From: Candidatus Hydrogenedentota bacterium
GTDB taxonomy: Bacteria; Hydrogenedentota; Hydrogenedentia; Hydrogenedentales; CAITNO01
NCBI GenBank assembly: GCA_012730105.1
Contig: JAAYBJ010000139.1
Coordinates: 1-47,972 of the forward strand
Length of the DNA stretch: 47,972 nucleotides
Direction: 5' to 3'
Numbering within the stretch: the stretch's first letter is position 1; each line of letters starts with the position of its first letter. The notes beneath the pieces were generated by a model that was not told the origin of the DNA, ran no database searches, and saw nothing but the letters and a program-made list of their open reading frames with translations. The position numbers and the translations under genes are program-made. This document shows, piece after piece, positions 1-47,972 of this stretch.

Positions 1-2
1 TC

Positions 3-1463
3 GACCGGAACTATTACGCCCTCGCCCTGGCCTGTTCCACCGGCATCCTGAACGATGTGCCCTACTCCTACTGCGCGCACTGGGGCATGCCCGGCGCGAT
101 CAGCCATCTGCGCAGCGCCCTGGTAAACGTCTTCGGCGCCTCGGGTGCGCCCTACTTCAGCATGGTGCAGGACATGGAACACCGCGATGTGGACGTGCTG
201 ATGCTCTACCCGCTGGACCTGGTGGCGGTGAACGACCGCTTCGGCAGCTGGATGACCCAGTACGGCTACGCGAATATGGTAACCCAGGAGAAACTTCTGG
301 AACTGGGGCGGGTGGAGAATGGCGCGGTGGTCCTGGGAGGCCGCCGCTTCACCATGCTGGCGACCCTGTTTGAGCCCTTCCCTGATACGGCACTTTTCGA
401 TATGATGCGGCAGCTGGCCGAACAGGGCGGTCGTGTCATTTGGTCCGGCCCGCCGCCCGTGATCAACCGCAAGGGCGAGCCCGCCCTGGAAGCCTGGCGC
501 GCGCTCACCGGAACGGAATATACACCCGCGCCCGAGGACGGCCTCATCCTGCCCGGGCGCAACATTGCCTTCACCGGTTCCCTGTCGGGCGTGCCGGAAA
601 TGACCGTGTTGACGGACCTGCTCGTGGACCGGGTCTATCCGGTGAGCCCCGGTATGGGCGCGGAAACCGTCGCGCAGATCGGCAAGCATGTGGTCGGCGC
701 GCACCGCAAACTGGGCGCAGGCTCGGTGACGGTGCTGGGGTTCCGTCCCCGGGACGACCAGTCGAAAAGCCTGGGCTATGAGGCCCGGCACTGCTTTGAG
801 ATTTTAAACGCTCTCGGCACCTATCCCGCAACAGGTGTTTTCCCCGACGTCAATGACAACACGGAATACCTTTCGCGAACCTCAGACTACCTGTGCTGCC
901 GGTTCCCGAACGGCGCGCTGGCCATAGCGCCACACCTGCGCGAACTGGAAGAAAACTGGCCGGGCGGCTTCGCGCGAAAGAAAGAAGAAGATGACAAACT
1001 GCTGGAAGGCCTTACGCTGCCTGACGGGCGCATTCACCTGGAAGGGTTCAAGGTGAACGGCAAGGAAGTCTCCTATGACGGCAGCCATGCCCTCACCTTC
1101 CGCACGAATGACGCCAATGAACTTATCGCCTTCGCCGGGTGTACTGCTCAGGCCATCACCATCAACGGGAAAACCACCCAGTTCGCCGACCGGCCGATGC
1201 CGCTCGTTGCCTGGGCGCCTGTGCGTGAAGATCGGCGCGTGCCCGACGGCGCAGCGCTGCTTCTCTTTTACCACGGGGAAGGGGAACTGCGCCTGCCCGC
1301 GCCCGGCCTGCAGGGACAGATTCAAGCCTTCGCGCAGGGTCCGATGCCGGGCAGCCGGGGCGCGGCGCTGACGGCCCGCGTCGAAAACGGCCTGCTGATT
1401 ATCAACGGGGAGGCAAAATTCGCCAACCATTGGATTTATGTGGTTCCCGTAGCCGGCACATGA
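3..1463 (+). CDS. Putative glycosidase-like protein, C-terminal part (5' end outside window)
   Basis: The reading frame is open from base 3, so the gene starts upstream of the window and only its last 486 codons are visible. The GTG at 57 is internal and has no ribosome binding site. The visible part begins with a region containing MLYPLDLVAVNDRFGSW, which resembles the end of a catalytic barrel. It continues into an alternating alpha/beta stretch (FTMLATLFEPFP, GGRVIWSGPPP) like the amidotransferase-like trimerisation domain found after the barrel of GH42-type beta-galactosidases. The remainder looks beta-rich. A role in carbohydrate breakdown is inferred from this fold resemblance and from the other glycan enzymes nearby; the substrate is unknown. 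No catalytic residues can be assigned without the missing N-terminus. Confidence 0.6.
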   Translation, partial: DRNYYALALACSTGILNDVPYSYCAHWGMPGAISHLRSALVNVFGASGAPYFSMVQDMEHRDVDVLMLYPLDLVAVNDRFGSWMTQYGYANMVTQEKLLELGRVENGAVVLGGRRFTMLATLFEPFPDTALFDMMRQLAEQGGRVIWSGPPPVINRKGEPALEAWRALTGTEYTPAPEDGLILPGRNIAFTGSLSGVPEMTVLTDLLVDRVYPVSPGMGAETVAQIGKHVVGAHRKLGAGSVTVLGFRPRDDQSKSLGYEARHCFEILNALGTYPATGVFPDVNDNTEYLSRTSDYLCCRFPNGALAIAPHLRELEENWPGGFARKKEEDDKLLEGLTLPDGRIHLEGFKVNGKEVSYDGSHALTFRTNDANELIAFAGCTAQAITINGKTTQFADRPMPLVAWAPVREDRRVPDGAALLLFYHGEGELRLPAPGLQGQIQAFAQGPMPGSRGAALTARVENGLLIINGEAKFANHWIYVVPVAGT

Positions 1464-1479
1464 TGGGAAAAACCTTTTA

Positions 1480-1508
1480 ACCACGGAACACACGGAATAA
1501 CACGGAAA
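1480..1508 (+). repeat. Dispersed CACGGAA-type repeat, copy 1
   Basis: Three CACGGAA cores are spaced 9 to 10 bases apart just after the stop codon of the first gene. The 29-base segment matches the reverse complement of 41864-41892 at 27 of 29 positions. Function unknown; it looks like a dispersed intergenic repeat. Confidence 0.7.
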
Positions 1509-1537
1509 GAAATAAGAAGCTTATTTTCCTTTGTATC

Positions 1538-1547
1538 GTAGGCCGGG
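1538..1547 (+). repeat. GTAGGCCGGG element, copy 1
   Basis: The ten-base core GTAGGCCGGG recurs exactly on the other strand at 28911-28920. A shorter version, GTAGGCC, occurs on the minus strand at 23939-23945. The flanks are loosely similar (GA/GT-rich, then GAAAT in two copies), which suggests decayed copies of a small dispersed element. Confidence 0.4.
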
Positions 1548-1713
1548 TGGAGTGAAATCAATGGGTGTGTTGTTGATATTCACAAATAACCTGAAATAAC
1601 CGCCTGCATCACTGCAATGGATAGGTCGAAACGAAACCCGCCTTCAAAAGGAATTCTTTCTATTTGCTGCGTTAGTGTATTGCCTGTAAGAACACGGATC
1701 CCTGGCAGGACAT

Positions 1714-1742
1714 CAGACAAGCGGGCCCGGACATGGTATACT
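1714..1742 (+). promoter_or_regulatory. hicBA promoter with palindrome over the -10
   Basis: A -35-like CAGACA (1714-1719) lies 17 bases before TATACT (1737-1742), which is preceded by TGG and so forms an extended -10. A perfect 10-base palindrome ATACTAGTAT (1738-1747) overlaps the -10. That position would suit an operator for the HicB-HicA complex, although this is inference. The predicted transcript start is about 40 bases before hicB. Confidence 0.6.
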
Positions 1743-1790
1743 AGTATTCGGCCGTAAGAAGAATCCAGTACGTTTACAGGAAAATTGCTT

Positions 1791-1988
1791 ATGGAATATA
1801 AGATCATCCTGATTGAAAGTGAAGAGGGCTTCGCTGCAAGCTGTCCTGTGTTGCGGGGTTGCCATTCACAAGGCGCCACCCGGGAAGAAGCCCTGGACAA
1901 CATTCGTCATGCCATCCGGGAATGGCTTGAAGCCGCCGAAATGGAAACGGAAGTATTCTCCATTAGCGAAGAGACGGTGACCGTCTGA
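1791..1988 (+). CDS. hicB: HicB-family antitoxin (short form)
   Basis: A 65-residue protein beginning MEYKIILIESEEGFAASCPVLRGCHSQG fragments typical of the HicB/UPF0150 fold: a strand, a short acidic loop, the CPxLxGCxSQG turn, then the EEAxxNIxxAIxxWLE helix. HicB neutralises the HicA mRNA interferase. The ATG at 1791 is preferred over an in-frame TTG six bases upstream, with a weak AGG 10 bases ahead. The protein is short: it has the RNase-H-like antitoxin domain but no obvious C-terminal helix-turn-helix or ribbon-helix-helix. DNA binding for autoregulation would therefore need another route. The order antitoxin then toxin is the reverse of the E. coli arrangement but is common elsewhere. 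Confidence 0.85.
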   Translation: MEYKIILIESEEGFAASCPVLRGCHSQGATREEALDNIRHAIREWLEAAEMETEVFSISEETVTV

Positions 1989-1989
1989 C

Positions 1990-2202
1990 ATGCCCAAGCT
2001 GCCAGGAGTCAACGCGTCAGAAGCCGTGCGCGTCTTTGAAAAGATCGGCTTTCGTGTCATCCGACAGGGAAAACATATCGTGATGTCGGATGGCGTGGTG
2101 CGATTGACCATTCCGAGAGCAAACCCCGTAAACGCCATTACCATGGGCGCCATAGCGCGTGACGCCGGATTAACTCCGGATGAATTTCGCAGACTGTTAT
2201 AA
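1990..2202 (+). CDS. hicA: HicA-family mRNA interferase toxin
   Basis: A 70-residue basic protein with the HicA/YcfA double-stranded-RNA-binding-like fold. It has an N-terminal helix ending in VFEKIGF, then RVIRQGKHIVM, in which His29 corresponds to the family's catalytic histidine. LTIPRANPVNAITMGAIAR and a final helix LTPDEFRRLL follow. The family cleaves mRNA independently of the ribosome when free of HicB. The start codon is one base after the hicB stop, so translation is coupled. The length is normal for the family and no key residue is missing, so the toxin is probably active. A standalone chromosomal pair like this may act in stress response, phage defence or stabilisation of a segment. 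Confidence 0.87.
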   Translation: MPKLPGVNASEAVRVFEKIGFRVIRQGKHIVMSDGVVRLTIPRANPVNAITMGAIARDAGLTPDEFRRLL

Positions 2203-2257
2203 TGCGTGAACACCATAAGCCACGGCCGGTGTGAACCGGAAAGGAGTCCATATAATT

Positions 2258-3154
2258 ATGCCAAACCTCCTCACAACACTTAAGACCAAAGGTATCCTCG
2301 TGTCCGACGGGGGCTGGGGTTCTTTCCTGGTCGCGCGCGGGCTGAAGCCCGGCGAAAGTCCGGAAGGCTGGAACCTGGACCATCCGGACGAGGTGCGCGA
2401 CATTGCGCGGATGTATGCCGGGGCCGGGGCGGACATCGTGCTGACCAATTCTTTCGGTGGTACACGCTTCAAGCTGGAACATTACGGTCTTGCCGACCGT
2501 GTGGGCGAGATCAACCAGGCCGCGGCAGCCCTTTCACGAGAGGCCGTCGGCCCGGACAAAATTGTGCTGGCGTCCATGGGCCCCACGGGAAAAATTTTGA
2601 TGATGGGGGACGTCTCTGAAGCGGAACTATATGACGCCTTCGCCGAACAGGCCATTGCCCTGGCGGCAGGCGGCGCAGACGCTGCCACCGTGGAAACCAT
2701 GAGCGCCCTGGACGAGGCCGCCGCAGCCGTCCGGGCGGTAAAACAAAGCACGCCCCTGAGTATAGTTGCCTCGTTCACCTTTGACACCAAAACGCCCCAG
2801 GGGTACCGCACCATGATGGGCGTGTCGCCCGAGGAGATGGCCGAAGCCATGCTGGACGCGGGCGCTGATGTGCTGGGCGCGAACTGCAGCCTGGGCTCGG
2901 GCGAAATCGTGGAGGTAATCGCGGCGCTGCATGCGGCCGCGCCGGACGTTCCGCTTATTGTGCACCCCAACGCGGGGCGGCCAGAACAGCAGCCTGACGG
3001 CAGCGTTGCCTATCCCGAAACGCCCGCGTGCATGGCAGCCAACGTGCCCGCCTTGATCGCGGCGGGCGCAACCATCATCGGCGGTTGCTGCGGCACCGGG
3101 CCGGACCATATCCGCGCCATCCGCGCGGCCGTGGACGCGGCCTTGGTGCGCTGA
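2258..3154 (+). CDS. Homocysteine S-methyltransferase family protein
   Basis: A 298-residue TIM-barrel methyltransferase of the Pfam S-methyl_trans family, which moves a methyl group to homocysteine to make methionine. The N-terminal DGGWGSFL, the TNSFGGTRFKL segment and the zinc-binding cysteines are all present (Cys210 in GANCS, Cys277 and Cys278 in GGCCGTGP). AAGGAG at 2241-2246 sits 11 bases before ATG 2258, so this start is chosen over GTG 2231. The barrel resembles the N-terminal domain of cobalamin-dependent MetH, but no folate or cobalamin domain is attached. The methyl donor could be S-methylmethionine, betaine or a separate corrinoid protein. The next gene starts four bases after the stop, so the two are co-translated. 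Confidence 0.85.
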   Translation: MPNLLTTLKTKGILVSDGGWGSFLVARGLKPGESPEGWNLDHPDEVRDIARMYAGAGADIVLTNSFGGTRFKLEHYGLADRVGEINQAAAALSREAVGPDKIVLASMGPTGKILMMGDVSEAELYDAFAEQAIALAAGGADAATVETMSALDEAAAAVRAVKQSTPLSIVASFTFDTKTPQGYRTMMGVSPEEMAEAMLDAGADVLGANCSLGSGEIVEVIAALHAAAPDVPLIVHPNAGRPEQQPDGSVAYPETPACMAANVPALIAAGATIIGGCCGTGPDHIRAIRAAVDAALVR

Positions 3155-3157
3155 TCC

Positions 3158-4495
3158 ATGCCGGAGACATCGCAACCATACGAGGAAACGGCCTTTCATG
3201 TCATGGCCAAGCCCGTGGGTTCCGCCTGTAACCTGCGCTGCACTTATTGTTTCTACCTGGAGAAGCACAAACTCTATCCCGGCCGCACGGAACCCGTCAT
3301 GCCCGACGCGGTGCTGGAGGCTTATATCCGCCAGAACATCGAAGTGCAGCGGCGCCTGCCTGAAATCAACTTCGCGTGGCAGGGCGGCGAGCCGACCCTG
3401 GCGGGACTGGACTTTTTCCGCCGGGCCGTCGCACTGCAAAAGCAATATGCGGACGGCAAGCCGGTGAACAACGCCCTGCAGACCAACGGCATCCTGATCA
3501 ACGATGAATGGGCCGCTTTCCTCGCCGAACATAAGTTTCTGGTCGGCCTGTCACTCGACGGGCCGGAACGTTTTCACGACACTTACCGGCGCGACCCGAT
3601 TGACCGCGGCACCTTCCGGCGGGTCATGCAGTCCATGGAAATTTTGAAACGGAATGAAGTGGACTTCAATATTCTCGCCTGCGTGAACCGTCAGACTGCC
3701 GAAGCGCCGGAGGATGTTTACCGTTTCCTGCGCGCCCACGGTTCCGGATTCATTCAGTTCATTCCCATTGTGGAGCGGAGCATTCAAACCGCAAAGGAGG
3801 AAGACCTGACCCTGGTGCCGCCCGACGATCCGTCGGACGCCAAGGTCACGGAATGGAGCGTGCGCCCCCGCGATTACGGCCGCTTCCTGGAAAAAGTTTT
3901 TGACTTGTGGGTGCGCGAGGATGTCGGCACCGTGTTTGTGCAGTTGTTCGACACCGCGCTGGAGGCCTGGATGGGCTATGAACCCAGCCTCTGCTTTTTC
4001 CGCGACTGCTGCGGCGACGCCATGGTGCTGGAATACAACGGCGACCTCTATTCCTGCGACCATTTCGTCTACCCCGCCCACCTGCTGGGAAACCTCCTGG
4101 AAACACCGCTCATCGACATGGCGCGTTCACCGCAACAGAGGGCCTTCGGTGAAGCCAAGCGGGACCGCCTGCCGGAGCAGTGCCGTGCCTGTCCCGTGCG
4201 TTTCGCGTGCCGGGGGGAATGCCCGAAACACCGGTTTCTAAACACCGCGGACGGGGAACCCGGCCTCAATTACCTGTGTGAAGCCTATACGCACTTCTTT
4301 ACCTACGTTGACCCCTATATGCGCTTCATGGCGAATGAACTGCGCAACCGGCGTCCCCCCGCGAACGTCATGGAATGGGTACGCCGCCAGGAATCCGGCA
4401 CGGCGGGCAGGACCATACCCGCGCCAAACGATCCCTGCCCCTGTGGTAGCGGCAGAAAATACAAGAAATGCTGCGGGACAACAGGGAAGGCATAA
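3158..4495 (+). CDS. Anaerobic sulfatase-maturating radical SAM enzyme (anSME)
   Basis: A 445-residue radical SAM/SPASM enzyme that converts an active-site Cys or Ser of sulfatases to formylglycine. The SAM cluster motif is CNLRCTYC (Cys24, Cys28, Cys31), followed by WQGGEPTLAG and LSLDGPERFHD. Cysteines for the auxiliary clusters lie in the C-terminal half, including CCGDAM, YSCDHFVYP and CRACPVRFACRGEC. The protein ends with a SEC-C zinc motif (PNDPCPCGSGRKYKKCC), a tail often found on these maturases. It is coupled to the homocysteine methyltransferase upstream. No sulfatase is encoded in the visible window, so its clients must lie elsewhere, as expected in a genome with many sulfatases. 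Confidence 0.9.
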   Translation: MPETSQPYEETAFHVMAKPVGSACNLRCTYCFYLEKHKLYPGRTEPVMPDAVLEAYIRQNIEVQRRLPEINFAWQGGEPTLAGLDFFRRAVALQKQYADGKPVNNALQTNGILINDEWAAFLAEHKFLVGLSLDGPERFHDTYRRDPIDRGTFRRVMQSMEILKRNEVDFNILACVNRQTAEAPEDVYRFLRAHGSGFIQFIPIVERSIQTAKEEDLTLVPPDDPSDAKVTEWSVRPRDYGRFLEKVFDLWVREDVGTVFVQLFDTALEAWMGYEPSLCFFRDCCGDAMVLEYNGDLYSCDHFVYPAHLLGNLLETPLIDMARSPQQRAFGEAKRDRLPEQCRACPVRFACRGECPKHRFLNTADGEPGLNYLCEAYTHFFTYVDPYMRFMANELRNRRPPANVMEWVRRQESGTAGRTIPAPNDPCPCGSGRKYKKCCGTTGKA

Positions 4496-4506
4496 TTCGG
4501 GGGGAT

Positions 4507-4577
4507 ATGGACGCAAGGGACGTTATGGACGATTGCACTCTGTCCACCCAGTCCACTCGGTCCACTCCGTCCATCAA
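4507..4577. repeat. 9-nt-period repeats in two orientations between convergent genes
   Basis: Three 9-base units with core GGAC (4507-4533) are followed after 8 bases by four 9-base units beginning GTCCA (4542-4577). The two halves are roughly reverse complements, so the RNA could form an imperfect hairpin in either direction. The block fills the gap between the sulfatase maturase and the ZIP transporter, which converge here. Similar 9-base-period blocks occur at 21327-21353 and 30503-30529. Confidence 0.65.
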
Positions 4578-5384
4578 TCATTCAAAGGCGATGGCCAGGA
4601 CCATCATCAACACGAAACCCGACAACAGCCCGACGGTGGGGATATCCGTGCCCCGGCGCTGACTCTCCGGAATCAGTTCCTCGGCCACGACAAAAATCAT
4701 GGCGCCCGCAGCAAAAGCAAGTGCGAAGGGCAGGATCGGCAGCGCCACCACGACAAGCGCCGCGCCCGCAACTCCGGCGATGGGCTCCACGGCGCCGGAC
4801 AGGGATCCCAGCATAAAACTCTTTGTCTTGGACAAACCTTCGCCCCGAAGCGGCAGGGCCACGGCGGTGCCCTCAGGGAAATTCTGGAGCATGATACCCA
4901 GGGTCAGAGTGAGCGCACCCGCGAAACCGGCTCCCGGGATTCCGGCCGCCGTGGCGCCGAAAGCGACACCCACCGCCAGCCCCTCCGGGAAATTGTGCAG
5001 GGTAATCGCAAGCACCAGCAGCGTACTGCGCCGCCAGGAAGTAGGCACCCCTTCGGCATCCACGCCGGACAGACCCGGGTGCAGATGAGGCAGAATCTTG
5101 TCGATCATGAGCAGGCAGCCGCCCCCGAGGAGAAAACCCACCGCCGGCGGCAGCCAGGCAGGATAACCCAGGCTGGCGCTGATTTCGATGGACGGCACGA
5201 TCAAAGAGAAGAAACTGGCGGCGATCATAACCCCCGCCGCCGCACCCAACAGGCTGTCCAGGAGATTCCTGTTAACCTCTTTAAAAAAGAAAACCGGCGC
5301 GGCGCCCAATGACGTGGACAATGCCGAAAACAACGTGGCAATTAGCGCCTGCAGCACCGGATTCGCATGTATAAGGGTATCCAT
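4578..5384 (-). CDS. ZIP family divalent metal transporter
   Basis: A 268-residue inner-membrane protein with about eight hydrophobic segments and the two hallmark ZIP motifs in the middle helices: HNFPEG (residues 130-135) and QNFPEG (167-172). These form the binuclear metal site in this family. A histidine-containing loop (PHLHPG) lies just before, as usual. The family imports Zn2+, Fe2+ or Mn2+; the bacterial GufA/ZupT-like branch fits best. ATG 5384 is chosen because the upstream in-frame extension is not hydrophobic and would overlap the divergent promoter. It is divergent from the manganese exporter mntP. I infer joint metal homeostasis, but no metal-regulator operator is evident. Confidence 0.85.
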   Translation of the reverse strand: MDTLIHANPVLQALIATLFSALSTSLGAAPVFFFKEVNRNLLDSLLGAAAGVMIAASFFSLIVPSIEISASLGYPAWLPPAVGFLLGGGCLLMIDKILPHLHPGLSGVDAEGVPTSWRRSTLLVLAITLHNFPEGLAVGVAFGATAAGIPGAGFAGALTLTLGIMLQNFPEGTAVALPLRGEGLSKTKSFMLGSLSGAVEPIAGVAGAALVVVALPILPFALAFAAGAMIFVVAEELIPESQRRGTDIPTVGLLSGFVLMMVLAIAFE

Positions 5385-5449
5385 AAAATGTCGTGTTCCA
5401 GAAAGTTGAACGCATCCGTCAATTACCGGCCCGCCCTGTTCCCGCGCCT

Positions 5450-5478
5450 TTGTCAACGGCTTCCGATTCGGGTACAAT
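5450..5478 (+). promoter_or_regulatory. mntP promoter
   Basis: TTGTCA (5450-5455) and TACAAT (5473-5478) are separated by exactly 17 bases, a near-consensus sigma70 promoter. Transcription would begin near 5485, about 34 bases before the mntP start. That is too short for the yybP-ykoY manganese riboswitch that controls many mntP genes. Confidence 0.7.
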
Positions 5479-5518
5479 CTGCGGCATTATATCTTGAGTC
5501 TATATGGGAGTCAATAGC

Positions 5519-6100
5519 ATGCCCTTCTGGTTACTGGCGGGTCTGGCTGCAGGCCTGGCCATGGACGCCCTGGCTGTGGCCATTGGCGTAAGCATCCGCC
5601 TGCGCACCACCACCCCGCGCCAGGTCTTCCGCTTGTCCTTTCATTTCGGCTTGTTTCAGGCACTGATGCCCCTGCTGGGCTGGGCGTCCGGTCGTTTTGC
5701 CGCGGAATTCGTCTCAAGCATAGACCACTGGGTGGCCTTTGTCCTGCTGGCCTTTATCGGGGGCCGGGCCATCAAGGATGCCTTGGCGGACAAGGACGAT
5801 GAGGAACGCCTGCGCAGCGATCCCACCCGGGGCATGAGCCTGGTGTCCCTGTCCCTGGCCACCAGCATGGACGCATTCGCCGTCGGGTTGAGTTTCGCCA
5901 TGCTCTCCGTGAACGTATGGTACGCCGCGGCCGTCATCGGCCTCATTACCGGCGGCCTGACCGTGTTAGGAATGCTATTCGGCGGCTTCCTGGGCCGGCG
6001 CTTCGGCACGGTCATGGAAATTTTCGGCGGGATCATCCTGATTGGCATCGGGTTAAAAGTGTTGGTGGATCATCTGATGGATGAAGGCGGCCTGTTTTAA
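5519..6100 (+). CDS. mntP: Manganese efflux pump MntP
   Basis: A 193-residue, six-helix membrane protein of the MntP (UPF0059) family, which exports Mn2+. The two repeated motifs are present: AGLAMDALAVAIGVS, with Asp16, and ATSMDAFAVGLSFAM, with Asp118. Both aspartates fall at the functionally important positions of the E. coli protein. The central cytoplasmic loop (ADKDDEERLRSDPTRG) is acidic then basic, as in relatives. The start at 5519 is chosen over ATG 5504 because GGGAG at 5506-5510 lies 8 bases ahead of it. A strong promoter lies immediately upstream, and the ZIP importer is transcribed away from it. No terminator is obvious after the stop. Confidence 0.92.
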   Translation: MPFWLLAGLAAGLAMDALAVAIGVSIRLRTTTPRQVFRLSFHFGLFQALMPLLGWASGRFAAEFVSSIDHWVAFVLLAFIGGRAIKDALADKDDEERLRSDPTRGMSLVSLSLATSMDAFAVGLSFAMLSVNVWYAAAVIGLITGGLTVLGMLFGGFLGRRFGTVMEIFGGIILIGIGLKVLVDHLMDEGGLF

Positions 6101-6340
6101 ATGGGATATAACTATGGGGATGATGAATTTACCTGATGGGGTTATTTTTGATACCATTATAAATGCGGTTTGTGTGTAACCATAAACAAGCGAGGATATC
6201 TTGGGTATACGCTTTTGGGGGTTGAAACCGGAAAATAGATTCAAGGGTCAAACTACGCTTGGTATCGGGAAATATGGCCTATTAGCGTAATGTGGCGCGG
6301 GCCTTTTGTTCAGAATAACCCTATAGAAGAGGAGAGAAGC

Positions 6341-6766
6341 ATGAAGAAAGCAGTTTTGGCAACGATGCTGTGCCTGGTTGCCGCCACGATCGTTGGCTGT
6401 GCGTCCATGGGCAACAAGATGTCCGATGAAGACATGATCAAAGACACGATGGCCCGCATGAAGACGGCCCTTGAGACCAAGGACCTGGACCTGCTGATGG
6501 GCACGTTCTCTAATGATTTCTATCACCCGGAAGTGGGCGGTAAAGAAGAAGGCCGTGAAATGCTGCAGGCCGCCATCGATGCCGGTTATGCCGATGACGG
6601 CGAAGTCTTCCTGGATGACATGGAAATCACCATGAATGAGGATGGCACCGCCACGGTCTATCCCATTGATCTTTCCGGCGCTCCCGGATCGGTCAGCGTC
6701 GAGCTGAAGCTGAAAAAGGAAGAAGCCGGCTGGATGATCGTTGAGGTCGCCCCCGACGGCATGTAA
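6341..6766 (+). CDS. Small lipoprotein with NTF2/SnoaL-like domain
   Basis: A 141-residue exported lipoprotein. The N-terminus has a KK charge, a hydrophobic stretch and the lipobox IVGC at Cys20, predicting lipidation in the envelope. The mature part starts with an acidic linker. It continues as DTMARMKTALETKDLDLLMGTF, which resembles the first helices of SnoaL/NTF2-like small cone-shaped domains, and ends with beta strands (ATVYPIDL, WMIVEVA). GAGGAG sits 7 bases before ATG 6341, so the in-frame ATG at 6290 is rejected. It is transcribed alone and ends at a strong shared terminator. Function unknown; the fold suggests binding of a small ligand. The 240-base gap upstream shows no convincing promoter. 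Confidence 0.75.
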   Translation: MKKAVLATMLCLVAATIVGCASMGNKMSDEDMIKDTMARMKTALETKDLDLLMGTFSNDFYHPEVGGKEEGREMLQAAIDAGYADDGEVFLDDMEITMNEDGTATVYPIDLSGAPGSVSVELKLKKEEAGWMIVEVAPDGM

Positions 6767-6791
6767 GCCGATACAGCATCAGTATAAATTG

Positions 6792-6830
6792 AACGGGTTC
6801 CCGACGTGCGGCGTCGGGAACCCGTTTCAT
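6792..6830. terminator. Bidirectional intrinsic terminator
   Basis: A perfect 14-base-pair stem (6792-6805 with 6813-6826) closes a 7-base loop between the convergent lipoprotein and permease genes. On the plus strand it runs into TTTCATTT. It is the strongest terminator in the window. Confidence 0.88.
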
Positions 6831-6854
6831 TTGCAAGTGAAAACCGGTGTTCCG

Positions 6855-8207
6855 CTATTTCAAGAACGCATACCGCAATAGAAATGCCAGGGCCGTCACG
6901 TACATAATAGGGTGCACCTCCTGCCGACGCCCGGCCAACGTCTTGATGAGCGCAAAAGAGATGCAGCCCGCGGCAATACCTTCCGTAATGCCGTATCCGA
7001 GCACCATCATCGCGATGGTCAGAAACGCGGGCAGGCTTTCCGTAATATCATCCCACTTGATTCTTCCCAAGGGCGCAAGCATGAGAAAGCCCACGGCAAT
7101 GAGCGCAGGCGCCACGGCGGGATACATGGGCACAAAGGCGCCCTGAATGCCCAACGCCTGATAATAGGCCGGACCCACGTTCGTGCCGACCACCGCGACC
7201 ACCGGTGCAAACAGGATGGCCCCCAAAAAGCATAACCCCGTGACCACGGCGGCCAGGCCGGTGCGCGCGCCCGCGGCAACGCCCGCGGCGCTTTCTATGT
7301 AGCTGGTCACGGTCGAGGTGCCGCACAGGGCGCCGATACAGGTGCCTAGCGCGTCGGACAGGAACGCCCGGCCCGCGCGCGGCAATTTCCCGTCTTCCGT
7401 CATCAGCCCCGCCTGGCTGCTCACCCCGACCAGCGTGCCCACCGTGTCAAAAAGATCCAGGAAAAAGAAAATGGCAATCGCCAACAGGGCGTCCTGCCAG
7501 CGCTCAAGCAATTCATGGATGCCCAAATTAAAGAAACTTTCCGTGGACCAGCTGAACTCAGGCATCTTCAAGGGAATGACACCGAGGAGCAGGCCCAGCC
7601 CGGCGGTGAACAGAATGCCGATCAGGATACCTCCGTTAACCTTGTACGCCATAAGCGTGGCGATCAGGAAAAACCCGGCAATGGCCGTCAGGGGCGCGGC
7701 ATGCTTCAAATCCCCCAGAGACACCATGGTCGCATTGTTGAGCACCACGATGCCGCTCCACTGCAGGCCGATAAAGGCAATGAACAGGCCTATGGCCGGC
7801 CCGATGGCGTTTTTCAGACACAGGGGAAAAACGTCCATGATCTTTTCACGAAACTGGAACAGGGACAACAGGGTGAACACCAGTCCCGAGAACAGCACGA
7901 TCGTCAATCCGGACTGCCAGGAGAATCCCATGGTCCCGCAGACCGTATAGGCAAATAGAATGTTTTCACCCATTCCCGGCGCCAGCGCGATGGGATAGTT
8001 GGCAAGAAATCCCATGAGCAGGCAGGCCCCCGCCGAGGAAATACAGGTCGCCAGCACCACGGAACCGAAATCCATACCCGTCATGGCCAGTATGGTCGGC
8101 TGCACAAACACGATGTAGCTCATGGTAGCGAAGGTGGTCAGACCGCCAGTTACTTCCCGCCGCAGGGTGGACCCCGCCGCGCGGATTCCGAAATACTTGT
8201 CAAGCAT
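6855..8207 (-). CDS. NCS2-family purine permease (AzgA/GhxP-like)
   Basis: A 450-residue membrane protein of the hypoxanthine/guanine/adenine branch of the NCS2 family, which imports purine bases by proton symport. Typical segments include the opening REVTGGLTTFATMSYIVFVQP, here in pieces from about residue 18. APGMGENILFAY follows, then FFFLDLFDTVGTLVGV in the middle, then CGTSTVTSYIESAAGVAAGARTGL fragments forming the substrate-site helix. Fourteen segments would be expected and the length is normal. GGAGG lies 8 bases before ATG 8207. No purine riboswitch is visible in the leader. It converges on the small lipoprotein at a strong terminator and is divergent from the antiporter. Confidence 0.9.
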   Translation of the reverse strand: MLDKYFGIRAAGSTLRREVTGGLTTFATMSYIVFVQPTILAMTGMDFGSVVLATCISSAGACLLMGFLANYPIALAPGMGENILFAYTVCGTMGFSWQSGLTIVLFSGLVFTLLSLFQFREKIMDVFPLCLKNAIGPAIGLFIAFIGLQWSGIVVLNNATMVSLGDLKHAAPLTAIAGFFLIATLMAYKVNGGILIGILFTAGLGLLLGVIPLKMPEFSWSTESFFNLGIHELLERWQDALLAIAIFFFLDLFDTVGTLVGVSSQAGLMTEDGKLPRAGRAFLSDALGTCIGALCGTSTVTSYIESAAGVAAGARTGLAAVVTGLCFLGAILFAPVVAVVGTNVGPAYYQALGIQGAFVPMYPAVAPALIAVGFLMLAPLGRIKWDDITESLPAFLTIAMMVLGYGITEGIAAGCISFALIKTLAGRRQEVHPIMYVTALAFLLRYAFLK

Positions 8208-8272
8208 ATGCCGTTCCTCCCGGTGGATTCGCGCACACCGCGTGCGCGTCCGGCTTCCACTGTCGCGGCACC

Positions 8273-8278
8273 ATTATA
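8273..8278 (-). promoter_or_regulatory. Candidate -10 for the purine permease
   Basis: TATAAT reads on the minus strand 66 bases before the permease start. No good -35 is present at 16-18 bases, so this is a partial match only. Confidence 0.35.
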
Positions 8279-8302
8279 CACCACGGGCGGGACCACCTTC
8301 TT

Positions 8303-8332
8303 TTGATCGCAGACATAAGCGAATGATATAGT
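8303..8332 (+). promoter_or_regulatory. Candidate antiporter promoter
   Basis: TTGATC (8303-8308) and TATAGT (8327-8332) are 18 bases apart. If used, it would give a leader of about 200 bases before the antiporter. Confidence 0.35.
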
Positions 8333-8538
8333 TTCTCGCGGCGATGGGGTTCGCCTTTAACCGTTCCGCCCGCGCGTGGTTCTGATGACTCCTGCCCAAG
8401 TATTCATGCAGACATTCTGTTTTTCGTACAGTACGTTCGCGGGCGCCCTTCCAAGCGATTCACCTCCCCCATATGGGATTGGATCGGCCGTGCGAGTGCT
8501 CTTTGTGACCAACATCAAGGATAGGGAAGAACAACACC

Positions 8539-9741
8539 ATGATCTTTGGCCTTGCCGAATTATTGCTTGCGGCCCTGGTAGCGGACTGGCTGTTTCGCAA
8601 ATGCGGCTTGCCCGGACTGGTGGGCATGCTGCTCGTCGGTGTTTTGTTCGGGCCCCATGTGCTAGGCATGATCTCGCCTGCCCTGTTCGATGTCGGGGTG
8701 GAACTCCGCCCGCTGGCGCTAGTCGTCATCCTGTTGCGGGCGGGCCTGAAACTGGATCGTCAGACCCTGAACCGTGTGGGTGGCCGCGCCCTGGCCCTGG
8801 CCTGCGTTCCCGCGTTTCTCGAAGGCGTTGCTGTCGCCTTGCTGGCGCCTCGACTGCTTGGATTATCCCCCATGGCGGCCGTTGTCCTGGGCGCGGTACT
8901 GTGTGCCGTTTCTCCGGCGGTGGTTGTGCCGATGATGTTGTCCTGCATCGACCGCGCACGCGGCGCACGCACGGGCGCGCCAACCATGGTGCTGGCCGCC
9001 GCCTCCCTGGAAAACACCCTGGTCATCGTCATTATCGGCGTGTTGGTCGGCCTGTATACGGGAACCCGGAACCACTGGCTCGGCATGCTCGCGTCCATCC
9101 CCCTGTCCATGCTTACGGGCATTGCGGCCGGATGCATCACCGGACTGGCGCTGTGCCGGATATTCGCCCGCTTTGACCCGCGCGCGACCCGGCGCGCTAT
9201 GGCGCTCATCGGCATTTCCCTGGTCCTGCTCCATGTGGAACAACTGGCCAGGGGACACTTCCCCTTCGCCGCCCTTCCCGCAGTCATGGCGATAGGCTTC
9301 ATCATGCTGGAACGCTACGAGCCCTACGCCCATGAGATGGCCTCCAAACTCGCCAAGATATGGATTTTCGCCGAGATACTCCTCTTTACCATGATCGGCG
9401 CGCAGCTCGACCTGGAGGTGGCGCTGCGCCTCGGGATGGCAGGGCTCCTCCTTCTGGGTGCCGGCCTTGTCGCGCGGTGCCTGGGCGTGCAGCTCTGTCT
9501 GTTGCGCGGCACCCTTTCAGCCAGGGAACGGCTGTTCGTATGCGCCACCTGCATTCCCAAGGGAACCGTGCAGGCGGCAGTGGGGGCCATGCCGCTGGCA
9601 GCGCTGGCAGCGGCCGGCCAAGACACAGCGCCGGGTGAAAGCATTCTCGCCATGGCGGTGTTGAGCATTGCCGTGACCGCGCCGCTGGGCGCGTGGGCAA
9701 TTTCCTACGCGACCGAACATTTCCTGGAAGAGGAATGCTGA
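8539..9741 (+). CDS. NHA2/SLC9B-like cation:proton antiporter
   Basis: A 400-residue membrane protein with about 11-13 hydrophobic segments, similar to the CPA2 branch that includes animal NHA2. Matching segments are LVVILLRAGLKLD (about residues 61-73), GAVLCAVSPAVVVPMML (118-134), and the core helix ending GAPTMVLAAASLENTLVIVI. In relatives the core carries two adjacent aspartates (…SFDDILAI). Here the equivalent residues appear to be Glu158 and Asn159, so the usual ion-carrying pair is altered. IPKGTVQAAVG near the C-terminus is the conserved last core helix. There is no C-terminal TrkA domain. Export of Na+ or K+ in exchange for protons is the likely role. ATG 8539 follows a weak GGGAAG. 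Confidence 0.8.
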   Translation: MIFGLAELLLAALVADWLFRKCGLPGLVGMLLVGVLFGPHVLGMISPALFDVGVELRPLALVVILLRAGLKLDRQTLNRVGGRALALACVPAFLEGVAVALLAPRLLGLSPMAAVVLGAVLCAVSPAVVVPMMLSCIDRARGARTGAPTMVLAAASLENTLVIVIIGVLVGLYTGTRNHWLGMLASIPLSMLTGIAAGCITGLALCRIFARFDPRATRRAMALIGISLVLLHVEQLARGHFPFAALPAVMAIGFIMLERYEPYAHEMASKLAKIWIFAEILLFTMIGAQLDLEVALRLGMAGLLLLGAGLVARCLGVQLCLLRGTLSARERLFVCATCIPKGTVQAAVGAMPLAALAAAGQDTAPGESILAMAVLSIAVTAPLGAWAISYATEHFLEEEC

Positions 9742-9775
9742 CCGTGAAAAACACGGTGTCTCCGGTTTTAAGAGT

Positions 9776-11128
9776 TCAGAGTGTCCAGCCTTCGCGGTAT
9801 GCGGGATTGATGAGTGCTGTCGCTTCGACATTGTCCGGAAACGTAAGCGATGCCGCATCCCAACGCAGTATGGTGCGCGGGAAACGTTTGGCAATGTTGC
9901 CCAGGAGCGCCGTTTCCGTCAGCGGGCCGGAATAGTTGAAGGCCGCGCCGGCCGAAGTGCCATTCTTACAGCCGCGCACCCAGTCCATCTCATGGGAATC
10001 CGGAACGCGTTCGATGCTTTCCGGGGGCGGGGTGAAAGCGTCCATGCGCGCCTTGGGCAGCAGGCGCGGGCTGTTGCCGTAGGTGCCGCAGGTGAGCAGG
10101 CCCGTTTCTCCGAGGAACAGCGCGCCGCCCTCGCCGTCGCCCAGGTCGCGGGGATTCTCCACGTCCGGGTGGCGGGGCGGTTCCAGCCCGTCGTACCAGG
10201 ATACGGTCACCGGGGGCAGGCCGTTGCGGGCCGGGAACTGGTAGCGCACAATGGACGCGATGGGATGGGTCTCATCATTCAGGTCGGTGCTGTTCGCCTC
10301 GACGGTTTCCGGCGCGCCCAGGTTGAGCGCCCACACGACGGGGTCCAGCGTGTGCGCGCCTCGGTCGCCCATCATGCCACAGCCGAAATCCAGCCAGCTG
10401 CGCCAAGTGCGCGGATGATAGCAGGAATGATAAGGGCGATGTGGCGCCGGGCCAAGCCAGAGATCCCAGTCGAGCGTTTCGGGCACGGGCGGCGTTTCCT
10501 CCGGGCGCGTCCCCCGGGACGAACTCCAGCTGGCATGCCCCCAGGGATAATAGGTCAGGCTGCACCAGGTGATCACCTCGCGCACGGCGCCTATGGCGCC
10601 CGCCGCGATCCATTCGCACACCTGCCGCGCGTCCTTGCCGGAATGCCCCTGGATGCCCATCTGGGTGCATACGCCCGTTTCCTCGGCGGCCTGCGCGAGC
10701 CGGCGCGCCTCGTGGACCGTGTGGGTGAGGGGTTTCTGGCAATAGACATGCTTGCCGGCGCGCATGGCGGCCATGGCGATGACCGCGTGGGTGTGATCGG
10801 GCGTGGCGATGACCACCGCGTCTATGTCCTGTTGTTTCTCCAGCATGATGCGGTAATCCTTATAGACCACCGCGTTCGGATACTGTTTGAAGGTGTTGGC
10901 GGCATAGTCGGTATCCACATCGCATAAAGCCACTATATTTTCCGACTGCAGCGCGCCCAGGTTGGAGGCGCCCATACCGCCCACACCGATGCCGGCAATG
11001 TTCAGTTTTTCACTCGGCGCGGCGTAGGCCGTTCCCCCGAGCACGTGGCGCGGAACAATCTGGAACAGGGAGGCGGCGGTCAGCGCCGAACCGGCGCCGA
11101 GAAAAGTGCGACGATCGAGTTTCTTCAT
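9776..11128 (-). CDS. Tat-exported Gfo/Idh/MocA family oxidoreductase
   Basis: A 450-residue NAD(P)-dependent oxidoreductase with a twin-arginine signal (DRRTFLG, residues 5-11, then a hydrophobic stretch to an AYAA-like cleavage site near 37). The Rossmann motif GIGVGGMG begins at residue 46. The catalytic-lysine motif, usually EKP, is CQKPLTH here, with Lys132. The C-terminal half (WLDFGCGMMGDRGAHTLD) is the dimerising sheet domain. Export predicts a periplasmic enzyme that folds with its cofactor in the cytoplasm first. Such proteins abound in Planctomycetes, Lentisphaerae and Hydrogenedentota and act on sugars or sugar derivatives; the substrate is not predictable. AGGAG lies 8 bases before ATG 11128. 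Confidence 0.88.
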   Translation of the reverse strand: MKKLDRRTFLGAGSALTAASLFQIVPRHVLGGTAYAAPSEKLNIAGIGVGGMGASNLGALQSENIVALCDVDTDYAANTFKQYPNAVVYKDYRIMLEKQQDIDAVVIATPDHTHAVIAMAAMRAGKHVYCQKPLTHTVHEARRLAQAAEETGVCTQMGIQGHSGKDARQVCEWIAAGAIGAVREVITWCSLTYYPWGHASWSSSRGTRPEETPPVPETLDWDLWLGPAPHRPYHSCYHPRTWRSWLDFGCGMMGDRGAHTLDPVVWALNLGAPETVEANSTDLNDETHPIASIVRYQFPARNGLPPVTVSWYDGLEPPRHPDVENPRDLGDGEGGALFLGETGLLTCGTYGNSPRLLPKARMDAFTPPPESIERVPDSHEMDWVRGCKNGTSAGAAFNYSGPLTETALLGNIAKRFPRTILRWDAASLTFPDNVEATALINPAYREGWTL

Positions 11129-11154
11129 GGCAGGGCTCCTTCATGTGTGTCATA

Positions 11155-11184
11155 AGAATACGGTGGTGAAACGGGACAAAGCAA
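11155..11184 (-). promoter_or_regulatory. Candidate promoter of the Tat oxidoreductase
   Basis: On the minus strand TTGCTT and TATTCT are separated by 18 bases. The -10 ends 26 bases before the start codon, which suits a short leader containing the AGGAG site. Confidence 0.4.
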
Positions 11185-11210
11185 GAAGGCCGTCCCTTCT
11201 CAATCCCGGT

Positions 11211-13955
11211 CTATGCGGTCAGATTTTCCTGCACGGCGCCGGTTGCGACCGCCTGTTTCCTTCTCAGCGCTTTCATAAGCTCATCCGCGATAAAAATGGA
11301 CGATGCGACGGCGCTGATAAGAATCCAGTCAATAAAGGTAAGCGGAACCACCCCGAAAAGTGTCTGGCCCATGGGCGTCTGCACCACCAGCACCTGCAAC
11401 AGGACAGCGAGGAGAATACCGCCCCACAGCCAGATGTTGCTGAACAGGCCCACGGAAAAAACGGACACGTTGGAAGTGCGTGCGCTCAGCGCCTGGAACC
11501 ATTGAAACGCGGCGATGGTGGTAAAAGCCACGGTCTGCGCGTGCAGTTCTTCGCCGGCATACAACTCATATACGAAGAGGCCTATGGTGCCGACGGCCAT
11601 GACCGGGGCCAGGGTCAGGATGCGCCGCAGCAGCGGGGCGTCAATCACGCCGGCGTTTGCAGGACGTGGCGGCCGTTTCAAGACGTTCCAATGACCCGGC
11701 TCCACGCCCAGCGGTATGGTGCATACCCCGTCGGTCACCAGGTTGATCCAGAGAATCATGATGGCGGTCAGCGGCAAGGGCAGCCCGAACATCAATGCCA
11801 GCGACAGGGTAAGCACTTCGCCGAAATTCGTGGTCATCAGGAAAAAGACCACGCGCTGCAAGTTGGAAAAGATGACGCGCCCTTCCTCAACGGCATGGAC
11901 GATCGTGGCGAAGTTGTCGTCGGTCAGGACCATGTCGGCGGCCTCCCGGGCTACTTCCGTTCCCGTGTTTCCCATGGCCACACCGATATCTGCGCCTTTC
12001 AAAGCCGGCGCATCGTTGACACCGTCGCCCGTCATGGCGACAATCTCCCCCTTTGCCTTGAGCGCGCGCAGCAGGCGTAGTTTGTGTTCCGGCGACACGC
12101 GCGCGAATACGTTCACCCTGCCCACGATCCCGGCCAGCGCCTCGTCATCCATATCGTCCAGCTGCGCCCCGGTAACTGCTTCTGACACGGTCCGCGAGAT
12201 ACCCACATCGCGCGCGATGGCGGCGGCGGTGACGGCATGGTCTCCCGTGATCATTACGATGCGTATGCCCGCGTCCTGCGCGTCGCGAATGGCATCCACA
12301 ACCTCCGGGCGCGGCGGGTCCAGGATGCCCCAGAAGCCGACAAAGGTGAGGCCGTTTTCACACCTGTCGCGATCCAGCGAAGTCTCCTGGCCCGGCTGAC
12401 TCTTGAACGCGGCGGCAACCAGGCGTAACGCCCGGCCGCCATAGGCCGCGATGGCTTCTTCTATTTTCCGGCGATGCGCGTCATCCAGCGGAACGGGTCC
12501 GTCCTTCGACAGTACATGACTGGCAAAGGAAAGCATCCGGTCGGGAGCGCCCTTGACATACAGGGAGGCGCCGTCTCCCGACTCCCGCCGATGGAGCGTG
12601 GCCATGTATTTATACTTGCTTGAAAAGGGAATCTCCGCCAGTCGGGGAAATCGTTCTTGTTCCTGTTCTTCGTTCAGGCCGGCTTTGCGCGCGGCAACCA
12701 GGATCGCCCCTTCCGTGGGCGTGCCGTTTAACTGCCAGGTTCCGTCTTCGCCGGACAGGAGACGGGCGTTGTTATTCAGCACGCCGATGCGCAGCAGGAG
12801 CCGTGCCGGCTCCGGCAACGATTCCTTGGCGGCACCCTCATTGTTGACGTGTATTTCACCCTCGGGCGTATAGCCGCCACCCGTCAATTCCGCGGACGCG
12901 TCCAGGGTCCACAGGCAGGTCGCGGTCATTTCATTGCGCGTGATGGTGCCGGTCTTGTCGGAACAGATTACGGTGGTGGAACCGAGCGTTTCCACGGCGG
13001 GCAGGCTCCGGATAATGGCATTGCGCCGGGTCATGCGCTGTACGCCAAGGGCCAGCGTTACGCTGATCACGGCCGGCAGCCCCTCAGGTATGGCCGAAAC
13101 CGCTGTGGCCAGGGCGTAAAACACCATGTCCAGCCACCCGTATCCCCGCAGCAGCCCAAGAAGGAACACCACGCCGGAAAGGCCCAAGCCGCCCATGCCC
13201 AGCAGGGTGCTGAGCCGGGCCAGCCGCGCCTGCAGCGGGGTCTCATCGTCGCCGGCCTGCTGCACCTGTCCCGCAATTTTACCGAGCGCCGTATCCATGC
13301 CGGTGGCAACCACCATGGCCCGGCCCCGGCCCGCCGTTACAGCCGTGGACATCCAGACCATATTCCCGCGATCCGCCATGGGACGGTCTTTCTCCGTCTC
13401 GCCCGGATTTTTTTCCACGGGCTCACTTTCCCCGGTAAGGGCGGATTCGTCCAGGCGCAGCTCGGTGCTGTCCAGAATCCTGGCGTCCGCGGCGATGCGG
13501 TCGCCGGTCTCGAGCAGCAGGATATCCCCGGGAACAACCTCGCCCGCCGTTATCATGGCCGGTTCGCCGCCGCGCAACACGCGCGCATGGGGCGCCGCCA
13601 GTTTGTGCAGCGCGTCCATGGCCCGTCCGGCCTTGAGTTCCTGCACTGTTCCCATGATCGTATTCATGGCCACAACGCAGGCGATGACGGCGGCATCCAC
13701 CGTGTGACCGGCGAGAATGGAAATCAAGGCCGCGCCGGCCAACAGGTAAATCAGCGGGTGACGCAGTTGTCGCAACACCATGCTGAACAAGGATTCGCCC
13801 TGCTTCACCACCAGGGCATTGGCCCCCCAACGCGCCAGCCGTTCCGCCGCGCCCGCGGTATCCAGCCCCGTCTCAGCGGCATCCAGCTCCCGGAACATTT
13901 CCTGAACCGGCATGGCATGCCAGTAGTGATCTGGCTGTGAGTTTTCCAAGGTCAT
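11211..13955 (-). CDS. P2-type (Ca2+/Mn2+-like) cation-transporting P-type ATPase
   Basis: A 914-residue P-type ATPase. In order it has an N-terminal cation-ATPase domain, TGES of the actuator domain near residue 174, PEGLP in helix M4 (about 289-293), and the phosphorylation motif DKTGTIT with Asp333. The hinge [10 protein letters not shown] follows near 642. The C-terminal transport helices carry NFGEV and WINLVTDG, which match the calcium-site helices of SERCA/PMR1-like pumps. This points to Ca2+ or Mn2+ export. The family's usual DKTGTLT has Ile for Leu here, a mild change. ATG 13955 has AAGGA 7 bases upstream, so the longer in-frame extension is rejected. It is transcribed alone, with its own promoter in the upstream gap. 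Confidence 0.88.
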
Positions 13956-14121
13956 GCACTGTTCCTTCTCATGATGCATCCGCCCGGCATACCGGCCGCA
14001 ACCGGCGGCCGTGAGGCGATACGATAAGGGTCTAAGACGATCATTGAGGGATGCGTGCTCCCGGACCAAAGGCCCGCAAACAGCGCCACAACCCCCTGAC
14101 CGTCATCTGCCGGCGATTATC

Positions 14122-14150
14122 CTGATATTGATGCGCCTACCCCGTGACAA
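14122..14150 (-). promoter_or_regulatory. Candidate promoter of the P-type ATPase
   Basis: On the minus strand TTGTCA and TATCAG are separated by 17 bases, just downstream of the deaminase stop. Transcription would begin near 14115, leaving a leader of about 160 bases. Confidence 0.45.
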
Positions 14151-14167
14151 GGCGCTTTGCGAAGCGG

Positions 14168-14650
14168 CTACTCGTATTCCTGCATTTCGTTGTGGATATA
14201 TTCCAACTGGACGCCGCCCTGCCGGAACATTTCTTCCGATTCCGCGCCGTCATGATACCGGCGCTCACATACCACGCGGACAATGCCGCAATTGATGATC
14301 AGCATGGCGCACACGCGGCAGGGCGTCATGCGGCAATAGAGGGTGCCGCCGTCGATGCTGACGCCGAGCCGGGCCGCCTGGGCGATGGCGTTCTGCTCCG
14401 CGTGCACTGTGCGCACACAGTGCTCCGTAACGGTGCCGTCGCCGTGCAGCATCTTCTTCATCTGGTGGCCCACGTCATCGCAATGGGGAAAGCCCTTGGG
14501 CGATCCCACGTAGCCGGTCACCAGCAGCGTGCGGTCACGGGCGATGACACAGCCGCTTCTTCCACGGTTGCACGTGGCGCGCTTGGCTATGGCGTTCGTC
14601 ACTTCCATAAAATATTCGTCCCAGGTCGGCCGGTGATATTTTTCAGTCAT
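14168..14650 (-). CDS. Deoxycytidylate (dCMP) deaminase family protein
   Basis: A 160-residue zinc deaminase that would convert dCMP to dUMP for thymidylate synthesis. The zinc and proton-transfer motif HAEQNAI (His83, Glu85) and PCRVC (Cys111, Cys114) are intact. The early CNRGRSGCVI and GYVGSPKGFPHCDD segments match the dCMP deaminase/ComEB branch rather than cytidine or tRNA deaminases. The length is normal. GGAGAG lies 6 bases before ATG 14650. It is the last of three minus-strand genes (pcs, nadK, this gene) with small gaps, likely one operon. The shared theme is not obvious beyond general nucleotide and cofactor supply. Confidence 0.9.
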   Translation of the reverse strand: MTEKYHRPTWDEYFMEVTNAIAKRATCNRGRSGCVIARDRTLLVTGYVGSPKGFPHCDDVGHQMKKMLHGDGTVTEHCVRTVHAEQNAIAQAARLGVSIDGGTLYCRMTPCRVCAMLIINCGIVRVVCERRYHDGAESEEMFRQGGVQLEYIHNEMQEYE

Positions 14651-14713
14651 ACATGTCTCTCCGTATAAGGGATTTGTCCCCGTTTAACGCCTGCTGAATC
14701 CGTCCGAAACACA

Positions 14714-15496
14714 TTAAAAGGGCTCGTCCAGGGCGGTTACCGCTTCACAAGTCAATATGTGTGCGCTTTGCGGATGCCTGCGCACGGTGATGCAATCGCC
14801 GCGGTCCAGGCTGAGGTATTCGGTTGAATTATCAAAAGCCAGCGTGGCCGGCCCCCGGGTGATCTGAAACCGCACCTCGTCCTGTTCCGGCACGATAAGA
14901 TGGTTGACAGGATGCGTGGTCGCCTTGAACGCAAGCCCGATCCCCTGTTTGAAAATGCCCTTAGTGATGGCCTTGAAATAGGCGTAACTGCCAAAAGGGG
15001 TGCAGGCGATGAAACCATCACTCACCACTTCAACACCGCTTTCAAAAGGAATATCGTTAATCCAGAGTTTGAAGCGCACGGCGCTGTTGATGCGCCCCAT
15101 GTGCACGTTAGCTTCATTGAGGCACGTCAATAGGAAATCAGGCTCACAGCGGCGCCTGGACGCGAAAACCGCGCACTCCAGCTTGGTATAGCGGGTGTGC
15201 ACCAGGTCGTCGCCTGCCAGCGCGGCAATCACTTCGCGCGGCGATTTCGGAATGCAGCGGTGGCCCCGGCGACTGTTCAGGATGGGCACCTTGGGAACAC
15301 CCGGCCAGCGCAATTCCGCGGCGAGCAGCGTGCCGTCGCCGCCGTAACACACGACCACGTCTGGCGCTTTGTCGGCAAGGATCAGGTTCTTATGGCGCTT
15401 GATAACCGGCGCCAGCGTCTCGGCCTCGCTGCCGAACAGGACCACCCGGTATCGCTGCGTTTCCACGGCTTCGCGTTTTGTTTTGTGCATGGACAT
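14714..15496 (-). CDS. nadK: NAD kinase (ATP-NAD/PpnK-like)
   Basis: A 260-residue protein of the NAD kinase family, which phosphorylates NAD to NADP. The diacylglycerol/NAD-kinase motif GGDGTLLAA starts at residue 52. The NAD-site segment, usually TPTGSTAY, reads SDGFIACTPFGSYAYFKAI here, with Phe and Tyr replacing Thr and Thr. The usual NE/D segment is present as CLNEANVHMG. It is therefore a divergent member, closer in feel to archaeal or lineage-specific forms than to E. coli NadK. Substrate preference (NAD or NADH, ATP or polyphosphate) cannot be judged. The start is 12 bases after the pcs stop with no clear Shine-Dalgarno, so translational coupling is likely. ATG 15490 is an alternative. 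Confidence 0.75.
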   Translation of the reverse strand: MSMHKTKREAVETQRYRVVLFGSEAETLAPVIKRHKNLILADKAPDVVVCYGGDGTLLAAELRWPGVPKVPILNSRRGHRCIPKSPREVIAALAGDDLVHTRYTKLECAVFASRRRCEPDFLLTCLNEANVHMGRINSAVRFKLWINDIPFESGVEVVSDGFIACTPFGSYAYFKAITKGIFKQGIGLAFKATTHPVNHLIVPEQDEVRFQITRGPATLAFDNSTEYLSLDRGDCITVRRHPQSAHILTCEAVTALDEPF

Positions 15497-15508
15497 GTCG
15501 AATCGACT

Positions 15509-16267
15509 CTATCCGGACGCAGGCGGACTATCCGGCTTTGTTTCACCATCAGGGGACGTGGATTGTTTCCGAAGCGTCAGCCACAGGCTGATCGCGATAT
15601 AATATACAAGATAAAACAAGGACAGCAGTAACAGCAACCGGTGCCCCTCGGGATAGCGTGCCAGCGCGGCAATCGAAAGGCCGGCCCAAATGCAACCCAG
15701 CGCCAGGTTGAGCGGACGAAGGAACCGTGTCCGGCTCGGGTAAAGATACCGGATACGGACAAACACCCCCGCGGCGCACACCAGCAGCACCAGGGCGTTC
15801 ACCGGGCCGGGACAACCCAGCATGAAAAGGTAAAAAACGGCCACATTCCAATAGGACGGGAAACCCGTAAAGGCGTGGTCCGGTGTTTTCGCGTCATCCC
15901 GGCAGAATTGGTACGCCGACGCGAGCACCATAATCACCGCCAGCGGCAGACGCCAGGGCCCGGGTAAAAGATCCGCATATAACAGGAAATAGGCCGGCAC
16001 AAGGACGTAGGTGAAATAATCCACCATATTGTCCAGCAATGCCCCGTCAAAGTGGGGGAGAAAGAACTTGACTTTGCGCCACCGGGCCAGGGCGCCGTCC
16101 ACCCCGTCTATGGCCGCCGTGACCATCATCCACCCCAGCGCCGCCACGAAATGCCCTTCGGAAGTTGCGCGAATGGCCAACAGGCCGAAAACCGCCCCCG
16201 ACGCCGTGAACAGGTGCACCATCCACGCGCCAAGCACGCCGGTCATTGTGTTTTGCGTTCCACGCAT
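15509..16267 (-). CDS. pcs: Phosphatidylcholine synthase
   Basis: A 252-residue integral membrane protein of the CDP-alcohol phosphatidyltransferase superfamily. The motif DxxDGxxAR...GxxxDxxxD appears as DGVDGALAR (Asp54, Asp57) and DGALLDNMVDY. Features specific to the Pcs branch are HLFTASGAVFGLLAI near the start, YFTYVLVPAYFLL after the motif, FTGFPSYWNVAVFYLF, and LRPLNLALG near the end. Pcs condenses choline directly with CDP-diacylglycerol to make phosphatidylcholine in the inner membrane. GGAGG lies about 7-9 bases before ATG 16267; the long in-frame extension upstream runs antisense to the Rrf2 gene and is rejected. It is first in a run with nadK and the deaminase. Confidence 0.85.
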   Translation of the reverse strand: MRGTQNTMTGVLGAWMVHLFTASGAVFGLLAIRATSEGHFVAALGWMMVTAAIDGVDGALARWRKVKFFLPHFDGALLDNMVDYFTYVLVPAYFLLYADLLPGPWRLPLAVIMVLASAYQFCRDDAKTPDHAFTGFPSYWNVAVFYLFMLGCPGPVNALVLLVCAAGVFVRIRYLYPSRTRFLRPLNLALGCIWAGLSIAALARYPEGHRLLLLLSLFYLVYYIAISLWLTLRKQSTSPDGETKPDSPPASG

Positions 16268-16301
16268 TCCGCTTCCTCCGCTTCGGGGATTGTTTCCTAA
16301 T

Positions 16302-16307
16302 ACTATA
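16302..16307 (-). promoter_or_regulatory. Candidate -10 for the pcs operon
   Basis: TATAGT reads on the minus strand 34 bases before the pcs start. The -35 region is poor. Confidence 0.35.
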
Positions 16308-16372
16308 CAACAGACCGTCCCGTGAAAGGAAAGGCCTCGGAAACCCGGGGGGGGGAGGCCCTTGCGGTCCTC

Positions 16373-16402
16373 TTGCGCGCCCGGTGTTAAATCCGGTATG
16401 AT
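16373..16402 (+). promoter_or_regulatory. Promoter of the Rrf2 regulator (leaderless)
   Basis: TTGCGC (16373-16378) and TATGAT (16397-16402) are 18 bases apart. The ATG at 16412 is only 9 bases after the -10, so transcription should start about three bases before the start codon. Confidence 0.55.
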
Positions 16403-16411
16403 GACACTACC

Positions 16412-16849
16412 ATGAAACTTTCCACACGAGCACGATACGGTCTGCGCGCCATGGTTGAGCTGGCGCGCAACCCCGAGGGCGCCACGGGCCGCGTAATCGC
16501 GGAAAACCAATACCTGCCCGCCGCGTACCTGGAACAGATCCTGGCGCGCCTGCGTACGGCAAAACTGGTGTCTTCCATACGGGGAGCCCGGGGCAGGTTC
16601 GTGCTGGCGTGCGAAGCGGAATCCATCACCCTGGCACAGATTTTGGAGGCCGTGGAAGGACCCATTGTCATCGCCGAATGCGATGATGTTCCCTATTGCC
16701 ACGCCAATCCCTCGGTATGCGTGCTGCGCAAGGTATACGCGGGCGCGAACAAGGTGCTCTATGATTACCTGAACGGGATTACCCTGGCTGAACTGGCCCG
16801 ACAGCAGGCCGAACAGGAAAGCCCCAGGCAGGTGGATTACTCGATTTAA
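16412..16849 (+). CDS. Rrf2-family transcriptional regulator, Fe-S cysteine type
   Basis: A 145-residue winged-helix regulator. It opens with MKLSTRARYGLRAM, the hallmark Rrf2 start, and continues with YLEQILARLRTAKLVSSIRGARGRF, here in pieces, the recognition helix and wing. Three cysteines in CDDVPYCHANPSVC (Cys90, Cys96, Cys103) match the spacing that holds an iron-sulfur cluster in IscR, NsrR and RsrR-like proteins. It may therefore sense iron-sulfur status, nitric oxide or redox. No iron-sulfur assembly genes are adjacent, so targets are unknown. No Shine-Dalgarno precedes the ATG and the promoter predicts a nearly leaderless mRNA. The stop codon overlaps that of the convergent esterase gene in the shared bases TTAA. 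Confidence 0.9.
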   Translation: MKLSTRARYGLRAMVELARNPEGATGRVIAENQYLPAAYLEQILARLRTAKLVSSIRGARGRFVLACEAESITLAQILEAVEGPIVIAECDDVPYCHANPSVCVLRKVYAGANKVLYDYLNGITLAELARQQAEQESPRQVDYSI

Positions 16850-18990
16850 CCGCCGAACACTTTTCGTATAGCCTTCAACCGACGCAGCCCCCAACCCTTC
16901 GTAGGCGCGATAAAGCCCCCTTCCCCGAACTCATTCCACGCGTAAATGGTGAGCGCCTTGATGCCCGGCAGGCCGAGACCTTCATGCACGGCAAGATCCG
17001 CCGCCGCCTGTCTCAGGGTGGTCTCCCATTCCCGGTCGTTGGGCAGGGAGAAGCACGCCCGCGTGTCCGGCCAGGGATGGGGTGCCCAGCCCGCTCCGAT
17101 AACAGGCATATATGGGATTGCGTCATTTACATGCTGTAAACGCCCCTCGCGAAGAAAGTCCGCCAGGTTCCAATAGGGATAGTCCTTCTCCTCCTTTTCC
17201 AGCGGAGGCACATCCATGTAGGTGCCCGTGAAATCGAAAAGTTGAGCGGCATTGTGGTCGGGACCAACGGCTTCGTGGGCGCCTACGCCGCCTCCAATGA
17301 TCAATTCACCAAGCCCCTTTTTGCGGGCCGCCTCGCGAAGAGCATCCAGCCGGGCGCGGCATCGCGCGAGGTCATTCCCGTTCTGTGCCACGAAATACCG
17401 GGCGCCATGGACTTTGAACACGGGCCTGCCGTTCACCCGAAGGTAACTCGGATGTTCCATGCAACGGGTCCACAAGGCAATGCACGCCTCCCATTCCTCG
17501 TCCGTCGTCACCTCGTATGGCGGATGGTTGCAGAATTCGATCATGAATTTCATGCGATGCGCCTCGGGGGATGCCATGAAACATTCAAGCCCCCGGCTCA
17601 GGAAACGGGCATTGGGCTCGCGCTCGGCGTCCGGCGGATTGTAGTACCAGAGAATGGAAAAGAAGTCCACGCCGTATCCCGCCGCCGCAACAATCTCCTG
17701 GTTCACCGTTTCCTGCGTGTTGTAGGCGCCCAGGAGGGGCACCCGCCCCGGGAAGCGGGGCCGCCAGTCATTCCCGTCCGCATCGTGCCACTTGTTCGGC
17801 AGGGGTTCCCACCATCCGGCAAAGTAGGAAACGCCCACCAGCGTCGTCGTCATGACGGGGGCGGTGCCGTGCATGTGGCTGTGAAAAAAATCCAGTGCCG
17901 CATCCCAGGAGGGACCGCCTTCCGGCCCGTTCGGATCCACGTGATCGGCGTCCACAAGGGCGAGTTGCAGATTGTGCGCGCAACCGAAGCGCTTGTAGGC
18001 CGGCAGGGCGGCCTCCACAGCAGCACGTTCGCCATCCGGATTACCCCAGGCGTCTTTTAATCCCGCATGGATATACAGAGGGCGGGGCGCCACAAGGGCA
18101 TGCAGCCAGTGCTGGTCGAAAGGCAGTTCGTCTTCACGACCGTCAAAGGTAAAAATGCGTTCATGCAGCCAATACCGTTCCAGTAACTGGTTCAGCCGCT
18201 GCGCCCCGTCGCCGCGCACCCGGTACAGGGCGCTGCCGCCCATGCCCGACATGTGGGGAAACACCGCGGCGAAACGGGCATCCATCGCCCCGGCAAGCAG
18301 GGCCGACTTGCCGCGGCGGGAATGCCCCCAGACCGCCACCCGTTCCGCCCGGACTTCCGGCAACGTTTCAAGCCAGTTTAAAGTGACGGAACATCCCCAG
18401 GCGGCCACGGCAACCGTGCCCCAGTCATAGCCTGGGTAGGCGTCCGGGGCAGCGCGTAGCGCCGGGTCTTCATAACTCGCCAAAGCATTGTGGTCAAACC
18501 CGGCAAAAGCGCAACCGCGACGGAGGACGCGCTGCACCACGCCGTTTTTTAAAAACGGGTCTTCCCACCAGACCGGCTCGATGGCCAGCACCACGGGACA
18601 AGGGCCGGCCGACATCTTCGGCAACCAGCAACCGGCCTGCATCTTTAGGGTTTCTCCGGGGCCGAAGGCCAGTGTGGCGGAAATCTTTACCGCCTGCAGC
18701 CCGCTATCCGGCAATACAAGTTCTTCCCGGGACTGTTCCAGAACCTTGACCGGCGGCACGGGCGGTACCGTTCCGTATTGCCAGTGCAACAGGGTTTGCA
18801 GCATTTCAGCCCGGCGGAGCTTCCAGTCCACATTCGTTTCCTGAGACGCCTTTTCAAGAGTCAAGGCCGCCGGCAGGGGCGCGGCAAACGCCTTGCCGGA
18901 CAGCGCCAATGACAGCAAAAGCATGCACGGCATCAAGGGTAAAGAATACACTGACCCCATGGTAAAGCCCTTCCGACGAAATAGATTCAT
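16846..18990 (-). CDS. Secreted two-domain enzyme: CE15-like esterase fused to GH99/WbsX-like domain
   Basis: A 714-residue exported protein. The signal peptide has MNLFRRK followed by a hydrophobic stretch ending KAFA. ATG 18990 is chosen for that charged start; ATG 18960 has a better GGAAGGG and remains possible. Residues of about 40-380 form an alpha/beta hydrolase of the CE15 glucuronoyl esterase type. The nucleophile motif is GHSRRGKSALLAG with Ser224; DAWGNPDGE and DADHVDP lie further on, near the catalytic histidine. Residues of about 385-714 resemble GH99-like/WbsX barrels (GVSYFAGWW, FFSILWYYNPP, TIYAWNEFGEGGF). CE15 enzymes cut lignin-glucuronoxylan esters; GH99-like domains act on mannose-type glycans. 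The fusion implies attack on a branched glycan, but the substrate is inferred. Confidence 0.75.
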   Translation of the reverse strand: MNLFRRKGFTMGSVYSLPLMPCMLLLSLALSGKAFAAPLPAALTLEKASQETNVDWKLRRAEMLQTLLHWQYGTVPPVPPVKVLEQSREELVLPDSGLQAVKISATLAFGPGETLKMQAGCWLPKMSAGPCPVVLAIEPVWWEDPFLKNGVVQRVLRRGCAFAGFDHNALASYEDPALRAAPDAYPGYDWGTVAVAAWGCSVTLNWLETLPEVRAERVAVWGHSRRGKSALLAGAMDARFAAVFPHMSGMGGSALYRVRGDGAQRLNQLLERYWLHERIFTFDGREDELPFDQHWLHALVAPRPLYIHAGLKDAWGNPDGERAAVEAALPAYKRFGCAHNLQLALVDADHVDPNGPEGGPSWDAALDFFHSHMHGTAPVMTTTLVGVSYFAGWWEPLPNKWHDADGNDWRPRFPGRVPLLGAYNTQETVNQEIVAAAGYGVDFFSILWYYNPPDAEREPNARFLSRGLECFMASPEAHRMKFMIEFCNHPPYEVTTDEEWEACIALWTRCMEHPSYLRVNGRPVFKVHGARYFVAQNGNDLARCRARLDALREAARKKGLGELIIGGGVGAHEAVGPDHNAAQLFDFTGTYMDVPPLEKEEKDYPYWNLADFLREGRLQHVNDAIPYMPVIGAGWAPHPWPDTRACFSLPNDREWETTLRQAAADLAVHEGLGLPGIKALTIYAWNEFGEGGFIAPTKGWGLRRLKAIRKVFGG

Positions 18991-19109
18991 CCTATGTTTA
19001 TTCTCCGTGCAGCGGCGGGCTGGCAACTTCGCCGGTCCGCTCGTCTGATGCGGGGAAACCCTGTCTTTACGGTGTTTTTCCGTGCCTGGTCTGCGGTGAA
19101 AAAAAAGAC

Positions 19110-19139
19110 TTGACACGGCGCATTTTCGTGTGTTATTAT
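19110..19139 (+). promoter_or_regulatory. groES-groEL promoter
   Basis: TTGACA (19110-19115) and TATTAT (19134-19139) are 18 bases apart, a near-consensus housekeeping promoter. Transcription should begin near 19146, inside the CIRCE element, so a bound repressor would block it directly. Confidence 0.75.
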
Positions 19140-19162
19140 CACTCACACAGGGTGAGTGCTAA
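19136..19162. promoter_or_regulatory. CIRCE element (HrcA operator)
   Basis: The left arm TTATCACTC (19136-19144) and right arm GAGTGCTAA (19154-19162) are separated by 9 bases. This matches the CIRCE consensus with one change in the left arm. HrcA is the known repressor for this site and GroEL assists its folding. hrcA itself is not in the window. Confidence 0.93.
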
Positions 19163-19271
19163 CAAATCGAGCGCCATGCCCTGCGTTGTCGCCCGGCGCA
19201 CCGTGCGTGCGGGTTTCCTTTAACACTATGGTTCATTAACTCAACAAATGGTAACAGAAGGAGTACACACC

Positions 19272-19559
19272 ATGAAAGTGCGTCCCCTTGCAGACCGTAT
19301 TCTTGTCAAGCGTGAAGAGCCCAGCGAGACAGTCCGGGGCGGGATCATCATTCCGGATACGGCCAAGGAAAAGCCCCAGGAAGGCAAAGTAATCGCCGTC
19401 GGCCCAGGCCGTCTGGATGAAGCAGGCAAGCGCATTGCGCCCGAGGTGAAGGTCGGCGACCGGATCCTCATGGGCAAATATGCCGGCACGGAAGTCAAGA
19501 TTGACGGTATCGAGCACATCATCATGCGTGAAGATGACGTGCTGGCCGTAATCGAGTAA
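19272..19559 (+). CDS. groS: Co-chaperonin GroES
   Basis: A 95-residue GroES of normal length. It has [13 protein letters not shown] at the start, the mobile-loop region [21 protein letters not shown] in the middle of the first third, GKVIAVGPG, and a conserved C-terminus VLAVIE. It caps the GroEL ring during ATP-driven folding in the cytoplasm. AAGGAG at 19258-19263 is 8 bases before ATG 19272, so the longer in-frame version from 19248 is not used. It is first in an operon with groEL, 44 bases upstream of it, under a CIRCE-overlapped promoter, which predicts heat induction through HrcA. Confidence 0.97.
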
Positions 19560-19567
19560 TTCATTAA

Positions 19568-21232
<1,665 letters not shown>

Positions 21233-21253
21233 GACAAGACCGCTAAACAATTC

Positions 21254-21288
21254 AAAGGCCGTCAGTCGAAACGACTGGCGGCCTTTTT
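21254..21288 (+). terminator. groESL intrinsic terminator
   Basis: AAAGGCCGTCAGTCG and CGACTGGCGGCCTTT form a long stem with one G-U pair around a three- to four-base loop, followed by five T. It lies 22 bases after the groEL stop. Confidence 0.9.
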
Positions 21289-21326
21289 GTATTCTTATCG
21301 TACAGGATTGGACGGGGCAGAAGAAA

Positions 21327-21353
21327 CCGATCTGTCCGATCCGACCGATCCGT
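21327..21353 (+). repeat. 9-nt-period tandem repeat (CCGATCNGN)
   Basis: Three consecutive 9-base units, CCGATCTGT, CCGATCCGA and CCGATCCGT, lie just after the groEL terminator. A GGATTGGACGG stretch just upstream is a partial reverse complement, as in the block at 4507-4577. Confidence 0.6.
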
Positions 21354-21478
21354 CGGCCTATCACCAACCCTTGCCGGCGACTTGTATTGTTAAGCAGTCA
21401 GCGTGTTACACTCAGACAAATCAACAACGCCCAACAAGCGTCTACTTGTCTCCATGTAAAACAAAGAGGAAGATGACA

Positions 21479-22900
21479 ATGAAAAAATCCACGTTCTTGC
21501 TGGCTTTGTTTCTGTTGACCGCATCCATTTCAGCCATGGCCGGACCGCTTAACTGCCCCAGGCTGTCCAGCGGCGCCCTGATCCGCCCGGAAAACCGCTA
21601 CTTCGAGGTGCTGCCCCGGGTAGTACCCGCGAACCGGGAATCCACCGTGGAAATCGTGCCCTTGCACAGCCATGTGCAGTTCAAGGAAGGCTGCAGCTAT
21701 GAACTCACCTATACACCCATGCTTTCGCTGCCGAACCAGGGCGGCTGGGAGGCCGGAAAAAAAATAACGCTCGTCCCGGAAAACGGCCGGATGCGGATCA
21801 CGGCATTCTTTGAAGGCGAGCAGGAGCATTCGCTCATCATAGAGGCGACCTGCGGCGATAAAAAGCACACCGTAGGTGATTTCCGCGTGTATTCCGTCGC
21901 CGAAGACTTGTACACGCTGCGTCCGTACAAGGGGGACTTCCACATGCACAGCAACCGTTCCGACGGTGTGGAATCGCCGGCCTATGTGGCGGGCGCCTGC
22001 CGCCGCGCCGGCCTTCATTTCATGGCGCTGACGGATCATCGCTATTATCCTGCTTCCATCGAGGCGCGGGACGCCTTCGCCGGGCTGCCCGTGGACCTGC
22101 GCATCTATCCCGGCGAGGAGGTGCATTCTCCGGACAATCCCGTGCACATTGTGAATTTCGGCGGGAACGCCGGCGTTACCGAATTATACAAAGAGGATGA
22201 GGCCGCCTATCGCGAACAGGTAGCCGCGCTCATGGAATCACTGCCGCCGACACCGCCTGAAGTCAACCGTTTCCGCTACGCCGCCTGCAAGTGGGTCGTG
22301 GACCGGATCCATGAACGGGGCGGACTTGCCATGCTCGCCCATCCCTACTGGGTTACCGGTAACCGCAACAATGTGGAAGAAGGCCTGCTAAACCATTTTT
22401 TTGAAACGGGCGTCTTCGACTGCCTGGAACTGATCAGCGGCGACAGCCGCGAAGGCATCCTCAAGAACGACATCAACGGGCTGCAGATCGCTCGTTACGA
22501 AGAGGAACGCGCCAGGGGACGGCGTATCCCCGTATGCGGCATCAGCGACACCCACGGCGTTGAACGCAGCGAGGGCTTCGGCCGGTATTTCACCCTCTGT
22601 TTCTCCCCGACTGCGGATCTGGCCGACCTCATCGCCGCTGTCAAGGACTTGCGTTCCGTGGCGGTGGAATGTCCGGCGGGCGACATCCAGCGCGCCTATG
22701 GCCCCTACCGGCTGGTGCGCTACACCCATTTCCTGCTGCGGGAGGTGTTGCCGCAGCATGATGAACTGTGTTTTGAAGAAGGCAGGCTCATGATTCAGCA
22801 TGCGGCCGGAGACGCCTCGGCGGCGGCAAAACTCGTCCTGCTACAAGGGCAGACGGCGGCCTTGTACGCGCGCTGCTGGGCACCCGTTGCGGCCGAGTAG
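21479..22900 (+). CDS. Secreted PHP-domain phosphoesterase-like protein
   Basis: A 473-residue protein with a clear signal peptide (MKKSTFLLALFLLTASISAMA). Residues of about 25-145 are beta-rich and may be an accessory domain. The PHP metal-binding motifs follow: DFHMHSNRSDG (His155, His157), LTDHRYY, GEEVHS, LAHPYW and ISDTHG. These residues bind two or three metal ions in PHP enzymes, which hydrolyse phosphoesters. The last 70 residues have no assignable motif. Export makes a DNA-polymerase or histidinol-phosphatase role unlikely; envelope or extracellular phosphate release is more plausible. AGAGGA lies 8 bases before ATG 21479. It appears to be transcribed alone. Confidence 0.82.
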   Translation: MKKSTFLLALFLLTASISAMAGPLNCPRLSSGALIRPENRYFEVLPRVVPANRESTVEIVPLHSHVQFKEGCSYELTYTPMLSLPNQGGWEAGKKITLVPENGRMRITAFFEGEQEHSLIIEATCGDKKHTVGDFRVYSVAEDLYTLRPYKGDFHMHSNRSDGVESPAYVAGACRRAGLHFMALTDHRYYPASIEARDAFAGLPVDLRIYPGEEVHSPDNPVHIVNFGGNAGVTELYKEDEAAYREQVAALMESLPPTPPEVNRFRYAACKWVVDRIHERGGLAMLAHPYWVTGNRNNVEEGLLNHFFETGVFDCLELISGDSREGILKNDINGLQIARYEEERARGRRIPVCGISDTHGVERSEGFGRYFTLCFSPTADLADLIAAVKDLRSVAVECPAGDIQRAYGPYRLVRYTHFLLREVLPQHDELCFEEGRLMIQHAAGDASAAAKLVLLQGQTAALYARCWAPVAAE

Positions 22901-22988
22901 GCGGCAGAAACCATGAACGTGAAACCGGGCAGGGAAGGAAGCATAGTTTTCCTCTCCTGCCCGGAGCAATACAACCCGTGGAATACAT

Positions 22989-23876
22989 TCACATCAGAGA
23001 AGTGCTGAAATAGCGCTCCGCGCGGTCCGGCAGGACCGTTGTGATGTTGCCTTTGATCCGCTCACAAATTTTCTTCGCCGCCCAGATATTCGCCCCGGAA
23101 GAAATGCCAACCAGCAGGCCGTACTGGGCGCCCAGGTCCCGTGTGGTCTGAATGGCGTCGTCGTCGGTCACCTCGATGACGTCGTCCACCAGGGACACAT
23201 CCAATACCGCCGGGATGAATCCGTCGCCGATGCCCTGGATCTGGTGCAGCCCGGGTTCGTGTCCCAGCAAAGCGGACACATTCTTGGGTTCCACGGCGAT
23301 CACCTTTACGCCCGGTTTGTGTTCCTTAAGAAACTTGCCCACGCCCTGGAGGGTGCCGCCGCTGCCGACGCCCGCCACAAAGCAGGCAATGTCGCCGTCG
23401 ATCTGCCGCCAGAGTTCCCGGGCGGTTTCTTCATAATGCACCCGGGGATTGTCGGGATTCTCGAACTGCTGAAGCACAAAGACGCGCGGATCCGCTTCCT
23501 GCATTTCCCGGACTTTCGCCACCGACCCGGCAATACTTTCCTCGGCGGGCGTAAGCGTTAACTCCGCACCAAGCGCGCGAATCAGCTTTTTGCGTTCCTC
23601 ACTCATGTTTTCCGGCATGACAATGTGCACCTGGTATCCTTTCATGCGCCCGACCAGCGCGATACCGATGCCTGTGTTGCCGGAGGTGGGTTCCACGATG
23701 ATGGAGTCGGGTTTCAGCGCTCCCCGCGCCTCGGCGCCTTCAAACATGGATAGGGCCACCCGGTCCTTGATGCTGCCGCCGGGATTCAGAAATTCAGCCT
23801 TGGCATACACCGGGTACCCTTTTAAATGGATCAAGGGCGTGTTGCCGATCAGATTCAAGATGTTATCAGTAAGCAT
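22989..23876 (-). CDS. cysK: Cysteine synthase A (O-acetylserine sulfhydrylase)
   Basis: A 295-residue fold-type II PLP enzyme that makes cysteine from O-acetylserine and sulfide. The PLP lysine lies in NPGGSIKDR (Lys37). The substrate loop PTSGNTGIG, the phosphate-binding GVGSGGTLQGVG and the C-terminal GISSGAN are intact. It is slightly shorter than E. coli CysK, with a compact N-terminus. A cystathionine beta-synthase or O-phosphoserine type cannot be excluded, but there is no heme or CBS domain. AAGGAA lies about 11 bases before ATG 23876. With metY and metX-metW in the same window it fits a sulfide-based route to both sulfur amino acids. Confidence 0.9.
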   Translation of the reverse strand: MLTDNILNLIGNTPLIHLKGYPVYAKAEFLNPGGSIKDRVALSMFEGAEARGALKPDSIIVEPTSGNTGIGIALVGRMKGYQVHIVMPENMSEERKKLIRALGAELTLTPAEESIAGSVAKVREMQEADPRVFVLQQFENPDNPRVHYEETARELWRQIDGDIACFVAGVGSGGTLQGVGKFLKEHKPGVKVIAVEPKNVSALLGHEPGLHQIQGIGDGFIPAVLDVSLVDDVIEVTDDDAIQTTRDLGAQYGLLVGISSGANIWAAKKICERIKGNITTVLPDRAERYFSTSLM

Positions 23877-23936
23877 GATGTATTACTTTCCTTTTCAAGC
23901 ATTAACCCGCTAGACCGGTAAGATTTCAACGCCTCG

Positions 23937-23945
23937 CAGGCCTAC
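23937..23945 (-). repeat. GTAGGCC element, partial copy
   Basis: The minus strand reads GTAGGCCTG here, followed by a sequence ending GAAATC, resembling the element at 1538-1547. It lies in the cysK leader. Confidence 0.3.
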
Positions 23946-23974
23946 AAGATACGCATATTAAACCTTAAGTTCAA
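23946..23974 (-). promoter_or_regulatory. cysK promoter
   Basis: On the minus strand TTGAAC and TATCTT are 17 bases apart, in the gap between the galactokinase-like gene and cysK. Confidence 0.5.
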
Positions 23975-23980
23975 ACAGTC

Positions 23981-25678
23981 TTAGGCCAGCACCAGTTCTC
24001 CCGCACCGGCCACGGCATGATTGGCCACAACGGACGCTTCCAGTTCGGCAGCCGACGGGGGCACGCGCCAGCCGACAAGCCGGGCATAAGCGGGACTTTT
24101 AAGACAGCGAAGCACGCCGAGGGAAACCTGTTCCGCATCCCCGGCGCGGCACAAGGCCAGCACCGCGCCGGCAATGCCCGCGCCGGTCAGGGATGCGCCC
24201 AGGGCGCCGGCCGTGCACGCGGCATCCGCCAGCGCGTCCAGGGCCGGGCTGCTGGCGCCGTACCTGCCCGGACACAACGCCAGGGGGAGTTGCTCGCGGG
24301 CCAATGCGTCCAACGCCGCATCACCGATCTCCATGCCGTAAGGTTTGCCGTCGCGACCGACCACCCGGTCGCCGTCATGGCCCGTGTTCATCAATACCCC
24401 GGCCTGCTCGTAGTCCCCGCGCTCCAGCAATTTCGGGAAACGGCGCGCCCGCTCGGATTCGGCGATCCCGAACAGGAGCGGCCCCCGCAGGGGTATTTCC
24501 GTCGGCTGCTCTTCCTGGGGAAGGCCGTCAAAATACCGCACGTATGCTTCGTCCAGATTGGGCGGGGCGTATCGCCGCCGCAGGTCGTCCAAATTGATCC
24601 ATTCCGGCACGCCCAGGAGCAGCCGGTAGATGCGGGAAGGCCCGCCCAGCGCTTCCGGCGTCAGCCGCGACAGCCGGTCAAAGCGGCGCACCTCTCCGGC
24701 ACCCCACCCCGCACGAAGCAGTTCGGCCCGCAAAACGGTAAGCGCCATGGAATAGGCAAAGCGGTTCAGGGAATACTGGACGCGCTCCGCGCCGCTGAGG
24801 TTGCGTGCGGTGTGGGAGTTGATGACAAGCAGGGAAAGATCATCCGGGAAAGGCTGATACCGGGCGCCGTCCAAACGGAAATCTTCGGCAAACAGGGCCA
24901 GGTGCAGCAACTGCCCCGGGCGGCCCATGAGAATGGCGGCCTGGTCGCTCATGCCCACCCGTGCCCCGGCATACCACTCCACATCCTGTTCCGCGCCCAC
25001 CAGTTGTTCAAGCGACATTGCAGCGCCCCCGTATCCCGCATAGGCCTGCAAAGCCGCAATGCTCAGCGACGCCGAGGAACTCAGCGCCGCGCCCCCGGGC
25101 AGGTCGCTGTCCACCATCACCTTCAGCGCAGGAATGCGGCGCCCCGGAAACGCGAACCCGACACAAAGCGCCGCACCAACACAATAATTGGCCCAGCCGT
25201 GCCCGGCCGTCGCCCGGCGCCGATTCACCCTATCCCGTAGCGAGGGCTGCGAAATAAATTCAAACCAGCCTTCCCCGGCCGTCGCTGGTCCGCACTCCTG
25301 TCCCACCGCGAAAGATGTTTCTTTGAAAACAGGATTGACATTGGCCAGCACGTTGATATCATTTTCCGAAGGGGCGACAACCAGCAGCACCTCGCGCTGG
25401 TGGGTCATCAGGTTCAAGTACCCGCCGTGGGTGTCCACGTGCATGCCGCGCAGGTTGATCCGGCCCGGCGCGCGAAACACACGCACCGGCAGGTTGCCGA
25501 AGCGATACTGAAACGACTTTAGCGCCCGGCACGCCAAAGCGGCCCGCTGCTCAAGCAGGCTCTGGTCGTCGCCATAGGTGCCGCGAAGTACTGCACGTCC
25601 CTCAGGAGACGCAAGCGCCGCCAGCCAGGCGGACACCGGCTGACCGTCGGTAGGATGAAATGTATGTTGCTCGATCAC
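23981..25678 (-). CDS. Galactokinase-like GHMP kinase
   Basis: A 565-residue GHMP-superfamily kinase, much longer than typical galactokinase (about 380-400). The sugar-site motif appears as RAPGRINLRGMHVDTHGGY (family: APGRVNLIGEHTDYNGG). The ATP loop appears as DLPGGAALSSSASLS, and motif 3 as ASLTGAGIAGAVLA near the C-terminus. The N-terminal 75 residues and a central stretch around 300-400 are extra. The Glu of the galactose-site GEH is Met here (RGMHVD), so the sugar may not be galactose; fucose, arabinose or heptose derivatives are possible. GTG 25678 is chosen: GGGGAG lies about 6 bases ahead, whereas GTG 25705 sits directly on a Shine-Dalgarno-like sequence with no spacing. Confidence 0.75.
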   Translation of the reverse strand: MIEQHTFHPTDGQPVSAWLAALASPEGRAVLRGTYGDDQSLLEQRAALACRALKSFQYRFGNLPVRVFRAPGRINLRGMHVDTHGGYLNLMTHQREVLLVVAPSENDINVLANVNPVFKETSFAVGQECGPATAGEGWFEFISQPSLRDRVNRRRATAGHGWANYCVGAALCVGFAFPGRRIPALKVMVDSDLPGGAALSSSASLSIAALQAYAGYGGAAMSLEQLVGAEQDVEWYAGARVGMSDQAAILMGRPGQLLHLALFAEDFRLDGARYQPFPDDLSLLVINSHTARNLSGAERVQYSLNRFAYSMALTVLRAELLRAGWGAGEVRRFDRLSRLTPEALGGPSRIYRLLLGVPEWINLDDLRRRYAPPNLDEAYVRYFDGLPQEEQPTEIPLRGPLLFGIAESERARRFPKLLERGDYEQAGVLMNTGHDGDRVVGRDGKPYGMEIGDAALDALAREQLPLALCPGRYGASSPALDALADAACTAGALGASLTGAGIAGAVLALCRAGDAEQVSLGVLRCLKSPAYARLVGWRVPPSAAELEASVVANHAVAGAGELVLA

Positions 25679-25747
25679 ACGCCTCTCCCCGGGAAAAGGA
25701 CGCACCTCCTTTAAATAACGAGAAAAGACGCGCCCAGACAGGGGAGC

Positions 25748-25756
25748 ATTATAGCA
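25748..25756 (-). promoter_or_regulatory. Extended -10 promoter of the GHMP kinase
   Basis: The minus strand reads TGCTATAAT, a full extended -10. No good -35 is present, which is acceptable for this promoter type. The leader would be about 63 bases. Confidence 0.6.
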
Positions 25757-25990
25757 TGAAGCCCATAACCGCCCTTAGCTGCTCCGCGCGGGATGTAGGA
25801 TTTATGTAATTCCAGTTTTTTTGAGGATGGCACCGATAAACCCGGCCACGCCCCTCTCCTTTGTCCTGTACCTGATCTCTGTCCAGGCAGACGCCTTGAC
25901 CACCAACATTCACTAGGTACAACACCTTTTTTCGGGCAATCTGAGAAATCAGTACCCCGCTTATCCACGCACCCCCGTTTTTACGCCCTT

Positions 25991-26020
25991 TTGCGCGTTC
26001 CCGCGCGGCTATGGTAGACT
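25991..26020 (+). promoter_or_regulatory. Candidate promoter of the ABC exporter
   Basis: TTGCGC and TAGACT are 18 bases apart, the same -35 and spacing as at the Rrf2 gene. Transcription would begin about 30 bases before the ATG. Confidence 0.4.
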
Positions 26021-26056
26021 ACAGGTACTGACCATCCCGGAGCGACCATCCCCAGA

Positions 26057-28015
26057 ATGACGAAACCTGTCGTTACAGAAGGCGGCCTGCCTGTTTTATC
26101 CCCTGTCCCCGCATATTCCGCGTGGACTATTTATAGCCGGCTTATCCGGCTGGCCTGGCATTACAAGGCCAGGCTCGTCATATCCCTGCTGCTCGCCCTG
26201 CTCATAGCCGCTTCTTTCGGCGTCATGCTGGTCGGCGTGGGCAGTATCATTCGCATCACGTTCTACGAGGCGCCCGAAAATCCGGTCGCGGACGCGTCCG
26301 ACGACCCCGCGGAAACACTGGCGGCGGATGTCGCTCATTATACCGGGATCCTGCGCGGCGTGATCGGCTGGGCGCCGGACGGGCTGCCGGGCAGGGTGCG
26401 CGGCCTGGCGCTGGCCATGCGCGCGGACCGCATGCGCGCCATCATCGTCGCATCCGTCTTCGCGCTCCTGCTGGCCTTTGTCATGAATGTGGCGCGTTTT
26501 ATCCAGGAATACCTGGCGGGTTCCATCGGCGCGAACATCACCACCGACCTGGGGGGCGCCATGTACGCGAACCTCATGCGGCAATCCGTGGGCTTTTTCG
26601 AATCCCATCCCTCGGGCGAAATTCTGGCCCGGTTTACTAATGACATCTTTATGGTCAACCGCGGCCTCGAGGGCGTGTTCGTCAAGCTAATGCGGGAACC
26701 GATCAAGGTGCTTGTCTTTCTCAGCGTGGCCTTGTCCGTGGACTGGCAGCTGACCCTCATCGGCATCTGTGTGCTTCCCCTCGTGCTGTATACGCTGATT
26801 ACCATCGGCAAGAAAATGCGCACAAGCGTGCGCCGCTCCTTGCAGAAGATCGCGGGCATGGCCACGGTCGTCAACGAAACCATCAAGGGTATTGCCATCA
26901 TCAAGGGCTTCGGCATGGAGGACTACGAGGTGGGGCGGGTGCGCGGCGAGATACAGCGCTTGCGCAAGTTCCTGCTGCGCATGGTGACCCTGCACGCCGC
27001 CACCGGCCCGAGCACCGAATTTATTCTTGTGCTGGGCATCGTCAGCTTTGTCCTGTTCAGCGGGCGGCGTGTGGAATCAGGCCTGCTCGACGCGGGGGAT
27101 CTTGTGCAGATCTATTTCGCGCTGGCCATGATGCTCGATCCCGTGCGCAAGATGTCCGATGTCAACAACCTTATCCAGACCAGCGTGGCAAGCGCCCAGC
27201 GCTGTTTCGAATTCATCGACATGAAGCCGGACATAGAGGAGGCGCCCGACGCCGTGGAACTCCAGCCGCTGGCTTCGACCCTCCGCTTTGAAAACGTGTG
27301 CTTTTCTTATGACGGTGAACGGAAAGTGCTGCGCGACATCAACCTGGAAATCAAGAAGGGGGAGATGATCGCCCTGGTTGGACCGAGCGGCGCTGGGAAA
27401 AGCACCTTCGTAAAACTGTTGCCCCGCTTTTATGACCCCACCAGCGGCACCGTATCCATTGACGGGGTGGATATCCGCAGAGCGACCTTCGCCAGCCTGC
27501 GCGAGCAGATCAGCATCGTCACCCAGGACACCATCCTCTTCGCGGAGCGCATCCGCGACAATATCGCTTTCGGCCGGCAGACCTTCACCGAAGAACGCCT
27601 CCAGGCCGCCGCACGCGCCGCGCACGCCGACCTGTTCATCAAGGATCTTCCCAAAGGGTATGACACCGTCATCGGAGAATCGGGGTGCACCCTGTCCGGA
27701 GGGCAGCGACAACGGCTCGCCATCGCGCGCGCCATCATCAAAGACCCGGCCCTGCTCATCCTGGACGAGGCCACGTCAAGCCTGGATTCGGAAAGCGAAC
27801 AACTCATCCAGGAAGCCCTGGACCACTTCGTACAGGGACGTACCACCATCGTGATCGCGCACCGCCTGTCCACCATACAGCGCGCAGACCGTATTCTGGT
27901 CCTGGATGACGGTCGCATTATCGAGCAGGGCACCCTTGAAGAACTGCTCGCAAAGGACGGCGCGTATCGGCGTCTGCACAATATCCAGTTCAACACCAAC
28001 GGTTACGGAACATGA
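26057..28015 (+). CDS. ABC exporter, permease-ATPase half-transporter (MsbA-like)
   Basis: A 652-residue type IV ABC exporter with fused membrane and ATPase domains. Six membrane segments occupy about residues 35-380, with an unusually long periplasmic insertion after the first helix (about 70-125, rich in Asp/Glu and Ala). The ATPase domain has Walker A GPSGAGKST (about 441-449), the Q-loop VTQDTILF, signature LSGGQRQR (about 545), Walker B LLILDEATSSLD (about 565) and the switch His in IAHRLST. It is expected to dimerise and flip a lipid or amphiphile, as MsbA does for lipid A core. GGAG is 14 bases before ATG 26057, a long spacing. A lipoprotein gene follows 44 bases later. Confidence 0.87.
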   Translation: MTKPVVTEGGLPVLSPVPAYSAWTIYSRLIRLAWHYKARLVISLLLALLIAASFGVMLVGVGSIIRITFYEAPENPVADASDDPAETLAADVAHYTGILRGVIGWAPDGLPGRVRGLALAMRADRMRAIIVASVFALLLAFVMNVARFIQEYLAGSIGANITTDLGGAMYANLMRQSVGFFESHPSGEILARFTNDIFMVNRGLEGVFVKLMREPIKVLVFLSVALSVDWQLTLIGICVLPLVLYTLITIGKKMRTSVRRSLQKIAGMATVVNETIKGIAIIKGFGMEDYEVGRVRGEIQRLRKFLLRMVTLHAATGPSTEFILVLGIVSFVLFSGRRVESGLLDAGDLVQIYFALAMMLDPVRKMSDVNNLIQTSVASAQRCFEFIDMKPDIEEAPDAVELQPLASTLRFENVCFSYDGERKVLRDINLEIKKGEMIALVGPSGAGKSTFVKLLPRFYDPTSGTVSIDGVDIRRATFASLREQISIVTQDTILFAERIRDNIAFGRQTFTEERLQAAARAAHADLFIKDLPKGYDTVIGESGCTLSGGQRQRLAIARAIIKDPALLILDEATSSLDSESEQLIQEALDHFVQGRTTIVIAHRLSTIQRADRILVLDDGRIIEQGTLEELLAKDGAYRRLHNIQFNTNGYGT

Positions 28016-28059
28016 CTGCGGAAACGGCTTCAAACGGTTTTTAGGCAACGTTATCGGCT

Positions 28060-28803
28060 ATGAAAAGTGGTCTACAACATAGTACTGGGGCGGCGAATTC
28101 GTTTATCCTCTGTCTCTGCCTTGTCGCGCTTGCCGGTTGTAGCTGCCGCGATCGGGAACAACCCGCTCCCGTGCCGCCCAAACCCGCCAACATGGCGGCG
28201 CCGCAAGAAACGCCAAATACCGCGTCCATAACGCCGCGCGTTCCGGAGAATCCGGGATTCATGACCGCGAAGATGCGTGTTGTGTCGCTTTCCGGGGAGC
28301 CCGTTCCGGGCGTGGCGCCCATCGCCACGCTGGAGCCGAACGCTTTTGACACACCGATCGCGACCGGCGCCCTGACCGATGCCCGAGGAATGGCGGAAAT
28401 CAGGTTCCCCTCCACGCAAAAGATCGCTCTGCGCGCCTGGGATCCCGAGTTGCGCCTGTTTCCCAATAACTTTCTCGAAGTGCTGCCGGGCGCTGGCGTA
28501 ATAAGTGAAACACTCGAGATCACCATGGTGCGGGCGGGAATCCTCTTTGCCGTGCTTAAGATGCCTGACGGACAACCCGCGGCCGGAGAAAACGCCGGAA
28601 TCATGCTGTTCCACCCGGTATACGGCCCCTGGTGGCCCGCCGAATCTACCACCAATGCCCAGGGGGAGGTCGTTTTCGACAGCATACCCCCGGGCCAGTT
28701 TGTCCTGCGCCTGAAAGTCGCCTCCGGTCCCTCCGTTGAAGTCGCCGAAACGTATATCGCTCCCGGCGAGCCCACCTCACTCGGAACAATTCACCTCCAG
28801 TAA
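28060..28803 (+). CDS. Lipoprotein with carboxypeptidase-regulatory-like (Ig-fold) repeats
   Basis: A 247-residue exported lipoprotein. The signal ends in LVALAGC, making Cys27 the lipidated residue. A low-complexity Pro/Ala/Glu linker (about 30-65) follows. The rest is beta-rich with two segments like carboxypeptidase-regulatory domains: RVVSLSGEPVPGV...TDARGMAEIRFP and LKMPDGQPAAGENAG...NAQGEVVFDSIPPGQFVLRL. Such domains form small beta sandwiches for adhesion or protein binding. No enzymatic motif is seen. It may be co-transcribed with the ABC exporter just upstream, so a role alongside that transporter is possible but only inferred. The ribosome binding site is weak. Confidence 0.7.
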   Translation: MKSGLQHSTGAANSFILCLCLVALAGCSCRDREQPAPVPPKPANMAAPQETPNTASITPRVPENPGFMTAKMRVVSLSGEPVPGVAPIATLEPNAFDTPIATGALTDARGMAEIRFPSTQKIALRAWDPELRLFPNNFLEVLPGAGVISETLEITMVRAGILFAVLKMPDGQPAAGENAGIMLFHPVYGPWWPAESTTNAQGEVVFDSIPPGQFVLRLKVASGPSVEVAETYIAPGEPTSLGTIHLQ

Positions 28804-28910
28804 CGGCAGCGCAGAAAGGCGGGTTACGCTCCGCTGTTTCAAGCACCCCATGTCTTTACATGTATTCAAGTCATGAAAGACTTTCAGGTGTATCAAAACG
28901 TTCCGCTTCG

Positions 28911-28920
28911 CCCGGCCTAC
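28911..28920 (-). repeat. GTAGGCCGGG element, copy 2
   Basis: The minus strand reads GTAGGCCGGG followed by CGAAGCGGAAC, in a spacer that also has GGCGGGTTACGCTCCGCTG at 28817-28835. Both strings resemble REP-like intergenic debris common in bacterial genomes. Confidence 0.4.
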
Positions 28921-28961
28921 AACTAAAAGTCGCCTCCAGCAACACGACACTCCGCTGTATT

Positions 28962-29005
28962 CAAAAGAAAAACCGTCCCGGGCGTTGTGATGTTACCCGG
29001 GACGG
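28962..29005 (-). terminator. Intrinsic terminator of pfp
   Basis: CCGTCCCGGG (28973-28982) and CCCGGGACGG (28996-29005) form a perfect 10-bp stem with a 13-base loop. On the minus strand the stem is followed by TTTTTCTTTTG, so it terminates the phosphofructokinase gene. Confidence 0.85.
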
Positions 29006-29029
29006 GATACGTACTCGACTGAAAAGATA

Positions 29030-30247
29030 CTATTCCTTACCGTTGCGCTCCACAAGCGGCGCATCCAGGCGCTGGAAATCGGGCATGACACCCACCAGCG
29101 GGCGCCCGTAGCGGATGAATTCTTCGGTGATGCCGTTGCCGGCTTCGTTGATAAATTCGTCCGGCATGTTCTTGGTATGGCGCGCCACCGTTTCCAGGGG
29201 CGTCAGGAAATAGGAAATGGCATAATCGCCTACGCGCTTCATGGCCACGGAACCGTCAAGGCCGTGGCGGACAGCATACCGCACAGCCTTCTCGCCCACG
29301 GCGCGCGCTTCCGCCTGGTCCACTTCGCTGACGCAGCCCAGGAAGCTGCGCTGCAGATAGCCGAGCGTGTCCGCGCGGACGCGTTTGATCTTCGCCACGG
29401 ACTTGATGTGCTGGGCAAGCATGTCGCCCAGGGCGCCCGTGCCGGACAACTGCACGTTGCCGTGGGAGTCCTTCTCGCCGCCGGTGAACTGGGCCGCGAT
29501 GGCCTCGCCCTTTTCGTCCGCGATGCCTTCGGACACGGCCACGACGCAGCGCCCGTACTTCTGGTAAACCGCCTGAACGTCCTCGGTGAATTTCGCCACG
29601 GAGAAAGGCCGTTCGGGAAGATAAATAAGATGGGGGCCGTCGTCTTCATACTTGCGGCCGAGCGCCGCGGCAGCGGTCAGGAAACCGGCATTCCGGCCCA
29701 TGACCACGGCGATGTACACGCCCGGGATGGCACGGTTGTCCAGGTTCGCGCCGGCAAAGGCCTGGGCCACGAACTTCGCGGCGGAGCCATACCCGGGGCA
29801 ATGGTCCGTAACCTTGAGGTCGTTGTCAATGGTCTTGGGCACGTGGATGACGCGCAGGTCATAACCCACGGCTTCGGCCTGCTGGTTCACGATGCGGCAG
29901 GTGTCGGCACTGTCATTGCCGCCGCAATAAAAGAAGAAGTGGATATTATGGGCCTTGCAAACGTCGAATATCTTCGCGCAGTAAGCCTCATCCGGTTTGT
30001 CGCGCGTGGACAGCAACCCAGAGGAGGGCGTGTTCGCCACGGCTTCAAGGTTGGTGTTCGAAACGTCGGTAAGATCGACGAATTTCTCGTTAATAACGCC
30101 GTTGACGCCATTGAGCGCCCCGTAGATATGCGTCACCTGGGGGAACTGGCGCGCTTCAAGCACCACGCCCACCACGCTTTGGTTGATAACCGCCGTCGGG
30201 CCGCCGCCCTGGGCAACAAGCACTTTGCCTTCCAGTAATTTGGCCAT
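29030..30247 (-). CDS. pfp: 6-phosphofructokinase, PPi-dependent type
   Basis: A 405-residue phosphofructokinase. The N-terminal GGGPTAVIN loop and CGGNDSADTC (residues 108-117) replace the GGDGS of ATP-dependent enzymes. An Asp in the position after GGN/D is the known marker of pyrophosphate use because it blocks the ATP site. PKTIDND (137-143) and MGRNAG contact fructose 6-phosphate and are intact. The reaction is reversible, serving glycolysis and gluconeogenesis. AAGGAAG lies about 7 bases before ATG 30247, so the longer in-frame version is rejected. The gene stands alone with its own promoter and terminator. PPi use is inferred from residues, not tested. Confidence 0.88.
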   Translation of the reverse strand: MAKLLEGKVLVAQGGGPTAVINQSVVGVVLEARQFPQVTHIYGALNGVNGVINEKFVDLTDVSNTNLEAVANTPSSGLLSTRDKPDEAYCAKIFDVCKAHNIHFFFYCGGNDSADTCRIVNQQAEAVGYDLRVIHVPKTIDNDLKVTDHCPGYGSAAKFVAQAFAGANLDNRAIPGVYIAVVMGRNAGFLTAAAALGRKYEDDGPHLIYLPERPFSVAKFTEDVQAVYQKYGRCVVAVSEGIADEKGEAIAAQFTGGEKDSHGNVQLSGTGALGDMLAQHIKSVAKIKRVRADTLGYLQRSFLGCVSEVDQAEARAVGEKAVRYAVRHGLDGSVAMKRVGDYAISYFLTPLETVARHTKNMPDEFINEAGNGITEEFIRYGRPLVGVMPDFQRLDAPLVERNGKE

Positions 30248-30321
30248 ACTAGTCTTCCTTATGGTTCCGAGAGATAAACTCGTCCCGCTATCGGGAGGGA
30301 GGGAATCGGGTTGATGGCAAA

Positions 30322-30351
30322 AGTATGACACACTCCCGGAAAAAGAGTCAA
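30322..30351 (-). promoter_or_regulatory. pfp promoter
   Basis: On the minus strand TTGACT and CATACT are separated by 18 bases. Transcription would begin about 70 bases before the pfp start. Confidence 0.5.
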
Positions 30352-30502
30352 ACCGCGGGGCCCGGATCACCGGATAAAGAAAGGGGAGACCGCACTGACA
30401 AACGGTAGCAACATACGGGTGGGCTAAAAGAGATCAACCAAAATGTCCGGACAGCAACGACGGGGTAACAAGGTTTAGGGCGCAGTGCTCTCTCGCCGTA
30501 TG

Positions 30503-30529
30503 AATCCCATGGATCCCATCAATCCCATA
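30503..30529 (+). repeat. 9-nt-period tandem repeat (NATCCCATN)
   Basis: Three consecutive 9-base units, AATCCCATG, GATCCCATC and AATCCCATA. The base sequence differs from the other two blocks, but period, copy number and intergenic setting are the same. Confidence 0.6.
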
Positions 30530-30559
30530 AGTCGTAGCATGTTTTCCCCGCCTGTACTG

Positions 30560-30568
30560 TGGTATAAA
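30560..30568 (+). promoter_or_regulatory. Extended -10 promoter of the EEP protein
   Basis: TGGTATAAA is an extended -10, 45 bases before the GTG start. The -35 is poor. Confidence 0.5.
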
Positions 30569-30613
30569 AGACATCCGGCGCGTTCACCGTGCCGCCACAC
30601 AGGAGAATCACTC

Positions 30614-31390
30614 GTGAAACTTGCATACTTTGTTTTGCTCGTCATCGGCCTGGCCTGTTTCGCTGTCGCCGAGAACACCCTGACCGTGGCCACCTATAAC
30701 ATTCACCATGCCGAGGGAACGGACGGAGTACTGGATGTGGACCGTATCGCCGGCATCCTGCGTGAAATCAACGCCGACGTGATATTTCTGCAGGAAGTAG
30801 ACCGCAACCTGCCCCGCACCGGCCATCGTGACCTGCCCGCGTTGTTTTCCGAAAAACTGGGCATGCCCGTTTTCTTTGAAGCCAATTACCGCTTTGACGG
30901 CGGGGAATACGGTAATGCGACCCTGACCCGGCTGCCGGTGCTGGAGCACCGGAATATGGCACTGCCCAATCCCGTCAGCGCCGAGCCCCGGGGCTGTCTG
31001 ACGGTAACAGTGGAATGGCAGGGGACGGCTATAGACCTGATGAATACCCATCTCGGCCTCAACGGCCAGGAACGGCTGGCCCAGGCCGAGGCCATTGTGG
31101 CCGCCATGGGCAAGAACCCGGTCATTCTCGGCGGCGACATGAACGAAAACCTTACCGCCCCGGCCATACAGCGCTTCACGGCGAAACTCAAAGATACGCT
31201 GATGAACCGGACGGAGGACACGGCCGGCACGGTGCCGTCCAACGCTCCGCGCCGCCGCATTGACTATATCCTGGCGGCAGACATGTTTGAAACCGTTTCC
31301 TCCACCATTGTTTTCAATGACCTTACTCGTATCGCTTCCGACCATCTCCCCTATGCGGTCGTGTTGCGCCAAAGCGCCCCGGCCGAATAG
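30614..31390 (+). CDS. Secreted endonuclease/exonuclease/phosphatase (EEP) family protein
   Basis: A 258-residue protein starting with GTG at 30614, preceded by AGGAG 8 bases away. A signal peptide (KLAYFVLLVIGLACFAVAE) is clear. The EEP fold motifs follow: ATYNIHH, IFLQEVDR (metal-binding Glu), NTHLGL, ILGGDMNE (catalytic Asp and Asn), RRRIDYIL and the final SDHLPYAV (catalytic His). This superfamily covers nucleases, sphingomyelinases and inositol phosphatases. The secreted, single-domain form cannot be assigned to one substrate; an extracellular phosphodiesterase or phospholipase is most plausible. In-frame upstream codons run across the 9-base repeat and the promoter, so the longer form is rejected. 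Confidence 0.85.
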   Translation: MKLAYFVLLVIGLACFAVAENTLTVATYNIHHAEGTDGVLDVDRIAGILREINADVIFLQEVDRNLPRTGHRDLPALFSEKLGMPVFFEANYRFDGGEYGNATLTRLPVLEHRNMALPNPVSAEPRGCLTVTVEWQGTAIDLMNTHLGLNGQERLAQAEAIVAAMGKNPVILGGDMNENLTAPAIQRFTAKLKDTLMNRTEDTAGTVPSNAPRRRIDYILAADMFETVSSTIVFNDLTRIASDHLPYAVVLRQSAPAE

Positions 31391-31473
31391 GTGTCGCAGC
31401 ACAGCGATAGTCCTTTTCCTACAGCATCATCATGCCCCAAACGATTCTAAACCGGAAATGACCGGCCTGTTTG

Positions 31474-31482
31474 TGCTATAGT
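31474..31482 (+). promoter_or_regulatory. Extended -10 promoter of carA
   Basis: TGCTATAGT is a good extended -10, 37 bases before the carA start. No arginine or pyrimidine attenuator fits in this short leader. Confidence 0.55.
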
Positions 31483-31519
31483 TCGCCCGTATAGGAAACA
31501 CCCCCCAGAGATTAAGCCC

Positions 31520-32632
<1,113 letters not shown>

Positions 32633-32656
32633 GTACCAACGGGAAAGAGGTTGTAT

Positions 32657-33379
32657 ATGTGCAATTACGCCAACGTGGGTGCGCAAAGCTACAGTTTCCG
32701 AAAGTTCGATCTGCCGGGCGCACTGGCGCAATTGATAACGCTCGGCGGCACGCTGATGGAGTTCTGCGCGGTCCATTTCCCGCCGGACCCGGAACATCCG
32801 GGACTCGACGCCGTGCTTGAACGGATACACGCGGAAGGAATTACCGTGCCCTCCTATGGCGTTGAAGGATTCGGCGCGGATAGGACCCTGAACCGACGTA
32901 AATTCGCTTTCGCGAAGAAACTGGGCGCGGAATGCCTGAGCGCCGATCCCGAACCGGATTCCTTTGACAATCTCGAAGGCTTGGTGGACGAATTCAACAT
33001 GAAGGTGGCCATTCACAACCACGGCCCCGACGCGCGCTATGACAAGGTGGCCGACACCCTGGCGGCGGTCCGGGGGCGCCATCCTTACATCGGCGCCTGC
33101 CTGGACACGGGCCACGCGTTGCGTTCGGGCGAAGCCCCCCATGAGGTGATCGAACAGTTGGGCAAACGCCTGATCTCCGTGCACCTGAAGGATTGGAAGG
33201 CGGGAAGTGGAGAAACGGCCATCGGCGAAGGCGACCTGGACCTTCAAAAAACGGTGGCGGGCCTGCGCGCCGTAGGATTTGCGGGCTTCATCTGCATGGA
33301 ATACGAACTGGATCCCGAAAATCCGGTCCCAGGTATGCTGCGCGGCCTGCAAAACTGGCGTGATGCCCTCGCCGGATAG
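32657..33379 (+). CDS. Sugar phosphate isomerase/epimerase-like TIM barrel
   Basis: A 240-residue xylose-isomerase-like barrel (AP endonuclease 2 family fold). Metal-site candidates appear late in the barrel: AIHNHGPDARYDKV, CLDTGHALRSG, SVHLKDWKAG and the glutamate in ICMEYEL. The family isomerises or epimerises sugars, inositols or hydroxypyruvate; the exact substrate cannot be read from sequence. No signal peptide is present, so it is cytoplasmic. AAAGAGG lies 6 bases before ATG 32657. It probably shares a transcript with carA by position, although the functions are unrelated. It converges on the S41 peptidase gene with a 21-base gap and no clear terminator. Confidence 0.78.
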   Translation: MCNYANVGAQSYSFRKFDLPGALAQLITLGGTLMEFCAVHFPPDPEHPGLDAVLERIHAEGITVPSYGVEGFGADRTLNRRKFAFAKKLGAECLSADPEPDSFDNLEGLVDEFNMKVAIHNHGPDARYDKVADTLAAVRGRHPYIGACLDTGHALRSGEAPHEVIEQLGKRLISVHLKDWKAGSGETAIGEGDLDLQKTVAGLRAVGFAGFICMEYELDPENPVPGMLRGLQNWRDALAG

Positions 33380-33400
33380 TGCTGAAACGTGAACGTCGGC

Positions 33401-34921
33401 CTACTTGATTTTGGCCGCGGCACGTACCTTGATTTCCGCGATTGCTCGTTCCAACACCACGTCGCGATCCTCCCTAAAAAAAGATTCATAAGCCTCAAAG
33501 GTAAGCGGAACGCGGATATCCGGTTTCACGCGGCTTTCCATCTTTCCCGAGGACGTGACGCGAATCGTGTCGGTGCTGTCCAGGAAGCGGCCAATGGGAT
33601 AAGTGATTACATGGCCGCCGGGTACGGTGACCTGGCCGCCGGGAAAACTCCAGGAACCGTCGGTGCCCGTGAAACCCATGAGGGCGACATTGGGCAGCTG
33701 ATGAAGGGAATCGGCCAGGGCTTGGCCGCTGTCACGGGTGGTATGCTGAATCAATACCATGACCGGCCCGCCGAAATAGGGGGCGCGCGGTTCAATGGTC
33801 ATGGACGCATCCTCTTTGAGCGCGAAACCGCCCTTGTCATAGTCAAAGGCGACCACGTTCCGGTAGAAAAGAGGGCGCTTCGTAAAATGGCCGGCATAGG
33901 TTACCGCCAATTGGTCCTGACCGCCCACATCCCCCCGCAGATCCAGCACCAGTCCGGCCACATCCGCTTTCAAAAACTGCTCCATGGCATTACGAAACGC
34001 CCGTGCGGGAAAGGGCATGGCCAAGGTGGCGGCATGGCAATAGATCTGGATGTACCCGATATTACCATCCAGTATCCTGGTCTCCAGCGGCGAGTCAAAT
34101 TCCGTTATGGTCTTTTTCTGCCGCGTCAGATCCTCCAGGGAACGGTAGAAATCACGCCGGGCTTCGAGCTGGGTAATCCACACCTCGTCGGATTCGGGAT
34201 TCCGAAACTTCAGAGTGGCCTTCGTGCCCGCCGGAGCGCGCGTGAGCAGGGCGCACTGTTCAAAACGTCGACATTCATCGGTGGCCGGAGGGGCATCGCT
34301 CCAAAGCAACGACGTCTGTTCCAGCGCCTCGGCAATGGGAAGCCCATTCCATGCGATGATTTCGGCGCCCCATTCGATCCCGGCCATATCGGCGAAAAAG
34401 CCCGGCTCCACCCGGACCACCACCACCCGTCCGTCATCCAGGGGCAGCATCGAAAAGCCGAAGCCGGCGCCGACAGCCGCGTCGCGGTACGCGTCGGGCG
34501 TGCTGATGCTCACGCCCGCATCGGGGATGGAATAAAGATAAGAACGCAGCGCCAAGTAATAGGCCAATTCGTCCTTTGCCTGTGAGGCCGCCTCTACCCG
34601 GGGCACATGCGTATCATATAGCGTATCCCAGTCTATACCCTTCCATTCGGAAAAAGGGTATTCGCGTACAAATTTCTGGTGCATCCCCAAAAAAGCGTCC
34701 GTCCTCGAACGGTTCTGAAAATTGCCTTCACGGTAACTTCCAAAAACTTCCTTGACCGATTCCATGGTAATTGGCGAGGCGGGCAGCGGCAGGGTAAGGT
34801 TGGTCAAGGGCAGGGTAGAGCGCGCGCAGCCCACGACCAAACCGACTGCAACAACGCATGCAAGCAGACCGAAGTCGGCCACCCGCATGCGATACATGAG
34901 TTTCACTGTAAGACTCTTCAT
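33401..34921 (-). CDS. S41-family (tail-specific-like) peptidase lipoprotein
   Basis: A 506-residue exported lipoprotein with lipobox VVGC near residue 32. After a helical N-terminal region (about 45-150), a PDZ-like segment follows (RVVVVRVEPGFFADMAGIEWGAEIIAWNG in pieces). The S41 core begins at GNIGYIQIY, with VLDLRGDVGG and VMVLIQHTTRDSGQALADSL. The last corresponds to the region with the catalytic serine, but the family's usual S-x-E pattern reads SGQ here. Activity may thus be altered. Tail-specific peptidases trim periplasmic proteins. ATG 34921 begins the signal sequence; ribosome binding site weak. No neighbour clarifies its target. Confidence 0.75.
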   Translation of the reverse strand: MKSLTVKLMYRMRVADFGLLACVVAVGLVVGCARSTLPLTNLTLPLPASPITMESVKEVFGSYREGNFQNRSRTDAFLGMHQKFVREYPFSEWKGIDWDTLYDTHVPRVEAASQAKDELAYYLALRSYLYSIPDAGVSISTPDAYRDAAVGAGFGFSMLPLDDGRVVVVRVEPGFFADMAGIEWGAEIIAWNGLPIAEALEQTSLLWSDAPPATDECRRFEQCALLTRAPAGTKATLKFRNPESDEVWITQLEARRDFYRSLEDLTRQKKTITEFDSPLETRILDGNIGYIQIYCHAATLAMPFPARAFRNAMEQFLKADVAGLVLDLRGDVGGQDQLAVTYAGHFTKRPLFYRNVVAFDYDKGGFALKEDASMTIEPRAPYFGGPVMVLIQHTTRDSGQALADSLHQLPNVALMGFTGTDGSWSFPGGQVTVPGGHVITYPIGRFLDSTDTIRVTSSGKMESRVKPDIRVPLTFEAYESFFREDRDVVLERAIAEIKVRAAAKIK

Positions 34922-34993
34922 CCGCTTATCCCGGGGACAAAACCCCATCAGCCCGAAAAAGAATTGTTGCGCCCCTGTCAGCCCCCTATTGTA

Positions 34994-35011
34994 TCATACT
35001 TTACAGTATGA
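34994..35011. promoter_or_regulatory. Inverted repeat between S41 peptidase and the methyltransferase operon
   Basis: TCATACT and AGTATGA form perfect 7-base arms around TTAC. The site lies in the divergent promoter region, 88 bases before the methyltransferase, and may be an operator. It shares the 10-mer GTATCATACT with 40259-40268. Confidence 0.4.
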
Positions 35012-35098
35012 AGATATAACGGATGCCCGAGCCCGGCATACACGGATTATCACTGAAACATCGGGCGAAACGTAACCTCCAAAGGGACAGGACAACTT

Positions 35099-35794
35099 AT
35101 GGCCCATAAACCCGCCTTAATGACCACAACCCTCTGGGATTTCCCCTCGCAGCAATACGGCGACGAATCGCAGGGCGATAAAAACTACCGGGGCGCTACC
35201 CCCGCCTATATCCTGTGGAACCTGCTCCAGAGGTATACGAAACCCGGCGAGCTTGTCGTGGATCCCATGGCCGGAAGCGGCACCACCCTGGATGTGGCCC
35301 GGGAACTCAAACGCCGTGCCCTCGGCTATGATGTAAATGTCACCCGTAAGGACATTTTCAACTGCGACGCCCGTAAACTGCCCTTGGAGGATGAAAAGGC
35401 CGCCTTCGTGTTTCTGGACCCGCCCTATTCCACCCATATTCATTACAGCGACGACCCGCGCTGTATCGGCAAACTAAGCGCCCATACGGCGGACTATTAC
35501 ACCGCCATGGGAGAAGTGCTCGATGAAGTTAAACGCATTCTCAAACCCGGCCGGCACATGGCCCTTTACGTAAGCGATTCCTTCCAAAAGGGCAAACCCT
35601 TCTGTCCTATCGGCTTTGAACTCTTCCAGCGGCTTCGTGAACGCTTCGAACCGGTGGATATCATTTCCGTCACCCGGCGCAACACCACACTCGACAAGGG
35701 GAACTACCACAAGGCCGCCATCGAGGGTAATTATTTTCTCCGCGGCTTCAATTACTTGTTCATCATGAAAAAGGCGGAGAAAAACAAAGGATAA
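35099..35794 (+). CDS. DNA methyltransferase (N4/N6 adenine or cytosine type)
   Basis: A 231-residue SAM-dependent DNA methyltransferase, first gene of a three-gene operon. The SAM loop DPMAGSGTT begins at Asp55 and the catalytic DPPY at 107-110, in that order. An N-terminal TPAYILWNLLQRY resembles motif X. Asp-Pro-Pro-Tyr marks exocyclic amino methylation of adenine or cytosine. The small size leaves little room for a target-recognition domain. The C-terminus (FLRGFNYLFIMKK) closes the fold. AGGA is 7 bases before ATG 35099. The helicase gene starts 15 bases after its stop. No restriction nuclease is adjacent, so it could mark self DNA for the two downstream proteins or be an orphan modifier. 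Confidence 0.83.
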   Translation: MAHKPALMTTTLWDFPSQQYGDESQGDKNYRGATPAYILWNLLQRYTKPGELVVDPMAGSGTTLDVARELKRRALGYDVNVTRKDIFNCDARKLPLEDEKAAFVFLDPPYSTHIHYSDDPRCIGKLSAHTADYYTAMGEVLDEVKRILKPGRHMALYVSDSFQKGKPFCPIGFELFQRLRERFEPVDIISVTRRNTTLDKGNYHKAAIEGNYFLRGFNYLFIMKKAEKNKG

Positions 35795-35809
35795 TTCCGG
35801 AGGAGTGGT

Positions 35810-37909
35810 ATGACTGAATGGGAAAATGCAGAGACCCTTTTGCGCTGTGCCCTCGGCAACCCTGCAGCAACATTCCGAAAAGGTCAATGGGAAGCCATAG
35901 ACCATCTTGTAAACCATAACAGAAAAATTCTCGTGGTACAGCGGACAGGCTGGGGTAAAAGCTCCGTATACTTTATCGCCACACGCATTTTGCGCGACCG
36001 GGGCAAAGGTCCCACCTTGATTGTGTCTCCCCTGCTTGCGCTGATGCGCAATCAGATTCGGGCCGCGCAGGCCCTGTCTATCCGGGCGCTCACCATTAAC
36101 TCCACAAACCGAGACGAATGGCCCGCCCTGATCGCGGCGATTCAAAACAATGAGACCGATGCCATCTTGGTGTCTCCGGAGCGCCTCGCAAACGATGAAT
36201 TTGTACAACAGGTATTGCTGCCGGCTGCGGGGCATATTGGTTTGCTGGTAGTGGACGAAGTTCACTGCATTTCAGACTGGGGACATGACTTTCGCCCGGA
36301 CTACCGCAGACTGGCAAGCATACTCAGCTTCATGCCAGTCAACATGCCTTTGCTGGGAACTACGGCCACGGCGAATAATCGGGTGCTTGATGATATTAAA
36401 GAACAACTGGGTGACTTGGTGATCCAGCGCGGCACCCTGATGCGGGAAAGCCTGGCATTACAGACGATGCGACTTTCCGATCAGTCGGCCCGTCTGGCTT
36501 GGCTCGCAGAGCACATTCCTCAACTCCCGGGAACGGGCATCATTTATACCTTAACCAGACGTGACGCGGAGCAAGTGGCGGAATGGCTACAGCAGAACGG
36601 TATTGAGGCCCGCGCCTACCACAGCAGCATCGTTTCAGAAGAATATCCTTCCTCCCATGAATACAGGCTGCACCTGGAAGAACTGTTGCTTAACAATCAC
36701 ATCAAGGTCCTTGTCGCAACCACCGCCCTGGGCATGGGATATGACAAACCGGATCTGGGATTTGTCATCCATTACCAGGCGCCGGGATCCGTTGTAGCCT
36801 ATTACCAACAAGTAGGACGAGCGGGACGTTCCATCGAACATGCCTTCGGCATCATGATGACCGGTTCGGAAGATGAGGAGATTCACGAGTATTTCCGAAA
36901 CGCGGCGTTTCCCAACGTGGCTCATGTCACTGCAATCCTGGACGCTCTTGCGACAAGTGATGGCCTGGCTATACGCGAAATTGAGCCGCGGGTGAATTTG
37001 CATTACGGGCAGATAGAGAAGGCGCTCAGTTATCTATCGGTGGAAAACCCCGCGCCTGTTCTGAAAGACGGCAACCGCTGGGTCAGGACACCGGTCTCAT
37101 TCGCGCTGGACCAAACAAAAATACAAAGATTAACCGGTCAACGCGAAAAGGAATGGCGGCAAGTCCAACAGTATATTGACACCCGGGAATGTTTGATGAC
37201 GTATTTGGCGCGGGCCCTGGATGATGCGGAGTCCCGGCCATGCGGCAAGTGCGGCAACTGTCTTGGCAGGCCGGTTGTCAGTTATTCTTTTTGTAGCGAA
37301 ACCGCCGCCAGGGCCATCCTGTATCTCAAACAAGCCGATATCCCCCTCATCTGCAAAAGATCCGCAGGCAAGAATGCATTTCCCCTGTACAGATTCAGTG
37401 GAAACTTTCCGGTAGCCCTGCGCGCGGAAACAGGCCGGATCCTGTCGCGTTGGGGCGATGCCGGATGGGGACGGATGGTGGCGGAGGATAAGCGTTCAGG
37501 CCGTTTCAGAGAGGAACTGGTGGAAGCGACCGCGGATATGATTCAGTTGAGATGGAAACCGCTGCCGGCCCCGGTGTGGATAACATGCGTCCCTTCCCGT
37601 CTGCATCCAGGTCTTGTGCCGGACTTTTGCCAACGCCTGGCCTCGCGCTTGGGGTTGCCTTTTTTGCCTGTCATTGTCAAGATACGCGACAATGGTCCAC
37701 AGAAGATGCAGCAGAACCGGTTTTACCAATGCCGCAATCTGGATGGCGTCTTTGCCGTGGAAGAAGCCGTTCCGGAACACCCCGTACTCCTCGTGGATGA
37801 TATGGTCGATTCCACTTGGACCATGGCCGTAACGGCGGCGTTGCTGTTGCAGGCCGGCAGCGGACCGGTATGGCCCCTTGCCCTCGCGAAGACCACTTCT
37901 GGAGACTGA
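35810..37909 (+). CDS. RecQ-like helicase fused to phosphoribosyltransferase (PsyrT/RqlH-like)
   Basis: A 699-residue protein. Residues 1-350 are a superfamily 2 helicase core: Gln26 of motif 0, RTGWGKSS (45-52), DEVH (149-152), the RecQ loop WGHDFRP (157-163), TTATAN, and QVGRAGR (334-340). Cysteines in PCGKCGNCLG form the RecQ zinc site. The last 120 residues are a phosphoribosyltransferase with the PRPP motif VLLVDDMVDSTWT (Asp663, Asp664). This helicase-plus-phosphoribosyltransferase layout is that of PsyrT and of E. coli RqlH, whose activity is toxic unless its partner is present. GGAGGAG is 5 bases before the start. The next gene begins one base after the stop, exactly as expected for such a pair. 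Confidence 0.9.
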   Translation: MTEWENAETLLRCALGNPAATFRKGQWEAIDHLVNHNRKILVVQRTGWGKSSVYFIATRILRDRGKGPTLIVSPLLALMRNQIRAAQALSIRALTINSTNRDEWPALIAAIQNNETDAILVSPERLANDEFVQQVLLPAAGHIGLLVVDEVHCISDWGHDFRPDYRRLASILSFMPVNMPLLGTTATANNRVLDDIKEQLGDLVIQRGTLMRESLALQTMRLSDQSARLAWLAEHIPQLPGTGIIYTLTRRDAEQVAEWLQQNGIEARAYHSSIVSEEYPSSHEYRLHLEELLLNNHIKVLVATTALGMGYDKPDLGFVIHYQAPGSVVAYYQQVGRAGRSIEHAFGIMMTGSEDEEIHEYFRNAAFPNVAHVTAILDALATSDGLAIREIEPRVNLHYGQIEKALSYLSVENPAPVLKDGNRWVRTPVSFALDQTKIQRLTGQREKEWRQVQQYIDTRECLMTYLARALDDAESRPCGKCGNCLGRPVVSYSFCSETAARAILYLKQADIPLICKRSAGKNAFPLYRFSGNFPVALRAETGRILSRWGDAGWGRMVAEDKRSGRFREELVEATADMIQLRWKPLPAPVWITCVPSRLHPGLVPDFCQRLASRLGLPFLPVIVKIRDNGPQKMQQNRFYQCRNLDGVFAVEEAVPEHPVLLVDDMVDSTWTMAVTAALLLQAGSGPVWPLALAKTTSGD

Positions 37910-37910
37910 C

Positions 37911-39200
37911 ATGAGCCTAAGCCCGAGAACACAGGCAGTATTACTCCTTACCGCATGGCTTAATAAGCCTGCTGAGGGAGAGCCAAAGCCGCTTACACCG
38001 TCCGAATGGGGGCGTTTTGCCCAATGGATGAAAGAAAAAGATATCGTCCCTGAAAGCCTGGTTGAAACAAAAAATATTACACCGCTTCTTGCGGGTTTCA
38101 TCGATCCGAGTATTACATCCGACCGGCTTAGGCGCCTGCTGGAACGTTCCGCCGCAATGGGGCTCGCCCTGGAAAAATGGCAACGCGCCGGATTATGGGT
38201 TGTAACCCGGGCGGATGCCAATTACCCCGCCCGTTTGAAAGCACACCTTGGTATAAACGCCCCGCCCCTGTTATTTGGTTGTGGAAACCGCGTCCTCCTG
38301 GAACAGGGCGGTATAGCCGTAATAGGATCCCGCAATGTGGACGTTGAAGGCCTCGCTTTCACGACCGCTCTGGCCGGCGAAGTCGCGTTACAGGGAAAAT
38401 CCATCGTATCCGGAGGCGCCCGGGGGGTTGATGAGGCGGCCATGCTTGGCGCCCTGAAAAAAGACGGCACGGTAATAGGGGTACTGGCCGACAGCCTTTT
38501 GAGGGTAGCGACTTCTGAAAAATATCGAAGTGGTTTGATGAAAAAAAACCTTGTGCTTGTGTCCCCTTTTAATCCTGAAGCGGGCTTTGATGTGGGAAAT
38601 GCCATGGCCCGTAACAAGTATATTTATTGCCTGGCGGATGCCGCCGTGGTCATTGATGCCGGGAACAATAAAGGCGGCACGTGGGCTGGCGCCGTTGAAA
38701 ATCTCAAGCAGGGGTGGGCCCCATTATGGGTGAAAGAGCATAATGACGCCACTTCCGGCAACAGCGCACTTATAAAACAAGGCGGACGTCGCCTCCCGGA
38801 AGGCGCGTTTAAAATCTCTTCTCTGATAACACCCGTTGAAAAGCCCCCCGAAGAACCCTTGCTACCCGGATTGTTCGAAGAAAAAAAGGTCGTGCCAGTG
38901 TGTTCTAAACGAGACAAAATAAGCGCGGCCGCTTCCATTAATGAGATGTCCACTGCCTACCCGGAGACGCCACAGACAACATCCTATTGCAGCCTGTACA
39001 AGTGTTTTTTGACAGCCATGAAGCACGAAACCCAAAAAACGCCGCTAAACACCGAAGAGCTACAAAAGCGGCTTACGATCACCAAGACCCAGCTTAATCA
39101 CTGGTTAAAGCAGGCGGTATCGGAAGGCCATATCAAAACATCTGGCACCCCCCCGCGGTTTCAAATTTCTATGCCCGGAAAAGAGGTTCCAAAATCGTGA
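37911..39200 (+). CDS. DprA/Smf-like protein with winged helix (PsyrA/RqlI-like)
   Basis: A 429-residue protein. After a helical N-terminal region, a Rossmann-like DprA domain spans about 100-310. It includes YPARL (105-109), IGSRN (138-142), SGGARGVD (167-174), and ALADA-like DAAVVIDAGNNKGGTW, where DprA binds DNA or nucleotides. A linker rich in Glu and Lys follows, then a C-terminal winged helix of about 70 residues (TEELQKRLTITKTQLNHWLKQ in part). Genomic DprA serves transformation, but this copy follows the helicase-phosphoribosyltransferase by one base with GGAG 6 bases ahead, the arrangement of antitoxin PsyrA/RqlI. It probably restrains the helicase. The base composition looks AT-richer than the neighbourhood. 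Confidence 0.88.
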   Translation: MSLSPRTQAVLLLTAWLNKPAEGEPKPLTPSEWGRFAQWMKEKDIVPESLVETKNITPLLAGFIDPSITSDRLRRLLERSAAMGLALEKWQRAGLWVVTRADANYPARLKAHLGINAPPLLFGCGNRVLLEQGGIAVIGSRNVDVEGLAFTTALAGEVALQGKSIVSGGARGVDEAAMLGALKKDGTVIGVLADSLLRVATSEKYRSGLMKKNLVLVSPFNPEAGFDVGNAMARNKYIYCLADAAVVIDAGNNKGGTWAGAVENLKQGWAPLWVKEHNDATSGNSALIKQGGRRLPEGAFKISSLITPVEKPPEEPLLPGLFEEKKVVPVCSKRDKISAAASINEMSTAYPETPQTTSYCSLYKCFLTAMKHETQKTPLNTEELQKRLTITKTQLNHWLKQAVSEGHIKTSGTPPRFQISMPGKEVPKS

Positions 39201-39217
39201 GGCAAAACCGCTGAGCA

Positions 39218-40225
39218 TCAGTGTGCAGCGGAGCAGGATGCAATGGCGTCAATGGCCTGCAGTTCCTCCAAGGTAAAATCCATATTCTCCAGTGCGGCAA
39301 CGCATTCCTGAATCTGTTGCGGGGTACGGGCGCCGATGAGGGCGCTGGTGACGCGAGGATCGCGCAGGGTCCAGGCCAACGCCATCTGGGCAAGGCCCTG
39401 TCCCCGTTTCAACGCGAGTTCATGCAGGCGGCGCACCTGGTCCAGTTTGGACGCGGTAATTTGTTCAGGCTTGAGGAACCCGTCCGGGTCGGCCGCGCGC
39501 GAATCCCGGGGCATGGGGTTGGCGGGATCGAGATATTTCTCCGAAAGCAGCCCCTGCTCAAGCGGCGAGAATACAATGACGCCGGTTCCGTAAGCTGCCG
39601 TATGTTCCAGCAGGTCCGTTTCAATCCAGCGGTCCAGCATGTTGTACCGGGGCTGGTGAATCGTGAGGGGCGCCCAGCCGCGACGCCGGACCAGTTCCGA
39701 TGCCCGTACAAACAACGGGCCTCGGTAACTGCTCACTCCGGCATACAAGGCCTTGCCCTGGCGCACAATCAGGTCCAGGGCGCTGAGAGTTTCCTCCAGG
39801 GGCGTATCCGGGTCGGGCCGGTGGGAATAGAAGATGTCCACGTACTCCACGCCCATACGCCGCAGCGACTGGTCCAAACTGGCCACCAGGTATTTCTTGC
39901 TGCCCCATTCCCCGTAAGGCCCCGGCCACATGTAATACCCGGCCTTGGAGGAAATGATCAGTTCATCGCGGTGCGCTGAGAAATCTTCTTTTAAAATACG
40001 GCCGAAGCGTTCCTCCGCGCTGCCGGGTTCCGGCCCGTAGTTGTTTGCCAGGTCGAAATGGCAGATGCCCAGGTCAAAGGCCGTGCGCAGCATGGTCCTG
40101 CAATTTTCATGATCGGCACGGGTGCCGAAATTATGCCACAAGCCCAGGGAAATGGCCGGCAGTCGCAGGCCGCTCCGGCCGCAGCGGCGGTACTGCATCG
40201 TTGCGTATCGGTCAGGATTGAACAT
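39218..40225 (-). CDS. Aldo/keto reductase, YghZ-like (L-glyceraldehyde 3-phosphate reductase)
   Basis: A 335-residue NADPH-dependent aldo/keto reductase. The catalytic tetrad is visible as Asp58 and Tyr63 in FDLANNYG, Lys94 in ISSKAGY and His135 in FYSHRPD. PGPYGEWGSKKYL and SLDQSLRRMGVEYVDIFYSHR (given in part) match the YghZ/AKR14 branch, which detoxifies methylglyoxal and reduces L-glyceraldehyde 3-phosphate. The C-terminal SALIGARTPQQI binds the cofactor phosphate. The length is normal. AAAGGA is about 8 bases before ATG 40225. It is divergent from metY and convergent on the defence-like operon with a 17-base gap. Confidence 0.9.
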   Translation of the reverse strand: MFNPDRYATMQYRRCGRSGLRLPAISLGLWHNFGTRADHENCRTMLRTAFDLGICHFDLANNYGPEPGSAEERFGRILKEDFSAHRDELIISSKAGYYMWPGPYGEWGSKKYLVASLDQSLRRMGVEYVDIFYSHRPDPDTPLEETLSALDLIVRQGKALYAGVSSYRGPLFVRASELVRRRGWAPLTIHQPRYNMLDRWIETDLLEHTAAYGTGVIVFSPLEQGLLSEKYLDPANPMPRDSRAADPDGFLKPEQITASKLDQVRRLHELALKRGQGLAQMALAWTLRDPRVTSALIGARTPQQIQECVAALENMDFTLEELQAIDAIASCSAAH

Positions 40226-40256
40226 GGTATAGATCCTTTCTTTTCTTAGGAAGATA

Positions 40257-40269
40257 CAGTATCATACTG
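40257..40269. promoter_or_regulatory. Palindrome between aldo/keto reductase and metY
   Basis: CAGTAT and ATACTG form perfect 6-base arms around a single C, 32 bases before the reductase start. A second small palindrome CACAC-CCA-GTGTG lies at 40278-40290. Either could be an operator for the divergent pair. Confidence 0.35.
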
Positions 40270-40309
40270 GTCACATTCACACCCAGTGTGGATTATGGAG
40301 GGGGAGAAC

Positions 40310-41712
<1,403 letters not shown>

Positions 41713-41722
41713 AAGAGATTGA

Positions 41723-41750
41723 ACACGAAAGAGACGAAAGAACACGAAAA
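41723..41750 (+). repeat. ACACGAAAG-type repeat
   Basis: Three CGAAA cores at 9- to 10-base spacing lie just after the metY stop. The block resembles the CACGGAA repeat at 1480-1508 and faces an inverted CACGGAA block 110 bases on. Confidence 0.5.
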
Positions 41751-41863
41751 GGAAAACCAATAAAAGCGTAAGCACGGCTTGCGTACACCAAAACAAAGTT
41801 GTTCCTGATCGTGGTACTATAACAAGAAAGTATTAAAGAAAAGGCGGTTGCGTTATTTTCGTT

Positions 41864-41892
41864 TTTCCGTGTTATTCCGTGTATTCCTTGGT
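41864..41892 (-). repeat. Dispersed CACGGAA-type repeat, copy 2
   Basis: The reverse complement of this 29-base segment matches 1480-1508 at 27 positions. It lies in the 276-base metY-metX spacer. Confidence 0.7.
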
Positions 41893-41941
41893 CGACTCTT
41901 CGCGTTTGTGTCCTTCGACCGCATTGTGTTTCAATTTAGCG

Positions 41942-41969
41942 TTGTCAGGCATGCCATAACGTTTATCGT
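41942..41969 (+). promoter_or_regulatory. metX-metW promoter
   Basis: TTGTCA (41942-41947) and TATCGT (41964-41969) are 16 bases apart. The transcript would start about 13 bases before the ATG, giving a very short leader with only a weak AGG. Confidence 0.45.
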
Positions 41970-41988
41970 ATCCCCATAACAGGCCTCA

Positions 41989-43818
41989 ATGGAACCAACG
42001 TCTCACATACCACCAGATTCGGTGGGGATCGTAACTACGCACCAGGCGCTTCTAGAAGAAACCCACGACGGGTTTATTCTGGAAAGCGGCGCGAAGCTGG
42101 GCCCCATCACCGTCGCCTATGAGACCTACGGGCAACTCAACGAATCGCGGACCAACGCGGTGCTGGTGTGCCATGCCCTGTCGGGCGACGCGCACGCGGC
42201 GGGGCGTTATTCGGCGGAGGACGCCAAACCGGGGTGGTGGGACAGCATGATCGGGCCAGGCAAGGGTATCGACACGGAGAAATACTTCGTCATCTGCTCG
42301 AACTTCCTGGGCGGTTGCAAAGGCACCACCGGCCCCGCCAGCATCAACCCCGAAACAAACGCCCCCTACGGGCTGGACTTCCCCGTGATCACGGTCGGCG
42401 ACATGGTTCGTGTGCAAAATGCGCTGGTGCGGCAATTGGGCATCGAACAACTGCTGTGCGTGCTGGGCGGCTCCCTGGGTGGCATGCAGGCGCTGGAATG
42501 GGCGACGCGCTTTCCCGAGGCGCTGCGCTCCGTCATGCTCATCGCGACCAGCCACGCGACGGGTGCCCAGCAAATCGCCTTTGACGCCGTGGGGCGCAAT
42601 GCCATCCAGGCGGACACGGAATTCCAAAGCGGTGATTACGCGCCGGGCAAAGGCCCGCGCAGCGGACTCGCCATCGCGCGGATGCTCGCCCACATCACCT
42701 ACCTGTCCGACCAGTCCATGCGTCGCAAGTTCGGCCGCACCCTGCGCAACGGCGACCGCCTGGGCTACCATTTCGAGAGCGAGTTCAATGTGGAAACCTA
42801 CCTGGACCACCAGGGCGAGGGTTTCGTGAATCGCTTTGACGCCAACACCTATCTGTACGTCACCAAGGCCATGGATTATTTTGACATCGCCGCGGCTTTC
42901 CCCTCGCTCGATGCGGCGCTGGCGCGCGTCAAAGCCTCCGTGCTGGTCGTTTCCTTCACCTCGGACTGGCTGTTCCCGCCATACATGTCCCAGGAAATGG
43001 TATACGCCCTGGCCAGGAACCGGCGGCATGCCAGTTACTGCAATATTCGCTCTGATGCGGGCCATGACGCCTTTCTACTGGAAGTGAAAGACCTGTCCCG
43101 CCTGATCTCCGGCTTTCTCATCCATACGCTGCACCCGGAACGGAGCTGCGACAACTGTCCGCCCAAGCCCTGTGACGGGCAGGATACGGAAACTAAAAGC
43201 CCCGACGGTAACCGCACCCTGTCCCAGTCCCGGCGCGTTGATTACGACATGATTGTCGATCTCGTGGACGAGAATAGCCGCGTGCTCGACGTTGGTTGCG
43301 GCGAGGGCGAACTCCTGTGCCGCCTGCAGCGCCGTCGCAATGTAACCGGTCTCGGCATTGAAGTGGACCAGGAAAAAGTGATCCGCGCCATCGCCTGCGG
43401 CATCAACGTCATACACGCCAACATCGACAAAGGCCTGGCCGAACTGCCCGACGATTCCTTTGATTACGTCATCCTGAGTATGACCCTGCAGGTTCTCAAG
43501 AATCCCGCCTTGGCACTGAAAGAAATGCTGCGTGTCGGCAAAAAATGCATCGTGACTTTTCCCAACTTCGGCCATTGGCGCGTGCGCGCCGAACTGGCCT
43601 TCCTCGGGCGCGCGCCCGTCACCTCGCAGCTGCCTCACAGCTGGCACGAATCCCCCAACCGGCACGTCCTTACTGTCAGGGACTTCCGTGCTTTCTGCGC
43701 CCAGTTCCAGTTCGGCATCGAAAAGGAAATTTTCCTGCACGACAACGGCCAGACCCGGGTGCTGCCCAACCTCCGCGCGGAAGAAGCATTGTATGTGCTG
43801 AGAAAAAGTCCTGCCTGA
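41989..43818 (+). CDS. metX: Homoserine O-acetyltransferase MetX fused to MetW methyltransferase-like domain
   Basis: A 609-residue fusion. Residues of about 20-385 are MetX, an alpha/beta hydrolase acylating homoserine: nucleophile Ser162 in GGSLGGMQ, Asp326 in FTSDWLFPP and His359 in SDAGHDAF. A short linker with three cysteines (CDNCPPKPC, 387-395) follows. Residues of about 413-605 are MetW, a SAM-binding fold with VLDVGCGEGELL (432-443) and TLQVLKNPALALKEMLRVG. MetX and MetW are usually separate, adjacent genes, and MetW is thought to be needed for MetX function in several bacteria. Here one continuous frame encodes both, with no stop or frameshift. Together with metY upstream it makes homocysteine. 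Confidence 0.9.
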   Translation: MEPTSHIPPDSVGIVTTHQALLEETHDGFILESGAKLGPITVAYETYGQLNESRTNAVLVCHALSGDAHAAGRYSAEDAKPGWWDSMIGPGKGIDTEKYFVICSNFLGGCKGTTGPASINPETNAPYGLDFPVITVGDMVRVQNALVRQLGIEQLLCVLGGSLGGMQALEWATRFPEALRSVMLIATSHATGAQQIAFDAVGRNAIQADTEFQSGDYAPGKGPRSGLAIARMLAHITYLSDQSMRRKFGRTLRNGDRLGYHFESEFNVETYLDHQGEGFVNRFDANTYLYVTKAMDYFDIAAAFPSLDAALARVKASVLVVSFTSDWLFPPYMSQEMVYALARNRRHASYCNIRSDAGHDAFLLEVKDLSRLISGFLIHTLHPERSCDNCPPKPCDGQDTETKSPDGNRTLSQSRRVDYDMIVDLVDENSRVLDVGCGEGELLCRLQRRRNVTGLGIEVDQEKVIRAIACGINVIHANIDKGLAELPDDSFDYVILSMTLQVLKNPALALKEMLRVGKKCIVTFPNFGHWRVRAELAFLGRAPVTSQLPHSWHESPNRHVLTVRDFRAFCAQFQFGIEKEIFLHDNGQTRVLPNLRAEEALYVLRKSPA

Positions 43819-43916
43819 ACCTATCCGAAGACACAGGTGCTGATTTTTGATTTCCCAGATAAAAAACTGTCATGATGCCGTTTCTTGGGCTGAAACCATC
43901 AACCGGGCGGTTTTAT

Positions 43917-44144
43917 ATGAGCACATCACTTCCGGAGCAATGCCGCGGCTGCAGACATCTTTTTTATCGCTTCGGGAATGCCCTGTGCAACAAGCGCATG
44001 TTGCAAAAATGCATTCATGAGGGCGACACGCAGAAAGTGCTGATGGCGCCAGGGCTATGTTACCTGCTCAATCCCGATAATCAATGCGCCGAATACGCGC
44101 CTCCGCGTTTCCATCGGCTGAAGAAATGGTTCAAGAAAAAATGA
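43917..44144 (+). CDS. Small cysteine-rich protein
   Basis: A 75-residue basic protein of unknown function. Six cysteines are arranged as CRGC, then ALCNKRMLQKC, then GLC and QC, a spacing that could hold a metal ion or cluster. The tail (RLKKWFKKK) is strongly basic, suggesting nucleic acid or membrane contact. No signal peptide is seen. The start is uncertain: ATG 43917 has only a weak GGGCGG upstream, and tandem ATGs at 43872 and 43875 would add 15 residues without a ribosome binding site. It follows metX-metW by about 100 bases on the same strand. I do not recognise the family. Confidence 0.5.
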   Translation: MSTSLPEQCRGCRHLFYRFGNALCNKRMLQKCIHEGDTQKVLMAPGLCYLLNPDNQCAEYAPPRFHRLKKWFKKK

Positions 44145-44228
44145 ATCGCCCTCGGCATCATCGGCACGATAGAACAGACGCGTTTCAACTGGTTTTACGT
44201 TTCCTTGCCAATAAACCCAGGAAACGTC

Positions 44229-44298
44229 ATTCCGGCTTTTTCGCGCCCGATGTCTTATATCAAAGTGCGCTTCCCGACAGCGCGAAAAAGGCCGGAAT
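44229..44298. repeat. Long imperfect hairpin (ATTCCGGC...GCCGGAAT)
   Basis: The 18-base arm 44229-44246 pairs with 44280-44298 with a single bulged G, around a 33-base loop. The flanks CGTCATTCCGG and CCGGAATCCAG resemble a class of dispersed intergenic palindromes found in many bacteria. It may also stop transcription from the upstream genes. Confidence 0.7.
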
Positions 44299-44380
44299 CC
44301 AGATTCAAGCCACGTGAAGGAAGAGATTCTTTCCTGCCCGAAAAATGAGACATCTTTCGTTAGAAACGCATTACCAATCC

Positions 44381-44409
44381 TTGACTGTTCCTGTGAAATT
44401 CGTTACTAT
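44381..44409 (+). promoter_or_regulatory. Promoter of the GH78-type gene
   Basis: TTGACT (44381-44386) and TACTAT (44404-44409) are exactly 17 bases apart. Confidence 0.65.
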
Positions 44410-44551
44410 CACGTTCGTGTGCCGTTTTCGGCGGCCGCATGCTTTTGCATACAAGCCGTTTTGTTTCTTACGCCGGGCAATGGAGGACGCCTGCGTGCCT
44501 CATTGCCCCGGCGGGATATCCGGACAGGGCGTAAACACGGGGAGATGACTT

Positions 44552-47191
44552 ATGACACTGGAGGCGATGGTAGTAATCAGTATGACCTTGGGCGCGCTTT
44601 CGAGCGAATCCGCAATACGGCCCGAATACCTGGACACGCCCCTGACCGCAGGGGATTGGGACGCCCGTTATTTTGACGTCCAGGCGTCGAGGCCCTTTGA
44701 GATCAACCTGACGCCCGCGCGGTGGGTGTGGATGCCGTCCGCACGTACCCTCTCCAATACGTTCATCCTCTTCCGCAAAGAATTCGACCTGCCGGGCAGC
44801 GTGCCGGTGCGGGCGCGCGGATGGGTCACCGCGGACAGCCGCTATCGGCTGTCGGTAAACGGAGTGCGGGTGCAATGGGGCCCGGCGCCTTACGACCCGC
44901 GCTATCAGGAGGCCGATGGCTTCGACATCGCGCCGCTGCTCCAACCCGGTAAAAATGTCATTGGCGTGGAGGTGCTTCATTACGGCCTGGGCGACGGCAC
45001 CTGGCCGGCCGGTAAGCCGGGTATGATTTTTCATGCCGTGCTGGAATTCAAGAATGGCGCGAAACTGAACGTAATGTCCGATGACTCCTGGAAAGTTTTT
45101 CTCGACCGCGCCCACGCGCCAGGTCAACATAAGCGCTGGTACCTGCGGGCGCTTCAGGAAGAATTCGACGCGCGGCTGCACCCCTACGGCTGGGATACCC
45201 CCGAGTTTGTGGTGGGGAGGGAATGGCTGCATGCCATGCCTCTCATCTGCGGTCCGGACAAGCCCGCCGCGTGCAGCAACTATGAAAGCAATGACCTGAT
45301 CGACCGCATCCAGGCGGAAAACGGCTCGCTGCGGGCGCGCCAGATACCGCTCATAAAAGAGTTCATCGTTCCAGCCAAAGGACTTGCCGATTCCGGCAGG
45401 GTGCGCTGGCGGCGCGATCCCCGCGACTGGTTCGACATGCGAATTCCCGATTCCTTTACCATTATCGAAGAACCGATCGCCCAGGTCCTTCCGGAGGATG
45501 CCGGCGTGACCCTGCCCGCAACGCCGAGGGGCGAAGGGGTTTTCGCCACCTTTGAATTCACCGAGCAGATGGTTGGCTGGCCGCAATTCACCATCGATGC
45601 GCCCGAAGGCGCCATCATCGAGATGATGGTCCAGGAATCGCACGCGGAGGACGGCCCCGCCTGGATGGACACCCACTTCTTCGCCTGGACACGGTTCGTT
45701 TGCCGGGAAGGCATCAACGTATTTGAGCCCTTCGATTATGAATCCTTCCGCTGGGTGCAGCTGCACGTGCGCAACGCCTCGCGTCCCGTCTCCATTTCCG
45801 GAGTGGGCGCGCGCAGGCGGATCTTCGACTGGCCCAACCCCGTGCAGGTGACGTGCGCCGACCCTGCGCTACAACGGCTTTTTGACGCCACGGCCAACAC
45901 CCTCAACAACAGCGCCATCGATGTCGTGGTGGACGGCATGGGCCGGGAACGCCAGCAGTACAGCGGCGACTGCGGCCCGCAACTCTTCGCGATCCGCTAC
46001 GGTTTCGGGGAAACACGCCTGCCCGCACGGTACCTGCGCACCTTCAGCGAGGGCCTGACCCCGGAAGGCTATTTCCTGGACTGCTGGCCCGCCTTCGACC
46101 GGCTCGCGCGGGTCATGCAGAAACAGGTGCAGGCGGCCTATTGGGGCCCCATTCTTGACCACGGCATCGGCTTCACGTTCGACTGCTGGAATCACTATCT
46201 CGAAACGGGCGATCTCGAAAGTGTGACCGAAGCCTACCCGCGCCTGCTGCGTTTCGCCGGCTATCTCGAATCCATACTTGGGAAAGACGGCCTGCTGCCC
46301 GTTGAGGACCTCGGCATCCCGACCGTTTGGATTGACCATGACGCCTACAAGAAGCCGGCGCACAAACAATGCGCCTTTAACCTGTATGCGGCGGCCATGT
46401 TCCGCCACGCCCTCGCACCGCTGGCCAAAGCCTTCGGCGACAACGAACAACATAAAGCCTTCCAGGACGCCGGCGACGCTCTCCTGGCGGCGGTGCAGAC
46501 CCGGTATTGGGATGAGGCGCGCGGCATGTTCGTGGCCAACCTGCCCTGGGCGGAGGAAGAAAAAGAAATCCGCCTGTGCGACCGTTCCCTGGCTACCTCC
46601 ATCCTTTTCGATCACTGTCCGGATGGCAAAACGGGCGCCGCGCTGAACGCGCTCGCAACCTGTCCGCCGGAAATGGGCCTGTCCTATCCCGCGAACGCTT
46701 ACTGGCGTTACTGGGCGCTGTCGAAACTGTCACGGACGGACGTGGTGCTCAAGGACTTTCGGGAGCGCTGGGCCACCATGGATTCCGTGCTGCTGAACAA
46801 CACGCTGCAGGAAAACTGGACCGCCCGGCCGGATTCCACCGCCGAGTGGAGCCATTGCCCCGTTTGTCCATTATATATTCTCTACATGGATATCCTGGGC
46901 ATCCGTCCCACAGCGCCGGGTTTCACCGCGTGCGATGTGCGCCCGCAGCTGGGCGACATCGGCGATATCGAGGCCACGGCCCATACCGTACAAGGCCCCT
47001 TCACGTTCAAGGCCCTTCGGAAGGGACAGGAATATGACGTCAGGCTGACCGTTCCCAAGGGCTGCCAGGCAACCCTGATATTGCCGGAATCCCTGCCGTG
47101 CGAGTTGAAACCATCTCCCAGTCCGGTGCCGCCCGGGTTAAACGCTTATCAACTGCGGGAAGGCGCCGAAAACCGTTTCAAGGCGATTTAA
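44552..47191 (+). CDS. Alpha-L-rhamnosidase-like protein (GH78 type)
   Basis: An 879-residue protein. Residues of about 50-215 look like the carbohydrate-binding sandwich of GH78 (FILFRKEFDLP, AADSRYRLSVNG-like TADSRYRLSVNGVRV). A further beta region runs to about 440. The (alpha/alpha)6 barrel follows, with DGMGRERQQYSGDCGPQ, corresponding to the family's acidic catalytic region, and CDRSLATSILF. The closing beta domain has PTAPGFTACDVRPQLGDI, a strong GH78 feature. It should release terminal rhamnose from glycans or pectin side chains. GGGGAG lies about 7 bases before ATG 44552. The N-terminus is only mildly hydrophobic, so export is uncertain. A related family such as GH106 is less likely. 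Confidence 0.8.
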   Translation: MTLEAMVVISMTLGALSSESAIRPEYLDTPLTAGDWDARYFDVQASRPFEINLTPARWVWMPSARTLSNTFILFRKEFDLPGSVPVRARGWVTADSRYRLSVNGVRVQWGPAPYDPRYQEADGFDIAPLLQPGKNVIGVEVLHYGLGDGTWPAGKPGMIFHAVLEFKNGAKLNVMSDDSWKVFLDRAHAPGQHKRWYLRALQEEFDARLHPYGWDTPEFVVGREWLHAMPLICGPDKPAACSNYESNDLIDRIQAENGSLRARQIPLIKEFIVPAKGLADSGRVRWRRDPRDWFDMRIPDSFTIIEEPIAQVLPEDAGVTLPATPRGEGVFATFEFTEQMVGWPQFTIDAPEGAIIEMMVQESHAEDGPAWMDTHFFAWTRFVCREGINVFEPFDYESFRWVQLHVRNASRPVSISGVGARRRIFDWPNPVQVTCADPALQRLFDATANTLNNSAIDVVVDGMGRERQQYSGDCGPQLFAIRYGFGETRLPARYLRTFSEGLTPEGYFLDCWPAFDRLARVMQKQVQAAYWGPILDHGIGFTFDCWNHYLETGDLESVTEAYPRLLRFAGYLESILGKDGLLPVEDLGIPTVWIDHDAYKKPAHKQCAFNLYAAAMFRHALAPLAKAFGDNEQHKAFQDAGDALLAAVQTRYWDEARGMFVANLPWAEEEKEIRLCDRSLATSILFDHCPDGKTGAALNALATCPPEMGLSYPANAYWRYWALSKLSRTDVVLKDFRERWATMDSVLLNNTLQENWTARPDSTAEWSHCPVCPLYILYMDILGIRPTAPGFTACDVRPQLGDIGDIEATAHTVQGPFTFKALRKGQEYDVRLTVPKGCQATLILPESLPCELKPSPSPVPPGLNAYQLREGAENRFKAI

Positions 47192-47280
47192 GCACTCACA
47201 GAAAAAATAAATTTCGGGGACCTGTTCGAATGGCACTAACTTAAGGCATATGCCAATCGCAAATCTTAGTATACGATGAA

Positions 47281-47369
47281 GCAAAGAAGGGACTGACCCC
47301 AAAAAACTTACTCAAACCCTTATCTTCACCAACAACAAGATTCTTTTTTGGGGTCTGTCCCTCCTTTGC
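47281..47369. repeat. Long imperfect palindrome with GGGACTGACCCC-type arms
   Basis: The 26-base arm 47281-47306 pairs with 47344-47369 with two mismatches, around a 37-base loop. The arms contain GGGACTGACCCC and GGGGTCTGTCCC. Such sequences resemble REP or miniature elements linked to REP-associated transposases; no transposase is encoded here. It may also act as a terminator. Confidence 0.7.
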
Positions 47370-47425
47370 GCCAGAATTCAAAACTGGACTGCGGGCAACG
47401 CTCGCATTAAAAAAGGAGTTTTCCC

Positions 47426-47972
47426 ATGTTTTCTCGTCAACATCTGTTTGCTGGATTGTTACTCGTGCTTATGTCAGGCCTAGCCGTTTCACAATCGGCC
47501 CCGGAACTGGTTTCCGTCAAAAACATCTGGGGCCAGGGGGAACACAACGCCTTCACAGACCTGATTCGCTTTAACGAAACCTGGTATTGCGTGTTCCGGG
47601 AAGCAACAGGCCACGTCAAAGGGGATGGCGGCATCCGCATCATTACCTCCGCCGACGGCGACAGCTGGGAATCCCGCGGCCTGCTCCTGGAAGAAGGGGT
47701 GGACCTCAGGGATCCGAAGATATGCCTCACGCCGGACAAGCGGCTGATGATTACCATGGGCGGGTCCTTTTACCGGGACGGGGTGCTGCTCAACCGTAGA
47801 CCGCGCGTTTCCTTTTCCCCGGATGGCGCGGCATGGTCCGCCCCAGCGCCCATAGCCCGTGACGGCGACTGGCTCTGGCGCACCACCTGGCATGACGGTA
47901 TTGCTTATGGGGTCACGTACAGCGGGCCCGTGCAGGAAAAAGAGGAATGGACATTGACCCTGATGCAAAGCA
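47426..47972 (+). CDS. Secreted sialidase-like (BNR-repeat) protein, 3' end outside window
   Basis: An open frame of 182 codons runs off the end of the window. It starts at ATG 47426 with AAGGAG about 8 bases ahead. A signal peptide (RQHLFAGLLLVLMSGLAVSQ) is clear. The mature part begins a six-bladed propeller: WYCVFREATGHVKGDGGIRI, in pieces, then two Asp-box-like turns, ITSADGDSWE and SFSPDGAAWS. FREA with a following Arg resembles the start of the sialidase arginine-triad region. This suggests an exo-sialidase or a related glycan-binding propeller, but the remaining catalytic residues lie outside the window. It follows the GH78 gene and may share its glycan theme. Confidence 0.75.
   Translation, partial: MFSRQHLFAGLLLVLMSGLAVSQSAPELVSVKNIWGQGEHNAFTDLIRFNETWYCVFREATGHVKGDGGIRIITSADGDSWESRGLLLEEGVDLRDPKICLTPDKRLMITMGGSFYRDGVLLNRRPRVSFSPDGAAWSAPAPIARDGDWLWRTTWHDGIAYGVTYSGPVQEKEEWTLTLMQS

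Follow-up and report, generated by a model that had tools for sequence, protein, structure and literature searches.

The stretch of DNA analysed here (the window, 47,972 nucleotides of a contig from a Candidatus Hydrogenedentota bacterium) carries a single intact reading frame that encodes, in order, a predicted signal peptide, a CE15 esterase domain and a WbsX/GH99-like barrel (Table 1). The frame and its coordinates, the leader and the two motifs picked out in an earlier note on this DNA, GHSRRGKSA (residues 222-230) and WNEFGEGG (residues 685-692), are all present in the sequence. The start of the gene is not set by the frame, which is open from position 19146, and two starts are plausible: the ATG at 18990, which the earlier note had used, and the ATG at 18960, for which a Shine-Dalgarno-like GGAAGGG lies approximately 7 nt upstream and is better placed than for the first. 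With either start the protein keeps its signal peptide.

Table 1. Features of the fusion gene and its immediate surroundings (positions in the window; residue numbers count from the ATG at 18990).
Feature	Position	Strand	Evidence
Rrf2-family regulator	16412..16849	+	PF02082, 9e-34; convergent with the fusion gene, which it overlaps tail to tail by 4 bp
Fusion gene, 714 aa	16846..18990	-	Open frame; fused ortholog (L008; 63% identity, 681 aa)
WbsX/GH99-like (beta/alpha)8 barrel, residues 384-714	16849..17841	-	PF14307, GH99 profile matches, model
Interdomain linker, residues 376-383 (TAPVMTTT), ~8 aa	17842..17865	-	Same-length linker in the fused ortholog
CE15 alpha/beta-hydrolase domain, residues ~46-375	17866..18855	-	PF22244, 2.6e-31; OtCE15A, 2e-36; residue mapping; model
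Predicted signal peptide, residues 1-36, ending ...SGKAFA, cleavage before AP	18883..18990	-	Sequence read by eye
CIRCE (HrcA operator) of groESL	19136..19162	+	Lies between groES and the fusion gene; one mismatch (chance expectation for the window, 0.02)

The neighbours of the fusion gene are mostly housekeeping genes (rrf2, groESL), and no polysaccharide-utilisation cluster surrounds it. The CIRCE element lies approximately 145 bp upstream of the divergent start of the fusion gene, and CIRCE is present at groESL of two congeners (G001 and G003) too. Apart from the fusion gene, the one evident glycosidase in the window is a divergent GH78-type alpha-L-rhamnosidase (44552-47188, plus strand, 58 bits). 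Also on the plus strand, a 609-aa frame at 41989-43815 joins an alpha/beta-hydrolase (PF00561), which its position and fold make MetX-like, to MetW (PF07021, 217.6 bits) and is likely a MetX-MetW fusion; a PLP enzyme of cysteine/methionine metabolism lies upstream at 40381-41709. Two further long frames of the window (57-1460 and 29177-30235, both plus strand), and a 668-aa frame near the fusion gene of G001 (L039, 6109-8112, minus strand), match no Pfam family at E 1e-4.

The earlier note had proposed two distinct domains in one protein, and on this point it is borne out: the N-terminal half is recognised as CE15 by PF22244, by solved enzymes and by fold, and the C-terminal half as WbsX/GH99-like by PF14307 and by GH99 structures, so that the Pfam matches and the separate structural matches rule out a single family spanning both. 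Since PF22244 scores 109.7 bits against a cut-off of 27 and PF14307 scores 30.6-34.9 bits against a cut-off of 25.1, these are not chance matches, and we have very little doubt about the identity of either domain. The two halves were modelled separately, so that all model values given below apply to each half and not to their relative orientation.

In the N-terminal half, the match to PF22244, the glucuronoyl esterase family, covers residues 112-336 (2.6e-31), and solved CE15 enzymes are matched with E values down to 2e-36 for OtCE15A. The AlphaFold2 model of this half (pLDDT 74.8, pTM 0.83) superimposes on OtCE15A with a Z score of 37.8 and an rmsd of 2.5 over 322 aligned residues; the top 32 rows of the structure comparison are all CE15, and the next is a putative acetyl xylan esterase at Z 23.6. 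The domain thus shares with CE15 its sequence, its alpha/beta-hydrolase fold and a Ser/His/acid triad with the oxyanion arginine in a G-x-S-R-x-G motif. In the alignment, S267, R268, K271, D356 and W358 of OtCE15A correspond to Ser224, Arg225, Lys228, Asp313 and Trp315 of the fusion protein, whereas E290 falls on Met247 and E305 on Asp261; the domain also carries Gln293. His350 was not aligned directly with His408 of OtCE15A, but every close relative that is aligned as far as this position keeps it, and in the model Ser, Asp and His follow successive strands in the manner of alpha/beta-hydrolases. A search of the fusion protein against NCBIfam returned a sub-threshold match only.

Two positions are in use for the triad acid of CE15 enzymes, both of which are occupied in some bacterial enzymes (PMC11096219). 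OtCE15A is one of these, whereas the fusion protein has Met247 at the position of the fungal-type glutamate. Given that MZ0003 lacks the fungal-type glutamate and relies on Asp332 (PMC5722869), which is equivalent to Asp356 of OtCE15A (PMC6069808) and hence to Asp313 here, the alignment makes Asp313, rather than the fungal-type position, the likely triad acid. Asp313 is invariant among the relatives of this half and occupies the position that MZ0003 uses, and for these reasons we reject the idea that the substitution by Met247 leaves the esterase dead.

The C-terminal half alone matches PF14307 (WbsX) above the gathering score (34.9 bits, 1.6e-8) over model positions 131-350, and from the weakness of this score we regard it as a divergent WbsX branch. 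All 11 members of its family alignment match PF14307, and the profile built from them finds GH99 structures in the PDB at E values of 8e-7 to 1e-5. In this profile alignment the NE-x-x-E motif of the family falls on E333 and E336 of BxGH99, giving Glu687 and Glu690 as the putative catalytic pair, and Tyr591 aligns with Tyr252 of BxGH99; Asn686, Glu687, Glu690 and Tyr591 are invariant in all 11 rows. The catalytic residues of both halves (Ser224, Arg225, Asp313 and His350; Glu687, Glu690 and Tyr591) are thus present on alignment. The model of the C-terminal half is an eight-stranded barrel (pLDDT 72.3, pTM 0.80), and GH99 or GH99-like chains fill the first 29 places of its structure comparison (Z 18.0-21.6), which speaks for a common (beta/alpha)8 fold rather than for membership. 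The loop that bears Glu687 and Glu690 has a pLDDT below 50, so the placement of the pair within the barrel rests on sequence.

The barrel fold, the E-x-x-E pair and the Tyr252 equivalent are held in common with the GH99 endo-alpha-1,2-mannosidases and mannanases (BxGH99, BtGH99, MANEA). In contrast to these enzymes, the motif reads EFGE or EYGE rather than EW[H/G]E, structural identity is approximately 12-14%, and the curated GH99 model, PF16317, scores 14.5 bits against a cut-off of 33; because this score falls short, the sequence does not place the C-terminal half in GH99 proper. From sequence and model we infer a GH99-like retaining hydrolase. The alpha-mannan activity suggested in the earlier note gains no specific support from these data; what they support is GH99-type catalytic machinery. 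Barrels of the WbsX type that carry NE-x-x-E are also found on IMG/VR contigs classed as viral (L065-L082), in some cases within frames of 690-766 aa; these are possibly glycan depolymerases borne on virions.

The same fusion is found in a sister species (G001), in an independent assembly, where it shares 63% identity over 681 aa, sits at the same locus, between rrf2 and groES, and overlaps rrf2 by the same 4 bp. When a tree is built for each half, the fused copies group together as sisters (support 100/99 and 97/99), a placement that fits one single fusion. Between the two copies the dN values of the halves are 0.27 and 0.25 and dS is saturated, while over 15 codons around the linker dN is approximately equal to dS, and the linker of G001 has equal length but a different sequence. 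Both halves are therefore under purifying selection and the linker drifts. In a third congener (G003), groES follows rrf2 after approximately 190 bp with no gene between them; thus, within the genus, the fusion gene has been either acquired or lost. The fused form is present in only two of the four species of one genus among the 68 genomes of the phylum that we searched, all of which belong to one order, so that searches of order, class and phylum cover the same 68. Comparison of the full-length protein with wider genome contigs, through an exact-peptide seeding that is insensitive, gave only distant relatives of the N-terminal half at 28-33% identity and no fused protein, a result that tells little about bacteria outside the phylum. 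Of plasmid records, 18 matched, none covering 80% of the query, and the 15 listed match the N-terminal half only.

Outside the fusion, each half has close relatives that stand alone in the same 68 genomes. Those of the N-terminal half are in three genomes (G004, G023 and G050; 55-64% identity) and those of the C-terminal half in six others (G009, G012, G014, G038, G053 and G067; 57-65%). Most of the closest stand-alone homologs have a similar leader of their own; that of G053 has no obvious leader. None of the 68 genomes has close (at least 55%) separate copies of both halves, and hence nothing suggests that one activity depended on the other before the fusion.

The surroundings of two stand-alone genes are worth recording. 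In G023 (L043, 5511-14924), 134 bp separate the CE15 gene from a GH78 alpha-L-rhamnosidase gene upstream of it, and a sulfatase and a URO-D-family gene are close by; in G053 (L045, 307-2697) the WbsX gene lies approximately 150 bp downstream of another URO-D-family gene. CE15 enzymes of rhamnosidase-bearing loci in Bacteroidota have been proposed to act on rhamnogalacturonan uronic esters (PMC10807430). We treat the CE15-GH78 neighbourhood of G023 as a lead to a substrate and not as evidence for the fused enzyme. The genome that carries the window also encodes, on another contig (C107; L002, 1324-3519), a 732-aa protein in which a second alpha/beta-hydrolase, of DLH type, comes after a CE15 domain. 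CE15 matches in frames of 735-800 aa are met repeatedly in the phylum.

Based on these observations, we propose that the fusion protein is a secreted (periplasmic or extracellular) bifunctional carbohydrate-active enzyme whose halves act together on one polymer, and we give this overall explanation a probability of roughly 45%. The N-terminal half would hydrolyse an ester on the uronic acid side chain of a polysaccharide, with Ser224 as nucleophile, Asp313 and His350 completing the triad and Arg225 in the oxyanion hole. The C-terminal half would cleave an alpha-glycosidic bond by the GH99 route, in which Glu687 as base would assist the 2-OH of the substrate to form a 1,2-anhydro sugar and Glu690 would serve as acid, with retention of anomeric configuration. 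Through the tether, one protein could remove an ester and cut the glycan that the ester shields. Its origin would be a single joining of two secreted enzymes that stood free in the same phylum, and the gene lies between rrf2 and groES in one genus. That both halves are catalytically active is quite probable; that they act on the same polymer is an even call and the least secure step, because no synergy was seen between the halves of other two-enzyme proteins with CE15. The housekeeping neighbours, the lack of a genome in the sample with close separate copies of both halves, the moderate confidence of the models (pLDDT 72-75) and Asp261 in place of Glu305 of OtCE15A all count against the overall explanation.

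The closest competitor, a possible though less than probable one, is that both halves are active but on different polymers or bonds, the fusion securing only their co-secretion and co-expression. The closest relatives of the halves do live apart, in different genomes and mostly with signal peptides of their own, and other multicatalytic CE15 enzymes, among them BeCE15A-Rex8A, the CE15-GH8 protein of Bacteroides eggerthii, showed no intramolecular synergy (PMC8417218). However, the fusion predates the split of the two species, whose fused proteins are now at 63% identity, and selection has since preserved both halves.

It is quite improbable that the barrel is no hydrolase at all, being instead a glycan-binding module or a glycosyltransferase. 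Pfam does name PF14307 "glycosyltransferase WbsX", we found no assay of any WbsX member in the open-licence literature, and the top structural match, OpGH99A (5ngw), aligned without an E-x-x-E pair, so that degenerate barrels of this fold exist. Yet the pair and the Tyr252 equivalent are invariant throughout the family alignment, and the protein is predicted to be secreted to where nucleotide-sugar donors are not expected. Very doubtful, too, is a classical inverting mechanism as in GH71 in place of the GH99 epoxide: although GH71 barrels follow close behind GH99 in the structure comparison (Z 16.8-17.7), GH71 differs from GH99 in having Asp rather than Glu as its first acid and Trp rather than Tyr as the adjacent aromatic (PMC12394665), and the C-terminal half, with Glu and Tyr, has the GH99 set. 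Finally, although elsewhere in the phylum each half has a gene to itself, the presence of the same fusion at the same locus, with the same linker length, in an independent assembly of a congener rules out, for practical purposes, two neighbouring genes joined through an assembly or frameshift error.

We return to the bifunctional enzyme acting on one polymer and its place among known systems. The bacterial CE15 esterases OtCE15A (6syr), PvCE15 (8qcl) and MZ0003 (6ehn) resemble the N-terminal half in fold (Z 34-38), and OtCE15A shares with it the serine, arginine, lysine, tryptophan and aspartate described above; the fusion protein differs from all three in being joined to a GH99-like barrel. 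CE15-glycosidase fusions are themselves already known as a kind. BeCE15A-Rex8A, called very rare by those who described it (PMC8417218), resembles the fusion protein in holding a CE15 domain and a glycosidase in one chain, in the same order and with a very short linker. In Caldicellulosiruptor, CkXyn10C-GE15A combines GH10 and CE15, together with CBMs, in one chain (PMC7151638, PMC8280721). The sequence and folds described here likewise place two catalytic domains in one polypeptide, with the activity of the barrel inferred. In contrast, the partners in BeCE15A-Rex8A and CkXyn10C-GE15A are xylan-directed GH8 and GH10 enzymes from other phyla, whereas the partner here is WbsX/GH99-like, and within WbsX (PF14307) the C-terminal half lies above the Pfam cut-off but is divergent, secreted and fused to an esterase. 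The earlier note did not know this combination as a described enzyme, and we too found no description of CE15 joined to a WbsX/GH99-like barrel in the open-licence literature, outside which most subscription journals lie; as far as that literature shows, the partner is new.

Pfam labels the WbsX/GH99-like family a glycosyltransferase, yet the GH99 catalytic pair is retained in those of its members that this analysis covered, of which several are secreted. As CE15 is a family with ready model substrates, a natural fusion to it offers a handle on the substrate of the WbsX barrel, and the CE15 partner suggests that this substrate is a uronic-acid-bearing polysaccharide. We also consider, as an unlikely but consequential extension, that the barrel actively hydrolyses glycans with a specificity undescribed in GH99, and that the protein attacks an esterified glycan whose ester has to come off before or during the cutting of a neighbouring alpha-linkage. 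If this were true, it would provide the first activity for the WbsX group and a pointer to an undescribed uronic ester. With the fusion, the short list of glycosidases known as partners of CE15 gains a new kind, an effect that stays modest until activity is measured.

Follow-up and report, generated by a model that had tools for sequence, protein, structure and literature searches.

A PsyrTA (RqlH-RqlI) pair, very probably a horizontally acquired cassette, behind an old methyltransferase gene in a Candidatus Hydrogenedentota genome

The window analysed here, a whole stretch of 47,972 nucleotides, is contig 86 of a 5.6 Mb MAG assembly of 343 contigs. The closest relatives of this MAG belong to Candidatus Hydrogenedentota, as do the MAGs that gave the best matches of ORF1 among named genomes. 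Three open reading frames follow one another on the plus strand, at 35099-35794 (ORF1, 231 aa), 35810-37909 (ORF2, 699 aa) and 37911-39200 (ORF3, 429 aa). The intergenic gaps of 15 bp (ORF1/ORF2) and 1 bp (ORF2/ORF3) agree with the original prediction, in which the three genes had been read as one defence-like operon encoding a DNA methyltransferase, a RecQ-phosphoribosyltransferase and a DprA-winged helix protein. The locus comprises the following features:

33401-34948, minus strand: S41-type peptidase-like gene (named from sequence), divergent from the methyltransferase gene and its ancestral left neighbour
35099-35794, plus strand: solitary SAM methyltransferase (N6_N4_Mtase family), a chromosomal resident outside the defence pair
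35799-35805, plus strand: PsyrT ribosome-binding site GGAGGAG, read from sequence
35810-37909, plus strand: PsyrT / RqlH, a helicase of the RecQ family that has a zinc site and ends in a phosphoribosyltransferase domain, the presumed toxin/effector
37911-39200, plus strand: PsyrA / RqlI, a Rossmann protein resembling DprA and ending in a winged helix, the presumed antitoxin/sensor
39218-40225, minus strand: aldo/keto reductase-like gene (named from sequence), native-like in composition
40322-40360, plus strand: conserved metY promoter box, which marks the right-hand end of the spacer that ancestrally separated methyltransferase and metY
40411-41712, plus strand: metY-like O-acetylhomoserine (thiol)-lyase gene (name and start from sequence), the ancestral right neighbour of the methyltransferase gene

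No restriction-modification, BREX or Hma partner (cognate nuclease, PglZ, BrxC) was found in the window operon, the flanks of which are the S41-like peptidase, aldo/keto reductase-like and metY genes.

It was verified that ORF2 and ORF3 are, as judged from their sequences, clearly an ordinary PsyrTA / RqlH-RqlI pair, a known bacterial toxin-antitoxin and anti-phage system, which is the identification that had been proposed. In PADLOC, the PsyrT model matched ORF2 with 960.6 bits (residues 5-699) and the PsyrA model matched ORF3 with 490.6 bits (residues 1-419), so that both components of the Pseudomonas syringae system are matched at full length and the difference lies in the chromosomal neighbour only. 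ORF2 carries a RecQ core (Walker A QRTGWGKS, DEVH and QQVGRAGR) whose helicase motifs are conserved in the family alignment, a zinc site of four cysteines and, at its C-terminus, a phosphoribosyltransferase (PRT) domain with the PRPP-like motif LLVDDMVDSTWT. All these elements had been foreseen and are intact, with the amendment that the family has DSxW where the canonical PRPP motif has T-G; the Asp pair of the site (D663-D664 of the window PsyrT) is invariant in a 10-sequence alignment. ORF3 is assigned to DprA/SMF by Pfam (PF02481, 133.7 bits) and ends, in the alignment, in a winged-helix-like segment, which bears out the fold expected for the third gene. The full-length RecQ-PRT protein is thus followed directly 3', on the same strand and after 1 bp, by its DprA-like partner, as in other PsyrTA / RqlHI pairs.

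The RqlH-RqlI pair of extraintestinal E. coli presents the same order, helicase-PRT before DprA-like, with adjacent or overlapping genes and the same RecQ core and PRT domain (PMC4670107), and two E. coli copies share 58-59% (PsyrT) and 44-50% (PsyrA) identity with the window pair. A previous study demonstrated that the toxicity of E. coli RqlH depends on the PRT domain and requires D663, that direct contact by RqlI restrains RqlH, that RqlH has SOS effects, and that rqlH and rqlI are co-transcribed as an operon without a methyltransferase (PMC4670107). This E. coli operon stands alone between gntU and yhgN, whereas the window pair lies 15 bp behind a methyltransferase gene. Additionally, rqlH is annotated as frameshifted and rqlI as intact in E. 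coli FDAARGOS_943 and O157:H7 FRIK2069 (L105, L106), which is the pattern to expect if toxin loss comes first.

For ORF1, the methyltransferase part of the predicted 'DNA methyltransferase' stands and the DNA substrate is not established. The protein matches the N6_N4 DNA methylase family (PF01555, 82 bits) and has the motif order X-I-IV (DPMAGSGTT ... DPPY), with DPPY invariant in 22 aligned sequences and motif I conserved, and it is devoid of a target-recognition domain. Its predicted fold is mostly confident past residue 30 (mean pLDDT 79), and the top solved-structure matches in Foldseek were archaeal Trm11 tRNA m2G10 methyltransferases, with a TM-score to the query of 0.55-0.57. Since a target-recognition domain is absent and the nearest solved folds are those of Trm11, the DNA label is unproven, and the substrate may be DNA or RNA. 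The likeness to Trm11 / TrmG10 extends to motif I followed by DPPY and to a weak TIGR01177 match; however, ORF1 has no THUMP domain, shares 15-17% identity with these enzymes and falls, by sequence family, with the N6_N4 DNA methylases.

Homologues of this methyltransferase occur in about 32 of 60 related genomes (E below 1e-70), with identities to the window copy of 84-87% within the genus, about 72-81% within the family and mostly 61-74% within the order. In the tree, the window copy groups with its genus mates and then with the family, matching the species groups. Neither PsyrT nor PsyrA was found near the gene in any of 23 clear homologous loci elsewhere (57-88% identity), which come from Hydrogenedentota, Sumerlaeota, Phycisphaerae and further groups; some of these loci are short or are cut by a contig end close to the gene. 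Most of the about 32 relatives with the methyltransferase likewise have it unaccompanied by PsyrTA. On this comparative evidence, the methyltransferase (METHYLTRANSFERASE) is an old, vertically inherited chromosomal resident, unrelated to PsyrTA. A phage or plasmid origin of the gene was considered and rejected: no viral contig matched it, and the plasmid and phage methylases that matched are unrelated and did so only weakly, at about 25-44% identity and in many cases over part of the length.

The ancestral arrangement survives, as an empty site, in G008 and G013, which are two species of a sister genus: there the S41-like peptidase gene on the minus strand and the methyltransferase gene on the plus strand are followed, after about 125-140 bp, by metY. 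Both metY genes are 85-86% identical to that of the window, and the gene after metY is likewise conserved. In the window, PsyrTA and the aldo/keto reductase-like gene lie between the methyltransferase gene and metY, and the latter insert is also missing from the corresponding gap of both G008 and G013. The S41-like homologue adjoins the methyltransferase gene in these two genomes and in three of the same genus (G001, G002, G003), which retain this junction and have different genes downstream. Additionally, window positions 40322-40360 align with the methyltransferase-metY spacer of G013 in a 39-bp ungapped match (score 48, against 26 for the best of 100 shuffles), and a consensus promoter match at 40310-40338 overlaps this metY promoter box; the spacer of G008 gave no DNA match to the window above chance. 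Gene order thus indicates that the ancestral downstream neighbour of the methyltransferase is metY. One of the two sister-genus genomes, G008, has PsyrTA on another contig.

Composition separates the pair from its neighbours. The block was correctly described as AT-richer, with GC contents of 54.5%, 55.1% and 52.6% for ORF1, ORF2 and ORF3 against about 58-65% for neighbouring genes. GC3, on the other hand, is low only in PsyrT (0.61) and PsyrA (0.54), relative to 0.65-0.79 in the neighbours, and lies in the native range in the methyltransferase (0.68) and aldo/keto reductase-like (0.73) genes; the idea that the methyltransferase is compositionally foreign was dropped, its GC being low but its GC3 native. 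The transfer hinted at from base composition holds for PsyrTA, with its low GC3 and discordant tree, and does not extend to the methyltransferase, with its GC3 and vertical tree. No target-site duplication, mobile element or long flanking repeat was found at the insertion.

A 9-bp palindrome, GTATCATAC, occurs twice in the window, at 34991-34999 and 40259-40267, against 0.11 copies expected. Its two sites lie in the S41-like/methyltransferase intergenic region and upstream of the aldo/keto reductase gene, both outside the methyltransferase-PsyrTA junction, and it was not found at the methyltransferase loci of relatives. Given this position and its operator-like form, it was rejected as a mobile-element footprint, and it is possibly a candidate shared operator.

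Within the phylum, 6 of 68 genomes carry true PsyrT; the counts in three other phylum samples were 6/395, 5/284 and 7/294, and none was found in viral contigs and phage records. In the PsyrT tree, the copies of the phylum split into at least four separate lineages. The window copy pairs with that of G004, from another genus (67%), whereas the genus mates G002 and G003 carry copies only 50-52% identical to it, and two genomes outside the phylum, from two other groups, are closer (59-60%) than those of the genus mates. The methyltransferase and PsyrT trees are discordant, with no sign of shared ancestry, and horizontal acquisition of the window PsyrTA is strongly supported by these sequence comparisons. 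The methyltransferase is present in each of the phylum's six PsyrT genomes, but this co-occurrence says little, because five of them belong to a family in which most members have it; in the other five PsyrT-bearing genomes, the methyltransferase is on a different contig from PsyrT. As these relatives are MAG contigs, linkage was assessed within contigs, and longer-range linkage is possible. RecQ-like helicase cores were also observed within open frames of about 1,700-1,980 aa in G000 (C308:33706-34779, L002), G002, G004, G009, G010, G012 and G023. Of the PsyrT ORFs of L142 and L143, one is extended at its N-terminus by about 460 aa that matched nothing in PADLOC, and the other is interrupted by an in-frame TAA.

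The neighbours of PsyrT were surveyed at 24 further loci, taken from four samples at the level of the phylum and from a single order. They were ordinary or unidentified (e.g. ftsK, MscS-like, parB, MYG1) at 15 of the 19 loci outside the home phylum and at all five inside it. At the other four outside, PsyrTA lies inside methylation-based systems: between PglXI and BrxHI (L130) or between BrxC and PglX (L141) of BREX, after a fused BrxC-PglXI remnant (L135), and after HmaC of Hma (L132). Two further cases were seen in named records, one in BREX (L098) and one in type I restriction-modification (R-M) loci (L097, L102 and L103). In three E. coli records inspected, the order is hsdM-hsdS-[PsyrTA]-hsdR, and the PsyrTA DNA of these records (at least 99% identical) is present in 53 of 5,426 genomes, other E. 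coli carrying rqlHI alone as described above. An Acinetobacter plasmid has the order pglX-[PsyrTA]-DUF262-pglZ. PsyrTA is thus directly behind hsdS in the type I system (E. coli, NZ_CP023853.1) and directly behind pglX in BREX-1 (Acinetobacter pYUSHP14-1). In these two systems the methyltransferase has its restriction or BREX partners beside it in a complete defence operon, whereas that of the window is solitary and housekeeping-like. A previous study drew recQ and dprA within Acinetobacter BREX without using the name PsyrTA (PMC10117892), and no paper naming PsyrTA nesting in BREX, Hma or type I R-M was found in the literature searched.

The arrangement is very probably explained by a horizontally acquired two-gene PsyrTA cassette inserted directly 3' of an old, unrelated methyltransferase gene and before metY, a reading carried by the gene identity, the intact motifs, the horizontal history and the ancestral empty site. 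What speaks against it is that the 15-bp gap and the Shine-Dalgarno sequence of PsyrT look like those of a true operon, and that the insertion bears no target-site duplication or mobile element. The same tight spacing on one strand, together with the likely co-transcription and the embedding of PsyrTA in methylation-based systems elsewhere, is what favours a functional system of three genes, in which the methyltransferase would mark self DNA and PsyrTA would attack or report unmodified DNA. Such a third component is nevertheless very unlikely and unsupported, because the methyltransferase is not conserved beside the pair in any relative seen, which was one of the refuting conditions set with the original prediction, is vertically inherited and has metY as its ancestral neighbour, with PsyrTA in between; the two stand side by side neither at any of the 23 loci nor in any other of the phylum's five PsyrT genomes besides that of the window, most carrier relatives lack the combination, and an enzyme without a target-recognition domain may act on RNA. 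Nor is a DNA-repair or transformation module in place of a defence or toxin-antitoxin pair at all likely, and it is the least probable of the readings considered: the RecQ and DprA homologies and the SOS effects of RqlH would suit it (PMC4670107), but the distribution is sporadic and horizontal, the pair is nested in defence operons, and its known toxicity is relieved by the partner.

The nested loci raise a different question, since the neighbourhood of methyltransferase and PsyrTA could be selected and not accidental, given that in other lineages, too, PsyrTA comes just after a methyltransferase gene or a partner gene from a BREX, Hma or type I R-M system. PrrC offers a precedent: lodged in a type I R-M locus, it is triggered by inhibition of its host system. 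On this model, PsyrTA would be a guard, a guest module of methylation-based defence operons that fires on inhibition of the host system, and the window copy a stray or reduced case. The nested loci argue for such a role, but most surveyed loci are not nested, and the chromosomal E. coli rqlHI stands alone, which makes it unlikely as an account of the window, though less so than the other alternatives. A broader version is more doubtful still. In it, insertion of PsyrTA behind methyltransferase genes (BREX pglX, type I hsdMS, Hma and the orphan of the window) would be recurrent because PsyrTA senses methylation status or stands guard over methylation-based immunity, and the window would hold a minimal form with a captured resident methyltransferase.

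Under the inserted-cassette explanation, PsyrTA would be transcribed by read-through from the methyltransferase promoter into the cassette, and the 15-bp gap makes co-transcription of methyltransferase and PsyrTA likely, as an incidental outcome. By analogy with the known pairs, PsyrT would act as a RecQ-like helicase whose PRT domain is toxic to the cell, and the DprA-like PsyrA would bind and restrain it. Invasion by foreign DNA or phage replication intermediates would presumably lift this restraint, and released PsyrT may then cause growth arrest or DNA damage, stopping the infection in the manner of abortive infection in the host.

These findings indicated that a tight same-strand neighbourhood can mimic both an operon and a new defence system, and that a single empty-site comparison removes the third gene. 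The nesting of PsyrTA within BREX, Hma and type I R-M operons, seen in several lineages, is a useful by-product and renders a guard role of PsyrTA directly testable.
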